Part shown: piece by piece, positions 1 to 64,000 of the stretch | Layout of the letters: the number at the start of each line of letters is the position of its first letter | Numbering within the stretch: the stretch's first letter is position 1 | Source: Heliomarina baculiformis | GTDB taxonomy: Bacteria > Pseudomonadota > Alphaproteobacteria > Rhodobacterales > Rhodobacteraceae | Direction: 5' to 3' | NCBI RefSeq assembly: GCF_019966545.1 | Contig: NZ_JAIMIC010000006.1 | Span: 1 to 64,000 of the forward strand | Length of the DNA: 64,000 bases | Translations under genes and position numbers: made by a program | The notes under the pieces: model-generated | Told to the model about the DNA's origin: nothing | Seen by the model: only the letters and a program-made list of their open reading frames with translations | Databases searched by the model: none

Positions 1-674
<674 letters not shown>

Positions 675-736
675 ATCGCTTGGCGCCCTTTTGTGTTTTG
701 GGGTCTGCCGACCCACGGTTTCCTATCTGCGGGCGG

Positions 737-765
737 CAAATATGCGCTTCAAAGAGGAAAATCAA
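737..765 (-). promoter_or_regulatory. Candidate sigma-70 promoter of tuf
   Basis: On the minus strand a TTGATT -35-like hexamer (760-765) and a TATTTG -10-like hexamer (737-742) are separated by exactly 17 bp, about 63 bp ahead of the tuf start. Matched by eye only. Confidence 0.45.
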
Positions 766-799
766 GCGCGTCGTTACCGCTGCCCTCGACGGGCCCGGT

Positions 800-1441
800 T
801 CAGCCCTGAACCGCGGGCACCGTCGGCGGAACGACACCTTGGCTCTGCGGTATGAGTTCGTCGCGCGGAACGGTGGCCGAAGTTGCCGCACCGGCGCGCG
901 GTTCGAACCATCCGCGCTCGGCTTTCATCTCGACCATCCAGTCTTCGATCTGGCGCACCGCGTTCTCGGCAAGGCCCTGCATCTGCTCTTCCTTGCTGCG
1001 TTGATGCCCCGATCCAACAAGGAAGGACTCCCCGGTCGTGGTCTCCAGAACCGTGAACTGCTTGACCTCGGGGTTCAGCTTGGCATTCGCCGCATCGTCC
1101 CAGACCGTCACATTGATGATCAGCGCCGATTTCGGCGAATAGATCAGCGGCACCCCCGGAGGAGCCAGCATGAAGCCCTCGACGCTGATGCCGAAGTGAT
1201 ACAGCTGGTTTCCCTCGTAACGGCCAAAGCGCCGGGCGACCGCCGGTCTCAGCACGTCGACCCATTCATCGCCGGTGGCCGCGCGCGAGACCGGGCCGGT
1301 CCGCGCCTTGTCGGCGATGACGACGTTATGGCCAAGCCGGAAGGCGCCCAGATCGGCAAGCGGTTCATTGGCCAGCGGAGTTGTGGTCGCACAGGCCGAG
1401 ATCATCGTCAGGGCGCAGAGCAGAGTCATCAGTCGAAGCAT
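800..1441 (-). CDS. Predicted lipoprotein of unknown function
   Basis: A 213-residue protein with a short signal peptide and lipobox (MLRLMTLLCALTMISAC, Cys16), so it is probably lipidated and anchored in the envelope. The mature part has no motif I recognise; it is mixed alpha/beta in look and ends in a Pro/Val-rich tail. It lies between parC and tuf on the same strand, 131 bp after the parC stop. The stop codon sits inside a small hairpin (GGTTCAG/CTGAACC, 797-812) without a T-run. Function unknown; the lipoprotein call rests on the N-terminus alone. Confidence 0.8.
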   Translation of the reverse strand: MLRLMTLLCALTMISACATTTPLANEPLADLGAFRLGHNVVIADKARTGPVSRAATGDEWVDVLRPAVARRFGRYEGNQLYHFGISVEGFMLAPPGVPLIYSPKSALIINVTVWDDAANAKLNPEVKQFTVLETTTGESFLVGSGHQRSKEEQMQGLAENAVRQIEDWMVEMKAERGWFEPRAGAATSATVPRDELIPQSQGVVPPTVPAVQG

Positions 1442-1528
1442 TGAACGTCTCTTTCGGGGTGGTTCGCATTTGTACTGTCAGCGCCAGATAGCCCGCCGGG
1501 GCCACCGAAGCAAATCAAGACGCCGAAA

Positions 1529-1583
1529 CTGCACGGCTGATGCACAGATGGTGTACAGGTGCTGTACAGTTGTCACCCCCCGG
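1529..1583 (+). repeat. 11-bp iteron array, copy 1
   Basis: Four head-to-tail 11-mers fit the pattern NTGYACRGNTG (1529, 1540, 1551, 1562), followed at once by TCACCCCCCGG. The third and fourth units carry TGTACAG cores. The minus-strand stop codon of parC (TGA, 1573-1575) is the reverse complement of the TCA that opens the terminal block. A second array with the same unit length and the same ending lies at 61810-61852. Function unknown; helically phased protein sites are one possibility. Confidence 0.75.
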
Positions 1584-4011
1584 TAAACCGGTTGTCTCGG
1601 GGAAATCCGCGCGGCGCCATGCGGCCGGTCCCGGCGCGCTTGCCGATCCATTCCGACAGCTCGGTCTGGGTGCGGGTCCGGCCCGCCGGGTCGAGCCAGC
1701 TGAGCCCCGCCTCGAGCAGGAAGCTCGTCGCATCGCTGAGACCGCCATCCTTGTACTTTTGCAGGCGGACGCCTTTGCCGCGGCCCATCTCGGGCAGTTC
1801 CTCGGCCATGAAGACAAGCACCTTGCGGTTCTCGCCGACCACGGCAATCGCATTGCCGGTCAGCGGCGTGCAGACCTTGGCCTTGACGTCGCCCTTGACG
1901 TTCAGGACCTGCTTGCCCGACCGGGTCTGAGCAACCACTTCGGATTCCGGCACCACGAACCCATCGCCCGCCGATGACGCCACCAGCAACCGGCGGTCCG
2001 GCACGTGGATGAACAGATCGACGATCTCGGATTCATTGGGCAGGTCGACCATCAGGCGCAGCGGTTCCCCCATCCCCCGCCCGCCGGGCAGGTTCGAGGC
2101 GCTGAGCGTGTAGAACCGCCCGTTCGAGCCGAAGACCAGCAGGCGATCCGTGGTCTCCGCATGGAAGATGAAACGCGGCCCGTCGCCATCCTTGAACTTC
2201 AATTCGCGTTCGAGGTCGATATGGCCGGTCATCGCGCGGATCCAACCCATCTGCGAGCAGACAACCGTGATCGGTTCACGGTCGATCATCGCCTCAAGCG
2301 GAACTTCCTCGACCTCGCCGGCCTCTTCCAGACGGGTGCGGCGCGCACCGCCGGGATAATCCTTGCCGAACTGCTTTTTGGTGGCGCGCATCTGATCGGC
2401 GATCTTGGCCCATTGCAGCTCTTCACTGCCAAGCAGATCCTCAAGGTCGGCGCGTTCCGCCATCAGCGCATCGCGTTCACGCACCAGCGCCTCTTCCTCG
2501 AGACGGCGCAGGCTGCGCAGGCGCATGTTGAGGATGGCTTCGGCCTGAACGTCGGACAGCCCGTTTTCACGGCCAGCATAGCTTCGCGGAATGCCTTCGG
2601 GCGCGGTTTCGGCCAGAACGCCCGGCGCGGCGGCCTCGAGATCCTGCACCAGGGTCAGCGAGGACACATCGACCCCAAGCAGAGGCGACACGTAATCGCG
2701 TTCAGATGTCGCCCGGGCAATCGTCTGCTGGTGCGGACGGCTCCAGTCCTCGTACATCAGCGCGGCCTTGGGATCGTCATCATAGCGGATGATGTCGATC
2801 ACGCGGTCGAGGTTGAGGAAGGCGGTGATCAGGCCCGAGAGCACTTCGAGCCGGTGATCGATCTTGCGCATCCGGTGGCGTGACCGGCGCAGCAGAACCT
2901 CCTGGCGGTGATCGAGGAAGGCGCGCAGCACCTCTTTCATCGAGCAGACCTTGGGCGTCACGCCGTCGATCAGCACGTTCATGTTCAGCGAGAACCGCAC
3001 TTCGAGTTCCGAGTTGCGGTAAAGCATGCCCATCAGAACCTCGGGATCGACGTTCTTTGACTTGGGCTCGAGCACCATGCGGATGTCATCCGCGGATTCA
3101 TCGCGAATATCGGCCAGAATCGGAATCTTCTTGGTCTGAATCAGGTCGGCAATGCGCTCGATCAGCTTGGATTTCTGAACCTGATAGGGAATCTCGGTGA
3201 CCACGATCTGCCACTGGCCGCGCCCCAGATCTTCGATCTCGTAGGTACAGCGCAGCCGGAACGAACCGCGCCCGGTGCGATAGGCCTGTGCAATGCTCTC
3301 GGGCGGTTCGACGATCACGCCACCGGTTGGGAAATCCGGCCCCGGCACGTAATTGAGCAGCGTATCATCCTGCGCATTGGGCGTGCGGATCAGGTGCAGA
3401 CAGGCATCGCAGAGTTCGGCAATGTTATGCGGCGGAATATTCGTCGCCATCCCAACCGCGATGCCGGACGACCCGTTCGCCAGCAGGTGCGGAAATTCAG
3501 CCGGAAGCACGACCGGTTCGGTCAGCGTGCCATCGTAATTCTCGCGGAAATCGACGGCATCCTCGTTCAGCCCGTCAAGCAGCGCCTCGGCCACCACGGT
3601 AAGGCGCGCTTCGGTGTATCGGCTGGCGGCCGGGTTGTCGCCGTCGATATTGCCAAAGTTTCCCTGCCCGTCGACCAGCGGGTAGCGGACGTTGAAATCC
3701 TGCGCCAGTCGCGCCATCGCGTCATAGATCGCGCTATCGCCATGCGGGTGGTAGTTGCCCATCACGTCGCCGCTGATCTTGGCGGATTTACGGAACCCCC
3801 CGGTGCTCGTCAGGCGCAGCTCGCGCATCGCGTAGAGGATTCGCCGGTGCACCGGTTTGAGCCCGTCCCGCGCATCCGGCAGCGCCCGGTGCATGATCGT
3901 CGAGAGCGCATAGGTCAGGTAACGCTCGCCAATCGCGCGCCGCAGCGGTTCGGATACCTGCCCGCGGTCGTCGGGCTGCTTCATGTTGGGGTCATCGACG
4001 GGATCACTCAT
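1573..4011 (-). CDS. parC: DNA topoisomerase IV subunit A
   Basis: The A subunit of topoisomerase IV cleaves and rejoins DNA to decatenate daughter chromosomes. The 812-residue protein starts [15 protein letters not shown] and shows the type IIA signature ([20 protein letters not shown], about 34-53), the quinolone-resistance region [10 protein letters not shown] (88-97, with Ser93 and Asp97 at the sensitive positions) and the active tyrosine in [10 protein letters not shown] (Tyr132). The C-terminal beta-pinwheel half is present. I see no GyrA box, which supports ParC over GyrA. The frame stays open 38 codons further upstream, but that part looks non-coding, so the ATG at 4011 is preferred. 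The partner parE is not in the window. The stop codon lies inside an iteron element. A perfect DnaA box sits 51-59 bp upstream of the start. Confidence 0.93.
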
Positions 4012-4061
4012 ATATGGGGTGGTACAATGGCAAATGAGCCGGGTAAAGGCGGTGCTTGACC

Positions 4062-4070
4062 TTATCCACA
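4062..4070 (+). promoter_or_regulatory. Perfect DnaA box upstream of parC
   Basis: TTATCCACA, the strict DnaA consensus, on the plus strand in the region between parC and the divergent SH3-protein gene. It is 51-59 bp before the parC start. The same word occurs upstream of smc at 50847. Binding is not demonstrated. Confidence 0.55.
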
Positions 4071-4220
4071 GGCGAAAGCGGCGATCCTTTCGAAACAGCC
4101 CTCCTGTGTTTTTTATACCGCACAACGTGTCCCGAATCGTCGTTTTGCAGTAGGCTGATTGGAACCGAATGCTGCTTTTCGGGGTATTTCACAAAGTTAC
4201 TAGTTTTTAGGGGGTGTTCA

Positions 4221-4859
4221 GTGCCTAAGTTTATCATTGTCTCATTTGGCCTTATGGCCTGGGTTTTCTACGAGCTGAGCGGCGGTGCCGATTTCAAGCC
4301 GCCACATGCAGGTGAGGCGTTGATGGCACAGGCTCAGACAACCACTGCTGCCCCCACGGCATCTCCCTCCACGAAATCCTTACTGAAAAAGGTTCGCGAA
4401 GAGCGCGCACTGCAGGCGTCCCAGCCTGCCAAGACCGAAAAGGTCGCGATCGCCAAGACGCCAGCGCCCGCCGGGAACCCGATGATCCAGCCCGCTTCGC
4501 TGAAGGTTTCCGAAGAAGCGTCCAACAGCCTGCGCGGTCTTTCGCAGTTCGAAGGTGAACCGCTGAGCCAGTACAATGTTGCCTCGCTGCGTGCGGTAAG
4601 CGCCACGTCGGACGCAATGGTCGAGCAAGCGGCTGTTCGCCCCGCCCCCAAGCCCGAAGCCGACCTGCGCGAGATCGTCGCGACCCGCGTGAACATGCGC
4701 GCCGGGCCGGGCACGGACAATGATATTGTCGACCGGCTTGATCGTGGTCACACGGTTGAAGTGCTGGAGAACAACGGCCGTGGCTGGCTGCGGCTGCGCG
4801 CCCTGCCCGAAGACCGGGTCGGCTGGATCGCTGCACGGCTCGTTTCGACCGCGGACTGA
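4221..4859 (+). CDS. Membrane-anchored SH3-domain protein
   Basis: A 212-residue protein with an N-terminal hydrophobic stretch (PKFIIVSFGLMAWVFYEL) that can be a membrane anchor or uncleaved signal, a Gln/Ala/Pro/Lys-rich linker, and a C-terminal bacterial SH3 (SH3_3) domain of about 60 residues with RVNMRAGPGTDNDIV and VGWIAARLV. Such domains bind cell-wall or protein ligands in the periplasm. The GTG at 4221 is preferred: it follows a GGGGG-containing site, and starting there puts the hydrophobic segment first; the open upstream part is Cys-rich and not family-like. It is divergent from parC. Specific role unknown. Confidence 0.75.
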   Translation: MPKFIIVSFGLMAWVFYELSGGADFKPPHAGEALMAQAQTTTAAPTASPSTKSLLKKVREERALQASQPAKTEKVAIAKTPAPAGNPMIQPASLKVSEEASNSLRGLSQFEGEPLSQYNVASLRAVSATSDAMVEQAAVRPAPKPEADLREIVATRVNMRAGPGTDNDIVDRLDRGHTVEVLENNGRGWLRLRALPEDRVGWIAARLVSTAD

Positions 4860-4958
4860 CGCGAAAGCGTATCGGGCGAACCCCTTTTCGATCACTTCCG
4901 GCCATTGCGCCTGCCCGTATTGCAACGCATGACTTGCGCGAATTATCGTGGGCGGGAC

Positions 4959-5786
4959 ATGCAGAAATCCATTTTGATTACGGGGTGTTCCTCAGGCATC
5001 GGTCTGGACGCGGCGCACACCCTGCGCGACAGGGGATGGCGGGTCTTTGCCTCGTGCCGGAAGCAGGCGGATTGTGACGCGCTGATCGCCAAGGGCTTCG
5101 AGTCACCGCGGCTTGACTATTGCGATACGGCAAGCATCGCCGAAGCCATGGACAGCGTGCTGACCGCCACCTCGGGTCAGTTGGATGCGTTGTTCAACAA
5201 CGGCGCCCATGCGCTGAACGGCGCGGTCGAAGATCTGCCGACCGACGGGCTGCGCGATATCTTCGAATCGAACTTCTTTGGCTGGCACGACCTGACACGG
5301 CGGGTGATTCCGGTCATGCGGCGGCAGGGACACGGGCGGATCGTCCAATGTTCCTCGGCGCTGGGTCTGACCTATATGCGATGGCGCGGGGCCTACACCG
5401 CGACCAAACACGCGCTCGAAGGGCTGAGCGATGTGATGCGGATCGAATTACGCGACTCGGGTATCGACGTCATCCTGATCGAACCGGGACCGATCACCAC
5501 CGCCTTTCGGGAAAAGGGTATCCCCTATTTCGAGACCTACATCGACTGGCAGAATTCGCCGCATCACGACGCCTACGAGGCCGGACTGGTCAAGCGCATG
5601 TATAACCCATCGGGTCCAGACCGGTTCGAGCTTCCCGCCTCGGCGGTCACGGCGAAACTGGTGCACGCGCTTGAAGCGACACGACCGCGCCCCAGATACT
5701 ACGTCACGACCGCGACATATATCGCGGCCTATCTTCGGCGTGTGCTCAGCACCTCGATGAGCGACCGGGTCATTTCGCGCCTGTAG
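4959..5786 (+). CDS. Short-chain dehydrogenase/reductase (SDR) family
   Basis: An NAD(P)-dependent oxidoreductase of the classical SDR type, 275 residues. Seen directly: the Rossmann cofactor motif TGCSSGIG near the N-terminus, NNGAH (a variant of NNAG), a serine in SSALG and the catalytic YTATK pair. Arg/Lys residues soon after the first motif (ASCRKQ) hint at NADPH preference, which is an inference. The ATG at 4959 is chosen because it starts directly with the first beta strand (MQKSILITG). It follows the SH3-protein gene on the same strand after 99 bp. Substrate unknown. Confidence 0.85.
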   Translation: MQKSILITGCSSGIGLDAAHTLRDRGWRVFASCRKQADCDALIAKGFESPRLDYCDTASIAEAMDSVLTATSGQLDALFNNGAHALNGAVEDLPTDGLRDIFESNFFGWHDLTRRVIPVMRRQGHGRIVQCSSALGLTYMRWRGAYTATKHALEGLSDVMRIELRDSGIDVILIEPGPITTAFREKGIPYFETYIDWQNSPHHDAYEAGLVKRMYNPSGPDRFELPASAVTAKLVHALEATRPRPRYYVTTATYIAAYLRRVLSTSMSDRVISRL

Positions 5787-5860
5787 CCTGCGCCAATTTG
5801 GGATTCGCAAACCGGCGGGTAACAGGATAGGCACCTGACAAGTTCTACCGAGAGGATGCG

Positions 5861-6061
5861 ATGTCTCCGTTATATATAATTATCCTTGTCATGCTTGGTG
5901 CCGTCGTCCTCGTTCTGGCCATCGGCATCGGCGGATTTGCCAAGGGCGGCAAATTCAACGCGAAATACTCTAACAAGATGATGCGTCTGCGCCTGTTGCT
6001 CCAGTTCGTGGCGGTGCTCCTCATCCTGCTGTTCATCTACCTGCGCCAGTCCGGAGGCTAA
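5861..6061 (+). CDS. Twin-transmembrane small protein, HIG1-type
   Basis: A 66-residue inner-membrane protein with two hydrophobic helices (about residues 4-26 and 46-61) joined by a short basic loop, GGFAKGGKFNAKYSNKMM. The loop is followed by RLRLLLQ, which fits the RxRxxxQ core of the HIG1 family. In alphaproteobacteria and mitochondria such proteins are linked to cytochrome oxidase or supercomplexes; that role here is inferred. AGAGG precedes the start. Its GGAGG near the stop serves as the ribosome site for the adenosyltransferase gene 3 bp downstream, so the two are probably co-translated. Confidence 0.8.
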   Translation: MSPLYIIILVMLGAVVLVLAIGIGGFAKGGKFNAKYSNKMMRLRLLLQFVAVLLILLFIYLRQSGG

Positions 6062-6064
6062 TTC

Positions 6065-6637
6065 ATGGTTGTTCTGAACAAGATCTACACCCGCACCGGC
6101 GACAAGGGGCAGACGGCGCTTGGCAACAATGTGCGCGTCGACAAATACGCGCTTCGGGTCGAATCCTATGGTACCAGCGACGAGTTGAACGCGCAGGTTG
6201 GCGTCGCACGTCTACATGCCGATGGGGACGTCGACGCGGCGCTGATGCGCATTCAGAACGACCTGTTCGACCTTGGCGCCGATCTTTGCCGCCCCGATAT
6301 GGCGCTGGATGCGCAATCCGAATACCCGCCCCTGCGGATGGTGGATGCGCAGGTCGACAGGCTTGAGGCCGAAATCGACGCAATGAATGCCGACCTCGCC
6401 CCGTTGCGCAGCTTTGTCCTGCCCGGCGGCACCGCCCTGTCCGCCTATCTGCATGTCTGCCGCACCGTCGCGCGCCGGGCCGAACGGCTGGCCGTGGAAC
6501 TTGCCGCCAGCGAAGAGGTTAATCCGGCAGCGATCCGCTATCTGAACCGGCTCAGCGATTGGTTTTTCGTGGCCGCGCGGCATGTGAATGACAACGGGGA
6601 GAAGGATGTGTTGTGGGTGCCGGGCGCAAATCGCTGA
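6065..6637 (+). CDS. pduO: Cob(I)yrinic acid a,c-diamide adenosyltransferase, PduO type
   Basis: Transfers the adenosyl group of ATP to cob(I)alamin, making adenosylcobalamin in the cytoplasm. The 190-residue protein has the PduO-type N-terminal ATP motif YTRTGDKGQTAL, then VESYGTSDELNAQVG and the C-terminal helix ending RYLNRLSDWFFVAARHVN, where the Arg and Asp/Asn residues line the active site in this family. The ATG at 6065 follows GGAGG in the previous gene. The ethylmalonyl-CoA pathway suggested by the gene at 19.3 kb needs coenzyme-B12 mutases, so a local supply of the cofactor makes sense (inference). cobC-cobD lie at 43.6 kb. Confidence 0.92.
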   Translation: MVVLNKIYTRTGDKGQTALGNNVRVDKYALRVESYGTSDELNAQVGVARLHADGDVDAALMRIQNDLFDLGADLCRPDMALDAQSEYPPLRMVDAQVDRLEAEIDAMNADLAPLRSFVLPGGTALSAYLHVCRTVARRAERLAVELAASEEVNPAAIRYLNRLSDWFFVAARHVNDNGEKDVLWVPGANR

Positions 6638-6641
6638 AAAT

Positions 6642-6660
6642 TGCGGAATAAAATTCCGCA
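6642..6660. promoter_or_regulatory. Perfect 8-bp palindrome upstream of etfBA
   Basis: TGCGGAAT and ATTCCGCA are perfect inverted repeats around AAA, just after the adenosyltransferase stop and about 185 bp ahead of etfB. With no T-run it is more like an operator than a terminator. The cognate regulator is unknown. Confidence 0.45.
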
Positions 6661-6796
6661 TAGCGAACAAAAGATAGCGCTCCCATACTTGCAAGAAGAC
6701 GCCAAAGCGGCGAAAACGCGGCGTCGTTGGCTGTAACATGACGATTTTGCACTGTTTCCGACCCGTAACGCCCGTTATCAACTGCGGGGATGATTC

Positions 6797-6812
6797 AAAT
6801 CGGGGCCGATTT
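6797..6812. promoter_or_regulatory. Palindrome in the etfB leader
   Basis: AAATCGG and CCGATTT flank GG, 33 bp ahead of the etfB start and before the AAGGAG ribosome site. The two-base centre is too short for a stable hairpin loop, so a protein-binding site is more likely. By eye only. Confidence 0.3.
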
Positions 6813-6844
6813 CTCGGCTCGAAAGACCAAGGAGAAAACCGCAG

Positions 6845-7603
6845 ATGAAGGTACTGGTACCTGTCAAGCGCGTGATCGACTATAACGTGAAAGTCCGAGT
6901 GAAATCGGATGGCAGCGGCGTCGATCTGGCGAACGTGAAGATGTCCATGAACCCGTTCGACGAGATTGCCGTCGAAGAGGCCATCCGCCTCAAGGAAGCC
7001 GGCAAGGCAGAAGAAATCGTCGCCGTCTCCATCGGTGTAAAGCAGGCGCAGGAAACCCTGCGGACCGCTCTGGCGATGGGTGCCGACCGCGCGATACTCG
7101 TTGTTGCGACTGATGACGTGCATAACGACATCGAACCGCTCTCCGTTGCCAAGATCCTTGCCAAGGTCGTCGAGGAAGAGCAGCCCGGTATCGTTCTCTG
7201 CGGCAAGCAGGCGATCGACAATGACATGAACGCCACCGGCCAGATGCTTTCCGCACTGCTCGGCTGGTCGCAGGGTACTTTTGCCTCCGAGCTGGACATC
7301 GACGGCGACAAGGCCGTCGTGACCCGCGAAGTGGACGGCGGTCTGCAGACCATCAAGGTCAACATGCCGACCATCATCTCGGTCGACCTGCGTCTGAACG
7401 AGCCGCGCTATGCGTCGCTGCCGAACATCATGAAGGCGAAGAAAAAGCCGCTGGATGAAAAGACGCCCGAGGATTACGGCGTTGATATCTCCCCGCGTCT
7501 TGAAATCGTGAAAACGACCGAGCCCGAAGCCCGCGCCGCTGGCGAAATGGTGCCTGATGTCGACACGCTGGTCGCCAAACTCAAAGAAAAGGGAATCGTG
7601 TAA
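6845..7603 (+). CDS. etfB: Electron transfer flavoprotein subunit beta
   Basis: The AMP-binding subunit of ETF, which accepts electrons from acyl-CoA dehydrogenases and passes them to ETF-quinone oxidoreductase. The 252-residue protein starts [20 protein letters not shown], a typical EtfB N-terminus. It contains the ETF_beta signature region with [22 protein letters not shown] and [16 protein letters not shown], and the loop around [20 protein letters not shown] that contacts dehydrogenases in this family. AAGGAG lies at ideal spacing from ATG 6845. Its stop codon overlaps the etfA start by one base, so the subunits are translationally coupled. Confidence 0.97.
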
Positions 7604-8529
7604 TGGCTGTTCTTCTTCTCGCAGAAGTCACCGATGGCGAACTCGCGATGGACGCCACCGCCAAGGCGATGACCGCTGCCAAGCAACTGGGTGACGTGAC
7701 CATTCTCTGCTGTGGCGCCTCTGCTGCCGCAGCCGGTGAAGCCGCCGCCAAGCTGGACGGGGCTTCCAAGGTTTTGGTTGCCGAAGATCCGTCGCTGGGT
7801 CACCGCATGGCCGAAACCACCGCAGCGCTGATCGTGTCGCTGGCCGATGACTACGAACACATCGTCGCCCCCGCCACCACCGACGCCAAGAACGTGATGC
7901 CCCGCGTCGCAGCCTTGCTCGACGTGATGGTGATCTCGGATGCTTCCGGGGTAGTTGACGGATCGACCTTTGAACGCCCGATCTATGCCGGTAACGCGAT
8001 CCAGACGGTCAAATCCGCGGATGCGAAAAAAGTCATCACTTTCCGTACCTCGACCTTTGACGCGGCTGGCGAAGGCGGTTCCGCCTCGGTCGAAACCGTC
8101 TCGGCGGCAGAGAACCCCGGCTTGTCCGAATGGGTTGAAGACAAGGTTGCCGAAAGCGACCGCCCCGAGCTGACCTCGGCTGGCGTTGTCGTCTCCGGCG
8201 GCCGGGGCGTTGGCTCCGAAGAAGACTTTGCCCTGATCGAGAAACTGGCCGACAAGCTCGGCGCCGCCGTTGGTGCGTCGCGCGCAGCGGTCGACTCGGG
8301 CTTTGCCCCGAACGACTGGCAGGTTGGCCAGACCGGTAAGGTCGTGGCCCCCGATCTTTATGTCGCAGTCGGCATTTCGGGCGCAATCCAGCACCTTGCG
8401 GGCATGAAGGACTCCAAAGTCATCGTGGCCATCAACAAGGACGAAGAAGCGCCAATCTTCCAGGTTGCGGATTACGGCCTGGTCGCGGACCTTTTCGAAG
8501 CCGTTCCGGCGCTGATCGAAAAGCTTTAA
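7603..8529 (+). CDS. etfA: Electron transfer flavoprotein subunit alpha
   Basis: The FAD-carrying subunit of ETF. The 308-residue protein has the N-terminal alpha/beta domain and the C-terminal FAD domain with [33 protein letters not shown] and the nucleotide-contacting [20 protein letters not shown]. Length is normal for the family. It starts on the last base of etfB and is followed by a strong terminator. With hbd just beyond and an acyl-CoA dehydrogenase at 19.3 kb, the context is fatty acid, amino acid or acetyl-CoA assimilation. Confidence 0.97.
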
Positions 8530-8550
8530 GTTCCCGTTAAAGAATTGTGG

Positions 8551-8580
8551 AAAGGCCCGTCGTTCAGGCGGGCCTTTTTC
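8551..8580 (+). terminator. Rho-independent terminator of etfBA
   Basis: A 9-bp perfect stem AAAGGCCCG / CGGGCCTTT with a 9-base loop is followed by TTTTTC, 21 bp after the etfA stop. It overlaps the 3' end of the opposing DUF6473 gene. Confidence 0.85.
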
Positions 8581-9400
8581 TTTGTGCCCCGGATATGAGC
8601 ACCCGGCGCAGTTCCTTGGCGATCCGATGGTGCGTCGCCTGCCCGATCATGTTCGCCGCCGCTTCCTGTTCGGCCATGGCGAAAATCATCGCGTTCATTT
8701 CCTGTGCCTCCGAGGCCGGTTGAACTGGAATCTCGACCACCTGCCGCAGGTGCGGCTTGAGCTCGGCCACCATCGCCCCGTCCACGAGAAACGGGTTATG
8801 CGTGGCCTCACCAAACCCCGACACGGTTTCATAACGCAGCCAGAGCAGGATCGGCCTGCGTGCGAACTGACGCAGTAAGAGGTGCATCCGACTCACCCAA
8901 GCCTGTTTCAGCTCGTGCGAAATCAGGGAGAACCGGCGCGGCGACACCTGCTGAAGACTGTGCATCATGTGGTTGGTAAAGGCGAAATCGGTAAAATCGA
9001 CCTCGGGAAAGAGTTCGGCCAACACGGGGGTCGGTTCGAGGAACCGGTCATTGCGCCGGGGATGAACCCGGAAGAACCGATTGGTCAGGTTCTGCGCGCC
9101 CATTGCCTGAATGATCGCAAGATCGGCCTGTTTAGCGATGCGGATCAGGTCCGGGTCCTGCAACAGCGCATCAAGCCCCGAATTCGGCGACCCGAGATTG
9201 ACACAAGGCATGCCGATCGACTTTTCAAGCAGAGAGGCAAACGGATATTTCACGAATTTACCGAACGTCTCGCTGTCGCCCATCGCAACCATATACGGCG
9301 TGTCGAACTGCCGCACCGGTCCGCGGCATTGTAATCTGGAAGCCCCGTATTGGCACGCTTCTTCACCGGGCGCATCTGCGCCAAAGGTCTGAAAACTCAT
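8564..9400 (-). CDS. DUF6473 family protein
   Basis: A 278-residue protein that I match from memory to DUF6473, a family common in Rhodobacterales. Seen directly: an N-terminal CQYGASRLQCRGP segment, AMGDSETFGKF (GDSE resembles an SGNH-hydrolase-like block), NLGSPNSGLDALLQDPDL, and AQNLTNRFFRVHPRRNDRFL. The G-D-S, N-x-G-S-x-N-S-G blocks suggest an SGNH-like fold, but this is inference; no activity is known to me. The start at 9400 is preferred because GGTGGG precedes it and the family begins near there. It is convergent with etfA, overlapping the terminator, and divergent from hbd. Confidence 0.75.
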   Translation of the reverse strand: MSFQTFGADAPGEEACQYGASRLQCRGPVRQFDTPYMVAMGDSETFGKFVKYPFASLLEKSIGMPCVNLGSPNSGLDALLQDPDLIRIAKQADLAIIQAMGAQNLTNRFFRVHPRRNDRFLEPTPVLAELFPEVDFTDFAFTNHMMHSLQQVSPRRFSLISHELKQAWVSRMHLLLRQFARRPILLWLRYETVSGFGEATHNPFLVDGAMVAELKPHLRQVVEIPVQPASEAQEMNAMIFAMAEQEAAANMIGQATHHRIAKELRRVLISGAQRKRPA

Positions 9401-9560
9401 AACACCCACCAAAATTTCTTTCACCCGGTCCAAGGTATGAAGCAAAGCGATTGCCAAAATCCTAAGAGACCAGATCTAAATATTTTTCTCCGGCGGTGGC
9501 CCCTTGTCCCTGCCCCGCCCGCCCAGCTAAACTCGGTCAGCAAAATCAGGGAAAGATGCG

Positions 9561-10436
9561 ATGGCTATTCAGACAATCGGGGTGATCGGCGCAGGCCAGA
9601 TGGGCAACGGAATCGCGCATGTAATGGCCGTCGCGGAGTACGATGTGCTGCTGACGGACGTGTCGCAGCAGGCGCTCGACAAGGCACTGGAGACCATTCG
9701 CGGCAACCTTAGTCGCCAGGTGTCGCGCGGCAAGCTGGAAGAGAGCGTGATGGAAGCCTCGCTCTCCCGCATCAAGACGACTCTGCAACTGGCGGACCTT
9801 GGCCAGTCCGATCTGGTGATCGAGGCCGCGACCGAACGGGAAAGCGTCAAGCGCGCGATCTTTGACGATTTGCAGCCGCATCTTCAGGACCACACGATCC
9901 TGACCTCAAACACCTCGTCAATCTCGATCACCCGTCTGGCAAGCCGTACAGACCGGCCTGAACGGTTCATGGGGTTCCACTTCATGAACCCGGTGCCGGT
10001 GATGCAACTGGTGGAACTGATCCGGGGCATCGCCACCGACGAACCGACCTACAAGGCCTGCCTTGGCGTGGTCGAACGGCTGGGCAAGACCGCTGCCTCG
10101 GCCGAAGATTTTCCCGCCTTCATCGTTAACCGCATCCTGATGCCGATGATCAACGAAGCCGTCTATACGCTCTACGAGGGCGTCGGTAATGTGAACAGCA
10201 TTGACGAGGCGCTCAAGCTGGGCGCGAACCACCCGATGGGCCCGCTCGAACTGGCCGATTTCATCGGGCTCGACACCTGCCTTGCAATTATGAACGTGCT
10301 GCACGACGGGCTCGCCGACACGAAATACCGCCCCTGCCCGCTGCTGACGAAATACGTCGAAGCGGGATGGCTGGGCCGCAAGACCCAGCGTGGATTCTAC
10401 GATTATCGCGGCGAAACCCCGGTCCCGACGCGCTAA
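9561..10436 (+). CDS. hbd: 3-hydroxybutyryl-CoA dehydrogenase
   Basis: Interconverts acetoacetyl-CoA and 3-hydroxybutyryl-CoA with NAD(P)H. The 291-residue protein has the Rossmann motif GVIGAGQMGNGIAHV (Gly10, 12, 15), the SNTSSISIT segment, the catalytic-histidine block GFHFMNPVPVMQLVELI and the C-terminal helical domain with NRILMPMINEA and GANHPMGPLELADFIGLD. The length is that of the single-function short enzyme, not a fusion with crotonase. GGGAAAG precedes ATG 9561. It probably works with ETF upstream in fatty-acid or C2-assimilation routes. It converges with the acyltransferase gene, with only 5 bp between stops. Confidence 0.93.
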   Translation: MAIQTIGVIGAGQMGNGIAHVMAVAEYDVLLTDVSQQALDKALETIRGNLSRQVSRGKLEESVMEASLSRIKTTLQLADLGQSDLVIEAATERESVKRAIFDDLQPHLQDHTILTSNTSSISITRLASRTDRPERFMGFHFMNPVPVMQLVELIRGIATDEPTYKACLGVVERLGKTAASAEDFPAFIVNRILMPMINEAVYTLYEGVGNVNSIDEALKLGANHPMGPLELADFIGLDTCLAIMNVLHDGLADTKYRPCPLLTKYVEAGWLGRKTQRGFYDYRGETPVPTR

Positions 10437-10441
10437 GCGCG

Positions 10442-11356
10442 TCAGTCGGTCAGTGAAAGCGTGTGATTGCGCAGCCAGGCCATAAAGCCGCGCGGATCAT
10501 CGGCGAAACCGTCAATGGTTTCCTGATCCAGCGGCTGCCCAACAATCGGCCCCTGCGGCTTGTTGAGCGCATGGACGATTTCATGCAGCAACAGCCCCTG
10601 CCGCAGGATCGGCGACAGCTTGTTGGCGATCTGGTAAGCGCGAGAGTTGGCGCCGGGGAACTTCATCGGCACGACCGTCGCGCCTGAGCGGCGGATCAGC
10701 TTGGCGGTAAAAACGTTCCACTCGGCCTCGATGGCCGGGCCGAACCAAGTCTCTGACGCCGCGACGACGCCCGACGGGAAGAGCGCTACAACGCCACCGT
10801 CCTTGAGATGCGCCATTGCGCGGGCGCGCATCTCGACACCCTTGCGCTGCGCTTCCGGATCGTGCGGGAAGGGCACGGGGATCATGTAACTCCCGGCTTC
10901 CTCATCGATCGCCGTCAAGAGTGAGCGGGTCAGGATGCGGTAATCAGGCCGGACCTGCCCGATCAGATCGGCAAAGATCATACCGTCGACCATGCCATGC
11001 GGGTGGTTCGCCACCACAATGACAGGTCCTTCGGACGGGATACGTTCAAGTTGGTGCTGCGGAGTTGTCAGGTCGATGCCCATCACATCAAGACAGGCCC
11101 GCCAGAATTCCTGCCCCCGCGGTGCACCGCGCCGTTCAAATTCGCGGATCAGCCGAACGATGGTCAGTTTGCCGGTACAGAATTCAATCGCACGGATCAG
11201 GTTCGCTTTCCACGGGTCGTCGAATGTCGTTGCATAGGAAAGCGTGCTGCGGTCGTATTTCTTGAAATCAACCGTCTGTTCCGCCTCTGCGCCAGCGCTG
11301 CCATTGGGCACCACGCCGCGACCGGCAGGTGAAGTGTTGTGAAAACTGTCTACCAC
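10442..11356 (-). CDS. Lysophospholipid acyltransferase family protein
   Basis: A 304-residue PlsC-superfamily protein expected at the inner membrane. The acceptor motif is VVANHPHGMVDGMI, a variant of the usual NHxxxxD, followed by RILTRSLLTAI and the substrate block VALFPSGVVAAS, similar to the FPEG motif. Similar proteins are annotated as 1-acyl-sn-glycerol-3-phosphate or ornithine-lipid acyltransferases, so the exact acyl acceptor is uncertain. The start is a GTG at 11356 preceded by GGTGGGGA. It lies downstream of the HPr gene on the same strand, 42 bp away. Confidence 0.75.
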   Translation of the reverse strand: MVDSFHNTSPAGRGVVPNGSAGAEAEQTVDFKKYDRSTLSYATTFDDPWKANLIRAIEFCTGKLTIVRLIREFERRGAPRGQEFWRACLDVMGIDLTTPQHQLERIPSEGPVIVVANHPHGMVDGMIFADLIGQVRPDYRILTRSLLTAIDEEAGSYMIPVPFPHDPEAQRKGVEMRARAMAHLKDGGVVALFPSGVVAASETWFGPAIEAEWNVFTAKLIRRSGATVVPMKFPGANSRAYQIANKLSPILRQGLLLHEIVHALNKPQGPIVGQPLDQETIDGFADDPRGFMAWLRNHTLSLTD

Positions 11357-11398
11357 AGGCTATCCCCACCCTGTATCAACAAAATCGTCCGGTCTGCG

Positions 11399-11668
11399 TC
11401 AGAAACCTTCGCCGAACTTATCCGCCACCAGTGCCTCGATCGCCTTGGCAAGTGCCTCAGCATCAGGTCCGGATGTTTCCACGTCAATAGTCGTTCCGCG
11501 GGAAGCTGCCAACATCAAAAGGCCCATAATGCTGTCACCTGATGCAGCAAGGCCATCCCGCGACACCTCGGCCTGCGCATCGAAGGATTCCACTACTTCG
11601 ACGAGTTTGGCCGATGCGCGCGCGTGCAGCCCTTTTTCATTGACGATCTTCAAGGTCAGCTGCGTCAT
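11399..11668 (-). CDS. ptsH: HPr-like phosphocarrier protein
   Basis: Carries phosphate from enzyme I to EIIA in the phosphotransferase relay. The 89-residue protein has the phospho-histidine at His15 in GLHARASAKL and a regulatory serine at Ser46 in SGDSIMGLLML, the target of HPr kinase/phosphorylase, which is encoded three genes upstream in the same row. The order hprK, rapZ, EIIA, HPr points to a regulatory PTS that controls metabolism and does not import sugar; no EIIB or EIIC is present here. It sits 15 bp after the EIIA gene. Confidence 0.93.
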   Translation of the reverse strand: MTQLTLKIVNEKGLHARASAKLVEVVESFDAQAEVSRDGLAASGDSIMGLLMLAASRGTTIDVETSGPDAEALAKAIEALVADKFGEGF

Positions 11669-11683
11669 CTTCTGCGGGAGCCT

Positions 11684-12076
11684 TTATTCGGGACTGACAT
11701 TTTGCGTGTTGATGTATTTGCGCCCGGCATCCATTGCGATACGCACCGCATCGCCAACGGGCAACTGGCGACTTTTGGCCAGTTTCAGCAGCATCGGCAG
11801 GTTCGCGCCGTACAGGATCCGGCGATTGACAGGGCGGCAGGCCAACAGGCTCAGGTTGGAGGGCGAGCCGCCGAACAGATCGGTGACCATCACGACACCG
11901 TCACCCACGTCCACCGCATCCGCCGCAGCGCAGATTTCCTGCTGCTTGGCGTCCCGGTCGTGGTCCGCTTCGATAGAGACAGCGATCATGCCGGGCTGCT
12001 TGCCTACGACATGCTCGATGGCGGCCAGATACTCCTTGGCCAACCCACCATGCGCCACGATTACGATACCGATCAA
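11684..12076 (-). CDS. manX: Mannose-type PTS EIIA component
   Basis: A 130-residue single-domain EIIA of the mannose/sorbose family. The phospho-accepting His9 lies in [17 protein letters not shown], and [12 protein letters not shown] is the second family signature. With no EIIB/C/D nearby, it is probably a phosphorylation-dependent regulator. The start is TTG at 12076: its first bases overlap the rapZ stop as TTGA, with AAGG just before. Alphaproteobacterial relatives take part in the hprK-HPr-EIIA relay beside ChvGI; that role is inferred from gene order. Confidence 0.88.
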
Positions 12077-12966
12077 ACCTTACTCTCAGTCGCCAAGCGG
12101 CCCTGGTCGAGCTCGCGATGCCTAATTGACACTTGCTGCCCCCCCTCTGCAAGAGCCTTGGCGAGGCTTTCCGCAAGGGCGACAGAGCGGTGTTGCCCGC
12201 CCGTGCAGCCAAAGGCAATCGACAAATGCGATTTGCCTTCATCTACATAGGCAGGGAGAAGCATTTTTGTAAGGTCCAGCACCTTTTCAAAGAAGGGTTC
12301 GAACCTCGGGTCATTCGCAATATAGTCCGCAACCCGTGCGGATCGCCCATCGAGCCCGCGGAGATCGGGCTGCCAATAGGGATTGTTCAGGAACCGGCAG
12401 TCGAAAACCATATCGATCCCGCGCGGCAGGCCGCGCTTGTAGGAAAAGGAATGGATGGATAGCGCCAGTTCACGCTTTTCGTTCGGTGCAAAGAGACGGG
12501 CGATCTCCGCCCGCAGCTCATGCACGTTGAATTCGGAGGTATCGACAAGCGTATCCGCCCGCTCGCGAACCGGTGCCAGCAGGTCCATTTCCCGCGCAAC
12601 GCCAATATCGGGACTTTCCGCCGGGGCCAGCGGGTGACGACGCCGCGTTTCCGAGAACCGGCGCAGCAACACGTCGGACTGGCAGTCGAGATACAGAACG
12701 GTCAGATCGATCTCGCGCCGAGCGGCGAGCGCATCGATCACATCCAGCAGACCCGAGGTCGAGAAATCACGATTGCGCGCGTCGATGCCCAGCGCCAAGG
12801 GACGTTCCGCCCCCGGACCTTCGAGCAAGCGCGGCACGAGGCCCAGCGGCAGGTTGTCGATGGCCTCGAAGCCCAGATCTTCGAGCACGTTTATGGACGT
12901 GGACCGTCCGGCACCCGAGGGCCCGGTGACCAGAACCAGTTTCGATGGCTGCGGCTGCGTCAGCAT
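12073..12966 (-). CDS. rapZ: RNase adapter protein RapZ
   Basis: A nucleotide-binding, RNA-binding adapter; in enterobacteria it senses glucosamine-6-phosphate and directs RNase E to small RNAs. The 297-residue protein has the Walker A motif [10 protein letters not shown] (14-23), a DARN-type segment ([10 protein letters not shown]), [23 protein letters not shown], and the C-terminal block [13 protein letters not shown] that binds RNA in the family. The target in this group is unknown. It overlaps EIIA at its 3' end by 4 bp and hprK at its 5' end by 7 bp, so the genes are translationally coupled. Confidence 0.94.
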
Positions 12967-13400
12967 GGCTTATCTTCCTGTCGTCCGGCCTTGAGGAGTT
13001 GCAGCACGGACGCGGCAAAGTGAGGCGATTTCACCGCGTGAAGCAAGGGGACAGAGTGCCCCAGCAGATCAATTTTTCGATTGTGAGGCAGGCGTTCCGT
13101 TTCTTCGTGATCAAGATCGACAGCCCAGGCAACCTGGGCCTGCGCCACGGTCTCGGCATGCAAGATGCCGACACCCCGTGCCTCAATCAGGCCGCGGATC
13201 GGGTCAGGGCAAGAGGCGATCAGGTCCGACGGGGAAGAGGAAAGCGCCGTCCGGTCATCCGCGACGAGCTTGCAACCATAGGCCATCAACTGCAGGGCAA
13301 GACCCGACTTACCGGCACCTGACGCCCCGAGGATCAGCAAGGCCCGATCGTGCCAGGACACGCAGGACGCATGGATGATGATATCGGATGGGTGCTCCAC
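12960..13400 (-). CDS. hprK: HPr kinase/phosphorylase, short alphaproteobacterial form
   Basis: Phosphorylates and dephosphorylates the regulatory serine of HPr. At 146 residues it consists only of the C-terminal kinase domain; the N-terminal domain of the Gram-positive enzyme is absent, which is normal for alphaproteobacteria. Walker A is GASGAGKSG (25-33), followed by LVADDRTAL. The start is a GTG at 13400, 15 bp after the chvG stop. It sits between chvG and rapZ in one transcription direction, linking the two-component system and the PTS genes. Confidence 0.9.
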
Positions 13401-13415
13401 CTCGGAGCGGGCGGA

Positions 13416-15149
13416 TCAGACCGGCAGGCCCACGACAAAGCGTGCGCCCAGCGGGTCAGACGTGATGTCGGCCTGCGTCGGCCGGATGTTCTCGGCCCAG
13501 ATTACTCCGCCATGTGCCTCGACGATCTGTTTCGAAATCGCCAGACCAAGACCAGAGTTATTGCCGAAATGCTCTTCGGGCCGCTGCGAGTAGAACCGTT
13601 TGAAAACCTTGCTCAGCGCCTGATCGGGAATGCCGGGGCCGGTATCCTCGACCACGACCAGCACCCGGTTTTCGCGTTTGCGCACCCAGACACGGATCGC
13701 GTCGCCTTCCTCGCAGAAAGAAATCGCATTGGTGATCAGGTTGACGAAAACCTGCGCCAGACGCGCCTCAAGCCCCTGTATGACGATGGGGCCGGGCGGC
13801 AGGTCGGTGATGTAATCGACGCCCTTCGCCTTTGCATCCTCGCCTAGATACTGGTTGAGGTTTGAGAGCATCGACAGGAGATCGAAAGGCTCTTCTTCTT
13901 CCTTGACCAGTTCGGCATCAAGCCGGGAAGCGTTGGAGATATCGCTGACCAGCCGGTCAAGCCGGCGCACATCATGTTCGATCACATCCAGTAGCTTTTC
14001 GCGCTGATCGTCGCGCTTGACCATGCGCAGCGTGCCGACGGCGGATTGCAGGCTTGCCAGCGGGTTCTTGATTTCATGGGACACATCGGCCGCGAACTGC
14101 TCGTTGCCGTCGATCCGGTTGTAAAGCGCCGACACCATGCCGCGCAGCGCCCGCGACAGGCGCCCAATTTCATCCGGGCGTTCCGACAGATCGGGGATAC
14201 GCACGCGGCCCGGCGACATCGCGCGGGAATTGCGGTCGCGGTCAAGCTCGGCCGCCTCCGCCAGATCCGCAAGCGGGTTCGCGATGGTCGACGCCAGCAC
14301 AAGGCTCAGACCGATGGAAACGAGGATCGCGATAAGGAACATCTGCAGCACACGCTCGCGTCCGCTGCGCACAAGCGCGTCGATTTCACCTGAACGGCTG
14401 GCCATCGCGACGACGCCAATGGCGCTGCCCTCATGTATGATCGGCGCCATCGCGGACAGAACCGTGCCGCCGACCGTATCGAGCCCGGTTTCCACCATCA
14501 TGCCGTTTTCTACCGTGGGCTGCACCGCCTCGCGCAGCTGGTCTTCAAGGCTGCGGATGTCGGCAACCTCGTTCGGTGCGAAAATCGAAGTGGCCGCATT
14601 CCAGAGTTTTGACAGACCGTCCGTCAGCACCGTCCGCGAAGAGGATTCCTGGGTAAGCGCGGTGAGCGTTGCGCTCTGGTCCGATCCCTTGGTGCGGCCC
14701 ACCAGCCGACCGGAGATATCGAAAACCAGCACCTCTACCCCGTTGCGAAGGCTGAGAAGTTCCAGCGTCTGCTGGACCACAGGATCGTTGCGGCGCGCGA
14801 AAGAGGCCTGATCAAGTTCCCCGATACGGGCCTCGAAAACATTCGCGACAAGCCCGGTTTCCCCGGCAAGCGCATTGGCGCGCTGCACGATAAGACTTTC
14901 GCGGGTCTCGTTGAGATAGAGAATGCCGGCGACAAGGATGATTAACGCGATCAGGTTGAACATTACGATCTTACGCGTCAGGGGCGACCCCTTCAACGAC
15001 AGAAGGTTACGCCGGGCGCGCTTGACCCGCAGTTCTTCGGCAACATTGTTGTTCGGGGCGACCCAATCGTCCCCCAGCACAACATCGCCCCTGCGATGGT
15101 TCGGCGTGGTGCCTGCGTCGCGCACGAATGTCCTTCCGGCGATGCTCAT
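13416..15149 (-). CDS. chvG: Sensor histidine kinase ChvG
   Basis: Membrane sensor of the ChvG-ChvI two-component system, which in related bacteria responds to acidity and envelope state. The 577-residue protein has a cytoplasmic N-terminal arm, a first membrane segment (IVMFNLIALIILVAGILYL), a periplasmic sensor region of some 200 residues, a second membrane segment (MFLIAILVSIGLSLVLASTIA) running into HAMP, the phospho-acceptor His358 in AADVSHEIKNPLASLQ, then N (VNLITNAISF), G1 (VVEDTGPGIP) and G2 (NNSGLGLAISK) boxes of the ATPase domain. It follows chvI after 9 bp. Confidence 0.93.
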   Translation of the reverse strand: MSIAGRTFVRDAGTTPNHRRGDVVLGDDWVAPNNNVAEELRVKRARRNLLSLKGSPLTRKIVMFNLIALIILVAGILYLNETRESLIVQRANALAGETGLVANVFEARIGELDQASFARRNDPVVQQTLELLSLRNGVEVLVFDISGRLVGRTKGSDQSATLTALTQESSSRTVLTDGLSKLWNAATSIFAPNEVADIRSLEDQLREAVQPTVENGMMVETGLDTVGGTVLSAMAPIIHEGSAIGVVAMASRSGEIDALVRSGRERVLQMFLIAILVSIGLSLVLASTIANPLADLAEAAELDRDRNSRAMSPGRVRIPDLSERPDEIGRLSRALRGMVSALYNRIDGNEQFAADVSHEIKNPLASLQSAVGTLRMVKRDDQREKLLDVIEHDVRRLDRLVSDISNASRLDAELVKEEEEPFDLLSMLSNLNQYLGEDAKAKGVDYITDLPPGPIVIQGLEARLAQVFVNLITNAISFCEEGDAIRVWVRKRENRVLVVVEDTGPGIPDQALSKVFKRFYSQRPEEHFGNNSGLGLAISKQIVEAHGGVIWAENIRPTQADITSDPLGARFVVGLPV

Positions 15150-15158
15150 CCGAGCTGC

Positions 15159-15860
15159 TTATTCTTCGTTGTAGCGATAACCGATGCCGTAAAGAGTCTC
15201 GATGGCCGAGAACTCATCGTCGGCACTGCGCATCTTTTTACGCAAGCGCTTGATATGGCTGTCAATCGTACGGTCGTCGACATAGACCTGATCGTCATAG
15301 GCCACGTCCATCAGCTGATCGCGGGATTTCACGAAACCGGGCCGCTGGGCCAGTGCCTGCAGCAACAGGAACTCGGTCACCGTGAGAGAGACGTCCTTGC
15401 CTTTCCAGCTCACCGAATGGCGCAGCGGGTCCATGCGCAGATGTCCGCGCTCCATCACCTTGGCCTCGGGGCCGGTGCCGGTTGCGTCGCCTTCGACCGC
15501 GTCCTGGCGGCGCAGAAGCGCACGGATACGTTCAACCAGAAGGCGCTGCGAGAAGGGTTTCTTGACGTAATCGTCCGCGCCCATGCGGAGGCCGAGCACC
15601 TCATCGATCTCGTCGTCTTTCGAGGTCAGGAAGATGACCGGCATCTGGCTTTTCTGGCGGAGGCGCTGCAGCAGATCCATCCCGTCCATGCGCGGCATCT
15701 TGATGTCGAGCACGGCCATGTCGGGCAGGTTCTTGTTGAACGCATCCAGCGCCGCCTGACCGTCATTGTAAGTTTCGACTTCGAAGCCTTCTGCTTCGAG
15801 TGTCATGGACACGGATGTCAGGATATTCCTGTCATCATCCACCAATGCTATCTTAGACAT
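15159..15860 (-). CDS. chvI: Response regulator ChvI
   Basis: OmpR-type DNA-binding regulator paired with ChvG. The 233-residue protein has a receiver domain with acidic triad DDD at 8-10, the phospho-acceptor Asp52 in [19 protein letters not shown] and the conserved KKPFS lysine. A C-terminal winged-helix domain ends in [14 protein letters not shown] and [10 protein letters not shown]. It is the first gene of the chvI-chvG-hprK-rapZ-EIIA-HPr row and is divergent from pckA across 320 bp. The same neighbourhood is conserved in Rhizobiales, where ChvGI affects envelope and central-carbon genes. Confidence 0.95.
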
Positions 15861-16180
15861 AAAGCGCCCCTATTCTGCCCATTATATACTGTTTTTTTCC
15901 GCATACATTGCCGCTTTGCCCAACCGAATCAATCCTTAACTACGAATCATCACATCCTTTGAATGCGATTAGTGCAAAAAAACATTATGATTGGCTGAAT
16001 TGTCGCATAGATAGCGCATGATTGTCGGTACCGAAATTCTTGGTTGCGCTAAACCTCGCCTTGGTTGCGCTAACTCAGCCAAACCCTTCTGTTCATGGAT
16101 TAAACCGTCATGTTAAGAGGCCTTTACGACACGTTGTTTGGTGTCGGAATTGGGCCAGTGCCGCCAAAGGAGACAACACG
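15861..16180. other. Divergent regulatory region between chvI and pckA
   Basis: A relatively A/T-rich 320-bp gap with no convincing gene. On the chvI side it holds an AT-rich stretch with TATATACT, a possible -10 element on either strand. On the pckA side it holds two copies of a 14-bp direct repeat (separate entry) and AAAGGAGA as the pckA ribosome site. Signals for both directions are expected here. Confidence 0.6.
16039..16073 (+). repeat. 14-bp direct repeat upstream of pckA
   Basis: CTTGGTTGCGCTAA occurs exactly twice, at 16039-16052 and 16060-16073. The 21-bp period equals two helical turns, so two protein copies could bind on the same face. It lies 108-142 bp ahead of the pckA start. 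TTGCGCTAA resembles half of a LacI-family operator, which is only a suggestion. Confidence 0.6.
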
Positions 16181-17779
16181 ATGACATCAGGACGGGTAAA
16201 CCCGAATTTCCAGCTTGAAGACCAAGGTATCGAAGGTCTCGGCAATGTCTATTACAACCTGATGGAGCCTGCGCTTGTCGAAGCCGCGCTCAAGCGCGGC
16301 GAAGGTTCGCTTGGCAACGGCGGCGCCTTTCTGGTCAGCACCGGCAAATTCACCGGCCGTTCCCCAAAGGACAAACATGTCGTAAAAACCGAATCGGTGG
16401 TGGACAAGATCTGGTGGGAAAACAACGCCGAGATGTCGCCCGAAGGGTTCGACGCGCTTTACGCGGACATGCTCGAACACATGAAGGGCAAGGACTACTT
16501 TGTTCAGGATCTGGTCGGTGGCGCCGATCCGGCGAACTCGATCGATGTGCGGATGATCACCGAACTGGCATGGCACGGTCTCTTCATCCGCCACATGCTG
16601 CGCCGGCCCGACCGCGCCGACCTTGACGAATTCGTCGCCGATTACACCGTGATCAACTGCCCGAGCTTCAAGGCGAACCCGGAAAAGCACAACTGCCGCT
16701 CCGATACCGTGATCGCGATGAACTTCGACAAAAAGGTGATCCTCATCGGTGGCACGGAATACGCGGGCGAAAACAAGAAATCGGTTTTCACGCTGCTCAA
16801 CTACCTGCTGCCGGAAAAAGGCATCATGCCGATGCACTGCTCGGCAAACCACGCGACCGGCAACCCGGTCGACACCGCCGTCTTCTTTGGCCTTTCCGGC
16901 ACCGGCAAGACCACGCTTTCGGCCGACCCGGACCGCACGCTGATCGGTGATGACGAACACGGCTGGTCCGACCGCGGCACCTTCAACTTCGAGGGCGGCT
17001 GCTATGCCAAGACGATTTCGCTCAGCCCCGAGGCGGAGCCCGAAATCTACGCGACCACCAGCAAGTTCGGCACCGTCATCGAAAACATGATCTTCGACGA
17101 GGAAACCTTTGAGCTCGATTTCGAGGATGACAGCCTGACCGCGAACATGCGTTGCGCCTACCCGCTCGAATATATCTCGAACGCATCCAAGACGGCGCTC
17201 GGCGGGCACCCCAAGAATATAATCATGCTGACCTGCGACGCTTTCGGCGTTCTGCCCCCGATTGCGCGGCTGACCCCGGCGCAAGCGATGTATCACTTTC
17301 TCTCGGGTTTCACCTCCAAGGTGGCCGGAACCGAGCGCGGCGTGACCGAGCCCGAGCCGACCTTCTCGACCTGCTTCGGGGCGCCCTTCATGCCGCGCCG
17401 CCCCGAGGTCTATGGCAACCTGCTGCGCGAAAAGATCGCCCAGCACGGCGCGACCTGCTGGCTGGTGAACACCGGCTGGACCGGCGGCGCCTATGGCACC
17501 GGCAACCGGATGCCAATCAAGGCCACCCGTTCGCTGCTGACCGCCGCGCTGGACGGTTCGCTCGCCACCGCCGAATTCCGCAAGGATCCGAATTTCGGCT
17601 TTGACGTGCCTGTCGACGTACCGGGCGTGCCGCAGGTTCTGCTCGATCCGCGCCGCACATGGGGCAACCCCGAAGGGTACGACAAGCAGGCCGCCAAGCT
17701 GGTCCAGATGTTTGCCGACAACTTCGAGCAATACGTGCCCTATATCGACGATGACGTAAAAGCCTGCGCCATCGGCTAA
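16181..17779 (+). CDS. pckA: ATP-dependent phosphoenolpyruvate carboxykinase
   Basis: Converts oxaloacetate and ATP to phosphoenolpyruvate, CO2 and ADP, the entry step of gluconeogenesis. The 532-residue protein is of normal length. Seen directly: RSPKDKH near the N-terminus, the PCK-type P-loop [13 protein letters not shown] (from residue 237), GDDEHGWSD (metal and substrate loop), NFEGGCYAK and [15 protein letters not shown]. The ATG at 16181 has AAAGGAGA at good spacing; the frame extends upstream but is not family-like. It is divergent from chvI, and a terminator follows. Two phased direct repeats upstream suggest dedicated control. Confidence 0.97.
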
Positions 17780-17799
17780 GACCTGCCTCGAATTGACAG

Positions 17800-17826
17800 A
17801 CGCCTCCCTTACGGGGGGCGTTTTGC
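17800..17826 (+). terminator. Terminator downstream of pckA
   Basis: A hairpin with 9-base arms (ACGCCTCCC and GGGGGGCGT, allowing a G-T pair) around TTAC is followed by TTTTGCG, 20 bp after the pckA stop. Confidence 0.75.
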
Positions 17827-17883
17827 GTTCAAGTGATCCACCCTGCGCTTGACATCACCTCGGTGCGGGCGTCACGTGAATGC

Positions 17884-18417
17884 ATGCGTTTTCTAGCCGC
17901 CGCCCTGATCCTGCTGGCCCTGCCTGCCCAAGCCGCCGAAGACGGCCCGAGTTTCGATTCCGAGGTCCTCTCGATCAAGTTCGGCGCATTCTGCAAGCTG
18001 ATGTCTGTCGGCGAGGTCCCCGCACCCGAAACCCACGCCCAAAAGATCGACCTTCTGCCCGAGACGCCGGAGATCCGTTGGGAAACGCGGGTAATCCCCG
18101 CCGCGCCAGGCATTTCCTTTGGCGTGCGCACGCAGACGCACAGCGATGACGTCCTGTCGCCCGTGCTCATTGAACTGATCCACCCGCCCTTTTCCGCCTC
18201 GGGTCAGAACGCCCAGCGATACGTAACGGTGCTAGGCGGCGAAGGCCCGTCAATCAACGCCTACAGCTTTGACCTGATGGAAGAGATGGTGCCGGGCGAA
18301 TGGATTCTCTCGGCCTATCACAACGGCGAAATGCTTTATCGTGTGCCGTTTCAAGTTGTCCCGGCCGAAGAACTCCCACAGATCGCCGGCGGCTGCGAAG
18401 GCTACATGGGCGCCTGA
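17884..18417 (+). CDS. Exported DUF3859-like protein
   Basis: A 177-residue protein beginning with a clear signal peptide (MRFLAAALILLALPAQAAE, cleavage likely after AQA), so probably periplasmic. The body fits my memory of DUF3859 (EVLSIKFGAFCKL near the N-terminus; GISFGVRTQ, VLIELIHPPF, GEWILSAYHNGEMLYRVPFQV later), a beta-rich domain of unknown role. The ATG at 17884 is chosen since the signal peptide starts there. Its stop is directly followed by the stop of the opposing permease gene, with no gap. Confidence 0.7.
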   Translation: MRFLAAALILLALPAQAAEDGPSFDSEVLSIKFGAFCKLMSVGEVPAPETHAQKIDLLPETPEIRWETRVIPAAPGISFGVRTQTHSDDVLSPVLIELIHPPFSASGQNAQRYVTVLGGEGPSINAYSFDLMEEMVPGEWILSAYHNGEMLYRVPFQVVPAEELPQIAGGCEGYMGA

Positions 18418-19185
18418 TTAAAGACCCAGACCACGGCGCACGAGGTTCAGCCCCGCAACCAGCAAAACCGCAAGGGTAATCTTGCGAAAGGTCGTCTGGT
18501 CGATCCGGTCCTGCAATTTGCCGCCGATCCACATGCCGATCAGCGCGGGCAAGATCAGAAGGGCCGAAAACGGCATGCTCTCGCGGTTAAGCACGCCGGA
18601 GCCAAGATGCGCGATCACAAGCGCAACCGCCCCCATGCCGTAAATCACCCCCTGCACCCGCATCTGGTCGGCCTTGGGCGTGTTCAGCGCGGTCAGGTAC
18701 AGCACCGTGGGCGGCCCCCAGACCCCGGACATGCCACCGATGAACCCCGCAAAGGCCCCGACCCCGGCCTCAATCTTCTGGCTTGGCTCGGCAAGCGTCA
18801 TGCGCACCCCGAAAAGCTGGATCAGCGCAAAAATCGACACCGGCACGCCCAGCATCAAAAGCATCGTCTGCGGATCGAGAAACCGGACCAGTTGAGCGCT
18901 GGCCAGAAGGAACACGAGGCCAACCAGCAGGAAAACCCGGAACCGCTTGACCGATTCCACCGCCGCCGCCCGGCCATGGCGCAGCGCCTGAAACCCGTTC
19001 GTCGCGACCGTTGGCAGGATCAGCCCGGCAAGCGCGATCTCGGGCGGCAGGAAAATACCAAGACCCGAGATCATGATCATCGGCATGGCAAAGCCCACCA
19101 TGCCCTTTACAGTGCCCGCCACAAGCACCACGGCAAGGGCGAGAGCGAAGCTGGCAGGGGTCAGCAATTCGAAAATTATGTTCAT
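18418..19185 (-). CDS. TauE/SafE-family sulfite exporter-like permease
   Basis: A 255-residue inner-membrane protein with about eight hydrophobic helices. It has the two-repeat layout of the TauE/SafE family, with glycine/proline-rich openings GTVKGMVGFAMPMIMI and GFIGGMSGVWGPPTVLYL at the start of each half. Members move sulfite, sulfoacetate or other organic anions; the substrate here cannot be told. The gene is isolated, convergent with the DUF3859 gene and divergent from the acyl-CoA dehydrogenase gene. Confidence 0.85.
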   Translation of the reverse strand: MNIIFELLTPASFALALAVVLVAGTVKGMVGFAMPMIMISGLGIFLPPEIALAGLILPTVATNGFQALRHGRAAAVESVKRFRVFLLVGLVFLLASAQLVRFLDPQTMLLMLGVPVSIFALIQLFGVRMTLAEPSQKIEAGVGAFAGFIGGMSGVWGPPTVLYLTALNTPKADQMRVQGVIYGMGAVALVIAHLGSGVLNRESMPFSALLILPALIGMWIGGKLQDRIDQTTFRKITLAVLLVAGLNLVRRGLGL

Positions 19186-19331
19186 TTCGCACTCATACCA
19201 TTTGCCAAGTTAAGTGCACGGCCAAAATGCGCGCGCAATTTTTGAACACGCAGGCGTATGTGGGTGTATTATTGTTGCGCTGCACCTGCAAAGTGATTAG
19301 GACCAAGCAACACCAGCAAAGGAGCCGATTC

Positions 19332-21017
19332 ATGCCCCATGATGGCCAGGACATTTCAAGCGCCGCCGATATTCTTCTTCCCGATCTTCTGTCGCTTACC
19401 GGCGCTGCGGTCGCCCCTGTCGAAGACATTCTCGAGCGGGCGAAAGCCGTGCTGCGGAACGTGGTAAGCGTGGATGGCAAGGTTTCCGCCAAGCTGATCG
19501 AAGCGAACCAGACCGCCGCGCACGGGCTGGCATGGCTTGCCACCTACACTGAAAGCCTGCGTCAGATGCAGGCCTGGGCAGAAAAGCTGTCGGCCGAGGG
19601 CAAGTTCGGCGAGATCGAACAGATCATCCACCAGATCGCATTCGGCGAATACCTCTGGCAGATCTATGGCGGCATCCCGATGAGCCAGGGCGAAATCCTG
19701 CGGCTTCAGGATATCGGCCTGTCGCAGGACGACATGCGCGGGCTGATGTCCGATGCCGTGATGACCCTCACCCAGTCCGGCAACACGCAGGCTGCACGCT
19801 CGCGTCTGGTCGAGTTGATGCAGGAGCAATCGGCAAACATCACAATGGGCGCCTCGGGCCTTGATGAAGAGCTCGAGATGATCCGCGAACAGTTCCGCCG
19901 CTATGTGGTCGACAAGGTCGAACCGCACGCCCATGACTGGCACCTCAAGGACGAGCTGATCCCGATGGAAGTCATCGGCGAGCTGGCCGAAATGGGCGTC
20001 TTTGGCCTGACCATCCCCGAGGATCATGGCGGTTTCGGCCTCTCCAAGGCGTCGATGGTCGTTGTCTCCGAGGAACTCTCGCGCGGCTATATCGGCGTCG
20101 GCTCGCTTGGTACCCGGTCCGAGATCGCGGCCGAGCTGATCCTCTGCGGCGGCACCGACGATCAAAAGGCCCAGTGGCTGCCCAAGATCGCCAGCGGAGA
20201 GATACTCCCTACCGCCGTCTTTACCGAACCGAACACCGGGTCGGACCTCGGCTCGCTACGGACCCGTGCGGTCAAGGATGGCGACGATTACCGCGTGACC
20301 GGCAACAAGACATGGATTACCCATGCGGCGCGGACCCATGTCATGACCCTGCTGGCCCGCACCGACCCCGACACCACCGATCACCGGGGCCTGTCGATGT
20401 TCCTCGCCGAAAAGACCCCCGGCACGGACGAAGCCCCCTTCCCGACCGAAGGCATGACCGGAGGAGAGATCGAGGTACTCGGTTATCGCGGCATGAAGGA
20501 ATACGAACTCGGCTTCGACAATTTCCACGTCAAAGGCGAGAACCTTCTGGGTGGCGAGGAAGGCAAGGGCTTCAAGCAGCTCATGGAGACCTTTGAATCC
20601 GCCCGCATCCAGACCGCCGCCCGTGCCATCGGCGTGGCGCAATCGGCGCTGGATATCGCGATGCAATATGCGCAGGACCGCAAACAGTTCGGCAAGTCGC
20701 TGATCAATTTCCCCCGCGTGTCGGGCAAGTTGGCGATGATGGCCGTTGAAATCATGATCGCCCGCCAGCTCACCTATTTCTCCGCGTGGGAAAAGGACCA
20801 CGGGCGGCGCTGCGATCTTGAGGCCGGGATGGCCAAGCTGCTCGGTGCGCGCGTCGCATGGGCGGCGGCGGATAACGGGCTGCAGATCCACGGCGGCAAC
20901 GGCTTTGCGCTCGAATACAAGATCTCGCGCGTGCTCTGCGACGCCCGGATCCTGAATATCTTTGAAGGGGCCGCCGAGATTCAGGCACAGGTCATCGCGC
21001 GCCGCCTGCTGGCCTGA
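19332..21017 (+). CDS. mcd: Acyl-CoA dehydrogenase, probably (2S)-methylsuccinyl-CoA dehydrogenase
   Basis: A FAD-dependent acyl-CoA dehydrogenase of 561 residues. Its N-terminal extension of about 150 residues (AVEDILERA-like helices, GLAWLATYTESLRQMQAWAEKL) precedes the normal three-part fold; this longer layout matches the Mcd enzyme of the ethylmalonyl-CoA pathway as I remember it. Seen directly: FTEPNTGSDLGSLRTRA (FAD/substrate block), NKTWITHAARTHVM, QDRKQFGKSLINF, IHGGNGFALEYKISRVLCDARI and the base in LNIFEGAAEIQ. ATG 19332 has AAAGGAG. Its electrons would pass to EtfAB. A general acyl-CoA dehydrogenase remains possible. Confidence 0.8.
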   Translation: MPHDGQDISSAADILLPDLLSLTGAAVAPVEDILERAKAVLRNVVSVDGKVSAKLIEANQTAAHGLAWLATYTESLRQMQAWAEKLSAEGKFGEIEQIIHQIAFGEYLWQIYGGIPMSQGEILRLQDIGLSQDDMRGLMSDAVMTLTQSGNTQAARSRLVELMQEQSANITMGASGLDEELEMIREQFRRYVVDKVEPHAHDWHLKDELIPMEVIGELAEMGVFGLTIPEDHGGFGLSKASMVVVSEELSRGYIGVGSLGTRSEIAAELILCGGTDDQKAQWLPKIASGEILPTAVFTEPNTGSDLGSLRTRAVKDGDDYRVTGNKTWITHAARTHVMTLLARTDPDTTDHRGLSMFLAEKTPGTDEAPFPTEGMTGGEIEVLGYRGMKEYELGFDNFHVKGENLLGGEEGKGFKQLMETFESARIQTAARAIGVAQSALDIAMQYAQDRKQFGKSLINFPRVSGKLAMMAVEIMIARQLTYFSAWEKDHGRRCDLEAGMAKLLGARVAWAAADNGLQIHGGNGFALEYKISRVLCDARILNIFEGAAEIQAQVIARRLLA

Positions 21018-21035
21018 ACCTATCCAATTTTCGTG

Positions 21036-21067
21036 AACCGGGCTGCGCATTCGCGTGGCCCGTTTTC
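21036..21067 (+). terminator. Terminator downstream of mcd
   Basis: An AACCGGGC arm (21036-21043) pairs with GCCCGTT (21058-21064), with an inner GCG/CGC pair and a TTTT tract, 18 bp after the stop. Confidence 0.65.
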
Positions 21068-21134
21068 GTTTCCACCCCTCTCAAACGACAGGGCAGCAGG
21101 CTCTTGCCATTTCCCACGGGACCCTCTAGTCGGA

Positions 21135-21160
21135 ATTTGCAATGTTATAACATTACAAAT
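21135..21160. promoter_or_regulatory. zur box: Zur-type operator upstream of zinT
   Basis: A 26-bp palindrome with a single mismatched pair is centred on AATGTTATAACATT. This core matches the known Zur consensus (ATGTTATANNATAACAT-like) of proteobacteria. It ends 23 bp before the zinT start, where a bound repressor would cover the promoter. Zur control is inferred from the site and the gene product. Confidence 0.8.
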
Positions 21161-21183
21161 CACGGATGAAAGAAGGCACCCCG

Positions 21184-21858
21184 ATGCAAAAAACCATTGT
21201 CAGTCACCTCGCTGTCGCGACCACGGCCGCTTTCCTGCTTGCGCCGATACAGGCGCAGGCCGAACAGGCGGCCAAGGACACCAGCGCTCACACCCATGAT
21301 CACGCGCATTCCCACGATCACGACCCCGACATCTACAAAGGATATTTCGACGACGATCAGATCGAAGACCGCGCGCTTTCGGATTGGAGCGGCGACTGGC
21401 AATCGGTTTTTCCGCTGCTCCAGGATGGAACGCTCGACAAGGTGATGACCCACAAGGCCGAACACGGGGGCAAGAGTGCCGATGAATACAAGGCCTATTA
21501 CTCGGTCGGTTACGAAACGGACGTGGACCGCATCGAGATCAAGGGCGACACGGTCGTTTTCCATCGCGGCGATGAGGTTGTCACGGGGGTCTACGAATCC
21601 GACGGATACGAGATCCTGACCTATAAAAAGGGCAATCGCGGCGTGCGTTTTATCTTTGAGAAAACGACCGGCGACGAAGCGGCCCCCGGTTACATCCAGT
21701 TCAGCGATCACCGCGTCGCCCCGGCAAAAGCGGATCATTATCACCTATATTGGGGCGATGACCGCGCCGCGCTGCTCGAAGAGGTCACCAATTGGCCGAC
21801 CTATTACCCCTCTGCCCGCGATGGCGAGGAAATCGCGGCCGAGATGATGGCGCACTGA
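21184..21858 (+). CDS. zinT: Periplasmic zinc-binding protein ZinT
   Basis: A metal-binding protein made under zinc shortage that helps deliver Zn to the importer. The 224-residue protein has a signal peptide to about residue 26, a histidine-rich tract (HTHDHAHSHDHD, about 36-47), the ZinT core with WSGDWQSVFPLL, KTHKAEH-like and EYKAYY segments, and the conserved metal histidines in FSDHRVAPAKADHYHLYWG. ATG 21184 is preferred over an in-frame ATG at 21166 because AGAAGG precedes it and the signal peptide then starts at once. The Zur-type operator upstream gives independent support. Confidence 0.92.
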   Translation: MQKTIVSHLAVATTAAFLLAPIQAQAEQAAKDTSAHTHDHAHSHDHDPDIYKGYFDDDQIEDRALSDWSGDWQSVFPLLQDGTLDKVMTHKAEHGGKSADEYKAYYSVGYETDVDRIEIKGDTVVFHRGDEVVTGVYESDGYEILTYKKGNRGVRFIFEKTTGDEAAPGYIQFSDHRVAPAKADHYHLYWGDDRAALLEEVTNWPTYYPSARDGEEIAAEMMAH

Positions 21859-21875
21859 GAACGCGCCCTGATATG

Positions 21876-21905
21876 CCTGATGGGTGCACGCGCGTGCCCA
21901 TCAGG
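21876..21905. terminator. Strong hairpin between convergent zinT and recO
   Basis: CCTGATGG pairs with CCATCAGG, and GCAC with GTGC around GCGC, giving a 12-bp stem with a small bulge. It lies between the stops of zinT (+) and recO (-). There is no T-run, so it may act as a bidirectional terminator or an RNA 3'-end stabiliser. Confidence 0.55.
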
Positions 21906-21916
21906 TCCGTGGAGAG

Positions 21917-22648
21917 TCAGAGCTTGGATAGCCGCCCGAATAATTCCGTGAAACGGGCGCGCGCCTCGGGCAAAGGCTTGTTCCCCAGCGCCGGGGCGAG
22001 TTTGTTTTCGAGGAAATAGCCGGTCATGCGAAAGCCTTCAGCGATGCCCGCATCGGTGATGTCCGCCCCCATGCCAAGGAAATCAGGCAGGGGCAGCATG
22101 CGGTCAGCCCATTCCCCGGCCCCCTGCCGTGACACGGCCTTGCCCGAGCGGGGCGAGACATAGATCAGCTCCTCATTCGTGCCGGTCGCGGCGCAGGCGC
22201 TCAGATCGAGACCGAAACCCATTTCCTCGAGCAAAGCCATTTCCCAGTTGAGATAGGCGAGCGGCCAGACGTCATCCTGCCCCAAAAGATCGAGAAGCTG
22301 CTCGCTGCGCTGGTACAGCGCATGATGCGCTTCGCGTTCGGGCAGGCAAAAGCGCAGCAGCGCGCAGACCGAATTGAGACCTGCCAGCGCCAGCCGTCCG
22401 GACATGGCGGCGGCGGCGCGGCTGCGCATCGGTTCGACGGTGAAGCTGCCCATGTGATCTTCGAGCCGGGCGCGCCAGGTCACGTCGAGCTGGGCGCCGG
22501 GTTGCAGGATAGGTGCGATCTTGCGGCTGGTGCCGCCGCGCACGATCCCCGCATGGCGGCCATGGTCGCGGGTGAAGACTTCGATGATGGCAGAGGTCTC
22601 GCCGTGGCGGCGCTGGCCAAGGAGTATGCCATGATCGCGCCAGTCCAT
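21917..22648 (-). CDS. recO: DNA repair protein RecO
   Basis: Loads RecA at single-strand gaps with RecR. The 243-residue protein starts with the OB-fold region [39 protein letters not shown], typical of alphaproteobacterial RecO, followed by the helical domain with [33 protein letters not shown] and [15 protein letters not shown]. The zinc-finger cysteines of some RecO proteins are not evident. ATG 22648 lies one base after the DUF1491 stop, hence coupled translation. It is the last gene of the row that begins with folK. Confidence 0.93.
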
Positions 22649-22649
22649 C

Positions 22650-22982
22650 TCAGTCCGAAAGCCCCGGTTCGTCAAGCAGATGGCGGCCCGCCCGGTCCTC
22701 GACCTCGATCACCCAGAGGTCGGGATCGAAGCCCCGTTGGCGGGCAATCGCCGCGTCGACCTCTGGTTCGTCCCCTTCGGTAAGGATGGCCCAGTTGCGC
22801 GCCCCGGTCATCAGGTCGAAGCTGCGCTGGAACGCACGGGCCTGCCCGTCGAGCGTATTGAGTTTCACGAGAACGGCTCCCGCCGTGTCATCGCCCCGCG
22901 CCACCACGAAAGCGGGGATATCATTCAGGCGCAGCCGTGTGAGATAGGCCTGCACCCAGAATTCGGCGGCAAGTCGTGTCAT
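22650..22982 (-). CDS. DUF1491 family protein
   Basis: A 110-residue cytoplasmic protein of unknown function, widespread in alphaproteobacteria between era and recO. Seen directly: [38 protein letters not shown] and a Trp-centred C-terminal part ([36 protein letters not shown]). I recognise the family from the N-terminal block and its place. It is tightly coupled to recO, so a role linked to RNA or DNA maintenance is possible but unproven. Confidence 0.85.
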
Positions 22983-23016
22983 GCCTTCGCTGCGCCTGCG
23001 CCCGTCGAGGGCGCGG

Positions 23017-23050
23017 ATGCCTCCGGCGGGAGTATTTTCGGCAAGAGGAA
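23017..23050 (-). repeat. Post-stop dispersed repeat, copy A
   Basis: An about 34-bp element with core CCGCCGGAGGCAT on the coding (minus) strand, 16 bp after the era stop and 34 bp before the DUF1491 start. It matches copies at 38677-38713 and 60003-60035 in the core; its outer part (CTCTTGCCGAAAATACT) differs. All three lie in the same orientation relative to transcription. Confidence 0.7.
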
Positions 23051-23066
23051 AAGGCCCGTCATCCGA

Positions 23067-23972
23067 TCAGGCACCGTCTTTGAAATCGAGGCCCATTTCC
23101 GAGTAGCGTTCAGATTCCTCGAGCCAGTTTGGGCGCACCTTGACCTGCAGGAAGAGGTGAACCTTGCGGCCCAGGAATTCCTCGAGCTCTTCACGGGCGG
23201 CCTTGCCGACGGATTTGACGGTTTCACCCTTGTGGCCGAGCACGATGCCCTTGTGGCCGTCGCGGACGACGTAAATGACCTGATCGATTTTCGCGCTGCC
23301 GTCCTTGCGGTCTTCCCAGTTCTCGGTTTCCACCGTCATCTGGTAGGGCAGTTCCTGATGCAGGCGCAAGGTGAGCTTTTCACGGGTCATTTCGGCGGCG
23401 ATCATCCGCATGGGCAGATCGGCGATCTGGTCTTCGGGGTAGAGCCACGGGCCTTCGGGAAGCTGCTGCGCGAGCCATTGGCGCAGGGCATCGACGCCGT
23501 GGCCCTTTTCCGCCGAGATCATGAAGGTTTCGGCGAATGCGTAGCGGTCGTTCAGTTCCTTGGTCAGACCGAGCAGGGTTTCGGACGCCACCCGGTCGAT
23601 CTTGTTAATGGCAAGCGCGACGGTACGGCCCTTGCCGATATCGGCAAGGCCTTCGAGAATACTCTCGACGCCCTCGGTGATGCCGCGATGTGCCTCGACC
23701 ATGAGCACGATAACGTCGGCATCGGCGGCCCCACCCCAGGCTGCGGCGACCATCGCGCGGTCGAGCCTGCGGCGCGGCTTGAACAGCCCCGGCGTGTCGA
23801 CAAACACGATCTGCGTCTCGCCTTCCATGGCGACGCCGCGGATACGCGCGCGGGTCGTCTGCACCTTATGGGTGACAATGGAAACCTTGGCCCCGACCAT
23901 GCGATTGAGCAGGGTGGACTTGCCCGCGTTGGGCTCTCCGATCAGGGCGACAAATCCCGCGCGTGTGCTCAT
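23067..23972 (-). CDS. era: GTPase Era
   Basis: An essential GTPase that binds the 3' end of 16S rRNA and helps mature the 30S subunit. The 301-residue protein has G1 GEPNAGKST, G2 in TTRARIRG, G3 DTPGL, G4 NKID and the C-terminal KH domain (LTLRLHQELPYQMTVETENW, QVIYVVRDGHKGIVLGHKGE). Two adjacent ATG codons (23975 and 23972) fit the AAGGA site; the second gives the usual MSTRAG start. In most relatives it directly follows rnc; here a crotonase-family gene is inserted between them. It is followed by the post-stop repeat. Confidence 0.96.
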   Translation of the reverse strand: MSTRAGFVALIGEPNAGKSTLLNRMVGAKVSIVTHKVQTTRARIRGVAMEGETQIVFVDTPGLFKPRRRLDRAMVAAAWGGAADADVIVLMVEAHRGITEGVESILEGLADIGKGRTVALAINKIDRVASETLLGLTKELNDRYAFAETFMISAEKGHGVDALRQWLAQQLPEGPWLYPEDQIADLPMRMIAAEMTREKLTLRLHQELPYQMTVETENWEDRKDGSAKIDQVIYVVRDGHKGIVLGHKGETVKSVGKAAREELEEFLGRKVHLFLQVKVRPNWLEESERYSEMGLDFKDGA

Positions 23973-24036
23973 CATGTGATCCTTTTCTCTCGAAGCGTCG
24001 GCGTTACCGGAGAAACACGTGCTACGCCAGCGCCTT

Positions 24037-24807
24037 CTACCGCTTGGGTTCCTTCTCGATCCGTTCCGGATCCATGAAATGGTCGATCATCACCGAAGTC
24101 GCATGCACATAGGCCAGTTCCAGCGGCATTTCGAGCTGGCGGTAGAGCGTCTGCTTGCCCGCCGCAATAGCGGGCTGATGGCGGGTGGCGAGCCGGGCGG
24201 CGAAGTCGTTGACAAAGGGGAGAAGCTCATCCGCCGGCATCGAACGGTTGATCAGCCCCGCGCCGCGGGCCCAGTCGGCATCGAACATCTCGCCCGAAAG
24301 CGCCATTTCCATCACCTGCTTGCGCCCGATCACCCGGGCGACCGCCACGGCCGGGGTCGTGCAAAAACCGCCGTTGTTGACGCCCGGCAGGCAGTAACGC
24401 GAGGCGTCCGAGGCAAAGGCGAGGTCGCAGGCCGCGACCAGCTGCAAACCGCCCGCCGTCGCAACACCTTCGACCGCCGCGATAGTGGGTTTCGGGCAGA
24501 GCGTGACGGCCTTCATCATCGCACCGCAGCTGTTGAAAAGCTGTTCGAGATAGGCGCGTCCCTTGTCACCATCCTCGCGGTGGCGGGCGATTTCCTTGAG
24601 ATCATGACCGGCACAGAAGATGGAACCCGGTCCGTGGATCACGACCACCCGGACCGACGTGTCCTCTGAGGCGCGGTGGATGCTGCGGTGCAGAGCGGCG
24701 ATCATGCCGAGCGACAGAGGGTGGGCCTTGCCGCCCCCGAGCGTCAGTGTCAGCACACCATCGGCCAGCGACTCGGAGACGAGATCGGGCGGGGACATCT
24801 GGTTCAT
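24037..24807 (-). CDS. Crotonase-family protein lacking both catalytic glutamates
   Basis: A 256-residue enoyl-CoA hydratase/isomerase superfamily protein. The oxyanion-hole blocks are present (IFCAGHDLKEI, VEGVATAGGLQL), but the two glutamates used by classical enoyl-CoA hydratase are replaced: Gln122 in AGGLQLVAACDLA and Gly142 in CLPGVNNGGFCTTP. This pattern matches the ECHDC3-like group as I remember it, for which the reaction is unclear. It is therefore unlikely to be an ordinary hydratase. It is inserted between rnc and era, genes that are normally adjacent. Confidence 0.8.
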   Translation of the reverse strand: MNQMSPPDLVSESLADGVLTLTLGGGKAHPLSLGMIAALHRSIHRASEDTSVRVVVIHGPGSIFCAGHDLKEIARHREDGDKGRAYLEQLFNSCGAMMKAVTLCPKPTIAAVEGVATAGGLQLVAACDLAFASDASRYCLPGVNNGGFCTTPAVAVARVIGRKQVMEMALSGEMFDADWARGAGLINRSMPADELLPFVNDFAARLATRHQPAIAAGKQTLYRQLEMPLELAYVHATSVMIDHFMDPERIEKEPKR

Positions 24808-24901
24808 CGCAACATACTTTCCTTGGGCAATCCATCGGGATGGTCAGCACATCCGGCTGACCCCAGATTGCCCGCATTCTCCGGCCACTGGCAAGCCTTG
24901 C

Positions 24902-25585
24902 TCAGCCCTTGTCGAGTTTGGTCATCAATGCGGCGGCGGCGGCCTGCTCGGCCTGCCGCTTGGATCCGGCGCTGGCGCGGGCCTCGGTGCCGTCGCTAAG
25001 CCGCGCGGAAATCGTGAAAACCGGGGCGTGATCGGGGCCATCGCGCGAGATCTGCGTGTAGGTTGGCGGGGTATCGCCCCGCGCCTGTGCCCATTCCTGC
25101 AAGGAGGTCTTGGCGTCGCGGGCGTCTTCCTCGACATTTGTGATGCGATTGCCCCAGAGCCGAAGGATCATGTCCCGTGCCGCATCGAAACCCGCATCGC
25201 GATAGACCGCCGCAATCACCGCCTCGATGGCATCGCCCAGCAGTGCCTGCTTGCGCCGACCACCGGAGAGCATCTCCGAACGGCCCAGTTTCAGCACCTC
25301 GCCAAGGCCCACCTCACGCGCCACATCGGCGCAGGTTTCCTTGCGCACCAGCGCGTTGAAACGCGGGGCCAGCTGGCCTTCGCTCGCGCCCTTGTCATGT
25401 TCGAGCAGGGCGCTGGCCATGACCAGTCCGAGCACCCGGTCGCCAAGGAATTCCAGACGCTGGTTATCCTCACGCGTGGGGGAAGAGACCGAACCATGGG
25501 TCAGCGCCCGTATCAGCAAGTCTGGCTTGGCGAACCGATGCCCGATCCGCCCCTCGAAGGCACGCAGTTCGGCCGAGACTTTCAC
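24902..25585 (-). CDS. rnc: Ribonuclease III
   Basis: A double-strand-specific endoribonuclease that processes rRNA and regulates mRNA. The 227-residue protein has the signature [14 protein letters not shown] with the active acidic residues, [19 protein letters not shown] as the second metal-binding block, and a C-terminal dsRNA-binding domain ([19 protein letters not shown] ... [16 protein letters not shown]). The start is a GTG at 25585 overlapping the lepB stop as GTGA. The position after lepB is conserved in the order. Confidence 0.96.
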
Positions 25586-26418
25586 TCGATCCCCTTGAAG
25601 AACCGGTCACTCCGCCATGTCCAGAAGAACAGCATCGACCGTCCGGCAGAGGAGAACATGATCCGGTCGGCACGGCCGATCAGATTTTCGTAAGGCACGT
25701 AGCCGACGCCTCCCGCTGTCTGCGGCACACGGCTGTCGGTGGAGTTGTCACGGTTGTCACCCATGAAGAAGTAATGGCCTTCGGGCACCGTATAGACGCC
25801 GGTGTTGTCCAGCCCCATGTTGCCGACATTCAGGATCGGGTGGCTGACACCGTTGGGCAGGGTCTCGATCTGGCGCGACTTGGTGCAGACGGCGCCCATG
25901 CCGACCGGCGCGTTTTCGCAGCGCGGGGGCGAGCCTTCGGGGCCCTGACGTTCCATGATCTCTTCGAAATCACCGTCAGCCTTCAGCTCGACCGGGGTGT
26001 CGTTGATAATCAGCACACCGTCTTTCACCTGGATCCGGTCGCCGGGCAACCCGACCAGACGCTTGATGAAATCGCTGCCGTTGACCGGGTGACGGAACAC
26101 GACCACGTCGCCCCGTTCGGGTTCGCCGCCGAAGATGCGGTCATTGTCGCCCTTCATCCAGCCGCAGATATCCTCGGCGTCGATGTTGATCCCGATCTGG
26201 GGGATCTTCACACTCGGACAGGAGGCATAGGAATAGCCATAGGCCATCTTGTTCACGAAGAGGAAATCGCCGATCAGCAATGTCTCTTTCATCGACCCCG
26301 ACGGAATCCAGAAGGGCTGGAAGAACAGGGTACGGAAAATCCCGGCAATGAGCAGCGCATAGACGATGGTCTTGATCGTCTCGATGACGGAATTTCCTGA
26401 CTTCTCTTTGCTGGCCAT
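25582..26418 (-). CDS. lepB: Signal peptidase I
   Basis: Membrane serine protease that cleaves signal peptides of exported proteins. The 278-residue protein has one N-terminal membrane helix ([19 protein letters not shown]), the catalytic serine in [11 protein letters not shown], the general-base lysine in [16 protein letters not shown] and the C-terminal signature [11 protein letters not shown]. An inserted loop of about 50 residues between the last two blocks contains cysteines ([18 protein letters not shown]). It follows acpS and overlaps rnc by 4 bp. Confidence 0.96.
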
Positions 26419-26586
26419 TCGGCTCTCCGGGGCTCGATAAGGTTCGCGGGCTACATGCGGCTGCGCCCCGCCGGTGTCAAGGCAAAGCCCGCCCCTGCGT
26501 TACATGGTAGCGCCGGGAACGGGCCGGAAATGCTGGAGGGTTACCGATGTCCGCCGCGTAAACCGGGACAAGGCGGACAGGTATGC

Positions 26587-27003
26587 TCAAGACCCGGCCT
26601 TTTCCGGCAGGGGCCTTGCTTCGATCACCACCATCGCCTGCGCCCAAGGGTGATCGTCCGTCAGAGTGACATGGATGATGGCCTCGTGCCCCGGCGGGGT
26701 CAGTTCCTCAAGCCGCGACTTGGCCCAACCTGTTACCTCCATCACCGGCTGGCCGGTGCGCAGGTTCTTGACCGACATGTCCTTCCACGCGATTCCCATC
26801 CGCAGCCCGGTGCCCAGCGCCTTGGAACAGGCTTCCTTCGCCGCCCAGCGTTTCGCATAGGTGCCGGGCGTATCCGCGCGACGTTCCGCCTTGGCCTGCT
26901 CGATATCGGTAAAGACGCGGTTGCGGAACCGGTCGCCGAACCGCTCGAGCGTGGCCGAGATCCGGTCAATATTGGCAAGATCCGTGCCGATTCCGATGAT
27001 CAT
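26587..27003 (-). CDS. acpS: Holo-[acyl-carrier-protein] synthase
   Basis: Transfers 4'-phosphopantetheine from CoA to acyl carrier protein. The 138-residue protein starts [15 protein letters not shown] with the magnesium Asp, and has [15 protein letters not shown] with the second acidic residue. Length is normal. The start at 27003 overlaps the LysE gene's stop by 4 bp (ATGA). The open frame extends upstream but lacks similarity. The 168-bp gap before lepB holds nothing I can identify. Confidence 0.95.
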
Positions 27004-27629
27004 GTCAGCCGCGCCGTCAGGATCTTGAAGCTTGCCGCACCGAAAAGCGCCGCGAATGTCAGCTCGAACCAGCGTTTGGCCCGCGCATAGCCCAGAGCCA
27101 CCGGACGCCATGAAAAGACCAGCGCGTAGCCAAGGAACACCACCGACGAGGCCGAAACCAGCGACAGGAACAGCCGCCAGACCGAGGCCGTCCCCGCCTC
27201 CGGTGCCAGCGCGATGGCATAGATCGCGCCCCAGCTCAGGATTGCCTTGGGATTGGTCAGGTGCAGCAGCAACCCCTTATAGAACAGAGACTTCTGCCGC
27301 CCGGACGTCACCGGCGCAACCGGGTCGCCGCGCCATGCCGAACGCAAGGATTTCACCGCCAGATACATAAGATACGCGGCCCCCGCATATCGCAGCACTT
27401 CGAAAAACCACGCATTGGCGACCATCACCGCCGAAAACCCGAGCGCCGCTGCGATGCCCCAGGTGGCCGAGCCCATCAGTACGCCCAGCGCGATGGTCAG
27501 CCCTGCCCGGCGGCCTAGTTGCATGGAGGTGCCCGAGATCGCCAGTGTTGCCGGTCCGGGACTGCCGCCCGCCACCATCCAGCCGGTCAACACCGCAGAA
27601 AGCGGCAGGATCAGCGCCGGGTCAGCCAT
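27000..27629 (-). CDS. LysE/RhtB-family translocator
   Basis: A 209-residue inner-membrane exporter with about six helices. It has the family hallmark in the first loop ([33 protein letters not shown]) and [21 protein letters not shown]. Such proteins export amino acids such as lysine, homoserine or threonine; the substrate is unknown. It overlaps pdxJ by 8 bp upstream and acpS by 4 bp downstream, so it is inserted inside the usual pdxJ-acpS pair without breaking coupling. Confidence 0.85.
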
Positions 27630-28371
27630 CGCGCGCTTCGTCCATCAGGCGACGCATCTCGGTAATGGCGGGCTCCAGCCCGCGAAAAATCGCCTCGCCG
27701 ATCAGGAAATGCCCGATGTTCAGCTCGCGCACCTCGGGGAAAGCGGCGACCGGTTTGACGGTGTCATAAGTCAGACCATGCCCGGCATGCACCTCAAGGC
27801 CCAACGAGTGCGCAAAGGCAGACATCTCGCGCAGCGCCTCAAGCTCACGGTCGCGGTGCTCGATCCGGCCCTCGGCATCCGCGTCGCAATAGGCGCCGGT
27901 ATGCAGTTCGATCACCTCGGCCCCGATGCGGTGCGCCGCCTCGATCTGGCGCTTATCAGCGGCGATAAAGATCGACACGCGGCACCCGGCCTCGCGCAGC
28001 GGCGCGATGAAATGCGCCAGCCGGTTTTCCTCACGGGCGACTTCCAGTCCGCCCTCTGTGGTCCGCTCTTCGCGCTTTTCCGGCACAATACAAACAGCGT
28101 GCGGCTTGTGGCGCAGCGCGATGGCCTGCATCTCGGGCGTGGCGGCCATTTCAAAGTTCAGCGGCACGCTCAGCGTGTCCATCAGCCCGTCAATATCCGC
28201 ATCGCTGATGTGACGCCGGTCCTCGCGCAGGTGTGCGGTGATTCCGTCGGCCCCGGCTGCCTCGGCGATACGCGCCGCGCGCAGCGGATCAGGATAGGCC
28301 CCGCCCCTTGCATTCCGCACTGTCGCAACATGGTCAATGTTCACCCCGAGGCGCAGCTTTTCCCGCGTCAT
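27622..28371 (-). CDS. pdxJ: Pyridoxine 5'-phosphate synthase
   Basis: Condenses 3-amino-1-hydroxyacetone 1-phosphate with deoxyxylulose 5-phosphate, the ring-closing step of vitamin B6 synthesis. The 249-residue TIM-barrel protein has [49 protein letters not shown] and [11 protein letters not shown], all family blocks containing the active Glu/His residues. ATG 28371 is chosen because AAGGAG precedes it; two earlier in-frame ATGs lack a good site. Confidence 0.97.
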
Positions 28372-28468
28372 GGCCGACTCCTTCATGGTCATTTTGCGGC
28401 CAAACTAGTGAGTCATGCGCAGAAGGTGAACACCTCTTCACAAGCGCGGAAAGCACAGGCGGACCGGC

Positions 28469-29128
28469 TTACTCGACACCCTGCCCGCGCGGATCGTGCT
28501 GCGCGGCGGCCTTTTTCTTGATCGCCTCGAACTTGGCCTTGATCGCGCCCTTGCGGCGCTTCTTGTAGGCCCGGATCAACGGCAGCGACAGGTAGGACGC
28601 CACCAGACCGGCCAGAATCCCCGGCAACAGCCCGCCGATCAGGTAGGGAAAGAACACCTCGTGGTAAAACACGCTCAGCCCGTGCCAGTCGGCAGTACGC
28701 TCGGTGAACAGGGCAAAGAAGTTGTCCTTGAGGTCATCCGCCGCGTCGACGAACTTGCCGCCAAAGGAACGATGCGCCCGGTCGTCAAAGTTCGTGCCAA
28801 GGATGAAATGCCCCATCTTCAGCGAGATCAGGCCAATCGGCACATAGGTCAGCGGGTTGCCGAAAAACGTGCCCATGAGCGCGGCAAGAATGTTGCCACG
28901 GCACAGCTTGGCCACGATGGCAGCCACGACGAAATGCATCCCGTAGAACGGCGTGAAGGTCGTGAATACACCCGCGCCGATGCCCCTTGCGATGCGCTCT
29001 GGCGTGTCGGGCAGACGCCGGACCCGGTGCTTGACGTAGAGCGCGGCACGGGTCCAGCCCCCACGCGGATACAGAAAGTCCGAGGTCGCGCGCAGAACGG
29101 AGCGTCGGTCACGGCGTCTGAATACCAA
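28469..29128 (-). CDS. DUF2062 membrane protein
   Basis: A 219-residue inner-membrane protein with the DUF2062 pattern: ARGIGAGVFTTFTPFYGMHFVVAAIVA, then CRGNILAALMGTFFGNPLTYVPIGLISLKMG, and a final helix near YLIGGLLPGILAGLVASYLSLPLI ahead of a Lys/Arg-rich tail. It starts with a TTG at 29128 preceded by AAGGA. The function of the family is unknown. It lies 30 bp after rel and 97 bp ahead of pdxJ in the same row, a common place in this order. Confidence 0.8.
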   Translation of the reverse strand: MVFRRRDRRSVLRATSDFLYPRGGWTRAALYVKHRVRRLPDTPERIARGIGAGVFTTFTPFYGMHFVVAAIVAKLCRGNILAALMGTFFGNPLTYVPIGLISLKMGHFILGTNFDDRAHRSFGGKFVDAADDLKDNFFALFTERTADWHGLSVFYHEVFFPYLIGGLLPGILAGLVASYLSLPLIRAYKKRRKGAIKAKFEAIKKKAAAQHDPRGQGVE

Positions 29129-29158
29129 GGGGACGTCCTTCTTGATCCCGAGTTAAAA

Positions 29159-31291
29159 TTATCCGGCCCTGGCCGGTACCTGGGCTTTTTCGCGGTAGCG
29201 TTCAACCGCAGCGACATCGCTATCCGCTTCGAGTGTCAGCATTAAGGAGTGAAGTTGTTCAGCGTCCCTTAATTCCACATCGATCATAAGGCGATAAAAG
29301 TCGGGTTTTCGATCTACAAACACAAGATTCGAGATATTTGCCTTCTTTTCCCCAATCAATGTGCAGATGCGGCCCAAAACACCAGCATCATTGCCGATGG
29401 TAAGATCAATGGTCGCACCATAAACCGCCGGATGCGTGCCGCCCTGCCACTGCAGATCGACCCAGCGTTCCGGCTGGTTTTCATACTCGCTCAACCTGTC
29501 GCAGTAAATCGCATGGACGACCACACCCCTACCGCGAAAAGTGATTCCCACGATCCGTTCGCCGGGCAGCGGCTGGCAGCAAGTGGCGCGTTCAAACGAC
29601 TGCCCCGGTTCAAGGCCGACGACCGCGCGGCGGGGCGAAATCTGATCATCCTCGGAGCGTATCAGGTCGGGATAAACCGCCTGCACCACGTCATGCGAGG
29701 TCAACTCGGCGCTGCCCAGCCGGGCCAGCAACTCGCGCCGCCCGTCGATGCGCAGGTGTTTCGACGCGGTCTCAAGCACCTTGTCCGTCGCCTTGCGCCC
29801 CACATGTTCGAAAGCCGCGCGCGCCAGTTCCTTGCCCAGCTTCACGAAACGGTCGCGGTCGACCTCACGCAAGGCACGGCGAATGGCGGTACGCGCCTTG
29901 CCGGTGGTGGCGATCTCAAGCCAGCTGACCTGCGGCACCTGCCCCTCGGCGGTGATGATCTCGACCGACTGCCCGTTCTTGAGCCTTGTCCAGAGCGGCA
30001 CCCGGATGCCATCCACCTTGGCCCCGACACAGGCCGATCCGATGCGCGTGTGAATTGCATAGGCGTAATCAATCGGCGTCGCCCCGCGCGGCAGCTTGAT
30101 GACATCGCCCTTGGGCGTGAAACAAAAGACCTGGTCCGAATACATCTCGAGCTTGACCGCCTCGAGGAAATCCTCGTGATTCTCCTCGGCATCGAACTGT
30201 TCGGTCAGCGACGAAATCCAGCGCGCCGGATCGACGGCAAAGGGGTTCTCGCTGCGGACCCCGTCACGGTAGGACCAGTGCGCCGCCACCCCGGTTTCGG
30301 CCACGTCATGCATCTGTCGGGTGCGGATCTGCACCTCGACCCGCTTGCCGTCCCGGCCCGACACGGTGGTGTGGATCGAGCGATAGCCGTTGCTTTTCGG
30401 CTGGCTGATGTAATCCTTGAACCGCCCCGGCACCGCGCGCCAGCGCTGATGGATCGCGCCCAGCGCGCGATAGGCGTCTTCCTCGTCCAGCGTGATGATC
30501 CGGAACCCGTAAATGTCGGAAAGCCGGGAAAACCCCTGCTTCTTTTCCTGCATCTTGCGCCAGATCGAATAGGGCTTTTTCGCGCGACCGAACACTTCGG
30601 CTTCGATCCCTGCTTTCTCCAACTCGTTGCGCATATCGCGGGTGATACGGGGAATTACGTCGCCGGATTCACGCTGCAAGGTAATGAACCGCCGGATGAT
30701 CGATTGCCGCCCTTCCGGGTTCAGCACCCGGAACGACAGGTCCTCAAGCTCTTCGCGCATCCACTGCATCCCCATGCGCCCGGCCAGCGGGGCAAAGATG
30801 TCCATGGTTTCGCGCGCTTTTTGCAGCTGCTTGTCGGGGCGCATCGACTTGATCGTGCGCATGTTGTGCAACCGGTCGGCCAGCTTGACGAGGATAACCC
30901 GCAGGTCCTTGGACATCGCCATGAAAAGCTTGCGGAAATTCTCGGCCTGCTTGGTCTCGACGCTCGAAAGCTGCAGGTTCGTCAGCTTGGTGACGCCATC
31001 GACCAGCCCGGCCACCTCGTCGCCGAATTTCTGCGCGACCTCGCCATAGGACGCCTTGGTGTCCTCGATCGTGTCGTGAAGCAGTGCAGTGATGATCGTC
31101 GCATCATCCAGCCGCTGCTCCGTCAGGATCGCAGCAACCGAAACAGGATGGCTGAAATAGGGCTCGCCCGAATGCCGGAACTGCCCTTCATGCATGGACG
31201 CCCCATAGGCATAGGCGTCCCGCAGCCGTTGTACGTTTGTCTTGGGATTGTAGTTGCGGACCAGCTCGATCAGATCGTCTGCTGAAATCAT
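29159..31291 (-). CDS. rel: Bifunctional (p)ppGpp synthetase/hydrolase
   Basis: Makes and breaks the starvation alarmone (p)ppGpp. The 710-residue protein has in order an HD hydrolase domain (HPVSVAAILTEQ, ALLHDTIEDT), the synthetase domain (RFKDYISQPKSNGYRSIHT), a TGS domain (VFCFTPKGDVIKLPRGATPID), a helical part and a C-terminal ACT domain. The intact HD pair argues for hydrolase activity, so it is the single Rel/SpoT-type enzyme of alphaproteobacteria and not a RelA. It lies directly downstream of rpoZ. Confidence 0.95.
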   Translation of the reverse strand: MISADDLIELVRNYNPKTNVQRLRDAYAYGASMHEGQFRHSGEPYFSHPVSVAAILTEQRLDDATIITALLHDTIEDTKASYGEVAQKFGDEVAGLVDGVTKLTNLQLSSVETKQAENFRKLFMAMSKDLRVILVKLADRLHNMRTIKSMRPDKQLQKARETMDIFAPLAGRMGMQWMREELEDLSFRVLNPEGRQSIIRRFITLQRESGDVIPRITRDMRNELEKAGIEAEVFGRAKKPYSIWRKMQEKKQGFSRLSDIYGFRIITLDEEDAYRALGAIHQRWRAVPGRFKDYISQPKSNGYRSIHTTVSGRDGKRVEVQIRTRQMHDVAETGVAAHWSYRDGVRSENPFAVDPARWISSLTEQFDAEENHEDFLEAVKLEMYSDQVFCFTPKGDVIKLPRGATPIDYAYAIHTRIGSACVGAKVDGIRVPLWTRLKNGQSVEIITAEGQVPQVSWLEIATTGKARTAIRRALREVDRDRFVKLGKELARAAFEHVGRKATDKVLETASKHLRIDGRRELLARLGSAELTSHDVVQAVYPDLIRSEDDQISPRRAVVGLEPGQSFERATCCQPLPGERIVGITFRGRGVVVHAIYCDRLSEYENQPERWVDLQWQGGTHPAVYGATIDLTIGNDAGVLGRICTLIGEKKANISNLVFVDRKPDFYRLMIDVELRDAEQLHSLMLTLEADSDVAAVERYREKAQVPARAG

Positions 31292-31313
31292 CTGCCCCGC
31301 ATCCTAACGCCGC

Positions 31314-31667
31314 TCAGCCCTGGCCTTGCGCTTCCATAAGAGCCCGAAGCAGTTTCTCTTCGGACATGTCATCGTCCGCCGGCTTGTCGGCCTCGGCCCC
31401 CATCAGCAACGCCATCGAATCCTCTTCGGGTTCGTCGACCTCGATCTGGCTCTGGTTGCTTTCGATCAGGCGCTCGCGCAGGTCGTCGGCACGCTGGGTT
31501 TCATCCGCGATTTCACGCAGGGACACGACAGGGTTCTTGTCGTTGTCACGATCCACGGTCACGGCGGACCCTGCCGAGATCTCACGCGCCCGATGGGCTG
31601 CGAGCATCACCAGTTCGAACCGGTTCGGAACTTTGTCTACGCAGTCTTCAACCGTCACGCGGGCCAT
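31314..31667 (-). CDS. rpoZ: RNA polymerase omega subunit
   Basis: A small subunit that helps assemble RNA polymerase and contributes to its ppGpp site. The 117-residue protein starts [20 protein letters not shown] and has the conserved [12 protein letters not shown]; the rest is acidic and variable, as usual in alphaproteobacteria. ATG 31667 is the family start. It is adjacent to rel on the same strand (22 bp), which fits the functional link. Confidence 0.96.
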
Positions 31668-31788
31668 TGTATAATCTCCAGCTTCGCAATTTGTCTGTAC
31701 AGAGATAGCGTATCTAGGACGGAACGCGCTGGAACACAAGGCGATAAGCTTCACGAATGCGGGTTCTCCGCTGCCCGCACGCTTGGTT

Positions 31789-32358
31789 TTAAAGGGGCCG
31801 GACGGCCTCGCGATCCGCTTCCGGCAGGCCGGCCACCATCTCGCGCACGGTTGTGTCGAGGATGGGATGGCGCCAGTCCGGACAGAGATCCATCATGGGA
31901 ACAAGGACAAAGGCCCGGTCCTGCATCCTTGGATGCGGCAGGATCAGTTGATCAGGCGCGTTTTTTTGCTGCATTTCCAAAGGGAGCTCCCGCCACACCT
32001 GATGCGATTTCACGTCAGGCGCGACATTCTGCCCCACGAACAGCAGATCAAGGTCGACAGTTCGAGCGCCCCAGCGGTCACGCCTTTCGCGACGAAAGTC
32101 GTTTTCCACCGCATGTAACTGATTCAACAATCCTTCTGCCGGAAACTTAGATTCAATAAGAATAACAGCGTTAACAAAATCTGGCCCCGCGCCAGCCGGA
32201 AAACACGGCGTCGCGAAAAACCTGCTTACTGCGCGAATCATTACGCCGCGATTGGCCAGCCGCTCGACCGCGCTGACCAGCGTCATCGCGGGATTCATTT
32301 CCCCAAATGGCAGGTTGCCGCCGAGTGCAACGCAGGAAACTGACCGGAATCCGTTCAT
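31789..32358 (-). CDS. folK: 2-amino-4-hydroxy-6-hydroxymethyldihydropteridine diphosphokinase
   Basis: Pyrophosphorylates the pterin precursor in folate synthesis. The 189-residue protein has ALGGNLPF at the N-terminus, [20 protein letters not shown], the signature [16 protein letters not shown] with two metal Asp residues, and [16 protein letters not shown]. Sequence GAPNSxxRxxxGPRxxDLD-like blocks are intact, so activity is expected. ATG 32358 follows AGGTGA; a GTG three codons earlier is also possible. It is divergent from the NYN-domain gene over an A/T-rich 134-bp gap. Confidence 0.94.
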
Positions 32359-32492
32359 TTCTGTCACCTGTTCATGATGTCTTTACCCTTGCGGTCAGAC
32401 ATAGTTTTCTTATTTTATTAGGACCGCTTCGCCGATTTTAGCACTCACTCACGGAACTCCAAGGTGGGGCGGATTACCGGAAGGACAACTTG

Positions 32493-33068
32493 ATGTTTTA
32501 CAAAGACGAACGGCTCGCGCTGTTCATCGATGGTTCGAATCTTTACGCAGCGGCCAAGGCTCTGGGTTTTGATATCGACTATAAATTGCTTCGTCAGGAA
32601 TTTATGCGGCGAGGCAAAATGCTGCGTGCGTTTTATTATACCGCACTGCTCGAGAACGATGAATATTCCCCGATCCGCCCCCTTGTCGACTGGTTGCATT
32701 ACAATGGTTTTTCCATGGTGACAAAACCGGCCAAGGAATACACCGACAGCCTCGGCCGCCGTAAGGTCAAAGGCAACATGGATATTGAACTGGCAGTCGA
32801 CGCGATGGAACTCGCACCGCGGGTTGATCATATCGTGCTCTTCTCCGGCGATGGCGATTTCCGCCCTCTGGTAGAAAGTCTCCAGCGTCAGGGCGTGCGC
32901 GTCTCCGTGGTTTCCACGATCCGCAGCCAGCCCCCGATGATATCCGATGACCTGCGCCGTCAGGCCGACAACTTCATCGAACTTGAAGAGCTGCGCGATG
33001 TCATAGGACGTCCGCCGCGCGAAACGCCCGAAGAAGCGACCCGTGTCGCAGCCGCAGGCGCAAAGTAA
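32493..33068 (+). CDS. NYN-domain (LabA-like) nuclease-fold protein
   Basis: A 191-residue cytoplasmic protein of the NYN/PIN-like superfamily. The acidic active-site residues are in place: Asp in LALFIDGSNLYAAAK, Asp/Glu in KGNMDIELAVDAM and two Asp in LFSGDGDFRPLVESLQRQG. This set usually binds metal for RNA cleavage, so a ribonuclease role is likely but the target is unknown. ATG 32493 follows AAGGA. The C-terminus is a variable tail. It is a single-gene unit between folK and ispH; a strong inverted repeat lies 90 bp after its stop. Confidence 0.85.
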   Translation: MFYKDERLALFIDGSNLYAAAKALGFDIDYKLLRQEFMRRGKMLRAFYYTALLENDEYSPIRPLVDWLHYNGFSMVTKPAKEYTDSLGRRKVKGNMDIELAVDAMELAPRVDHIVLFSGDGDFRPLVESLQRQGVRVSVVSTIRSQPPMISDDLRRQADNFIELEELRDVIGRPPRETPEEATRVAAAGAK

Positions 33069-33157
33069 ATAAAGGTCTGGCCACCCCGGAACCGGCAACT
33101 CACCTGGCACCGGATAAGCCAAACCATATCCATAGCCCGTCGCAGCCAGAATGGCAG

Positions 33158-33191
33158 CGTTTCGCGTTGAACCCCGGTTCGACGCGAAACG
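33158..33191. repeat. 34-bp inverted repeat between NYN gene and ispH
   Basis: Two 16-base arms (33158-33173 and 33176-33191) with one mismatch surround a CC centre. The arms start CGTTTCGCG and end CGCGAAACG. It lies 90 bp after the NYN stop and 86 bp before ispH, and GGGTTTTGG follows. It could be a terminator-like RNA hairpin or an operator. Confidence 0.7.
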
Positions 33192-33276
33192 GGTTTTGGG
33201 GACACCAATTATTCTCCGACGCAGGTGGTGGACGACGCCGCTCTGCCGGTTTACCCCTGTTGCCAAGGAGAACCCG

Positions 33277-34227
33277 ATGACGAAACCGCCTCTCACTCTC
33301 TATCTTGCTGCCCCCCGTGGCTTTTGCGCCGGGGTCGACCGCGCGATCAAGATCGTCGAGATGGCCATCGACAAATGGGGTGCGCCTGTCTACGTCCGGC
33401 ACGAGATCGTCCATAACAAATACGTGGTCGACGATCTCAAGGCCAAAGGCGCGGTTTTTGTCGAGGAACTCGAAGACTGCCCCGACGACCGCCCGGTGAT
33501 CTTTTCCGCACATGGCGTCCCCAGGGCCGTTCCGGCCGAAGCCGCCCGGCGCGAGATGATCTACGTGGATGCCACCTGCCCACTGGTCTCCAAGGTTCAT
33601 ATCGAGGCCCAGCGCCACGCCGAAAACGGACTCCAGATGATCATGATTGGCCATGAAGGCCACCCCGAAACCATCGGTACCATGGGCCAGCTCCCCCCGG
33701 GTGACGTGCTGCTTGTTGAAACGGTGGGCGATGTGGCCAGCGTCGAAGTGCGCGATCCCGAACAGATCGCCTATGTCACCCAGACCACGCTCAGCATCGA
33801 CGACACCGCCGAAATCGTGGCGGCGCTCAAGGCCCGGTTTCCGGCCATCGTCGGCCCGCACAAGGAAGACATCTGCTACGCGACAACCAACCGGCAGGAA
33901 GCGGTCAAGGCCATCGCCCCGCGTGCCGAGGCGATGCTGGTGGTCGGCGCCCCGAACTCCTCCAACTCCAAGCGTCTGGTCGAAGTCGCCGCCCGCAACG
34001 GCTGCGGCTATTCCCAGCTCGTCCAGCGCGCCACGGATATCGATTGGCGCGCCATCGAGGGAATCTCGACCCTGGGCCTGACCGCCGGCGCCTCGGCCCC
34101 CGAAACCCTGGTAAACGAGGTGATCGACGCGCTCGGCACCCGGTTCGACGTAACCGTGGAAATGGTTGAAACCGCCGTCGAAAACGTGGAATTCAAAGTT
34201 CCCCGCGTGCTCCGCGTTCCGGCATGA
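33277..34227 (+). CDS. ispH: 4-hydroxy-3-methylbut-2-enyl diphosphate reductase
   Basis: The [4Fe-4S] enzyme of the last step of the non-mevalonate pathway, making IPP and DMAPP. The 316-residue protein has the three cluster cysteines in [12 protein letters not shown] (Cys17), [12 protein letters not shown] and [12 protein letters not shown], plus the substrate block [14 protein letters not shown] 33277 with AAGGAG is preferred over a longer open frame. It overlaps the DUF3429 gene by 4 bp and probably heads the row ispH, DUF3429, methyltransferase, rnhA. Confidence 0.97.
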
Positions 34228-34676
34228 GAAACGTCCCAACGACCGCCCTGCTACTTGGCCTTGCCGGGCTGATCCCCTTTGTCTGGGGCGCGCTGACCTA
34301 TCTTAATGCCGGTCTTGCCAACTGGGGCGCCTCGGCGCTGGGGCCGCGATTTGTCGGGCCTTACATCCAGCTGGCCTATGGCGCGGTTATCCTCAGCTTC
34401 ATGTCCGGCGTGCTCTGGGGCTTTGCCTCCAAGACCAGCGGCGCCCGTGCCGCCATTGGCTATGTGCTGTCGGTGATCCCCGCACTATGGGCCTTTTTCA
34501 TGACCGGCGGCGGCCCTGTCAGCGCCGGCCTCAACCTGATCTTCGGCTTTGCCGGGTTGCTGCTGCTCGACATGGCCTTTGCCTCCTGGGGTCTGGCCCC
34601 GCGCTGGTGGATGCCCCTGCGCCTGCTGCTTACGGCCGTCGTCATCGCCTGCCTCGCTGTTGGAGTATTTCTATGA
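34224..34676 (+). CDS. DUF3429 membrane protein
   Basis: A 150-residue protein with about five membrane helices, recognised as DUF3429 from [18 protein letters not shown] and the [20 protein letters not shown] block. No function is known to me. ATGA overlaps link it to ispH upstream and to the methyltransferase gene downstream, so all are likely made together. Confidence 0.8.
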
Positions 34677-35260
34677 GCGACCAGAGAACCCTTGACGTCT
34701 ATGCGCGCAAGGCATCCGATTACAGCGCCATGACCGATGAATACGAGGCCCCGCAGCTTGCCGGTTTCATGGCCGACCTTCCCCCTGGCGGGCATGTGCT
34801 CGACATTGGCTGCGGCCCCGGCAAGGAAGCCGCGGCAATGGCGCGCGCGGGCTTCAAGGTAACCGCCGTGGACGCGGTGCCGGAAATGGTCGAACTCGCT
34901 AGCGCCTACCCCGGAGTCGAGGCGCGCTGCGAAACCTTCGACGATCTCTCGGGCGAAGACATCTACGATGGCGTCTGGGCGAACTTCAGCCTGCTCCACG
35001 CCCCGCGTGAGGATATGCCGCGCCATCTCGCCGCCATCCACCGCGCGCTGAAACCCGGCGGGCGCTTTCACATCGCCGTCAAGACTGGGACCGAGTCAAA
35101 ACGCGACCGGCTCGATCGTCTTTATACCTATTTCACCGGCCCCGAGCTGACCGGGCTTCTGGAATTCGCGGGTTTCACCTGCACCGCCTCCGAAGCGGGC
35201 CGCTCCAAGGGGCTTGACGAAACCTATGCCGGATGGATCGCGATCTCTGCCCATGCCTGA
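34673..35260 (+). CDS. Class I SAM-dependent methyltransferase
   Basis: A 195-residue methyltransferase. SAM motif I is [20 protein letters not shown], motif II is [14 protein letters not shown], followed by [22 protein letters not shown] and [15 protein letters not shown]. The fold is complete; the methyl acceptor cannot be told. ATG 34673 overlaps the DUF3429 stop by 4 bp, and its own 3' end overlaps the rnhA start by 8 bp. Confidence 0.88.
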
Positions 35261-35705
35261 ACTCTTTGCCTATACAGACGGGGCCTGCTCCGGAAATCCC
35301 GGCCCGGGCGGCTGGGGCGTTCTCATGCGCGCGATGGAGGGTGACCAGATCGTCAAGGAGCGCGAGCTCAAGGGCGGCGAGGCCGCGACCACCAACAACC
35401 GCATGGAACTGTTGGCCGCGATCAACGCGCTCGAGGTGCTCGAAAGGCCCAGCCAGCTGACCATCGTGACCGACAGCAACTACGTCAAGAACGGCATCAC
35501 CAGCTGGATTCACGGCTGGAAAAAGAATGGCTGGAAAAACGCGGCGAAAAAGCCGGTGGCCAATGCCGAGTTGTGGCAGAGGCTCGATACCGCGCAGGCC
35601 CGGCACAAGGTCACGTGGAAATGGGTCAAGGGCCATGCTGGTCACCCGGAAAACGAGCGGGCCGATGAACTGGCCCGCTCGGGAATGAAACCCTTCAAAT
35701 CGTAA
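35253..35705 (+). CDS. rnhA: Ribonuclease HI
   Basis: Degrades RNA in RNA-DNA hybrids. The 150-residue protein starts [22 protein letters not shown] with the first catalytic Asp; [19 protein letters not shown] has the catalytic Glu; [23 protein letters not shown] has the next Asp and the basic protrusion; and [17 protein letters not shown] has the final His and Asp. All four acidic active-site residues are present. ATG 35253 is inside the end of the methyltransferase gene. It converges with the caspase-like gene, 9 bp away. Confidence 0.97.
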
Positions 35706-35714
35706 GCCACTGCC

Positions 35715-37193
35715 TTAAGGGCACTGGTAGAACTTGGCCCGGTTGCTCCGGCATTCCGCCATGTTGGTGCCCGCTTCCGGCAGCAGCTTCGTGCGGCGCG
35801 GCTCGATACTGCCGTCCGGGAGGGCCGGCTGGCGCGGCGAGGTCCTCGGCGCCGGGTCCTGCACCAGCGGCTCCGGCTTCGGCGGCTTTGGTGTTGTCCT
35901 CGGCGGGGTGTGCCGGACCACCACGGGGGCCGGGCAGTCCACATCCGGGTTTTCCTCGACACGGGCCAGCGCCTCTTTCAGGGCATCTTCGCTGACCCCC
36001 GGATCGCGCGGCACGTCGACACCCGATTGCTCGATAAAGCGATCGATCGCCGCCTTCGATCCGCGCCCGATGATCCCGTCGATTGCCCCGCGATAGCAGC
36101 CCGCGTCACCCAGCAGCCGCTGCAACCGGCGCGCCGCCTCGTCACGGCTCAGGATGGACTGAACAGGCACGATGACCAGCGTCCGAGACTCGCCCTCCTG
36201 TTCGGGCAGGGCTGCGACCTCGCTGCCTTCGTCGGGATCGGTCGCTGGGGTGAAATAGGCATCCGCCTCGCGCAGAGCCTCGCGCTTTTCCAGTGCAAAG
36301 GCATAAAGCGGGTGATCCGCCTGATCCTGATGGCGCACGAGGAAATCGTTCCAGTTTTCAAAGGTGCCGTCCCGGTCGATGCGGACGAAATCCTCGCTGA
36401 TGCCCGGCGTGGCTGGCGCAGCCTGAACCGGTGCGCGATCGCTGTTCGGGTTGATGACAAACTCACCTCCCCCAAGCGAGGCATAGACAAAGGGCGCCGC
36501 ATCGGGAACCGACTTGCGCATCTTGTCCCGCACCCGGCCCAGCAGGCGGCGCACATCGGTCGGCGGCTCCTGCATCGCGGCAAGAAAGGCAGTGGTAAAA
36601 GGAGAATTCTCTCCGGCGACTCCATCCGGGGTGATACCGCCCGCCGCCGCCGCATAGGCGATCAGCGTATCGGACTGCGCCGTCTCGACCCGGCCAAGCC
36701 CGCTCGAGACGCTGCGCCCCCCGGTCGCAGACTGCATCCGCGTGACAAAGGGATTGTTGCGGCAAGCATCCAGCACCACCATCCGAAGCTTGCCCGCGCC
36801 GGAAATCTGGCCGAGCACAAGGTCAAGATCGACCATCTCAAGATCCGCGTCCCGAGCGTCTTCAAGCCGGGCATCCACCGGGATCAGGTAGTTGCGACCG
36901 CCGACCTCGATACCGTGCCCCGCGTAATAGACCAGCGCCATCTCGGCAGCATCCGCGCGCTGGCGAAAATCGCGCAGCGCATCGCGCATCTCGTTCCGGG
37001 TCAGGTCGGTGGCGGCGATCACGTCGAACCCCTGGCGGGCCAGCGCCTGCGCCACATCCCGGGCATCGTTATGAGGATTATCCAGCCGCGCCACCGCGCT
37101 GTACTCGGCATTGCCGATCACCAGCGCCACCTTGGAGGCCGCGGCGGAAAGAGGAACGATCAGAAGGAAAAGAACAATCAGAAAATGTTTCAT
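35715..37193 (-). CDS. Exported caspase-family (C14-like) protein
   Basis: A 492-residue protein with a signal peptide (MKHFLIVLFLLIVPLSAAAS), then a caspase-like domain: KVALVIGNAEYSAVARLDNPHNDA, the catalytic His93 in LVYYAGHGIEV and Cys144 in VVLDACRNNPF. A central linker is followed by a segment like a peptidoglycan-binding fold (EAARRLQRLLGDAGCYRGAIDG, IGRGSKAAIDRF) and a Pro-rich tail ending in a short Cys-containing block. Both dyad residues are intact, so protease activity is plausible; substrate and processing are unknown. It may be periplasmic or envelope-associated. A perfect palindrome lies about 95 bp upstream. Confidence 0.85.
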   Translation of the reverse strand: MKHFLIVLFLLIVPLSAAASKVALVIGNAEYSAVARLDNPHNDARDVAQALARQGFDVIAATDLTRNEMRDALRDFRQRADAAEMALVYYAGHGIEVGGRNYLIPVDARLEDARDADLEMVDLDLVLGQISGAGKLRMVVLDACRNNPFVTRMQSATGGRSVSSGLGRVETAQSDTLIAYAAAAGGITPDGVAGENSPFTTAFLAAMQEPPTDVRRLLGRVRDKMRKSVPDAAPFVYASLGGGEFVINPNSDRAPVQAAPATPGISEDFVRIDRDGTFENWNDFLVRHQDQADHPLYAFALEKREALREADAYFTPATDPDEGSEVAALPEQEGESRTLVIVPVQSILSRDEAARRLQRLLGDAGCYRGAIDGIIGRGSKAAIDRFIEQSGVDVPRDPGVSEDALKEALARVEENPDVDCPAPVVVRHTPPRTTPKPPKPEPLVQDPAPRTSPRQPALPDGSIEPRRTKLLPEAGTNMAECRSNRAKFYQCP

Positions 37194-37659
37194 GGCTCTC
37201 ATGAACCGGAAAGCGGTCCAAGCCTCTCGTGGGTTGGGAAGGGTCTGAATTGTACCCCGATTACATCATGAGTGGTCGCAACTGTCTGTGACCCGGGTCA
37301 CCCAGTCAAATTGCGGGTTTGCGGTGAGCTTTTTTGGGGAAGCTCCGGCGAACGGATGATGGGCGCAAACCGGTTCCCAGTTAAGCGACCGTTCGAGCGC
37401 GGCAGTTTCAGGAGGAGCGACGAAACCTGTACTATGGCAGCCAAAACCCTGGCCAGCCCCTGCCAGAAGCAACGCAGGCTGTTTGCATCTCCGGCGGCTA
37501 AACCAGCCAAATCCGCTTCGCCGCACACTCCGGAGCTTTCTCAGATCTTTCAAGGCTTCACTGATCCCGCCCCAAAAATTCGGGAAAATCACAGTGAAGA
37601 TCAGATATTGCCCTGCGGCGAATGCCGCCGTCGGGAACGCTCGGCCATAACGGCAAGTA
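37194..37659. other. Gene-poor 466-bp gap between caspase gene and fmt
   Basis: No open frame here looks like a real gene on either strand; the longest ones run on as antisense of fmt and are of odd composition. Seen in it: a perfect 14-bp palindrome at 37288-37301, a small AGCTT/AAGCT hairpin near 37328-37345, and a moderate-GC segment up to 37620. It may hold promoters, a decayed gene or an unannotated RNA; I cannot decide. Confidence 0.5.
37288..37301. promoter_or_regulatory. Perfect 14-bp palindrome upstream of caspase gene
   Basis: GTGACCCGGGTCAC is exactly self-complementary and lies about 95-108 bp upstream of the caspase-like gene's start. It looks like a dimeric-regulator site; no regulator is identified. 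Confidence 0.4.
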
Positions 37660-38586
37660 TCAGCTCTCGCCCAACTGGCTCCCCACCGGAACTGGACGAC
37701 CGCGCAGAAACGTCTCTTCGTCCTGTGCGCCTTTGCCCGCGCGTTGCAGGCGTTTCAGGTGTAGAAGTCCCGTGCCGCAAGCGACGGTAAGACCCGGCCC
37801 GACGACCTCACCGGTCCCCGCACCTGTGGTAGGTTCCTGCGACAAGACTTCGGAGTCGAGCAGCTTGACCCGTTCGCCATCGATCAGGCACCAGGCCCCG
37901 GGGAAGGGTGAAAGACCACGGATCTGCCGGTCGATTGCGACCGCATCGCCACTCCAGTCGACCCGCGCCTCGGCCTTGTCGATCTTGGCCGCATAGGTCA
38001 CGCCGTCTTCCGGCTGCGGCACGGGCGTCAGACTGTCGATATCATCCAGCGCGCGCAGTATCAGACTGGCCCCCATCGCGCTGAGGCGGTCATGCAGCGT
38101 GGCGGTGGTATCCTTGGCGGTGATTTCCGTCGCCTCGCGGAGCAGCACCGGACCGGTATCCAGCCCCGCTTCCATCTGCATGATGCAAACTCCGGTTTCG
38201 GCGTCGCCCGCCATGATCGCCCGATGGATCGGCGCGGCCCCGCGCCAGCGCGGCAAGAGCGAGGCGTGAATGTTGAGACAGCCGCGGCGGGGCGCGTCCA
38301 GCACCGCCTGCGGCAGGATCAAACCATAGGCGACGACAACGGCAATCTCGGCATCGAGCGCGGCAAGCGAGTCCTGTTCGTCAGCTGACTTCAGCAAAAC
38401 CGGATGGCGTACTGTCAGCCCCAGTTCCTCGGCGCGCTGCTGCACCGGGGAGGGCCGGTCTTTTTTGCCGCGACCGGCGGGCCTCGGAGGCTGGCAATAG
38501 ACGGCGGCGACGTCGTGGCCGGCCTCAACCAGCGCATCGAGCACCGGGACCGAGAAATCGGGTGTACCCATGAATATCAACCGCAT
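37660..38586 (-). CDS. fmt: Methionyl-tRNA formyltransferase
   Basis: Formylates initiator Met-tRNA. The 308-residue protein has [19 protein letters not shown], the signature [21 protein letters not shown] with Asn/His active residues, [17 protein letters not shown], and the C-terminal OB-like domain with [23 protein letters not shown]. It is the last gene of the def-def-def-fmt row, linking formylation at start with deformylation after synthesis. A dispersed repeat lies in the 141-bp gap before it. Confidence 0.96.
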
Positions 38587-38676
38587 CGTCCCAGCTCCTG
38601 CCTGTTCGGGGCGGGATGTAGCAGGGCGCGCGTTCGGATGCTACCGTTGGAAAAGAAATGCGCCCCTGCGGGGCCC

Positions 38677-38713
38677 ATGCCTCCGGCGGGGATATTTTGA
38701 GACCCAAAGAAGG
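38677..38713 (-). repeat. Post-stop dispersed repeat, copy B
   Basis: On the coding (minus) strand CCTTCTTTGGGTCTCAAAA is followed by TATCCCCGCCGGAGGCAT. It lies 14 bp after the stop of the divergent deformylase gene and ahead of fmt. It matches copy C (60003-60035) over nearly its whole length. Confidence 0.8.
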
Positions 38714-38727
38714 GGGAGGTCGCGTGT

Positions 38728-39222
38728 TCAGCCGAGCTTGCGCGCTTTGCGCAAGAGCATGTCGCATTTGACCTTGCTGAGATTGTCGAAATACATCCGG
38801 CCCTGCAGATGGTCGATCTGGTGCTGGACGCTGGTGGCGTCGAGCGCGACGAAATCCCGTTCAGTCGTGGCGCCGGTTTCGTCCATGTAGCGGACCGTCA
38901 CCGCACGGGGACGTATTATCTTGGCCGAAACCCCGGGCAGGTTGGGGCTTGCCTCTTCGTGTTCGCGCAGCTCGACGGAGCGGTGCAGGATCTCGGGGTT
39001 GGCAAGGCGGATCGCGCGACCGCGTTCGCGAGAGGTATCCACCACCGCGAGTTGCAGCATCACGCCGATCTGCGGCGCGGCAAGGCCGACGCCGGGCATC
39101 GCCTCCATCGTGTCGATCATGTCCTGCCAGATCGCGCGGATCTCATCGGTGATGGCTTCGACCGGTTCTGCGGCGGTGCGCAGGCGCTTGTCTGGCCAGG
39201 GCAGGCAGCGGCGGGCGGTCAT
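38728..39222 (-). CDS. Divergent peptide deformylase paralogue, catalytic residues replaced
   Basis: A 164-residue deformylase-family protein. Motif 1 is intact (PGVGLAAPQIG), but in motif 2 the zinc-binding cysteine is a serine (Ser92 in EEASPNLPG where active copies have EGCLSIPG) and in motif 3 the catalytic glutamate is a glutamine (QHQIDH, Gln135). Both metal histidines (134, 138) remain. It is therefore probably inactive as a deformylase, though it may bind nascent chains or ribosomes (inference). It overlaps the middle def gene by 4 bp. The reading frame is otherwise sound and not decaying. Confidence 0.85.
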   Translation of the reverse strand: MTARRCLPWPDKRLRTAAEPVEAITDEIRAIWQDMIDTMEAMPGVGLAAPQIGVMLQLAVVDTSRERGRAIRLANPEILHRSVELREHEEASPNLPGVSAKIIRPRAVTVRYMDETGATTERDFVALDATSVQHQIDHLQGRMYFDNLSKVKCDMLLRKARKLG

Positions 39223-39719
39223 GCGCGGGACTTTTCGTAAGCCGCGCGGGCGAGATCGGCTTCGCTGTATGGCAGGCGGTCGAAGGTGACCGTTCCGTTC
39301 AGGTGGTCAAGTTCATGCTGCACGCAGGCGGCGGCAAAGCCCTGGAACCTCTGCTGCCGTGCGGCGCCGTCCGGATCGGTCCAGGCCAGTTCCACCCATT
39401 CGGGGCGGGAAACCTCGACGAGGATGCCGGGGATCGAGAGGCAGCCCTCCTGCCCGCTGGAGAGCGTCTCGGAGTGATCGGTGATTTCGGGGTTGATAAA
39501 AGCCATCGGCGTGGGCTTGTCTTCCTTCCACGTTGTATCGGTCACGAAAAGCCGTTTCGTCACGCCGATCTGCGGCGCGGCGAGGCCGCGGCCCGGAGCG
39601 GCATACATCGTCTCGAACATATCCGCGATCAGATCGGAGAGGTCCTCATCCGCGCCGACCGGGGTGCAGGTTTCCGACAGGACAGGGTCGGGCCAGAGGC
39701 GGATCTCACGCACGCCCAT
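39219..39719 (-). CDS. def: Peptide deformylase, second copy
   Basis: Removes the formyl group from nascent proteins. The 166-residue protein has all three motifs: GRGLAAPQIG, QEGCLSIPG (Cys93) and QHELDH (His135, Glu136, His139), so it should be active. It is clearly different from the third copy upstream and may prefer other substrates. It shares one base with the upstream copy's stop (TGATG) and overlaps the divergent copy downstream by 4 bp. Confidence 0.93.
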   Translation of the reverse strand: MGVREIRLWPDPVLSETCTPVGADEDLSDLIADMFETMYAAPGRGLAAPQIGVTKRLFVTDTTWKEDKPTPMAFINPEITDHSETLSSGQEGCLSIPGILVEVSRPEWVELAWTDPDGAARQQRFQGFAAACVQHELDHLNGTVTFDRLPYSEADLARAAYEKSRA

Positions 39720-40237
39720 CAGCCCCGAGCCTTTTCGCGCTTCAGCTTGACCATCTTGCGGGTGATCATCTGGCGTTTCATCGGTTTCAGGTAGTCGATG
39801 AACAGCTTGCCGTTCAAATGGTCGATCTCATGCTGGACGCAGGTGGCCCAGAGACCGTCGAACCCGGCCTTCTGCAGCTTGCCGTCGCGATCCAGCCAAC
39901 TCACCTCGACCTCGGCGGGGCGGGTCACCTCGGCATACTGCTCGGGAATAGACAGGCAGCCTTCCTCGTAAACCGAGGTTTCCTCGGAAGAGGCAGTCAC
40001 CTCGGGGTTGAACATCACCATCGGGCGCGGCGCTTCACCCTCTTCCTTGACGCAGTCCAGCACGATCAGGCGCGAAAGCACGCCGATCTGCGGCGCGGCC
40101 AGCCCGATACCCGGCGCGTCATACATGGTTTCCAGCATGTCATCCGCCAGCTTGCGCAACTCGTCTGACATATCTTCGACGGGGGCGCAGACCTTTTTCA
40201 GGCGGGGATCGGGATGGATCAGGATATCTCGCTTCAT
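39719..40237 (-). CDS. def: Peptide deformylase, main copy
   Basis: The most typical of the three deformylases, 172 residues. It has PGIGLAAPQIG, EEGCLSIPEQYAEV (Cys94) and QHEIDHLNGKLFIDYL (His136, Glu137, His140), and a Lys/Arg-rich C-terminal helix of the sort that docks to the ribosome exit. First gene of the row def, def, def-like, fmt; the divergent patB/malY gene begins 94 bp away. Confidence 0.97.
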   Translation of the reverse strand: MKRDILIHPDPRLKKVCAPVEDMSDELRKLADDMLETMYDAPGIGLAAPQIGVLSRLIVLDCVKEEGEAPRPMVMFNPEVTASSEETSVYEEGCLSIPEQYAEVTRPAEVEVSWLDRDGKLQKAGFDGLWATCVQHEIDHLNGKLFIDYLKPMKRQMITRKMVKLKREKARG

Positions 40238-40330
40238 GCAGGCGATTTAGGCGATTGCCCCGGTCTTCGCAACGCCCCTTGCGTCTGGCGCAGGGCGGGA
40301 TAGCTTTACGCGCGAATCCAAGGAGCCTTC

Positions 40331-41521
40331 ATGACCACTCAAGACCCGTCCGTATTTGACGAGATTATCGAACGCCGCGGCACTGACAGTGCCAAATGGG
40401 ACCGCATGGAGAAAGTCTATGGCGTGCCCACCGATACCGGCCTGCCTATGTGGGTGGCCGATACCGATTTCCGCGCGCCGCAGGTGGTCATCGATCGTCT
40501 GCAAAAGGCAGTCAGCCACGGGATCTTCGGCTATGCGGACAATTCAGATGAATTCAACGCCGCGATCCAGTGGTGGATGAAGAACCGGCACGGCTGGGAG
40601 GTCGAGGCCGACTGGATTTTTACCACGACCGGGATCGTGAATGCCGTTGGCATGTGCCTAGACGCCTTTACCGCCCCCGGCGACGGGATCGTCTTGTTCA
40701 CGCCTGTTTACCATGCCTTTGCCAAGGTCATCAACGCGGCCGGGCGTCGGGTGGTCGAACTCCCGATGATTGAGGAAAATGGCCGTCACAAGATGGATTT
40801 CGCCGCCTATGACGCCCTGCTGGACGGCTCGGAAAAGATGGTGATCCTCTGTTCGCCCCATAACCCGGGCGGCACAGTCTGGACCCGCGAAGAGCTTTGC
40901 CAGCTGGGCGATTTCGCGAAACGGCATGACCTGCTGCTGGTCTCGGACGAAATCCACCATGATCTGGTCTATCCCGGCGAAAAGCACCTGCCGATGCCCG
41001 TGGCCGATCCTTCGGTCATCGACCGGCTTCTGATGCTGACCGCGCCCTCGAAAACGTTCAACGTCGCGGGACTGCACACCGGCAATGTCATCATTCAGGA
41101 CGAAACCCTGCGCGACACCTTTGCCGCACGCATGCGGGCGATTAACCTGTCCGGCAACTCGCTTGGCAACTTCGCGCTGGCCGCTGCCTATTCGCCCAAG
41201 GGCGCTGAATGGGTTGATGCGCAGATGGCCTATCTCGACGAGAACCGCAAAATCTTCGACGAAACGATCAACAGCATTCCCGGGCTGAAATCCATGCCGC
41301 TGCAGGCGACCTACCTGTCATGGGTGGATTACGCCGATACCGGGATGAACGCCGAGGAATTCTATCGCCGGGTGGAACAGGATGCACAGATCGCAGTGAA
41401 CCACGGCGATACCTTCGGCACCGGCGGTAAAAACTGCGCGCGCTTCAACATCGGCACCCAGCGGGCGCGGATCGAGGAAGCCTGCACGCGGTTGAAAAAG
41501 GCCTTTGCCGACCTTCAGTAG
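40331..41521 (+). CDS. patB: MalY/PatB-family PLP-dependent C-S lyase
   Basis: A 396-residue class I/II aminotransferase-fold enzyme of the MalY/PatB group, usually a cystathionine beta-lyase. It begins FDEIIERRGTDSAKWDRM, with the typical LPMWVADTDFRAP, then FTTTGIVNAV, CSPHNPGGTVW, SDEIHHDLVYPG and the PLP lysine in TAPSKTFNVAGLH. Substrate could be cystathionine, cysteine or another beta-C-S compound. AAGGAG precedes ATG 40331. Confidence 0.9.
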   Translation: MTTQDPSVFDEIIERRGTDSAKWDRMEKVYGVPTDTGLPMWVADTDFRAPQVVIDRLQKAVSHGIFGYADNSDEFNAAIQWWMKNRHGWEVEADWIFTTTGIVNAVGMCLDAFTAPGDGIVLFTPVYHAFAKVINAAGRRVVELPMIEENGRHKMDFAAYDALLDGSEKMVILCSPHNPGGTVWTREELCQLGDFAKRHDLLLVSDEIHHDLVYPGEKHLPMPVADPSVIDRLLMLTAPSKTFNVAGLHTGNVIIQDETLRDTFAARMRAINLSGNSLGNFALAAAYSPKGAEWVDAQMAYLDENRKIFDETINSIPGLKSMPLQATYLSWVDYADTGMNAEEFYRRVEQDAQIAVNHGDTFGTGGKNCARFNIGTQRARIEEACTRLKKAFADLQ

Positions 41522-41539
41522 GATACGGCTGCCGCGTCC

Positions 41540-41890
41540 CTATTCCCCCGGCAGATACGCCACCGGGGTCTTGGGGTCGCGGTAGAAATCCAGCGGCGCG
41601 GTATCATGCGCCAGTGTCGAGCGTTTGAACTCGTAGCGCATTTCGCCCAGATCTGCCTCGGAGGCCACAATCAGGCACTGATAGAGATGCTCGGCCCCGT
41701 CATAAAGGTCGACCAGCCCGCGCAGCGGCGGCACCGTCGCCTCTTCGACCGAAAATCCGTCGCGCCAGAGATGCAGCACGGGGTAGATCTTTTCCCCCAC
41801 GTGCACCCTCAGACGCGATTTGCGGCGCATCCCGGCAAGGCGCGCGGCATTCATTTCGTCCTGAATGGTTTTTGGCACAAAGTTTTCCAT
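41540..41890 (-). CDS. Hypothetical protein
   Basis: A 116-residue soluble protein that I do not recognise. It has no signal or membrane segment. The N-terminal third is basic (AARLAGMRRKSRLRVHVGEK) and the middle reads as a small beta-rich domain (YPVLHLWRDGFSVEEATVPPLRGLVDLYDG ...; YQCLIVASEAD). The RRxxR and short beta-strand pattern faintly recalls PilZ-like domains, but the hallmark is not clear and I do not assign it. It converges with patB, 18 bp apart. Confidence 0.6.
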   Translation of the reverse strand: MENFVPKTIQDEMNAARLAGMRRKSRLRVHVGEKIYPVLHLWRDGFSVEEATVPPLRGLVDLYDGAEHLYQCLIVASEADLGEMRYEFKRSTLAHDTAPLDFYRDPKTPVAYLPGE

Positions 41891-42105
41891 GGCACGACAC
41901 TCCCCAGATCGACGCTATAAGGATGCGCCGAAGTTAGAATAAATCAACTGTTCACTTAACGATTGTCTGTTTCCGAAACATGACAACCGCGGAGTTTTCC
42001 GACCCGCATGTGCATGCGCGCAACCTGTCTGCGCGCTCACCGACAGTGGGGTTTTGGCCCGGACGCTCTATTTATCTGGCCAAAGCTGATCTCAAGGAGG
42101 AAGAC

Positions 42106-43083
42106 ATGGGCGTTCTGGTCGATGGAAAATGGCAGGACAAATGGTACGATACGGAATCCAATGGCGGCGAATTCAAACGGGAAGAATCCAGTTTTCGCAA
42201 CTGGGTCACCGCGGATGGCAGCGCCGGGCCAACCGGTGAGGGCGGCTTCAAGGCCGAATCGGGCCGCTACCATCTCTACGTCAGTTTCGCCTGTCCGTGG
42301 GCGCACCGGACACTGATCTTCCGCAAGCTGAAACAGCTTGAAGACCACATCGACATTTCCGTCGTGCATCCGGACATGCTCGAGAAGGGCTGGACCTTTT
42401 CCACCGATTTTCCCGGCGCGACGGGCGACAAGCAGTTCGGTCTCGACTACCTGCACGAGGTCTACATCAAGGCCGTGCCAGACGTGAACGGCCGGGCAAC
42501 CGTGCCGGTGCTCTGGGACAAGAAGACCGGCCAGATCGTTTCAAACGAAAGCTCGGAAATCATCCGCATGTTCAACTCGGCCTTTAACGAGGTCACCGGC
42601 AATACCGACGACTACTGGCCCGAGGACCTGCGCGAGGCCATCGAACCGGTGAACGATCGAATCTACAACACGGTAAACAACGGGGTCTACAAAGCCGGGT
42701 TCGCCACCACGCAGGAGGCCTACGACAAGCCGGTTCATGAACTGTTCGACAGTCTCGACTGGCTCGAAGAGCGCCTGTCCGAAAACCGCTACCTCATGGG
42801 CGACAAGATCACCGAGGCCGACTGGCGGCTGTTCCCGACCCTGATTCGTTTCGATCCGGTCTACCACCTGCATTTCAAATGCAACCGGCGCCGGGTTACC
42901 GATTATCCCAACCTCTGGGCCTACACGCGCGAGCTTTACCAGTGGCCGGGGGTGTCAGACACCGTGGTCTTCGATCATTTCGTGCGCCACTACCACTACA
43001 GCCACGACACGATTAACCCGAACCGGATCATCCCGATCAACCCGGTTCTGGATTACAACGAACCCCACGGCCGGGGCGATTAA
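42106..43083 (+). CDS. yqjG: Glutathionyl-hydroquinone reductase (Xi-class GST)
   Basis: Reduces glutathionyl-hydroquinones with glutathione. The 325-residue protein has the family's N-terminal arm, the active Cys63 in SFACPWAHRTL, the substrate and dimer block with HEVYIKAVPDVNGRATVPVLWDK, SNESSEIIRMFN, and YLMGDKITEADWRLFPTLIRFD. Cys63 is the same position as in the E. coli enzyme. ATG 42106 follows AAGGAGG; the frame remains open 42 codons earlier but without similarity. The last bases are shared with the opposing response-regulator gene through TTAA, which gives both stop codons. Confidence 0.93.
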   Translation: MGVLVDGKWQDKWYDTESNGGEFKREESSFRNWVTADGSAGPTGEGGFKAESGRYHLYVSFACPWAHRTLIFRKLKQLEDHIDISVVHPDMLEKGWTFSTDFPGATGDKQFGLDYLHEVYIKAVPDVNGRATVPVLWDKKTGQIVSNESSEIIRMFNSAFNEVTGNTDDYWPEDLREAIEPVNDRIYNTVNNGVYKAGFATTQEAYDKPVHELFDSLDWLEERLSENRYLMGDKITEADWRLFPTLIRFDPVYHLHFKCNRRRVTDYPNLWAYTRELYQWPGVSDTVVFDHFVRHYHYSHDTINPNRIIPINPVLDYNEPHGRGD

Positions 43084-43442
43084 CGCTCCGAGGCGTAATG
43101 CTCGACCATCGCCGCCAGATCCTCTGGCGGCGTTTCGCTCTGCACATAGGCGCAGGCGTTGCAGCTATGGGCAAAGATCGACCCGTCCGAGAAAAAGCTC
43201 GTGTTGGTGACAAAGATCACCCGTGCCTCCGGTCGCCGGTAGCTGGCGAAATCCGAAATCGCCAGCGCGCTGCCGTTATCAAGCACGAGGTCCAGCACCA
43301 TGATGTCGAAATCCGATTTCTGTAACTCGAGGATCGCATCCTCCTGACTGTGAACCAATGTCACCTCCGCCCCTTGGCGGACCAAGTGACCGCGCCACAG
43401 CTTGCCAAGCTCGGCATTGGATTCGACGATCAGAACCTTCAT
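43080..43442 (-). CDS. Stand-alone receiver-domain protein, atypical
   Basis: A 120-residue single-domain response regulator without an output domain. The phospho-acceptor is Asp51 in IMVLDLVLDNG and the T of FVTNTS is kept. The N-terminal acidic pair is reduced to Glu7-Ser8, and the near-universal lysine before Pro is absent (YVQSETPP). It may therefore signal poorly through phosphorylation or work as a constant partner (inference). A perfect CtrA-type site lies 73 bp upstream on its strand. Confidence 0.8.
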   Translation of the reverse strand: MKVLIVESNAELGKLWRGHLVRQGAEVTLVHSQEDAILELQKSDFDIMVLDLVLDNGSALAISDFASYRRPEARVIFVTNTSFFSDGSIFAHSCNACAYVQSETPPEDLAAMVEHYASER

Positions 43443-43514
43443 AACCGGATCATGTACCTGTCTGGTTCAGTTGTGGTGGCGCTCAAGCCACGCCAATGGT
43501 GATCTGCCCATACT

Positions 43515-43530
43515 GTTAACAATTGCTTAA
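43515..43530 (-). promoter_or_regulatory. CtrA-type binding site
   Basis: On the minus strand TTAAGCAATTGTTAAC matches the full CtrA consensus TTAA-N7-TTAAC. It is 73 bp ahead of the receiver-domain gene and points towards it; cobC starts 101 bp on the other side. CtrA is not in this window, and binding is untested. Confidence 0.55.
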
Positions 43531-43630
43531 TGGTGAACGCATAGGGCAATTTTCTTAACCAAGTCTTGTCATTCCGGCGGGTTTCCGCTTCAAAACTTGA
43601 CATTCTCCCGGTCACGAAAAGGAAGATAGC

Positions 43631-44593
43631 ATGGGTGGTCCGATAAAGACACTCGGAAAGCCCCAGCGCGATCACGGCGGCAGAATCGATGCGTCGCGCG
43701 CGATCTACGGGGGAGACTTTGACGACTGGCTCGACCTTTCCACGGGCATCAATCCCCGCCCTTATCCGGTATCCGGCTTTCCCGCGCGTGACTGGACCGC
43801 CCTGCCCGATCATAATGCGCAAACCCGGCTGCTAAAGGCCGCGCGGCGTTTCTGGCAAGTGCCCGAAACGGCCGATGTTCTTGCCGCGCCCGGCGCATCC
43901 GCGCTGATCGCCCGCATACCCGCTCTCGCCCCCACCGGCCGCGTCCGCATCCCTCAGCCCACCTATAACGAACACGCCGCCGCCTTTGCCGCGCAGGGCT
44001 GGGAGGTCACCGATGCCGGTCTTGCCGATGCGCAGGTCGTCGTTCACCCCAACAACCCCGATGGCCGCCTCTGGTCCCCGTCAGACTTCGACACCAGCCT
44101 GACCGTCATCGACGAGAGCTTTTGCGATGTCACGCCCGGGCAAACCCTCGTGAAACTGGCCGACCGCCCCGGCACCGTGATCCTCAAGAGCTTTGGCAAA
44201 TTCTGGGGCCTCGCCGGTCTGCGGCTGGGATTTGCCATCGCCCGCCCCGAGGTCATCGCCCGCCTTTCCGATCTGACCGGCCCATGGGCGGTCTCCGGTC
44301 CGGCGCTGCGCATCGGCGCCAATGCACTCGAAAACCCCGCCTGGGCCGAGGACACTCGCAAGCGGCTTGCCAGCGACGCCTCACGGCTTGATCGCCTGAT
44401 GACCGGCAGCGGGGCCGAGATCGCGGGCGGCACCGACCTCTTTCGCCTCTATAAGGTCGATGATGCCGCCAAGTGGCAGGACCGGCTGGCGCGGTCCTAT
44501 ATCTGGACACGGATCTTTCCCTATTCCCCGCATTTCCTGCGGCTTGGCCTGCCGGACGGCGATGGCTGGGCGCAGTTGCAAGACGCCCTGTGA
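43631..44593 (+). CDS. cobC: Threonine-phosphate decarboxylase / cobalamin biosynthesis CobC
   Basis: A PLP-dependent enzyme that supplies (R)-1-amino-2-propanol phosphate for the nucleotide loop of B12. The 320-residue protein has [13 protein letters not shown] near the start, [26 protein letters not shown] and the PLP lysine in [21 protein letters not shown] 43631 follows GGAAGA. Its TGA overlaps the GTG of cobD. I found no B12-riboswitch box in the 188-bp leader. Confidence 0.93.
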
Positions 44594-45513
44594 GCACCGC
44601 CGCCCTGCTGTCGCTCGCGCTGCTGCTCGACGGCGCATTGGGAGAGCCGCAATGGCTCTGGTCCCGCCTGCCGCACCCTGCCGTGCTGATGGGGCGCGCC
44701 GTTGGCTGGCTCGACCGCACCCTCAACCGCGGCAGCGCCAAACGGGCCAAGGGCGTCCTCGCCCTCGCCGCGCTGGTAACCGGCGCAATCCTCCTTGGCC
44801 TCGCGCTCTCTGGGCTTGGCGACGTCATCACCGTTCTCATCGCCGCCATCCTGCTTGCCCAGCGCTCGCTTTGCGACCATGTGGCCGATGTGGCCCGTGG
44901 ACTGCGGATTTCACTCGACGAGGGCCGCTCCATGGTGGCGCGCATCGTCAGCCGCGACACCTCGGGCATGGACGCGCCCCGCATCGCCCGCTCCGCCATC
45001 GAAAGCGGGGCCGAGAACCTCTCGGACGGGGTCATCGCCCCCGCTTTCTGGTTCCTGATCGCGGGCCTGCCCGGCCTGCTCGCCTACAAGATCGTGAACA
45101 CCGCCGACAGCATGATCGGCTACCGCAATCAACGCTATGAATCCTTTGGCTGGGCCGCCGCGCGCTTCGACGATCTGATGAACTGGATCCCTGCCCGCCT
45201 CACCGGCTTTATCATCGCCGCCTTGTCCGGCGGTCTTGGCAACTGGGCGGCCATCACCCGCGATGCGCGCCAGCACCGTTCCCCCAACGCAGGCTGGCCC
45301 GAAGCCGCGATGGCCCGTGCACTGAATGTCGCCCTTGCCGGGCCGCGCAGCTATGACGGCGTGATGCGCGACCTTCCTTGGGTCAACGGCGAGGGTCGCC
45401 GCGACATCGGCGCGCCCGACGTTGACGACAGCGTGAAAATGCTCTGGAAGGTCTGGCGCGTTGTGGTGATCTTTACCATCCTCGCCGCATGTGTGATGTC
45501 ACTGACGACCTGA
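44590..45513 (+). CDS. cobD: Adenosylcobinamide-phosphate synthase
   Basis: CbiB/CobD joins aminopropanol (or its phosphate) to adenosylcobyric acid, and acts at the membrane. The 307-residue protein has several hydrophobic segments, and the family blocks [59 protein letters not shown] and [11 protein letters not shown]. The GTG at 44590 is chosen because it starts exactly at the family N-terminus and overlaps the cobC stop. It works as the partner step to CobC. Confidence 0.94.
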
Positions 45514-45541
45514 GAACAAATCATTGAACCGGATCAGATAT

Positions 45542-46711
45542 ATGCGCCTTTTGCCCACCGTCCTTGCCGCGATCACGGCCGCCTCCCCGCTTTTTGCCCA
45601 ATGCGGCGGCTCGTTCAGCAGCTTTGTCAAAGGACTCGAGGAAGAGGCCATCTCGCGCGGTCATGACCCGGCGACCGTCAATGCGTTTTTCGATTCCGCC
45701 CGGCAGGACGACAAGGTGTTGCGCGCCGACCGCGCGCAGGGCGTGTTCCAGAAACCCTTTATCGAATTTTCCCGCCGCCTGATCTCGCAGGACCGGATCA
45801 ATCGCGGCAAAAGCAACGCGCAGAAATACGATGTGGTTTTCGACAAGATCGAACGCGACTACGGCGTGTCCCGCGGCGTGCTCCTCGCCTTCTGGGCTTT
45901 CGAAACCGATTACGGCGCGTTTCAGGGCGATTTCAACACGCTGAACGCGCTGGTCACGCTCTCGCATGACTGCCGCCGCCCGGAACTCTTCCGCCCGCAG
46001 ATCTTTGCCGCGCTCGAACTTTACAAGCACGGCGATTTCGACCCGAGAAACACCACCGGCGCATGGGCAGGCGAAATCGGCATGGTCCAGATGCTGCCTG
46101 AGGATATCCTTGAAAACGGCGTCGATGGCGATGGCGACGGGCACGTGATGCTGAAAACCTCCGCCCCCGATGCGCTTATGTCGGGTGGCAAGATGCTGTC
46201 TTCCCTCGGCTGGCGCGCGGGTGAACCCTGGATTCAAGAGGTCACGCTGCCGACCAACATGGACTGGTCGCTGACCGGGCTGGAAGAAAGCCGTACGGTG
46301 CAGCAATGGGCGCAGATGGGGGTTCAGCCCCGCACTGGGTCACTGCCCAATGCGAACATGCAGGCTTCGATCCTGCTGCCACAGGGGCACAAAGGCCCCG
46401 CCTTTATCGCCTACCCCAATTTCCGCGTCTATTTTGAATGGAATCAAAGCTTTACCTACGTGATGACCGCCGCCTATTTCGCCACAAGGCTCGAAGGTGC
46501 GCCAGTCTATGACGCGGGCACTCCCGACCCGGGCCTCAGCGGCGGCCAGATGAAGCAACTGCAAACCAAGCTGCAGGCACGCGGCCATGACGTCGGCTCG
46601 GTCGATGGCATCCTCGGCGCAAACACCCGCGCCGCCGTGCGTGCGGAACAGGCGCGCCTTGGCCTGCCGGGCGATGGCTGGCCCACCCCGGCGCTTCTCG
46701 GCCGGCTGTAA
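45542..46711 (+). CDS. Lytic murein transglycosylase, MltB-like, with peptidoglycan-binding domain
   Basis: Cleaves peptidoglycan glycan strands in the periplasm. The 389-residue protein has a signal peptide (MRLLPTVLAAITAASPLFAQ), an SLT_2 domain with the catalytic glutamate in LLAFWAFETDYGAFQGDFNT and GEIGMVQMLPEDILENGVDGDGDG, and a C-terminal peptidoglycan-binding domain (QMKQLQTKLQARGHDVGSVDG ... NTRAAVRAEQARLG). ATG 45542 is preferred over a TTG at 45524 as it starts the signal peptide. It follows cobD by 28 bp. Confidence 0.9.
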   Translation: MRLLPTVLAAITAASPLFAQCGGSFSSFVKGLEEEAISRGHDPATVNAFFDSARQDDKVLRADRAQGVFQKPFIEFSRRLISQDRINRGKSNAQKYDVVFDKIERDYGVSRGVLLAFWAFETDYGAFQGDFNTLNALVTLSHDCRRPELFRPQIFAALELYKHGDFDPRNTTGAWAGEIGMVQMLPEDILENGVDGDGDGHVMLKTSAPDALMSGGKMLSSLGWRAGEPWIQEVTLPTNMDWSLTGLEESRTVQQWAQMGVQPRTGSLPNANMQASILLPQGHKGPAFIAYPNFRVYFEWNQSFTYVMTAAYFATRLEGAPVYDAGTPDPGLSGGQMKQLQTKLQARGHDVGSVDGILGANTRAAVRAEQARLGLPGDGWPTPALLGRL

Positions 46712-46735
46712 AACCACCCCCGGCCAATCCTTGCC

Positions 46736-46754
46736 ACGGGGCCAGAGTCCCCGT
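46736..46754 (+). terminator. Possible weak terminator hairpin
   Basis: ACGGGG and CCCCGT form a 6-bp stem around a 7-base loop, 24 bp after the transglycosylase stop. It lacks a T-run. Confidence 0.3.
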
Positions 46755-46810
46755 TGCCCGGTCGCCCTCCTCTCGCCTAGCATCGCCAGCAGCCGAGGAG
46801 GGCTACCGCC

Positions 46811-47290
46811 ATGGAATCGCCAAAGAACACGATCTGCATCTGGTACGAAAAAGATGCGGAAGCGGCCGCCAATTTCTATGCCGACACCTTTCCCGACAGC
46901 AAGGTGCAGGCCGTCCAGACCGCCCCCGCCGATTTCCCCGGCGGTCAGAAAGGTCAGGTCCTTACCGTGCTGTTCACTGTCTGCGGCATTCCCTGCCTCG
47001 GGCTGAACGGCGGCACCGCTTTTACCCAGTCCGAGGCGTTTTCTTTCCAGATCGCGACCGACACGCAGGAAGAGACCGATCATTACTGGCGGGCAATCAC
47101 CGAAAACGACGGTCAGGAAAGCGCCTGCGGCTGGTGCAAGGACAAATGGGGCGTCAACTGGCAGATTACCCCGCGCGTCCTGACACGGGCAATGGCCGAG
47201 GGGGGCGAAACAGCTGCCCGCGCCTTTAACGCGATGATGGACATGGGCAAGATCGACATCGCCACCATCGAGGCGGCGATCAGGGGCTAG
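46811..47290 (+). CDS. VOC-family protein (PhnB/3-demethylubiquinone-like domain)
   Basis: A 159-residue protein of the vicinal-oxygen-chelate superfamily, of the PhnB-like type: ICIWYEKDAEAAANFYADTFPDSKV, VLTVLFTVCGIPCLGLNGG, FSFQIATDTQEETDHYWRAI and the ending CGWCKDKWGVNWQITPRVL. These proteins are small, often dimeric, and mostly uncharacterised; enzymatic activity is uncertain. GGAGG precedes ATG 46811. It converges with smc, with 6 bp between the stops. Confidence 0.85.
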   Translation: MESPKNTICIWYEKDAEAAANFYADTFPDSKVQAVQTAPADFPGGQKGQVLTVLFTVCGIPCLGLNGGTAFTQSEAFSFQIATDTQEETDHYWRAITENDGQESACGWCKDKWGVNWQITPRVLTRAMAEGGETAARAFNAMMDMGKIDIATIEAAIRG

Positions 47291-47296
47291 GCAGCC

Positions 47297-50200
47297 TCAG
47301 GCCACCATCTGTTCGGCTTTCTTCAGATCGACCGACACAAGCTGGCTGACACCCTGTTCCTGCATCGTCACCCCGAACAGACGGTCCATCCGGCTCATCG
47401 TCACCGCGTGGTGCGTGATGATCAGAAACCGGGTCTCGGTCCGGCGGCACATTTCATCCAAAAGGTCGCAGAACCGGGTCACGTTGGCATCGTCCAGCGG
47501 CGCGTCCACCTCGTCGAGCACGCAGATCGGCGCCGGGTTCGCAAGGAACACAGCAAAGATCAGTGCCATCGCCGTCAGCGTCTGCTCGCCCCCGGACAAC
47601 AGCGACAGGGTCGAAAGCTTCTTGCCCGGCGGCTGGCACATGATCTCCAGCCCGGCTTCCAGCGGATCGTCGCTTTCGACCATGACCAGATTGGCCTCGC
47701 CACCGCCGAACAGATGCTTGAAGAGCATCGCGAAATTACTGTTCACCTGTTCGAACGCCGTCAGCAGCCGTTCGCGCCCCTCGCGGTTAAGGCTGGCAAT
47801 GCCCGACCGCAGCGTCTTGATCGCCTCTTCCAGATCGGCCTTTTCGTGCAAAAGCGTGTCATGCTCTTCCTGCACCTCGCGCGCGTCTTCCTCGGCCCGC
47901 AGGTTCACCGCCCCCAGCGCATCGCGCTGGCGCTTGCAGCGGTTCACCGCGTTTTCCAGCGCATCAATCGTCGGGATCTGGTCCGGGGCCACATCCAGCC
48001 GGGTCAGCAACTGGTTCGGCGTCATCTGCTGGCTCTCGGCAATGCGCTCCGCCGCCTGCGCCACGCTTTCCCGCGCCGCCTCACTACGTGCCTCTGCCGC
48101 CGCCCGCGCCTCGCGCGCCTCGGAGGCTGCCCGTTCCGCGTCCCGCTCCGCCTGCGCCGCCTCGCGCAGCGCCGCTTCGCCCAAGGACAGCGCCTCGCTC
48201 GACGCCGCCTTGCGCTTCTCCGCCCGGGCGATCTCGATCGACACCGCGTCGCATTCCTGCGCCAGCCGATCCGGGGCCGCGCTGGCTTCGGCCAACTCGC
48301 CCTCGCTCGCTTCCTTGCGCTCGACCAGTTCCGCGATGCGCTTGCCCGCCGTCTCCAGCCGGTGACGCCAGCCCGAGACTTCCTTGGTGATCTGCTGCGA
48401 ACGTGCAATCCGCGCCTCGCCCTCGCGGCGGATCTCGTCATGCGACGACCGCCGGGTCATCATGGTGATCCGCGCGGCCTCGACACCCTGTTTGATCTCC
48501 TCGATCTGCGCCCGCGCCGTATCGAGATCGCTCAGCCCTTCCAGCGCCGCTTCGGCCTCGCGCAGCTGGGTCCGTGCCGCCAACGCATCCTCATTATGCC
48601 GCGTCACCGCGAGCGAGACGTTCTCAAGCCGCCCCTGCGCAAGATTGCGTTCCGATTCCGCCCGGCTCAGCGCCCGCGCCGCATCGGCAACCGCCTGTTC
48701 CGCCTTGCGCCGCGCATCCCGCGCCGCCTTGTCTGCCTCCGTCCGCTCGGCAAGCATCCGGCTCAGCGTCTCATGCGCCTGCCGCGCCCCGTCGGCGCGG
48801 GCGGTCACATGTTCCATTTCCTGCTTCAGTGCCTCAAGCCGGTTCAACTGCTCCAGCCGCAGCGCCGCCGCGCTTGGCGCATCCTCCGACCATGCCCGGT
48901 AGCCATCCCAGCGCCAGAGATCTCCCTCAAGCGAAACCAGCCGCTGTCCGGGACGCAGATGCGATTGCAACCGTTCGCCCTCATCCGCATCGACCAGCCC
49001 GATCTGCGCGATCCGGCGCGACAGGGCTGCCGGTCCGGTCACGTGATCGGCAAGCGGCTCGGCCTCTTGCGGCAGCGGCTGATGGCGCTCGTACACCGGC
49101 ACCGTCACCCAGCCCGAGGGGCCGTCCTTATCCACCAGCGGCGCACGCAGATCATCGGCCATCGCCGCCCCCAGTGCCTTTTCATAACCCGGCGCGACCT
49201 TCATCTCGTCCAGAACCTGACCGCCCTCGGCCGTGTCCCGTGCCAGCAGCTTGGCCAGCGCCGTGACCTCCGCCCGCAGCGCGCCCTGCTCGCCTTCGGC
49301 TTCTGAGCGTTGGGCGCGGGCTTCGGCCTCGCGGGTCTGGGTTTCGGCCCGGGCCTCCTCCGCCGCCGTCACCGCCTGTTCGGCGGCCTTAGCGGCCACC
49401 TGTGCCTCCGCCTCGGCCTTGCCCGCCGCTTCGAAATCGACCGAGGACCGGCCCAGTGCCGCCCGCGCCTCTTCGACCGCACGGCGGGCTTTTTCCGCTT
49501 CGCTCTCGGCGCGATCCAACGTCTTGCGGCTGTCTTCCAGCAGACGCCGCCCGGACTGGTAGCGCGCCGCAAGCCGCGCCACGTCTTCCGTCTCCTGGCT
49601 CAGCAACGCCTCGCGCTCCTGCAGGACCGAGGCAGCCTGTTTCGCCGCATCCGAGGCCTCGGCCAGACGTCCCTCATGCCCGTCGCCCGCCTTGGCAAGT
49701 TCGGCCGCCTCCCAGTCGAGCCGCTCAATCGTCTCGCCCGCATCCTTGTTCAGACCCGATTCCCGGTCGATATCGCGGGAAAGCTGTTCAATCCGCCCGG
49801 TCAGCGTCTCGATGGTCTGGCGCGCGCGCTCTTCCTGATCGCGGATCGTATCGCGCTGCACCATAAGCCGCTGCACCACCGCCGCCGCGATGGCCTCTTC
49901 CTCGCGCAGCGCAGGCAGCGCCTCTTCGGCGGCGGTCCTGTGCTTGATTGCCTCCTGTGTCGCCCGCTCGGCCTGCGAGGTCGCGAGCATCCGCTCGCGC
50001 AGCGCGACCTGCGCATCGGCGCTGGCCGTATCGGCCTCTTTCCAGCGGCGATATAGCAACATGCCCTCGGCCTGCCGCAGCTGTTCCCCGATCTCGCGAT
50101 AGCGCGCCGCCTGCCGTGCCTGCCGCGCCAGCTGCGCAAGCTGCGCCGCCAGCTGCTCGATCACGTCATCGACGCGCACAAGGTTCGCCTCGGCCCCGTT

Positions 50201-50752
50201 CAGCTTCAGCTCCGCCTCATGCCGCCGCTGGTACAACCCGGAAATGCCCGCCGCTTCCTCAAGAATACGCCGCCGCGCGGTCGGCTTGGCGTTGATCAAC
50301 TCGGAAATCTGCCCCTGCCGCACCAGCGCCGGTGAATGCGAGCCGGTCGAAGCATCGGCAAACAGCATCTGCACGTCACGCGCCCGCACGTCCTTGGAAT
50401 TAGCCTTATAGGCGCTGCCCACGTCGCGGGTGATCCGCCGCACAATCTCCAGCTGGTCGGAATCGTTGAACCCAGCCGGGGCCAGCCGGTCGCCATTGTC
50501 GAGCAACAGGGACACTTCGGCAAAGTTCCGCGCCGGGCGAGTCGCCGCCCCGGCAAAGATCACGTCCTCCATGCCACCGCCCCGCATCGCGGTTGGCCGG
50601 TTTTCCCCCATCACCCAGCGCAGCGCCTCAAGCAGGTTCGACTTGCCACAGCCGTTCGGCCCGACAACCCCGGTCAGCCCGTTGGCGATGATCAGGTCGG
50701 TCGGATCAACGAAACTCTTGAAGCCTGTCAGCCGAAGCTTGGTGAATTGCAA
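47297..50752 (-). CDS. smc: Chromosome segregation protein SMC
   Basis: An ATPase that with ScpAB loops and organises chromosomes for segregation. The 1151-residue protein has an N-terminal head (FTKLRLTGFKSFVDPTDL, Walker A GPNGCGKSN at 31-39), a first long Ala/Glu/Arg-rich coiled coil, a hinge around residues 500-620, a second coiled coil and the C-terminal head with LSLLSGGEQTLTAMAL and the Walker B VLDEVDAPLDDANV. The start is a TTG at 50752 since no other in-frame start lies upstream. A perfect DnaA box is found 95-103 bp upstream. scpA and scpB are not in the window. Confidence 0.96.
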   Translation of the reverse strand: MQFTKLRLTGFKSFVDPTDLIIANGLTGVVGPNGCGKSNLLEALRWVMGENRPTAMRGGGMEDVIFAGAATRPARNFAEVSLLLDNGDRLAPAGFNDSDQLEIVRRITRDVGSAYKANSKDVRARDVQMLFADASTGSHSPALVRQGQISELINAKPTARRRILEEAAGISGLYQRRHEAELKLNGAEANLVRVDDVIEQLAAQLAQLARQARQAARYREIGEQLRQAEGMLLYRRWKEADTASADAQVALRERMLATSQAERATQEAIKHRTAAEEALPALREEEAIAAAVVQRLMVQRDTIRDQEERARQTIETLTGRIEQLSRDIDRESGLNKDAGETIERLDWEAAELAKAGDGHEGRLAEASDAAKQAASVLQEREALLSQETEDVARLAARYQSGRRLLEDSRKTLDRAESEAEKARRAVEEARAALGRSSVDFEAAGKAEAEAQVAAKAAEQAVTAAEEARAETQTREAEARAQRSEAEGEQGALRAEVTALAKLLARDTAEGGQVLDEMKVAPGYEKALGAAMADDLRAPLVDKDGPSGWVTVPVYERHQPLPQEAEPLADHVTGPAALSRRIAQIGLVDADEGERLQSHLRPGQRLVSLEGDLWRWDGYRAWSEDAPSAAALRLEQLNRLEALKQEMEHVTARADGARQAHETLSRMLAERTEADKAARDARRKAEQAVADAARALSRAESERNLAQGRLENVSLAVTRHNEDALAARTQLREAEAALEGLSDLDTARAQIEEIKQGVEAARITMMTRRSSHDEIRREGEARIARSQQITKEVSGWRHRLETAGKRIAELVERKEASEGELAEASAAPDRLAQECDAVSIEIARAEKRKAASSEALSLGEAALREAAQAERDAERAASEAREARAAAEARSEAARESVAQAAERIAESQQMTPNQLLTRLDVAPDQIPTIDALENAVNRCKRQRDALGAVNLRAEEDAREVQEEHDTLLHEKADLEEAIKTLRSGIASLNREGRERLLTAFEQVNSNFAMLFKHLFGGGEANLVMVESDDPLEAGLEIMCQPPGKKLSTLSLLSGGEQTLTAMALIFAVFLANPAPICVLDEVDAPLDDANVTRFCDLLDEMCRRTETRFLIITHHAVTMSRMDRLFGVTMQEQGVSQLVSVDLKKAEQMVA

Positions 50753-50846
50753 AACGCGGGTTCCTGATTCCTCTGAGGGTTCAGAGTGGAATCCTCAAAC
50801 CGCTCCCGTCAACGATTTCACCCATCATCTCGCGTATTCGTCGTGC

Positions 50847-50855
50847 TTATCCACA
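50847..50855 (+). promoter_or_regulatory. Perfect DnaA box upstream of smc
   Basis: TTATCCACA in the 134-bp gap between the lipoprotein stop and the smc start. It has the same orientation relative to the downstream gene as the box ahead of parC. Confidence 0.5.
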
Positions 50856-50886
50856 AGATATCGAGGAAACGGGCGGATTTTCGCGA

Positions 50887-51333
50887 TCAATAGGGCGTAC
50901 ATTCGTAGTCGACGTAGGGTGAACCCTCATCATCCCGGACCCACCCCGCGAGTTCAAGACAACTGTAAGACAGCGGCACAGGCGGCAGGGCACGCGGCAC
51001 GGACTGACCCTTGCAGGCGAGGATCCCGGTCAACAGCGCCGGATCGCCACGGACCTCGCGCACCTTGCAGCCGCTGACCTCGGCCATGGCAAACGCCGCC
51101 CGCGCCCGGATCGGCCCCAGTCGCGGCGCATATTGCGGATTGATCCGCACGGCCTCGGCCAGCCGCCCCCGGACCCGGATGTCGAAGACGGAGCCGTCAA
51201 CCGCAACGCGGGTAGCCGGGACATTTTCGAAATGGGTCCCCGCCGTATCACAGGCAAAAAGAGCCAGCAGGCAGCCCGCCCCCAACCACAGGCGCCGAAG
51301 AATTTTCGAAAAATTCTTCCAAATTCTTCTCAA
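50887..51333 (-). CDS. Predicted lipoprotein of unknown function
   Basis: A 148-residue protein with a basic N-terminus, a hydrophobic stretch and a lipobox (LGAGCLLALFAC, Cys28). The mature part has RVAVDGSVFDIRVRGRLAEAVRIN and several cysteines (GCKV, ILACKG, YSCLELA and the terminal YECTPY), suggesting disulfides in the periplasm. I do not recognise the family. The start is TTG at 51333, weakly supported by GGGGAC before it. The AT-rich first codons stand out from neighbouring base composition. It precedes smc on the same strand. Confidence 0.6.
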   Translation of the reverse strand: MRRIWKNFSKILRRLWLGAGCLLALFACDTAGTHFENVPATRVAVDGSVFDIRVRGRLAEAVRINPQYAPRLGPIRARAAFAMAEVSGCKVREVRGDPALLTGILACKGQSVPRALPPVPLSYSCLELAGWVRDDEGSPYVDYECTPY

Positions 51334-51478
51334 AAATTTGTCCCCGTAGCAGATGGTTCACACGACCCACTCTCGCCCACTGATGGTTAACACCCGCTTT
51401 CCCAACCCCACTGCCAGGCCACCATTGTGAGCTTCACCCCACCCGCTTATGATCCCAGCAAAAATCAGGAAGCGCCCC

Positions 51479-52249
51479 ATGCCGTTCACCAGGGTTGAAC
51501 CGGAAAAGCTCTCGACCTCGGTCATTCGTCAGATCGAACAGTTGATCCTGCGCGGCATCCTGCGCCCCGGAGAACGGCTTCCCTCGGAGCGCGAACTCTC
51601 CGAGAAACTCGGCGTGTCACGCCCTTCACTGCGCGACGCCATCGCCGACCTTCAGGAACGCGGCCTTGTGACGGCCCGCCCCGGCTCCGGCATCTACGTG
51701 GCCGAGGTGCTCGGTTCTGCCTTTTCCCCGGCCCTGCGCCAGCTCTTCGCAACCCATGACGAAGCACTCTTCGACTACGTTGCCTTCCGCCGCGACATCG
51801 AGGCGATGGCCGCCGAACGCGCCGCCCGGCTTGCCACCGATGCCGATCGCGCGGTGCTTCAGGAAATTTTCGACAAGATGGAGGCCAGCCATGACCGGCG
51901 CGACCCTGAACGCAATGCCCGGCTCGACGCGCAGTTCCACAGTGCCATCATCGAGGCCAGCCACAACGTCGTGATGCTACACATGATGCGCTCCATGTAC
52001 GAACTGCTGCGCGAGGGCGTGTTTTACAACCGGCAGGTCATGTTCGCGCAGCAGACCTCGCGCGCGGCCCTGCTCGACCAGCACCGCGCCATCAATGCCG
52101 CCATCCAGGCGCGCGACGCCGAAGCCGCGAGCACCGCCGTGCGCGCGCATCTCGGCTATGTGGAGCAGGCCCTGCGCGATGATCGCCGCGCGCGTCACAA
52201 CGCGGAAGTCGCCGAACAGCGCCTTGCCCGCGAACGCCGCCACCCCTAG
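51479..52249 (+). CDS. FadR/GntR-family transcriptional regulator with FCD domain
   Basis: A 256-residue regulator. The N-terminal winged helix-turn-helix is LILRGILRPGERLPSERELSEKLGVSRPSLRDAIADLQERGLVTARPGSGIYVAE, in the GntR style. The C-terminal helical FCD domain contains the metal/ligand residues expected in RRDIEAMAAERAAR, DAQFHSAIIEASHN, and DQHRAINAAIQARDAEAASTAVRAHL. This type often senses organic acids such as lactate, pyruvate or glycolate; the effector is unknown. ATG 51479 follows AGGAAG. It converges with the atp operon. Confidence 0.9.
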   Translation: MPFTRVEPEKLSTSVIRQIEQLILRGILRPGERLPSERELSEKLGVSRPSLRDAIADLQERGLVTARPGSGIYVAEVLGSAFSPALRQLFATHDEALFDYVAFRRDIEAMAAERAARLATDADRAVLQEIFDKMEASHDRRDPERNARLDAQFHSAIIEASHNVVMLHMMRSMYELLREGVFYNRQVMFAQQTSRAALLDQHRAINAAIQARDAEAASTAVRAHLGYVEQALRDDRRARHNAEVAEQRLARERRHP

Positions 52250-52261
52250 ACCCGGACATGA

Positions 52262-52286
52262 AAAAACCCGGCCACCGGGCCGGGTT
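52262..52286 (-). terminator. Terminator of the atp F0 operon
   Basis: A perfect 9-bp stem AACCCGGCC / GGCCGGGTT with a 4-base loop. On the minus strand it is followed by a run of six T, so it ends the atp transcript. On the plus strand it may also help stop the FadR-type gene. Confidence 0.88.
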
Positions 52287-52313
52287 CATTCGGTTCTCGC
52301 TAAGGTCGAAACC

Positions 52314-52874
52314 TCAGTGCAGCTTGGCATCCACCTGCTTGATCGAGTCGTTGATCAGCGCGTTGGCACTTGCCGCGGTCATCTGCTTGGCCAGCACTTC
52401 GCGGGCCACTGCGACGGCGATATCAACCGCCCGGTCGCGGACGTCGCGGACAGCTTTGTCCTGCGCCGATGCGATCTGCTCCTCGGCCGCCGCCATCCGG
52501 CGCTCGATCGATTTCTGCAGATCCACCTTGGCCTGCTCCGCCGCCTGCTCCGCTTCGTGCTTTGCGGTCTCGACGATACGGTTCGCCTGTTCCTGCACTT
52601 CGCGCTGCTTGCGCTCATAGCTGGCCAGCACGGTCTGGGCTTCTTCACGCAGGGCGCGTGCTTCGTCCAGTTCCGACTTGATGCCGTCGGCGCGCTTGTC
52701 GAGCATGCCCATCAGCAGGCTTGGCACCTTGAAATAGATCAGGACCGCGATGAACAGCAGGAAAGCCAGCAACACGATAAAGTTCGTGTTGCGCAGCGAT
52801 ACAAAAGGACCGGTGGCCGCAAAGGCCGGGCTCGCCATAACGATGCCCGCAAGAAAGGTAAGGGAGGTCTTCAT
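52314..52874 (-). CDS. atpF: ATP synthase F0 subunit b
   Basis: The peripheral stalk subunit that holds F1 against the a subunit. The 186-residue protein has an N-terminal membrane anchor (NFIVLLAFLLFIAVLIYFKVP) and a long polar helix (REEAQTVLASYERKQREVQEQANRIVETAKHEAEQAAEQ), the classical b layout. A hydrophobic leader-like start MKTSLTFLAGIVMASPAFAA precedes the anchor. It is the last gene of the operon, 5 bp after atpF', and its terminator follows. Confidence 0.94.
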   Translation of the reverse strand: MKTSLTFLAGIVMASPAFAATGPFVSLRNTNFIVLLAFLLFIAVLIYFKVPSLLMGMLDKRADGIKSELDEARALREEAQTVLASYERKQREVQEQANRIVETAKHEAEQAAEQAKVDLQKSIERRMAAAEEQIASAQDKAVRDVRDRAVDIAVAVAREVLAKQMTAASANALINDSIKQVDAKLH

Positions 52875-52879
52875 CGCGC

Positions 52880-53449
52880 TTATCCTTTCACCCGTGCGGA
52901 AACCGCACCGTCGATCGTCGCCGCGTCGGCGTTGCCGCCCATGGCGGTGACCAGCTCGGCAGCCGTTTCCTTGGCCACTTCCTCGATCGCTTCCAGCGCA
53001 CCGGCACGGATCTCGGCAATCGCCTTTTCCGATTCAGCCGACTTGGCCGCGATTTCGGCATCTGCCTTCTCGATAGCCACATCCAGATCGCTCTGGATAT
53101 CGGCCTTGGCCGCGGCAACAATGCGCTGCGCTTCCGAGCGGGCGTCCGCCAGTGCCTTGTTATAGGCTTCTTCCGCTTCCAGCGCCTTGGCTTTCAGGTC
53201 TTCAGCCGCGGCGATGTCATTGGTGATCGTGCCCGCACGCTCGGCAAGGATTGCCGAAATGCGCGGCAGGGCCACGCGGGACAGGATCAGGTAGATCACC
53301 ACCAGCGTCACGACCAGCCAGAACACCTGGTTCGGGAAGGTCCCGAAATCCAGCTGCGGCATGCCGGGCGCTGCGTCGGCGCTGTGCGAGGCTACGCCAG
53401 TCGCGTCAGCCAGGCCTTCGCCATTGGTTGCATGCGTCTCAGTTGCCAT
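52880..53449 (-). CDS. atpF': ATP synthase F0 subunit b'
   Basis: The second, diverged stalk subunit found in photosynthetic-type and alphaproteobacterial ATP synthases that pairs with b. The 189-residue protein has a variable N-terminus, one membrane anchor ([22 protein letters not shown]) and a long helix ([38 protein letters not shown]). The longer N-terminal arm separates it from b. Also called atpG or atpX. It lies 80 bp after atpE. Confidence 0.93.
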
Positions 53450-53529
53450 GTCGTTCTCCCTTGGAACTCGCCGTTACACCGGGCGGTACGTCTGCACCGC
53501 CCGACCGTAAGGAAATTGTCCAGTAGGGT

Positions 53530-53766
53530 TCAGACAGCAAACATCAGCAGCAGAGCGACGAGGAACGAGAAGATCCCCAGAGCTTCTGCGAACGCGATGC
53601 CGATGAAGAGAGTTGCCGTCTGCGAAGCAGCAGCAGAGGGGTTGCGCAGAGCGCCGGCCAGGTAGTTGCCTGCAACGTTGCCCACACCGACAGCCGCGCC
53701 GCCCATGCCGATCGATGCCAGACCTGCGCCGATGAATGCGCCCATTTGTACGATATCGCCTTCCAT
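53530..53766 (-). CDS. atpE: ATP synthase F0 subunit c
   Basis: Forms the proton-driven membrane ring. The 78-residue hairpin protein has helix 1 ([28 protein letters not shown]), the polar loop RNPSA and helix 2 with the proton-binding Glu61 in [18 protein letters not shown]. Gly-x-Gly-x-Gly-type packing is seen in helix 1. No sodium-motif residues are evident, so proton coupling is likely. ATG 53766 has AAGGAGA. Confidence 0.98.
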
Positions 53767-53851
53767 GATTTCTCTCCTTACGATGGAATTGGATGTTGTT
53801 GATACGGTGGGCAACCTGCCCACCGGCAATTAGTCTCCGGGGGAAATCCCC

Positions 53852-54610
53852 TCAGTGATGCGGATGCAGCGCGTCTTTCAGATACACGCAGGTGAGGATC
53901 GTGAACACGTAGGCCTGGATAAAGGCCACCAGCACTTCCAGCCCGTACATCGCGGTGATCGCGACAACCGACAGCGGCGAGATCGCTGCAATGGCAGCAA
54001 AGGCTGCGAAAACCTTGATCACGGCGTGACCGGCCATCATGTTACCGGCAAGACGAATGGAGTGGCTGACCGGACGCACGAAGTAGGAAATGATCTCGAT
54101 CACGGCGAGAACCGGGCGCAGCGCCAGCGGCGCCGAGCTGACCCAGAAAAGGCCCAGAAAGGACGCGCCGTTCTTCACGAAGCCAAGGATTGTCACCGTC
54201 AGGAACACCGCCATCGCCAGCAGCGCGGTTACCGCGATGTGGCTGGTGGTGGTAAAGGCCATCGGCAACAGGCCAAGGAAATTCGCCAGCACGATGAACA
54301 TGAACAGGGTCATGATATAGGGGAAATACTTCAGCCCCTCTTTGCCGGTCACGTCCTCGACCATCTTGTAGATAAAACCATAGGCCAGCTCGGCGACGGA
54401 CTGGCCGCGCGACGGAACGATGGAACGGCGCGACGTCGACAGCACCAAAAGCGCGATCACGGCAAGAATGGTGATGGCCATCCAGAGGGTGACGTTGGTC
54501 GGCGTGTACCACGCGACCGGGCCATCCCCGAACAGGGGTTTCACGATGAACTGGTCCATCGGGTGAAAGACCAGACCACCCTCTTCAGCGCCATGTGCCT
54601 CGGTTGCCAT
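53852..54610 (-). CDS. atpB: ATP synthase F0 subunit a
   Basis: Forms the proton half-channels next to the c ring. The 252-residue protein has five to six membrane helices, [39 protein letters not shown] with the essential arginine in SIRLAGN, and the C-terminal [32 protein letters not shown] 54610 follows AGAGGAAC, 4 bp after the atpI stop. Confidence 0.97.
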
Positions 54611-54614
54611 GCGT

Positions 54615-54944
54615 TCAGTTCCTCTCGTCATCCGCGACCGTTTCGGCCTGCGCGTCGTTCTGTATCTCTCTGGCGCTGCGCAGCATGGTTTTGACCCCCG
54701 CCACAAGCCCCAGCATTGTAAACAGCAGCAGGAAAATCGGGATCGTCCCGAACAGGCGATCCAGCCCGTACCCGATGCCAAACCCGATCCCAAGACCGGC
54801 AACCAGCTCGATCACCATCCGCCAGGCCAGATGCGCCTGAGAATAGTGCTCGTCGTTGTGAGACTTCACCGGCTCGGCCTTTTTCGCCGCCGCGATCCGC
54901 GCCTCAAGCTGCGCCAGGCGCTGCTTTTGGTCCTCATCGCTCAC
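54615..54944 (-). CDS. atpI: ATP synthase assembly/auxiliary protein AtpI
   Basis: An auxiliary membrane protein at the head of many atp operons, linked to assembly of the c ring and magnesium handling. The 109-residue protein has a charged N-terminal half ([22 protein letters not shown]), a first helix with the typical glycine run ([23 protein letters not shown]) and a second helix ([19 protein letters not shown]). The start is GTG at 54944 with AGGAG seven bases away; longer starts would add non-family residues. First gene of the operon. Confidence 0.9.
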
Positions 54945-54972
54945 CGTTTCACTCCTCACAAGTGTTGGCATG

Positions 54973-55001
54973 GTGCTAGGCAATGCCAAGGTCAGAGTCA
55001 A
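54973..55001 (-). promoter_or_regulatory. Candidate promoter of the atp F0 operon
   Basis: On the minus strand TTGACT (54996-55001) and TAGCAC (54973-54978) are 17 bp apart, about 30 bp ahead of atpI. An inverted repeat TGGCAT-N11-ATGCCA (54966-54988) overlaps the -10 element and might be an operator. Confidence 0.4.
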
Positions 55002-55173
55002 TTACCTGTTGCGCCGCACGACGGACGCAGCAACACTCTGTAAAATATAGGAAAATCTTAATCACAGGAAAGCCGCACCCCGGCTCCTCGGCCCGTCACT
55101 CCGCGAAAACGGGCGAAAACCCATATTTAACCATCTGGTTGACGAACATCCGCCGCTGCGCCAAGGCTTTGCC

Positions 55174-55503
55174 ATGTCCGAAACGCTCGACACCGTCTTT
55201 GCCGCGCTCGCCGATCCGACACGGCGCGAAATCCTCCGCATGCTGCTCGAGGATGATATGGCCGTGACCGATGTGGCCGAGCCGTTCGAGATGTCGCTGG
55301 CGGCCATCTCCAAGCATCTCGTGATCCTCACCCGCGCGGGGCTGATCAGTCAGGAAAAACGTGGCCGGGTAAAATGGTGCAAGCTGGAGCCTGATGCCCT
55401 GCGCGATGCCTCGGTCTGGATGCAGGGCTTTGGTCAGTTCGAACCCGTCAACCTCGACGCGTTCGAACGGTTTCTGGCGTCAGAAATGCCGAAACAGGAC
55501 TGA
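55174..55503 (+). CDS. ArsR/SdpR-type winged-helix regulator
   Basis: A 109-residue helix-turn-helix repressor: VFAALADPTRREILRMLLEDDMAVTDVAEPFEMSLAAISKHLVILTRAGLISQEKRGRVKWCKL. It is of the SdpR-like ArsR subgroup, often found beside START-domain (AHSA1) genes; none is present here. No metal-binding cysteine cluster (CxC) is seen, so metal sensing is not supported. It is transcribed away from the atp operon over 229 bp. Confidence 0.88.
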   Translation: MSETLDTVFAALADPTRREILRMLLEDDMAVTDVAEPFEMSLAAISKHLVILTRAGLISQEKRGRVKWCKLEPDALRDASVWMQGFGQFEPVNLDAFERFLASEMPKQD

Positions 55504-55514
55504 CGCCATTTTGC

Positions 55515-55592
55515 TTAGATGGCGCCGAACGCAAAGCGCAGGACCAAAAGTACGATTACAACCAAGCCGATGATATAGATGATGTTACGCAT
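55515..55592 (-). CDS. 25-residue single-helix membrane peptide
   Basis: A very short gene: ATG at 55592 to TAA at 55515, product starting MRNIIYIIGL and ending RFAFGAI, almost entirely hydrophobic after a charged second residue. I recall very similar short peptides (MRNIIYIIGLVV...) in Rhodobacterales genomes, which supports it as real. The ribosome site is weak (GAGAG). It lies alone between the ArsR gene (stop 11 bp away) and the EamA gene. Function unknown; insertion into the inner membrane is likely. Confidence 0.6.
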   Translation of the reverse strand: MRNIIYIIGLVVIVLLVLRFAFGAI

Positions 55593-55626
55593 TCTACTGT
55601 CTCTCATTTTTTGATTTTAGTTAAAA

Positions 55627-56574
55627 TCAACGCTCCAAAGCAGCAGAAAGTTCCACGATCGGTTTTGTTTCATCGCGCAGGAGCAGCGCCAGCGCCAGAA
55701 TGGTCAAGCCGATCCCGATTAATACCATGAAACCGGGCACCCCGTTGCCAAGGGCGATCTCCCACAGGATCACCCAGCTTGGCGTCAGATAGGTATAGGC
55801 CATGACCTTGGCCGAGGGCAGGCGCAGCGTCGCGAATTGCATCAGCACGAATGTCATCGCACTGGCGAAAATCGCCGTGTAGCCGATGGCAACCCAGACG
55901 ATCACCGGCAGGTTGCCCCAGTCCGTCGCCCGGATATCCGACCATCCATAGGCGGTCAGGACGGCGAACCCTGCCAGCAGCATGCCAAAGGTAAAGACAA
56001 TCGCCGGCTCTCCCCGGTTCAGCTTGCGCACCATCGGCGTATAGGCCGCATGGGCGACACAGCCCCAGAAATAGATCACCTCGCCCCGCCCGATTTCGAA
56101 CGCTCGGAACGCGGCCCAATCGGCGCGGAACACCACCCAGAGCGCACCGACCCCGCCAATTGCCAGCGCCAGCGCCATGCGCGGCGTCGTGACCTGCCGC
56201 ATCAGCAGCCAGCCGAACCCCGCCGCCATCAGCGGCACCAGTGTGAACACCGCCGCCGCACTCACCGGGCGCGCGGTCTTGAGCCCTTCGAACATCAGCA
56301 CGAAATAGATCGCGAACAGCCCGCCCAGCACCAGATAGCGCCACGGCGCCTGCAACGCACTTCGCGACACGCCCGTCGTGGCAAAAGCCGCCACCCCGAT
56401 CACCACGGCGGCAATCGCGAACCGCACCGCGTTCAGCGCCGCCGGGGCGATCTCGTTCGCCGCCATCGACCCAAGCGAGAAGGATCCCGCCACCAGCGCC
56501 GAAAAGGCCAGCATCGCCAGATGCCCCTTGGCGGCGGGGGACAACCCCTCTCCGTCGCGGTTCAGCACACCCAT
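55627..56574 (-). CDS. EamA/DMT-family transporter
   Basis: A 315-residue inner-membrane protein with ten helices in two EamA repeats (FSLGSMAANEIAPAALNAVRFAIAAVVIG and HAAYTPMVRKLNRGEPAIVFTFGMLLAG start the halves). This drug/metabolite family exports amino acids, riboflavin or other metabolites; the substrate is unknown. The start at 56574 lies 13 bp inside the end of the LysR gene upstream; a longer frame exists but is not hydrophobic at first. It may be controlled with, or by, the LysR gene. Confidence 0.85.
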   Translation of the reverse strand: MGVLNRDGEGLSPAAKGHLAMLAFSALVAGSFSLGSMAANEIAPAALNAVRFAIAAVVIGVAAFATTGVSRSALQAPWRYLVLGGLFAIYFVLMFEGLKTARPVSAAAVFTLVPLMAAGFGWLLMRQVTTPRMALALAIGGVGALWVVFRADWAAFRAFEIGRGEVIYFWGCVAHAAYTPMVRKLNRGEPAIVFTFGMLLAGFAVLTAYGWSDIRATDWGNLPVIVWVAIGYTAIFASAMTFVLMQFATLRLPSAKVMAYTYLTPSWVILWEIALGNGVPGFMVLIGIGLTILALALLLRDETKPIVELSAALER

Positions 56575-57440
56575 TCCTGCGCCCGTTCCTTCAGGAAGGT
56601 CAGAAAGGCCTGCACCTTGTTGGTCCGGTGCAGATCCACATGAGTCACAAGCCAAAGCGGCGCGGTCCATTCCTCGCGCGGCGGCATCACCTCGATCAAG
56701 CCGGGAATCCGCTTGGCTTCGCTTTGCCCGATGAACCCGATACCGGCCCCGGCCATCACCGCCTCGCGGGCGGAATGCTCGCTGGTGACTCGGAAACTGA
56801 TCCGATCCGGCGTCACCGCATCGCGCAGCCAGCGATAGAAAGGCGCCCGGCTGTCCGGATCTTCCGGCCCCACGAACCAGTGTTGCGGGAAATCAGCCTC
56901 GCTTTCGGGCAGGCCGAAGGCGTCACGATAACTCTCGCTCGCATAAAGCGCGATGTTCTGGCTCACGAAAGGCTGCACCACGTTATCCGGCTGGTCCGGA
57001 GAGCGCCCGGCCCGGATCGCCACATGCGCCTCGCCGTATTCCAGCCGCAACAGCCGCCCGCTGGTCAGGTAGCGCACGTTCAGCCCCGGATGCATCCGCT
57101 GGAAATCGACCATCACCGGCACCAGTACCGGCGCCATGCTCGACAGCGAGGTCACGACCAGCTCGCCCGCCACCTCGTCGCCCTGCCCCTTGAGCCGCGC
57201 GACAAGCTGGTTGAACTGGTCCTCGGTCGCCTGCGCCACCCGAAACAGGTCGCTGCCCGCTTCGGTCGCCGTATAGCCCCGCGCATGGCGCTGGAACAGC
57301 TTGACCCCGATCCGCCCTTCAAGCGCGTCGATATGGCGGATCACCGTTGCATGGTGCACGCCCAGCACATCCGCTGCGCCGCTCACAGTCCCCATCCGCG
57401 CGACCTGAAACGCCGTGCGCACCTCGTCCCAGTTCTCCAT
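56562..57440 (-). CDS. LysR-family transcriptional regulator
   Basis: A 292-residue regulator with the N-terminal winged helix-turn-helix (WDEVRTAFQVARMGTVSGAADVLGVHHATVIRHIDALEGRIGVKLFQRHARGYTATEAGSD) and a substrate-binding-like C-terminal domain. HHATVIRHIDALE is typical of a Rhodobacterales subgroup. The start at 57440 (MENWDEV) matches family length; ATGs at 57488 and 57512-side frames are possible. It is divergent from the azoreductase gene, with a TTGC-N10-GCAA site between, and overlaps the EamA gene. Confidence 0.9.
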   Translation of the reverse strand: MENWDEVRTAFQVARMGTVSGAADVLGVHHATVIRHIDALEGRIGVKLFQRHARGYTATEAGSDLFRVAQATEDQFNQLVARLKGQGDEVAGELVVTSLSSMAPVLVPVMVDFQRMHPGLNVRYLTSGRLLRLEYGEAHVAIRAGRSPDQPDNVVQPFVSQNIALYASESYRDAFGLPESEADFPQHWFVGPEDPDSRAPFYRWLRDAVTPDRISFRVTSEHSAREAVMAGAGIGFIGQSEAKRIPGLIEVMPPREEWTAPLWLVTHVDLHRTNKVQAFLTFLKERAQEWVC

Positions 57441-57534
57441 CGTCTGGCCCGCCTTGGCCGCAAACGGCTCTTCCGCGTAATTTTTCATGGCTCGCTCTGT
57501 GCAGAAACTCACATATCCTGTTCATAATCGGCCG

Positions 57535-57552
57535 TTGCGTTCGCCAGTGCAA
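57535..57552. promoter_or_regulatory. LysR-type operator candidate
   Basis: TTGC-N10-GCAA is a symmetrical LysR box (the T-N11-A type). It lies 95 bp upstream of the LysR start and 79 bp upstream of the azoreductase start, as expected for a regulator controlling a divergent target and itself. Confidence 0.6.
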
Positions 57553-57630
57553 TAGCCAAATCAATCAGTATACGGCCAGCCCCCAAAAGGCCCTTCCGAA
57601 CAGAAACACTCTCCTCACGAGGACACTGAC

Positions 57631-58215
57631 ATGACCACTTCCATTCTGCGCATCGATTCCTCCGCCTCGGGCGCGGGTTCCGTTACCCGCAAACTGACCG
57701 ACAAGGTCATCGAGAAACTCGCCCCAGACACCGTCACCATCCGCGACCTTGCTGCCGAGCCGCTGCCCCATATCGACCCGACATGGGTCGCCGCCCGCGT
57801 TACCCCTGCCGAAGACCGCGACGAAACGGCAAAAGCCAGCCTCATCCTCTCCGATGCGCTGGTGGCCGAGATTCAGGCCGCCGACACGCTGGTGATCGGT
57901 GTTCCGATCTACAACTTCTCGGTGCCCTCCTCGCTCAAGGCATGGATCGACCTGATCGCCCGCGTCGGCGTCACCTTCCGCTACACGGAAAATGGCCCCG
58001 AAGGCCTGCTGACCGGCAAGAAGGCAATCCTCGCCGTCGCCTCGGGCGGCGTTCCGGTCGGCTCGCCTGTCGATCATGCGACGACCTACCTCAAGACGGT
58101 TCTGGGTTTCGTCGGCATCACCGATGTGACCATCGTCGCCGCCGACCAGCTCGCCATCGACGCTGATGCCAGCATGGCCAAGGCCGATTCCGAGATCAGC
58201 GCCCTCGCCGCCTGA
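57631..58215 (+). CDS. azoR: FMN-dependent NADH-azoreductase
   Basis: A flavodoxin-fold NADH:quinone/azo reductase. The 194-residue protein has the FMN-phosphate loop RIDSSASGAGSVTRKLTD near the N-terminus, VIGVPIYNFSVPSSLKAWIDLI, which contacts the flavin in the AzoR family, and VASGGVP. It handles quinones, azo dyes or nitro compounds, probably for redox stress. GAGGA precedes ATG 57631. Divergent LysR gene as likely regulator. Confidence 0.93.
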   Translation: MTTSILRIDSSASGAGSVTRKLTDKVIEKLAPDTVTIRDLAAEPLPHIDPTWVAARVTPAEDRDETAKASLILSDALVAEIQAADTLVIGVPIYNFSVPSSLKAWIDLIARVGVTFRYTENGPEGLLTGKKAILAVASGGVPVGSPVDHATTYLKTVLGFVGITDVTIVAADQLAIDADASMAKADSEISALAA

Positions 58216-58239
58216 TCCGGGCGTATTAACACAAGCCAG

Positions 58240-58267
58240 ACGGCGGACCACTCCGGTCCGCCGTTTC
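58240..58267 (+). terminator. Terminator downstream of azoR
   Basis: A perfect 10-bp stem ACGGCGGACC / GGTCCGCCGT around ACTCC, 24 bp after the stop, followed by a short T tract. Confidence 0.75.
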
Positions 58268-58300
58268 GCGTTCAAGCAAGCCCCCAAAAGCCCACAACGC

Positions 58301-58329
58301 TTGACTCCCGCGCCCCAAACCCCTATCGC
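58301..58329 (+). promoter_or_regulatory. Candidate promoter of ffh
   Basis: TTGACT (58301-58306), then 17 bp, then TATCGC (58324-58329). It is the best sigma-70-like pair in the 217-bp region between the azoR terminator and ffh, and leaves a leader of roughly 150 bases. The rest of the leader shows nothing I can name. Confidence 0.4.
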
Positions 58330-58484
58330 AGCGCCAATACCGGATAGCACCTGCCATCCGGTCCCGGTTAATTGCGCCGGGATCGCCCTCCGTCAGCGCG
58401 TTGCGCCCACGGGGGCGTTTGTGCATTTCGCGGTCCCTTCCTAAGTTAGGGGTCAAATATCAACGGTCAAAAAGGAACCGGCAT

Positions 58485-59996
58485 ATGTTTGAAAATCTCT
58501 CCGAACGCCTGTCCGGTGTCTTCGACCGGCTGACCAAGCAGGGCGCTCTCTCCGAGGATGACGTCAAAACCGCTCTGCGCGAGGTTCGTGTCGCCCTGCT
58601 CGAGGCCGACGTTTCCCTCCCCGTCGCCCGCGATTTCGTCAAGAAAGTACAGGATCAGGCCACCGGTCAGGCGGTCACCAAATCCGTCACCCCCGGCCAG
58701 CAGGTCGTCAAGATCGTGCATGACGCGCTGGTCGACGTGCTGCGTGGCGACGGCGACCCCGGCCAGCTGAAAATCGACAACCCGCCCGCGCCGATCCTGA
58801 TGGTCGGCCTGCAGGGCTCGGGCAAGACCACCACGACAGCGAAACTCGCCAAGCGGATGAAAGACCGCGACGGCAAGCGCGTGCTGATGGCCTCGCTCGA
58901 CACCAACCGACCCGCCGCGATGGAACAGCTCGCGATCCTCGGGACCCAGATCGGCGTCGACACCCTGCCCATCGTCAAGGGCGAAGACCCGGTCGCCATC
59001 GCCAAGCGCGCGAAAACGCAGGCCGCGCTCGGGGGCTATGACGTCTACATGCTCGACACCGCCGGTCGCCTCCATATCGACGAGGAGCTGATCGCCCAGG
59101 CCGCCGCCGTGCGCGACGTGGCCAACCCGCGCGAAACCCTGCTGGTGGTCGATGGCCTCACCGGTCAGGACGCGGTGAACGTCGCCACCGAATTCGACGA
59201 CAAGATAGGCGTCACCGGCGTCGTCCTCACTCGGATGGACGGCGACGGCCGTGGTGGCGCCGCCCTCTCGATGCGCGCCGTCACCGGCAAACCGATCCGC
59301 TTCGTCGGCCTCGGCGAAAAGATGGACGCGATCGAAACCTTCGAACCCGACCGGATCGCGGGCCGCATCCTCGGCATGGGCGACATCGTCTCCCTCGTCG
59401 AACGCGCGCAGGAAACCATCGAGGCCGAACAGGCCGAAAAGATGATGAAGCGCATGATGAAAGGTCAGTTCAACATGAACGACCTGCGCATGCAGCTTGA
59501 ACAGATGCTCAAGATGGGCGGCATGGAGGGCATGATGCAGATGATGCCCGGCATGGGCAAAATGGCCAAGCAGGTCGAACAGGCCGGCTTCGACGACAGG
59601 ATCCTGCGACAGCAGATCGCCCTGATCCAGTCGATGACCAAGAAAGAACGCGCCGCCCCGCAACTGCTTCAGGCCAGCCGCAAGAAACGCATCGCCGCCG
59701 GTGCCGGGATGGAGGTCTCCGACCTCAACAAGCTGCTCAAGATGCATCGCCAGATGGGCGACATGATGAAAAAGATGGGCAAGATGGGCAAGGGCGGCAT
59801 GATGAAACAGGCCATGAAAGGCATGTTCGGCAAGGGCGGCATGCCCGATCCCTCGCAGATGGACACCAAGGCGCTCGAAGCGGCAGCCAAGCAGATGGGC
59901 GGCAAGCTCCCCGGCGGCATGGGCGGCGGCGGTCTCCCCGGACTCGGGGGCGGCGCCCTTCCCCCCGGGCTCAGCGGTTTCGGCAAGAAGAAATGA
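58485..59996 (+). CDS. ffh: Signal recognition particle protein Ffh
   Basis: GTPase that with 4.5S RNA targets membrane and exported proteins to the translocon. The 503-residue protein has the N domain (MFENLSERLSGVFDRL), the G domain with GLQGSGKTTTTAKLA (from residue 108), DTAGRLHIDEEL, TRMDGDGRGGAAL, and the methionine-rich M domain (MKRMMKGQFNMNDLRMQLEQMLKMGGMEGMMQMMPGM) that binds signal sequences and RNA. A Gly/Met/Lys-rich tail follows. AAAGGAA precedes ATG 58485. It heads the row through rimM; a dispersed repeat follows its stop. Confidence 0.97.
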   Translation: MFENLSERLSGVFDRLTKQGALSEDDVKTALREVRVALLEADVSLPVARDFVKKVQDQATGQAVTKSVTPGQQVVKIVHDALVDVLRGDGDPGQLKIDNPPAPILMVGLQGSGKTTTTAKLAKRMKDRDGKRVLMASLDTNRPAAMEQLAILGTQIGVDTLPIVKGEDPVAIAKRAKTQAALGGYDVYMLDTAGRLHIDEELIAQAAAVRDVANPRETLLVVDGLTGQDAVNVATEFDDKIGVTGVVLTRMDGDGRGGAALSMRAVTGKPIRFVGLGEKMDAIETFEPDRIAGRILGMGDIVSLVERAQETIEAEQAEKMMKRMMKGQFNMNDLRMQLEQMLKMGGMEGMMQMMPGMGKMAKQVEQAGFDDRILRQQIALIQSMTKKERAAPQLLQASRKKRIAAGAGMEVSDLNKLLKMHRQMGDMMKKMGKMGKGGMMKQAMKGMFGKGGMPDPSQMDTKALEAAAKQMGGKLPGGMGGGGLPGLGGGALPPGLSGFGKKK

Positions 59997-60002
59997 CCAT
60001 GA

Positions 60003-60035
60003 CTTCTTTGGGTCTCAATAATCCCCGCCGGAGGC
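60003..60035 (+). repeat. Post-stop dispersed repeat, copy C
   Basis: CTTCTTTGGGTCTCAATAAT is followed by CCCCGCCGGAGGC on the coding strand, 6 bp after the ffh stop. It matches copy B nearly base for base and copy A in the core, and keeps the orientation relative to transcription. Confidence 0.8.
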
Positions 60036-60081
60036 TCCTCCGGTCCCGGCCCGCACTGCGGGTCGCGAGGATGCGCGGCTG

Positions 60082-60621
60082 ATGCTGATCCCCACCCTCC
60101 ATACCCCGCGCCTGACGCTGCGCGCCCCGGTCGAAAGCGATTTCGCCCCTTTCGTGGCTTTCTACGCCAGCGACAGGTCGAAATTCGTGGGCGGCCCGCT
60201 CGGGCGCGAGGCGTCCTGGCGGATGCTGGCGATGGAGGCGGGCCATTGGACCCTGCGTGGCTATGGCCGCTGGATCGTCGAGGAAAACGAAACCAAAACG
60301 CCCGTCGGCCTGATCGGCCTGTTCAACCCCGAAGGCTGGCCCGAAGCTGAAATCGGCTGGGATCTCTTCGAGGGTTTCGAGGGCCGCGGTTACGCGACCG
60401 AAGCCGGGGCCGCCGCGCGCAGCTTTGCCTATGATACGCTCGGCTGGACCACCGCGATCAGCCTCGTGAAACCGGACAATACCGGGTCGGCGCGGGTAGC
60501 CGAACGGCTCGGCTGCAGGCATGATGGCGATTTTACCCATGAACGCCACGGCTTCATGCATGTCTGGCGCCACCCCTCCCCCGAAGACCTCGCCGAGGGC
60601 GGGATGGAGGCCTACGCATGA
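60082..60621 (+). CDS. GNAT N-acetyltransferase, first of three
   Basis: A RimJ/RimL-like GNAT of 179 residues. TPRLTLRAPVESDFAPFVAFYAS starts the fold, GFEGRGYATEAGAAARSFAYDTLGW is the acetyl-CoA-binding motif (Q/RxxGxG/A form), and KPDNTGSARVAERLGCRHDG is the end of the fold. It shares blocks FVGGP, GHWTLRGYGRWIVE and ERLG with the next two genes, so the three arose by tandem duplication. The acyl acceptor is unknown; ribosomal-protein or antibiotic targets are possible. Confidence 0.88.
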   Translation: MLIPTLHTPRLTLRAPVESDFAPFVAFYASDRSKFVGGPLGREASWRMLAMEAGHWTLRGYGRWIVEENETKTPVGLIGLFNPEGWPEAEIGWDLFEGFEGRGYATEAGAAARSFAYDTLGWTTAISLVKPDNTGSARVAERLGCRHDGDFTHERHGFMHVWRHPSPEDLAEGGMEAYA

Positions 60622-61148
60622 GCGGCTTTCCCTTCCCCATTCCGGTCATCGATACCGAACACCTGATCCTGCGCGGCCCCCGCGAAAGCGACTTCGAGGC
60701 TTTTGCCGAATTCGGTGCCTCGGACCGCGCGCAATTTGTCGGTGGGCCTTACCCGCGTATCCGCTCATGGGGCGGCTTTCTCGCAACCTATGGCCACTGG
60801 GCGCTGCGCGGCTATGGCATGTGGATGCTCGAGGACCGTGCCAGCGGCAAAACCGCCGGCCGCGTCGGCATGATCTTCAACGATGGCTGGGACGAACCGG
60901 AACTCGGCTGGCACGTTTTCACCGGGTTCGAGGGCAAGGGCTATGCCTACGAGGCCGCGCTGGCCGCCCGCGCCCATGCCGCGCGCCACCAGAATCTGCC
61001 GCGCCCGATCAGCTACATTCACCCGGACAACGCACGCTCCGTCGCGCTGGCCGAACGGCTCGGCGCCACAGTCGAACGCGAGATCACCTTTTTTGATAGT
61101 CCCTGCCATGTCTACCGCCATCCTCTCCCCGAGGAGGCCGCGGCATGA
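60618..61148 (+). CDS. GNAT N-acetyltransferase, second of three
   Basis: 176 residues, paralogue of its neighbours: LRGPRESDFEAFAEFGASDRAQFVGGP, GHWALRGYGMWMLED, GFEGKGYAYEAALAARAHAA (acetyl-CoA motif) and HPDNARSVALAERLGA. ATG overlaps the stop of the first copy by 4 bp (ATGA). The motifs are intact, so all three are probably working enzymes with different substrates. Confidence 0.88.
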   Translation: MSGFPFPIPVIDTEHLILRGPRESDFEAFAEFGASDRAQFVGGPYPRIRSWGGFLATYGHWALRGYGMWMLEDRASGKTAGRVGMIFNDGWDEPELGWHVFTGFEGKGYAYEAALAARAHAARHQNLPRPISYIHPDNARSVALAERLGATVEREITFFDSPCHVYRHPLPEEAAA

Positions 61149-61744
61149 GCCAGATCCCCACCATCGAGACCACCCGTCTTTCCCTGCGCGGCCCCGAACC
61201 GCAGGATTACCCGGATTTCAAGGCGACCTTCACCAGCTACCGCGCCCGGTTCATGGGCGGGCCGCTGAACGCCTATGAATCATGGATGCTCTATGCCGCC
61301 GAAATCGGCCACTGGGACATTCGCGGCTTTGGTATGTGGATGGTGCATGATCGCGTGACCGATGAAACCTACGGCATGGTCGGCGGCTGGCAGCCCGCGA
61401 AATGGCCCGAGCGCGAAATCGCCTGGGTGATCTGGCCCGACAAGGCCGGGCGCGGCTACGCGCTCGAAGCGGCCCATGCGGCGCGCAGCTATTTCTACCG
61501 GCAGCAGAACTGGGAAACGGCGGTCAGCTATATCGACCCCAAGAACCTCGACAGCATCCGCCTTGCCGAACGGCTTGGCGCGCAGCGCGACGATTCCGCC
61601 GCCAGCATCGACGGCAATGACGTGGTCTATCGCCACCCCTCGCCGGCGGCGCTTTCGGGCACGCAGCTCGCGCACGGGATCGAGATGGAGATCGGCCATT
61701 ACGCCGACCCGCTCTTCAAACCGGAGGGCTGGGCCATTGACTAA
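61145..61744 (+). CDS. GNAT N-acetyltransferase, third of three
   Basis: 199 residues, the most diverged copy: LRGPEPQDYPDFKATFTSYRARFMGGP, GHWDIRGFGMWMVHD, DKAGRGYALEAAHAARSYFY (acetyl-CoA motif), DPKNLDSIRLAERLGAQRDD. It has an extra C-terminal segment of about 20 residues. It overlaps copy two by 4 bp. An 11-bp iteron array lies between its stop and the chorismate mutase gene. Confidence 0.88.
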   Translation: MSQIPTIETTRLSLRGPEPQDYPDFKATFTSYRARFMGGPLNAYESWMLYAAEIGHWDIRGFGMWMVHDRVTDETYGMVGGWQPAKWPEREIAWVIWPDKAGRGYALEAAHAARSYFYRQQNWETAVSYIDPKNLDSIRLAERLGAQRDDSAASIDGNDVVYRHPSPAALSGTQLAHGIEMEIGHYADPLFKPEGWAID

Positions 61745-61809
61745 TCGTTTACCTTTTACCCCCCGCACGGCCGGAACACCGGCAAAACGGCAAATGCTGC
61801 GCTGCGGCG

Positions 61810-61852
61810 GTGTACAGGAGGTGTACGGCCTGTGTACGGCTGTCACCCCCCG
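61810..61852 (+). repeat. 11-bp iteron array, copy 2
   Basis: Three head-to-tail 11-mers starting GTGTAC (61810, 61821, 61832; units GTGTACAGGAG, GTGTACGGCCT and GTGTACGGCTG) are followed by TCACCCCCCG. The unit length, core and ending match the array at 1529-1583. It lies 25 bp ahead of the chorismate mutase start. Confidence 0.75.
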
Positions 61853-61876
61853 AATTTCCCTTTTCCGGAGGCTTTC

Positions 61877-62176
61877 ATGACCGACACCCACACCAGCCGC
61901 GCGGCCAGCCTTCTGAAAGAACACCGCGAAAGCATCGACCGCCTCGATGCCATTCTCGTCTACACGCTGGGCGAGCGGTTCAAACACACCCAGGCGGTCG
62001 GCCGTCTCAAGGCCGAGCACGACCTTCCCCCGTCCGATCCCGCGCGCGAAGCGCAGCAGATCGCACGTCTAGAAGACCTGGCGCTCAAGGCCGATCTCGA
62101 CCCTGAATTCGCCAAGGCTTTCCTGAATTTCATCATTCAGGAAGTCATTCACCACCACGAGAAACACCAGCAATAA
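61877..62176 (+). CDS. Chorismate mutase, AroQ type
   Basis: Rearranges chorismate to prephenate on the way to Phe and Tyr. The 99-residue all-helical protein has the AroQ layout: an N-terminal helix with Arg ([24 protein letters not shown]), a second with [26 protein letters not shown]-type residues (Lys and Asp in the active site) and a last helix ([20 protein letters not shown]). CCGGAGG precedes ATG 61877. Its place just before rpsP is common in this group. Confidence 0.9.
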
Positions 62177-62219
62177 CCGGGCATTCCCCGGATCACGCCA
62201 TTCACAAGGAGAAACTCAA

Positions 62220-62606
62220 ATGGCCATGAAAATTCGTCTCGCCCGCGGCGGCTCGAAAAAGCGTCCCTTCTACCGCATTGTTGCAGCGGATTCCCGCATG
62301 CCCCGCGATGGCCGCTTTATCGAAAAGCTCGGCACCTATAACCCGCTGCTCCCGAAAGACAGCGAAGACCGCGTGAAGATGGATGTCGAGCGCGTTCAGC
62401 ACTGGCTCGACCAGGGCGCGCAGCCGACCGACCGGATTGCACGTATGCTCGAAGCCTCCGGCGTCCGCGCCAAGACCGAGCGTAGCAACCCGAAAAAAGG
62501 CACCCCGGGCAAGAAAGCTCAGGAACTGGCCGACGCCAAAGCAGCCAAGGCAGCAGAAGCCGCCGAAGCAGCAAACGCACCTGCCGAAGAAGCATCGGCG
62601 GAATAA
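62220..62606 (+). CDS. rpsP: 30S ribosomal protein S16
   Basis: A structural protein of the small subunit. The 128-residue protein starts [21 protein letters not shown], followed by [20 protein letters not shown], and ends in an Ala/Glu-rich extension of about 40 residues ([19 protein letters not shown]) common in alphaproteobacteria. AAGGAG precedes ATG 62220. Confidence 0.98.
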
Positions 62607-62616
62607 GACAGGTCCG

Positions 62617-62641
62617 GGCGGCGCGGGTTCTCTGCGCCGCC
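62617..62641 (+). promoter_or_regulatory. GC-rich hairpin between rpsP and rimM
   Basis: GGCGGCGC and GCGCCGCC form a perfect 8-bp stem around 9 bases, 10 bp after the rpsP stop and 31 bp before the rimM start. No T-run follows. It may lower rimM expression relative to the abundant S16, or stabilise the rpsP message. Confidence 0.5.
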
Positions 62642-62672
62642 TGCCCTTCTCCCTTGGGTCGCGGAACATCCG

Positions 62673-63203
62673 ATGCCAGAGAATGACAATTCAGAGCTGA
62701 TCTGTGTCGGCGTGATCGCTGGCGCTTTCGGCGTCCGGGGCGAGGTGCGGCTGAAAAGCTTTTGCGCCCAGCCCGAAGATATCGAAACCTATTCGCCCCT
62801 CACAACCGAGAACGGCAACCAGAGTTTCACGGTCACGATCAACCGACCCATCAATACCGGTTTCGCCGCGATCCTGAGCGGCGTGAAGACCAAGGAAGAC
62901 GCCGATGCCTTGCGCGGCACAAGGCTCTTCGCCCCGCGCGACCGGCTGCCTTCGCTGCCGGATGACGAATTCTACCATGCCGACCTGATCGGCCTGACGG
63001 TTATCGATACCGGCGGCGAAACGCTTGGCAAGGTGATCATGGTGCAGAACCACGGCGCTGGCGATCTGCTTGAGATCAAACCGGAAAATGGCGGTGAAAC
63101 GGTTTTGCTGCCGTTTACGCTCGCCAATGTCCCTACCGTCGATCTCGGGGCGGGGCGCATCGTCGCCGATCCGCCCGAAGGGCTATTCCAAGGCAAGCCC
63201 TGA
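62673..63203 (+). CDS. rimM: Ribosome maturation factor RimM
   Basis: Binds S19 and helps mature the 30S head. The 176-residue protein has the RimM N-domain ([41 protein letters not shown]) and the PRC-barrel ([56 protein letters not shown]). The usual trmD is not next; instead a sulfotransferase-like gene starts on its last base. Start ATG 62673, without a strong ribosome site. Confidence 0.95.
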
Positions 63204-64000
63204 TGGCTGCAAGGGTCATCGTACATGCCGGTTTTCACAAGACCGGCTCGACCACCATCCAGCGTTTCCTGCGAAACAACCGCAAAGAGCTGTCGCCCGG
63301 CGTGCAACTGCTTTTGCCGTTCCGGCTTGGCAAGGGCGCGGCGCGTCTGGCCATGCGCTATTCCCGTTTCCGCACGCGGCAACTGCTTGACGAATTCGCG
63401 GCGGAAATGCGCGAAACACTCGCGCCGATAGACCCGGCACGCGATCTGGTGCTGAGTCATGAGAACCTCGCCGGACGGATGCCCGGACGGGATGGTCAGA
63501 AAGGCTATGACTGTGCCCCCGAACTGATGGAACGGCTGGTCGCGATCCTGCGTGGGCATTTCGGGCCGGATGCCGATATCCGCTTTTGTATCCTGACCCG
63601 TGCGCCGGACAGCTGGCTGAATTCGCTCTGGCTGCACAACCTTCGTGTCAGCCGGTTGCAGCAGGATATGGAGGAATTCCGCGCGGAAATCACACCGCTG
63701 GACACGATGCCAGAAACGCTCGGCAAGATCGAAGCCTCCATCGCCCCGGCCAGCCTGCACACCGTCGCGCTTGAACAATGTGCCGCGACCCGGCTTGGCC
63801 CGGCGCAACTGCTGATCGACCAGTTGGACTTGCCGCAAGAGGTTCGCGCGAAACTCGCGCCGGAACCCGCGCATAATATCGGACCGGCTCTGGATCTGGC
63901 CCCCGAGTTGCTGGCGCTGAACCGCAGCGCCCTTGATGACGAAACCCTGACCGCGCGCAAGGCCGCCCTGCTGGAGCGGCCCGCAATCGAAAGCCCCACC
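63203..64000 (+). CDS. Sulfotransferase-like P-loop protein, 3' end outside window
   Basis: The frame is open from ATG 63203 to the window end (266 codons, no stop). The N-terminus VIVHAGFHKTGSTTIQRFLRNN is a PAPS-binding-type P-loop (GFHKTGST, residues 10-17) as in sulfotransferases. Later FCILTRAPDSWLNSLWLH resembles the 3'-phosphate-binding RxPxxxxxS block. The substrate is unknown, and a sulfotransferase-like fold without activity is possible. ATG shares a base with the rimM stop (TGATG), so it is coupled to the ribosomal operon. Confidence 0.75.
   Translation, partial: MAARVIVHAGFHKTGSTTIQRFLRNNRKELSPGVQLLLPFRLGKGAARLAMRYSRFRTRQLLDEFAAEMRETLAPIDPARDLVLSHENLAGRMPGRDGQKGYDCAPELMERLVAILRGHFGPDADIRFCILTRAPDSWLNSLWLHNLRVSRLQQDMEEFRAEITPLDTMPETLGKIEASIAPASLHTVALEQCAATRLGPAQLLIDQLDLPQEVRAKLAPEPAHNIGPALDLAPELLALNRSALDDETLTARKAALLERPAIESPT

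Follow-up and report, generated by a model that had tools for sequence, protein, structure and literature searches.

The window, by which we mean the whole 64,000-nucleotide stretch of DNA analysed here, carries on its minus strand (40237-38728) three overlapping peptide deformylase (PDF) genes, all upstream of fmt. The first, def1 (39719-40237, minus strand), encodes a canonical PDF of 172 amino acids with the motifs GIGLAAPQ, EGCLS and QHEIDH and a basic C-terminal helix. The second, def2 (39219-39719, minus strand), shares 1 bp (39719) with def1 and encodes a fast-evolving protein of 166 amino acids in which the catalytic motifs are complete and the basic C-terminal tail is absent. The third, def3 (38728-39222, minus strand), encodes 164 amino acids and is predicted to be a catalytically dead PDF paralogue, or pseudo-deformylase. 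The stop of def2 and the start of def3 lie in a 4-bp ATGA overlap (39219-39222, minus strand), and the same −4 overlap is found in 53 of the 62 def2-def3 pairs among the family loci. The next gene, on the same strand as def3, is fmt (37660-38586, minus strand), which encodes methionyl-tRNA formyltransferase. Against PF01327, for which the Pfam cut-off is 22.8 bits, Def1, Def2 and Def3 score 183.7, 168.7 and 136.2 bits, and no other match to this profile was detected in the 5.33-Mb genome. Def3 also lies above the cut-off of TIGR00079, "peptide deformylase". The open reading frames and the PF01327 scores bear out the preliminary description of the locus as three tandem deformylase genes beside fmt, and the intact def3 frame with a 4-bp overlap that it reported was likewise recovered, with 39219-39222 shared with def2. 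Elsewhere in the neighborhood, the gene after fmt (35715-37202, minus strand) codes for a caspase-like protein (Peptidase_C14), one stretch of which is peptidoglycan-binding-like, and a 116-amino-acid open frame between aminotransferase and GST-like genes (41540-41890, minus strand) has no Pfam match at E 0.001.

The family, which the named relatives show to be Rhodobacteraceae, was sampled with one genome per genus, and a PF01327 match was present in 145 of the 149 genomes and absent from four. The 139 loci compared are that of the window and those around the best match in 138 of the remaining 144 matching genomes (G026, G028, G033, G066, G134 and G135 were left out); they were fetched around the best PDF match only, so the counts refer to this site and not to other sites in the genome. 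The gene order is def1-def2-def3 in 62 loci, def1-def3 in 54, def1 alone in 20 and def1-def2 in three, one of which (L070) has a def3 fragment at the contig end. Altogether, def3 is present in 117 of the 139 loci. In L102 the Ser is present and the contig ends before motif III, which makes the Glu site unreadable; with L102 and L070, both running off contig ends, excluded, 115 def3 copies are readable. The length of Def3 is 162-171 amino acids in 114 of 116 copies. Wherever def3 occurs in the fetched loci it is downstream of def1, often overlapping the preceding gene, and in a second set made up of the window and 80 named loci fmt directly follows def3 in 80 of 81 cases, four PDF frames being present in one of the 81. 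The clustered PDF genes described in Rhodobacterales represent the same gene cluster as that of the window; in the accessible part of that survey, PDF genes are clustered in 98.1% of the reference species and three are grouped in 62.5% (PMC12690207). At least two clustered PDF genes were found in 119 of our 139 loci, which is under the published 98.1% for a sample that holds one genome per genus, some of them incomplete.

The family can do without Def3 in places, because 22 of the 139 loci are without def3. No def3 remnant was found in these 22 loci, where tblastn with 16 def3 queries (E ≤1e-3) matched only def1 and def2. The genome-wide PDF counts of the def3-less genomes agree with this result, with one match in 20 genomes and two in the two that carry def2. 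The start of fmt lies no more than 150 bp past the last PDF gene in 18 of the 22 loci and at 365, 376 and 953 bp in three others; none was found in the remaining one. On the def1 tree, the presence and absence of def3 call for 17 changes, of which supported branches force only two, too few to put a number on the losses. The presence of def2 is associated with that of def3 (63 of 117 def3-carrying loci versus 2 of 22 without def3; Fisher p 1e-4, with kinship ignored).

The motifs of the first two proteins are intact, as the preliminary description had stated: Def1 and Def2 of the window both have EGCLS and HE[IL]DH, and the Cys and Glu are present in Def1 at 139 of 139 loci and in Def2 at 64 of 65. 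The sole exception among the Def2 proteins, at L060, is separately altered; in this gene (the second PDF gene, plus strand, at about 1921) and in L233, which appear to come from the same or a near-identical genome, the Def2 motifs are lost (EENALS, QQVMDH) with the frame intact.

Def3 is different. The description had given it a Ser in place of the zinc Cys and a Gln in place of the catalytic Glu, and this is what the sequence E-A-S-P-N with QHQIDH contains. Compared with the canonical motifs, the changes are Cys to Ser, Leu to Pro, Ser to Asn and Glu to Gln, with both zinc His residues retained; the Pro at the motif II Leu position and the Asn at the motif II Ser position go beyond what had been noted earlier. 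Glu133 of the E. coli enzyme is the catalytic base. The backbone of Leu91 has a role in PDF catalysis, which we do not count as evidence on Def3. Alignment across the family, by which the conservation of Ser and Gln among relatives was checked, confirmed both: the combination of Ser, Pro and Gln with both zinc His is present in 115 of the 115 def3 copies readable at both sites. Since Ser and Gln are common to all readable copies across the family, the substitutions are not due to chance. The residues concerned are Ser92-Pro93, which replace the metal ligand Cys and the next Leu (38944-38949, minus strand); His134-Gln135, the retained first zinc His and the substitute for the catalytic Glu (38818-38823, minus strand); and His138, the retained second zinc His (38809-38811, minus strand), each of them found in 115/115.

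Motif I (G-phi-G-phi-A-A-X-Q) is preserved in Def3. It reads GVGLAAPQ in the window, in some relatives one of the two Ala is replaced by Gly (e.g., GVGLGAPQ), and the two Gly and the Gln, which is Gln51 of Def3 (39070-39072, minus strand; E. coli Gln50), are found in 115/115. In place of the EGCXS of motif II, Def3 has E-[AG]-S-P-[NCH], and in place of the HEXDH of motif III it has HQ[IVL]DH, the latter in 115/115. Gly44, Gly46, Gln51, Glu90, Arg104, His134, Asp137, His138 and Gly141 are each present in 115/115 copies, and there are residues that are Def3's own and differ in Def1, namely Trp32 (115/115), Ser131 (115/115) and Met42 (114/115). A cleft no longer in use should drift, yet these residues are kept, and the Def3 cleft therefore probably still functions in some way.

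The Cys and the two His of PDF serve as metal ligands, and the C-terminal helix takes part in ribosome binding, according to the accessible parts of PMC5591237 and PMC12690207. With the metal ligand and the catalytic base lost, ordinary deformylation by Def3 would be very unlikely, and in our judgement Def3 very probably lacks physiological deformylase activity. It has been suggested for type 3 PDFs that they act under stress, and Def3 might similarly have low or conditional deformylase activity, with another metal or with the Ser as a ligand. Both His, the motif I Gln and the two motif I Gly are indeed invariant in Def3; moreover, T. brucei type 3 PDFs with altered motifs are reported to be active, which counts against a dead Def3, and activity under oxidative stress has been proposed (PMC12690207, in part). 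However, all 115 copies are altered at the metal ligand, at the residue that follows it and at the catalytic base, and a motif-intact Def1 is already present at 139 of 139 loci, so we consider a conditional deformylase distinctly unlikely.

Across genera, the mean pairwise identity is 0.675 for def1 (n=139), 0.663 for def3 (n=115) and 0.496 for def2 (n=65). Median dN/dS (Nei-Gojobori, pairs with dS 0.1-1.2) was calculated for the window and the best 80 of at least 575 confirmed loci, a set which leans to near relatives; def1 stands at 0.172, fmt at 0.186, def3 at 0.194 and def2 at 0.437. Ser-Pro and QHQ[IV]DH are found in 81 of 81 def3 copies of this set, and the motif set is incomplete in one def1 (L187, whose frames are broken in the record) and in 2 of 42 def2 copies (L187 and L233). 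It is Def2, not Def3, that is the fast-evolving copy, and the substitution rates indicate that purifying selection holds Def3 about as tightly as Def1 and fmt.

The codon at position 92 was also analyzed. Among 114 copies, Ser92 is encoded by AGY in 82 and by TCN in 32, and the codon class switches 25 times on the tree. This tree is weak, with 8 of 111 inner branches well supported, so only the five switches that are forced by well-supported branches carry weight. The 25 switches at Ser92 are hardly fewer than with shuffled labels, for which the mean was 28 and 47 of 500 shuffles were as low; the comparison site Ser131 also gave 25 codon-class switches. A change between AGY and TCN needs two substitutions, so Ser itself has apparently been kept at position 92. 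Ser92 thus seems to be under selection as Ser, and the alternative of repeated Cys-to-Ser replacement equally implies selection for Ser. A new chemistry could be imagined on this basis, with Ser92 and His134/His138 forming a metal-free hydrolase or transferase that acts on nascent N-termini. Ser92 and both His are found in 115/115 and the Ser is retained in both codon classes, but such invariance fits a structural or binding role equally well and the motif I loop is of low confidence in the structural model, which leaves this proposal very unlikely.

Random decay of def3 among relatives, which the preliminary description had named as the observation that would speak against a kept but changed enzyme, was not seen in the 139 loci. 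The description holds in this respect, given the invariant Ser and Gln (115 copies), the lack of any remnant in the 22 loci and a dN/dS near that of fmt. We therefore rejected the idea that Def3 is a product of decay, and a decaying duplicate without function is hardly credible: catalytic residues are lost and def3 is missing from 22 of the 139 loci, but the frames are intact and the substitutions do not vary from copy to copy.

The position of def3 behind def1 at every fetched def3 locus, the similar constraint on the two proteins and Def3's own invariant residues, such as Trp32 and Ser131, would also suit a pseudoenzyme partner that binds Def1 directly and activates or stabilizes it rather than acting on the ribosome. 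PDFs act as monomers, however, and the 22 loci with def1 and no def3 indicate that Def1 does not always depend on Def3. We consider such a partner unlikely. Actinonin and similar inhibitors bind to the active-site metal of PDF, for which Def3 has lost a ligand, and family-wide constraint matches sporadic exposure to inhibitors poorly. Both points argue against a decoy role, in which Def3 would take natural PDF inhibitors out of circulation, and although such inhibitors and accessory PDFs of reduced susceptibility exist (PMC12690207, in part), this explanation is highly improbable.

The C-terminal helix of Def3 is basic (residues 150-163 in the model; 38734-38775, minus strand). In E. coli Def, the C-terminal helix contacts uL22 through L149, K150, R153 and K157 (PMC12690207, in part). 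Where Def3 aligns with E. coli K150, K157 and K160, all 115 copies have Lys or Arg, and the position of E. coli 153 is Met in 106 of 115 Def3 and likewise in 107 of 139 Def1. The mean net charge of the C terminus is +8.0 in Def1 (at least +3 in 139 of 139), +6.5 in Def3 (at least +3 in 112 of 112 parsed copies, four being unparsed) and −0.8 in Def2 (at least +3 in 2 of 52 parsed copies, 13 being unparsed). Def3 thus has the C-terminal helix with ribosome-contact charges that characterizes type 1B PDFs. We judge it fairly probable that Def3 docks on the ribosome, a basic helix alone being no proof of this. Phage PDFs that lack the C-terminal region are active in vivo (PMC5591237, in part); Def2 may therefore well be an active, untethered enzyme. 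To judge from their sequences, Def2, with the motifs and no charged tail, and Def3, with the tail and no motifs, look like complementary halves.

The AlphaFold2 model of Def3 (37 sequences) has a mean pLDDT of 83.4 and a pTM of 0.81, with a helix at residues 150-163 and a pLDDT below 50 at residues 46-50, the motif I loop. The matches listed by Foldseek and VIA-align (50 each) are peptide deformylases only, the best structural match being 5j46 (E 3.6e-14, Z 20.1, rmsd 2.5 over 160). As these listed matches are PDFs, the fold of Def3 is, on the model, the ordinary PDF fold, which says nothing of its function.

The distribution of def3 was examined with motif III patterns, which cover QHQ-x-DH forms only and which other dead PDFs would escape. 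In a sample of 385 genomes of the class, all 5 family genomes had the pattern, as did 5 of 380 others; these latter five were rejected as def3 carriers, as the frames are not PDFs and reach at most 8.1 bits to the PDF profile, versus at least 226 bits in all five family matches. A stricter pattern applied to 398 genomes of the phylum, a sample overlapping with that of the class, matched all 27 family genomes and none of the 371 others. The named scan confirmed at least 575 def3 loci, and the titles of the best 80 of these are Rhodobacteraceae, Paracoccaceae or unclassified Alphaproteobacteria with one exception. A record titled Nocardioides marinus (L196) contains a Rhodobacteraceae def3 with 79% identity to that of the window, probably through contamination or mislabelling. 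The nearest def3 among the matches listed is that of Phaeobacter sp. 22II1-1F12B (94% identity). Mobile copies of def3 were considered and rejected, as 991 of 992 plasmid records and all 154 phage records stayed below 60%; the lone plasmid record above this level, at 72.5%, is a 1.58-Mb replicon of Pseudorhodobacter turbinis.

Another altered PDF is represented by NF009484 (PRK12846.1-5), which is annotated as peptide deformylase and whose cut-off was passed in 7 of 240 genomes of the class. This cut-off, 190 bits, is not reached by the Def3 of the window (131.7 bits). Like Def3, the NF009484 proteins have Ser for the motif II Cys and a C-terminal tail that is basic (net charge +5 to +8). Unlike Def3, they have His for the motif I Gln and Gln for the second His (these and the Ser in 7/7 members), they retain the Glu, and no fmt was detected within about 1.5 kb in any of the 7 loci. 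In a careful tree, from which the motif columns and long branches had been removed, Def3 forms one clade (100/100) and NF009484 a separate clade (100/100) that groups with the main PDFs at 92/84, a placement which the bootstrap does not fully settle. A tree holding Def3 and NF009484 together beat the free quick tree (p-AU 0.944), and in the same quick-tree comparison def3 and def2 came together at a support of 50. If Def3 and NF009484 are separate, dead-looking PDFs with retained tails arose at least twice, and two separate origins would suggest that the tail serves a purpose even where catalysis is lost. NF009484, a curated equivalog (L291-L297 here), is probably misnamed as to function, judging from its motifs. 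A PDF from another alphaproteobacterium (L277, plus strand, at about base 523) has Ser for the Cys, Tyr for the second His and Met for the motif I Gln; where it branches in the tree is uncertain.

Among the known PDF types, Def3 shares with type 1B (E. coli Def; Def1) the fold, motif I, the zinc His, the basic C-terminal helix and the site upstream of fmt, but not the metal Cys, the motif II Leu or the catalytic Glu. A PDF belongs to type 3 if at least one crucial motif residue is replaced (PMC5591237, in part), and Def3 is of type 3 by this definition. Type 3 comprises weakly active or inactive proteins, among them those of Archaea and trypanosomatids and the accessory PDFs of S. aureus and S. 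pneumoniae, which are described as inactive (PMC12690207, in part). However, Def3 differs from these in being family-specific in the samples taken and clustered with a motif-intact PDF, and it keeps a narrow length and a basic C-terminal helix, whereas the C-termini of type 3 PDFs have no conservation in length (PMC5591237, in part). The rationale of PDF clustering in Rhodobacterales has been called elusive, and the accessible part of the survey does not identify an invariant dead member or its retained helix (PMC12690207). Among the open-access PMC papers listed, we found no description of Def3 as the third member of the cluster and none linking it to a phenotype. The main text of the R. sphaeroides essential-gene study, as far as accessible, makes no mention of deformylase (PMC5513736), and the deformylase passage of PMC3024229 concerns B. 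subtilis only. The PDF cluster and inactive-looking PDFs are already known; what sets Def3 apart is its lineage-wide, operonic, tail-retaining form.

The retained helix and cleft, the operon shared with Def1 and the constraint lead us to read Def3 as a ribosome-docked, non-hydrolyzing protein. It would be a pseudo-deformylase that retains the PDF fold, most cleft residues and a basic helix like that used for ribosome docking, and that has lost catalysis through the missing metal ligand (Cys to Ser) and catalytic base (Glu to Gln), with a Pro beside the ligand position. Def3 would be co-produced with Def1 from one operon by coupled translation and would occupy the same ribosomal site as E. coli PDF, beside the exit tunnel. 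There it would contact formyl-Met nascent N-termini without hydrolyzing them, and would adjust the timing of deformylation by Def1 and its choice of chains, or else protect the N-terminus or pass it on. We infer both the substrate binding and the translational coupling from the sequence. A nascent-chain or regulatory role of Def3 fits with the retained docking-like helix. As a whole, the best explanation we can offer is a PDF docked on the ribosome that does not hydrolyze but modulates Def1 or keeps hold of formyl-Met N-termini, and we give it about an even chance; that Def3 modulates Def1 is, taken singly, a hypothesis to which we give somewhat less than an even chance. Still more tentatively, Def3 might be the first of a class of pseudo-deformylases spread across the lineage and docked on the ribosome, where they would read or hold the formyl-Met N-terminus of nascent chains and control Def1; in three-gene species, Def2 and Def3 would then have divided the two halves of the ancestral enzyme between them.

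PDF gene counts and annotations include probably dead copies, as Def3 passes TIGR00079. If our reading is true, Def3 would represent a regulatory layer of bacterial N-terminal processing, of which we found no earlier description. The question of why the PDF genes are clustered is also recast, because the most constant partner of Def1 is probably non-deformylating, looks capable of docking and is constrained like fmt. Deformylation has often been regarded as constitutive, and Def3 offers a concrete way to test whether this major group of marine bacteria tunes it at the exit tunnel.
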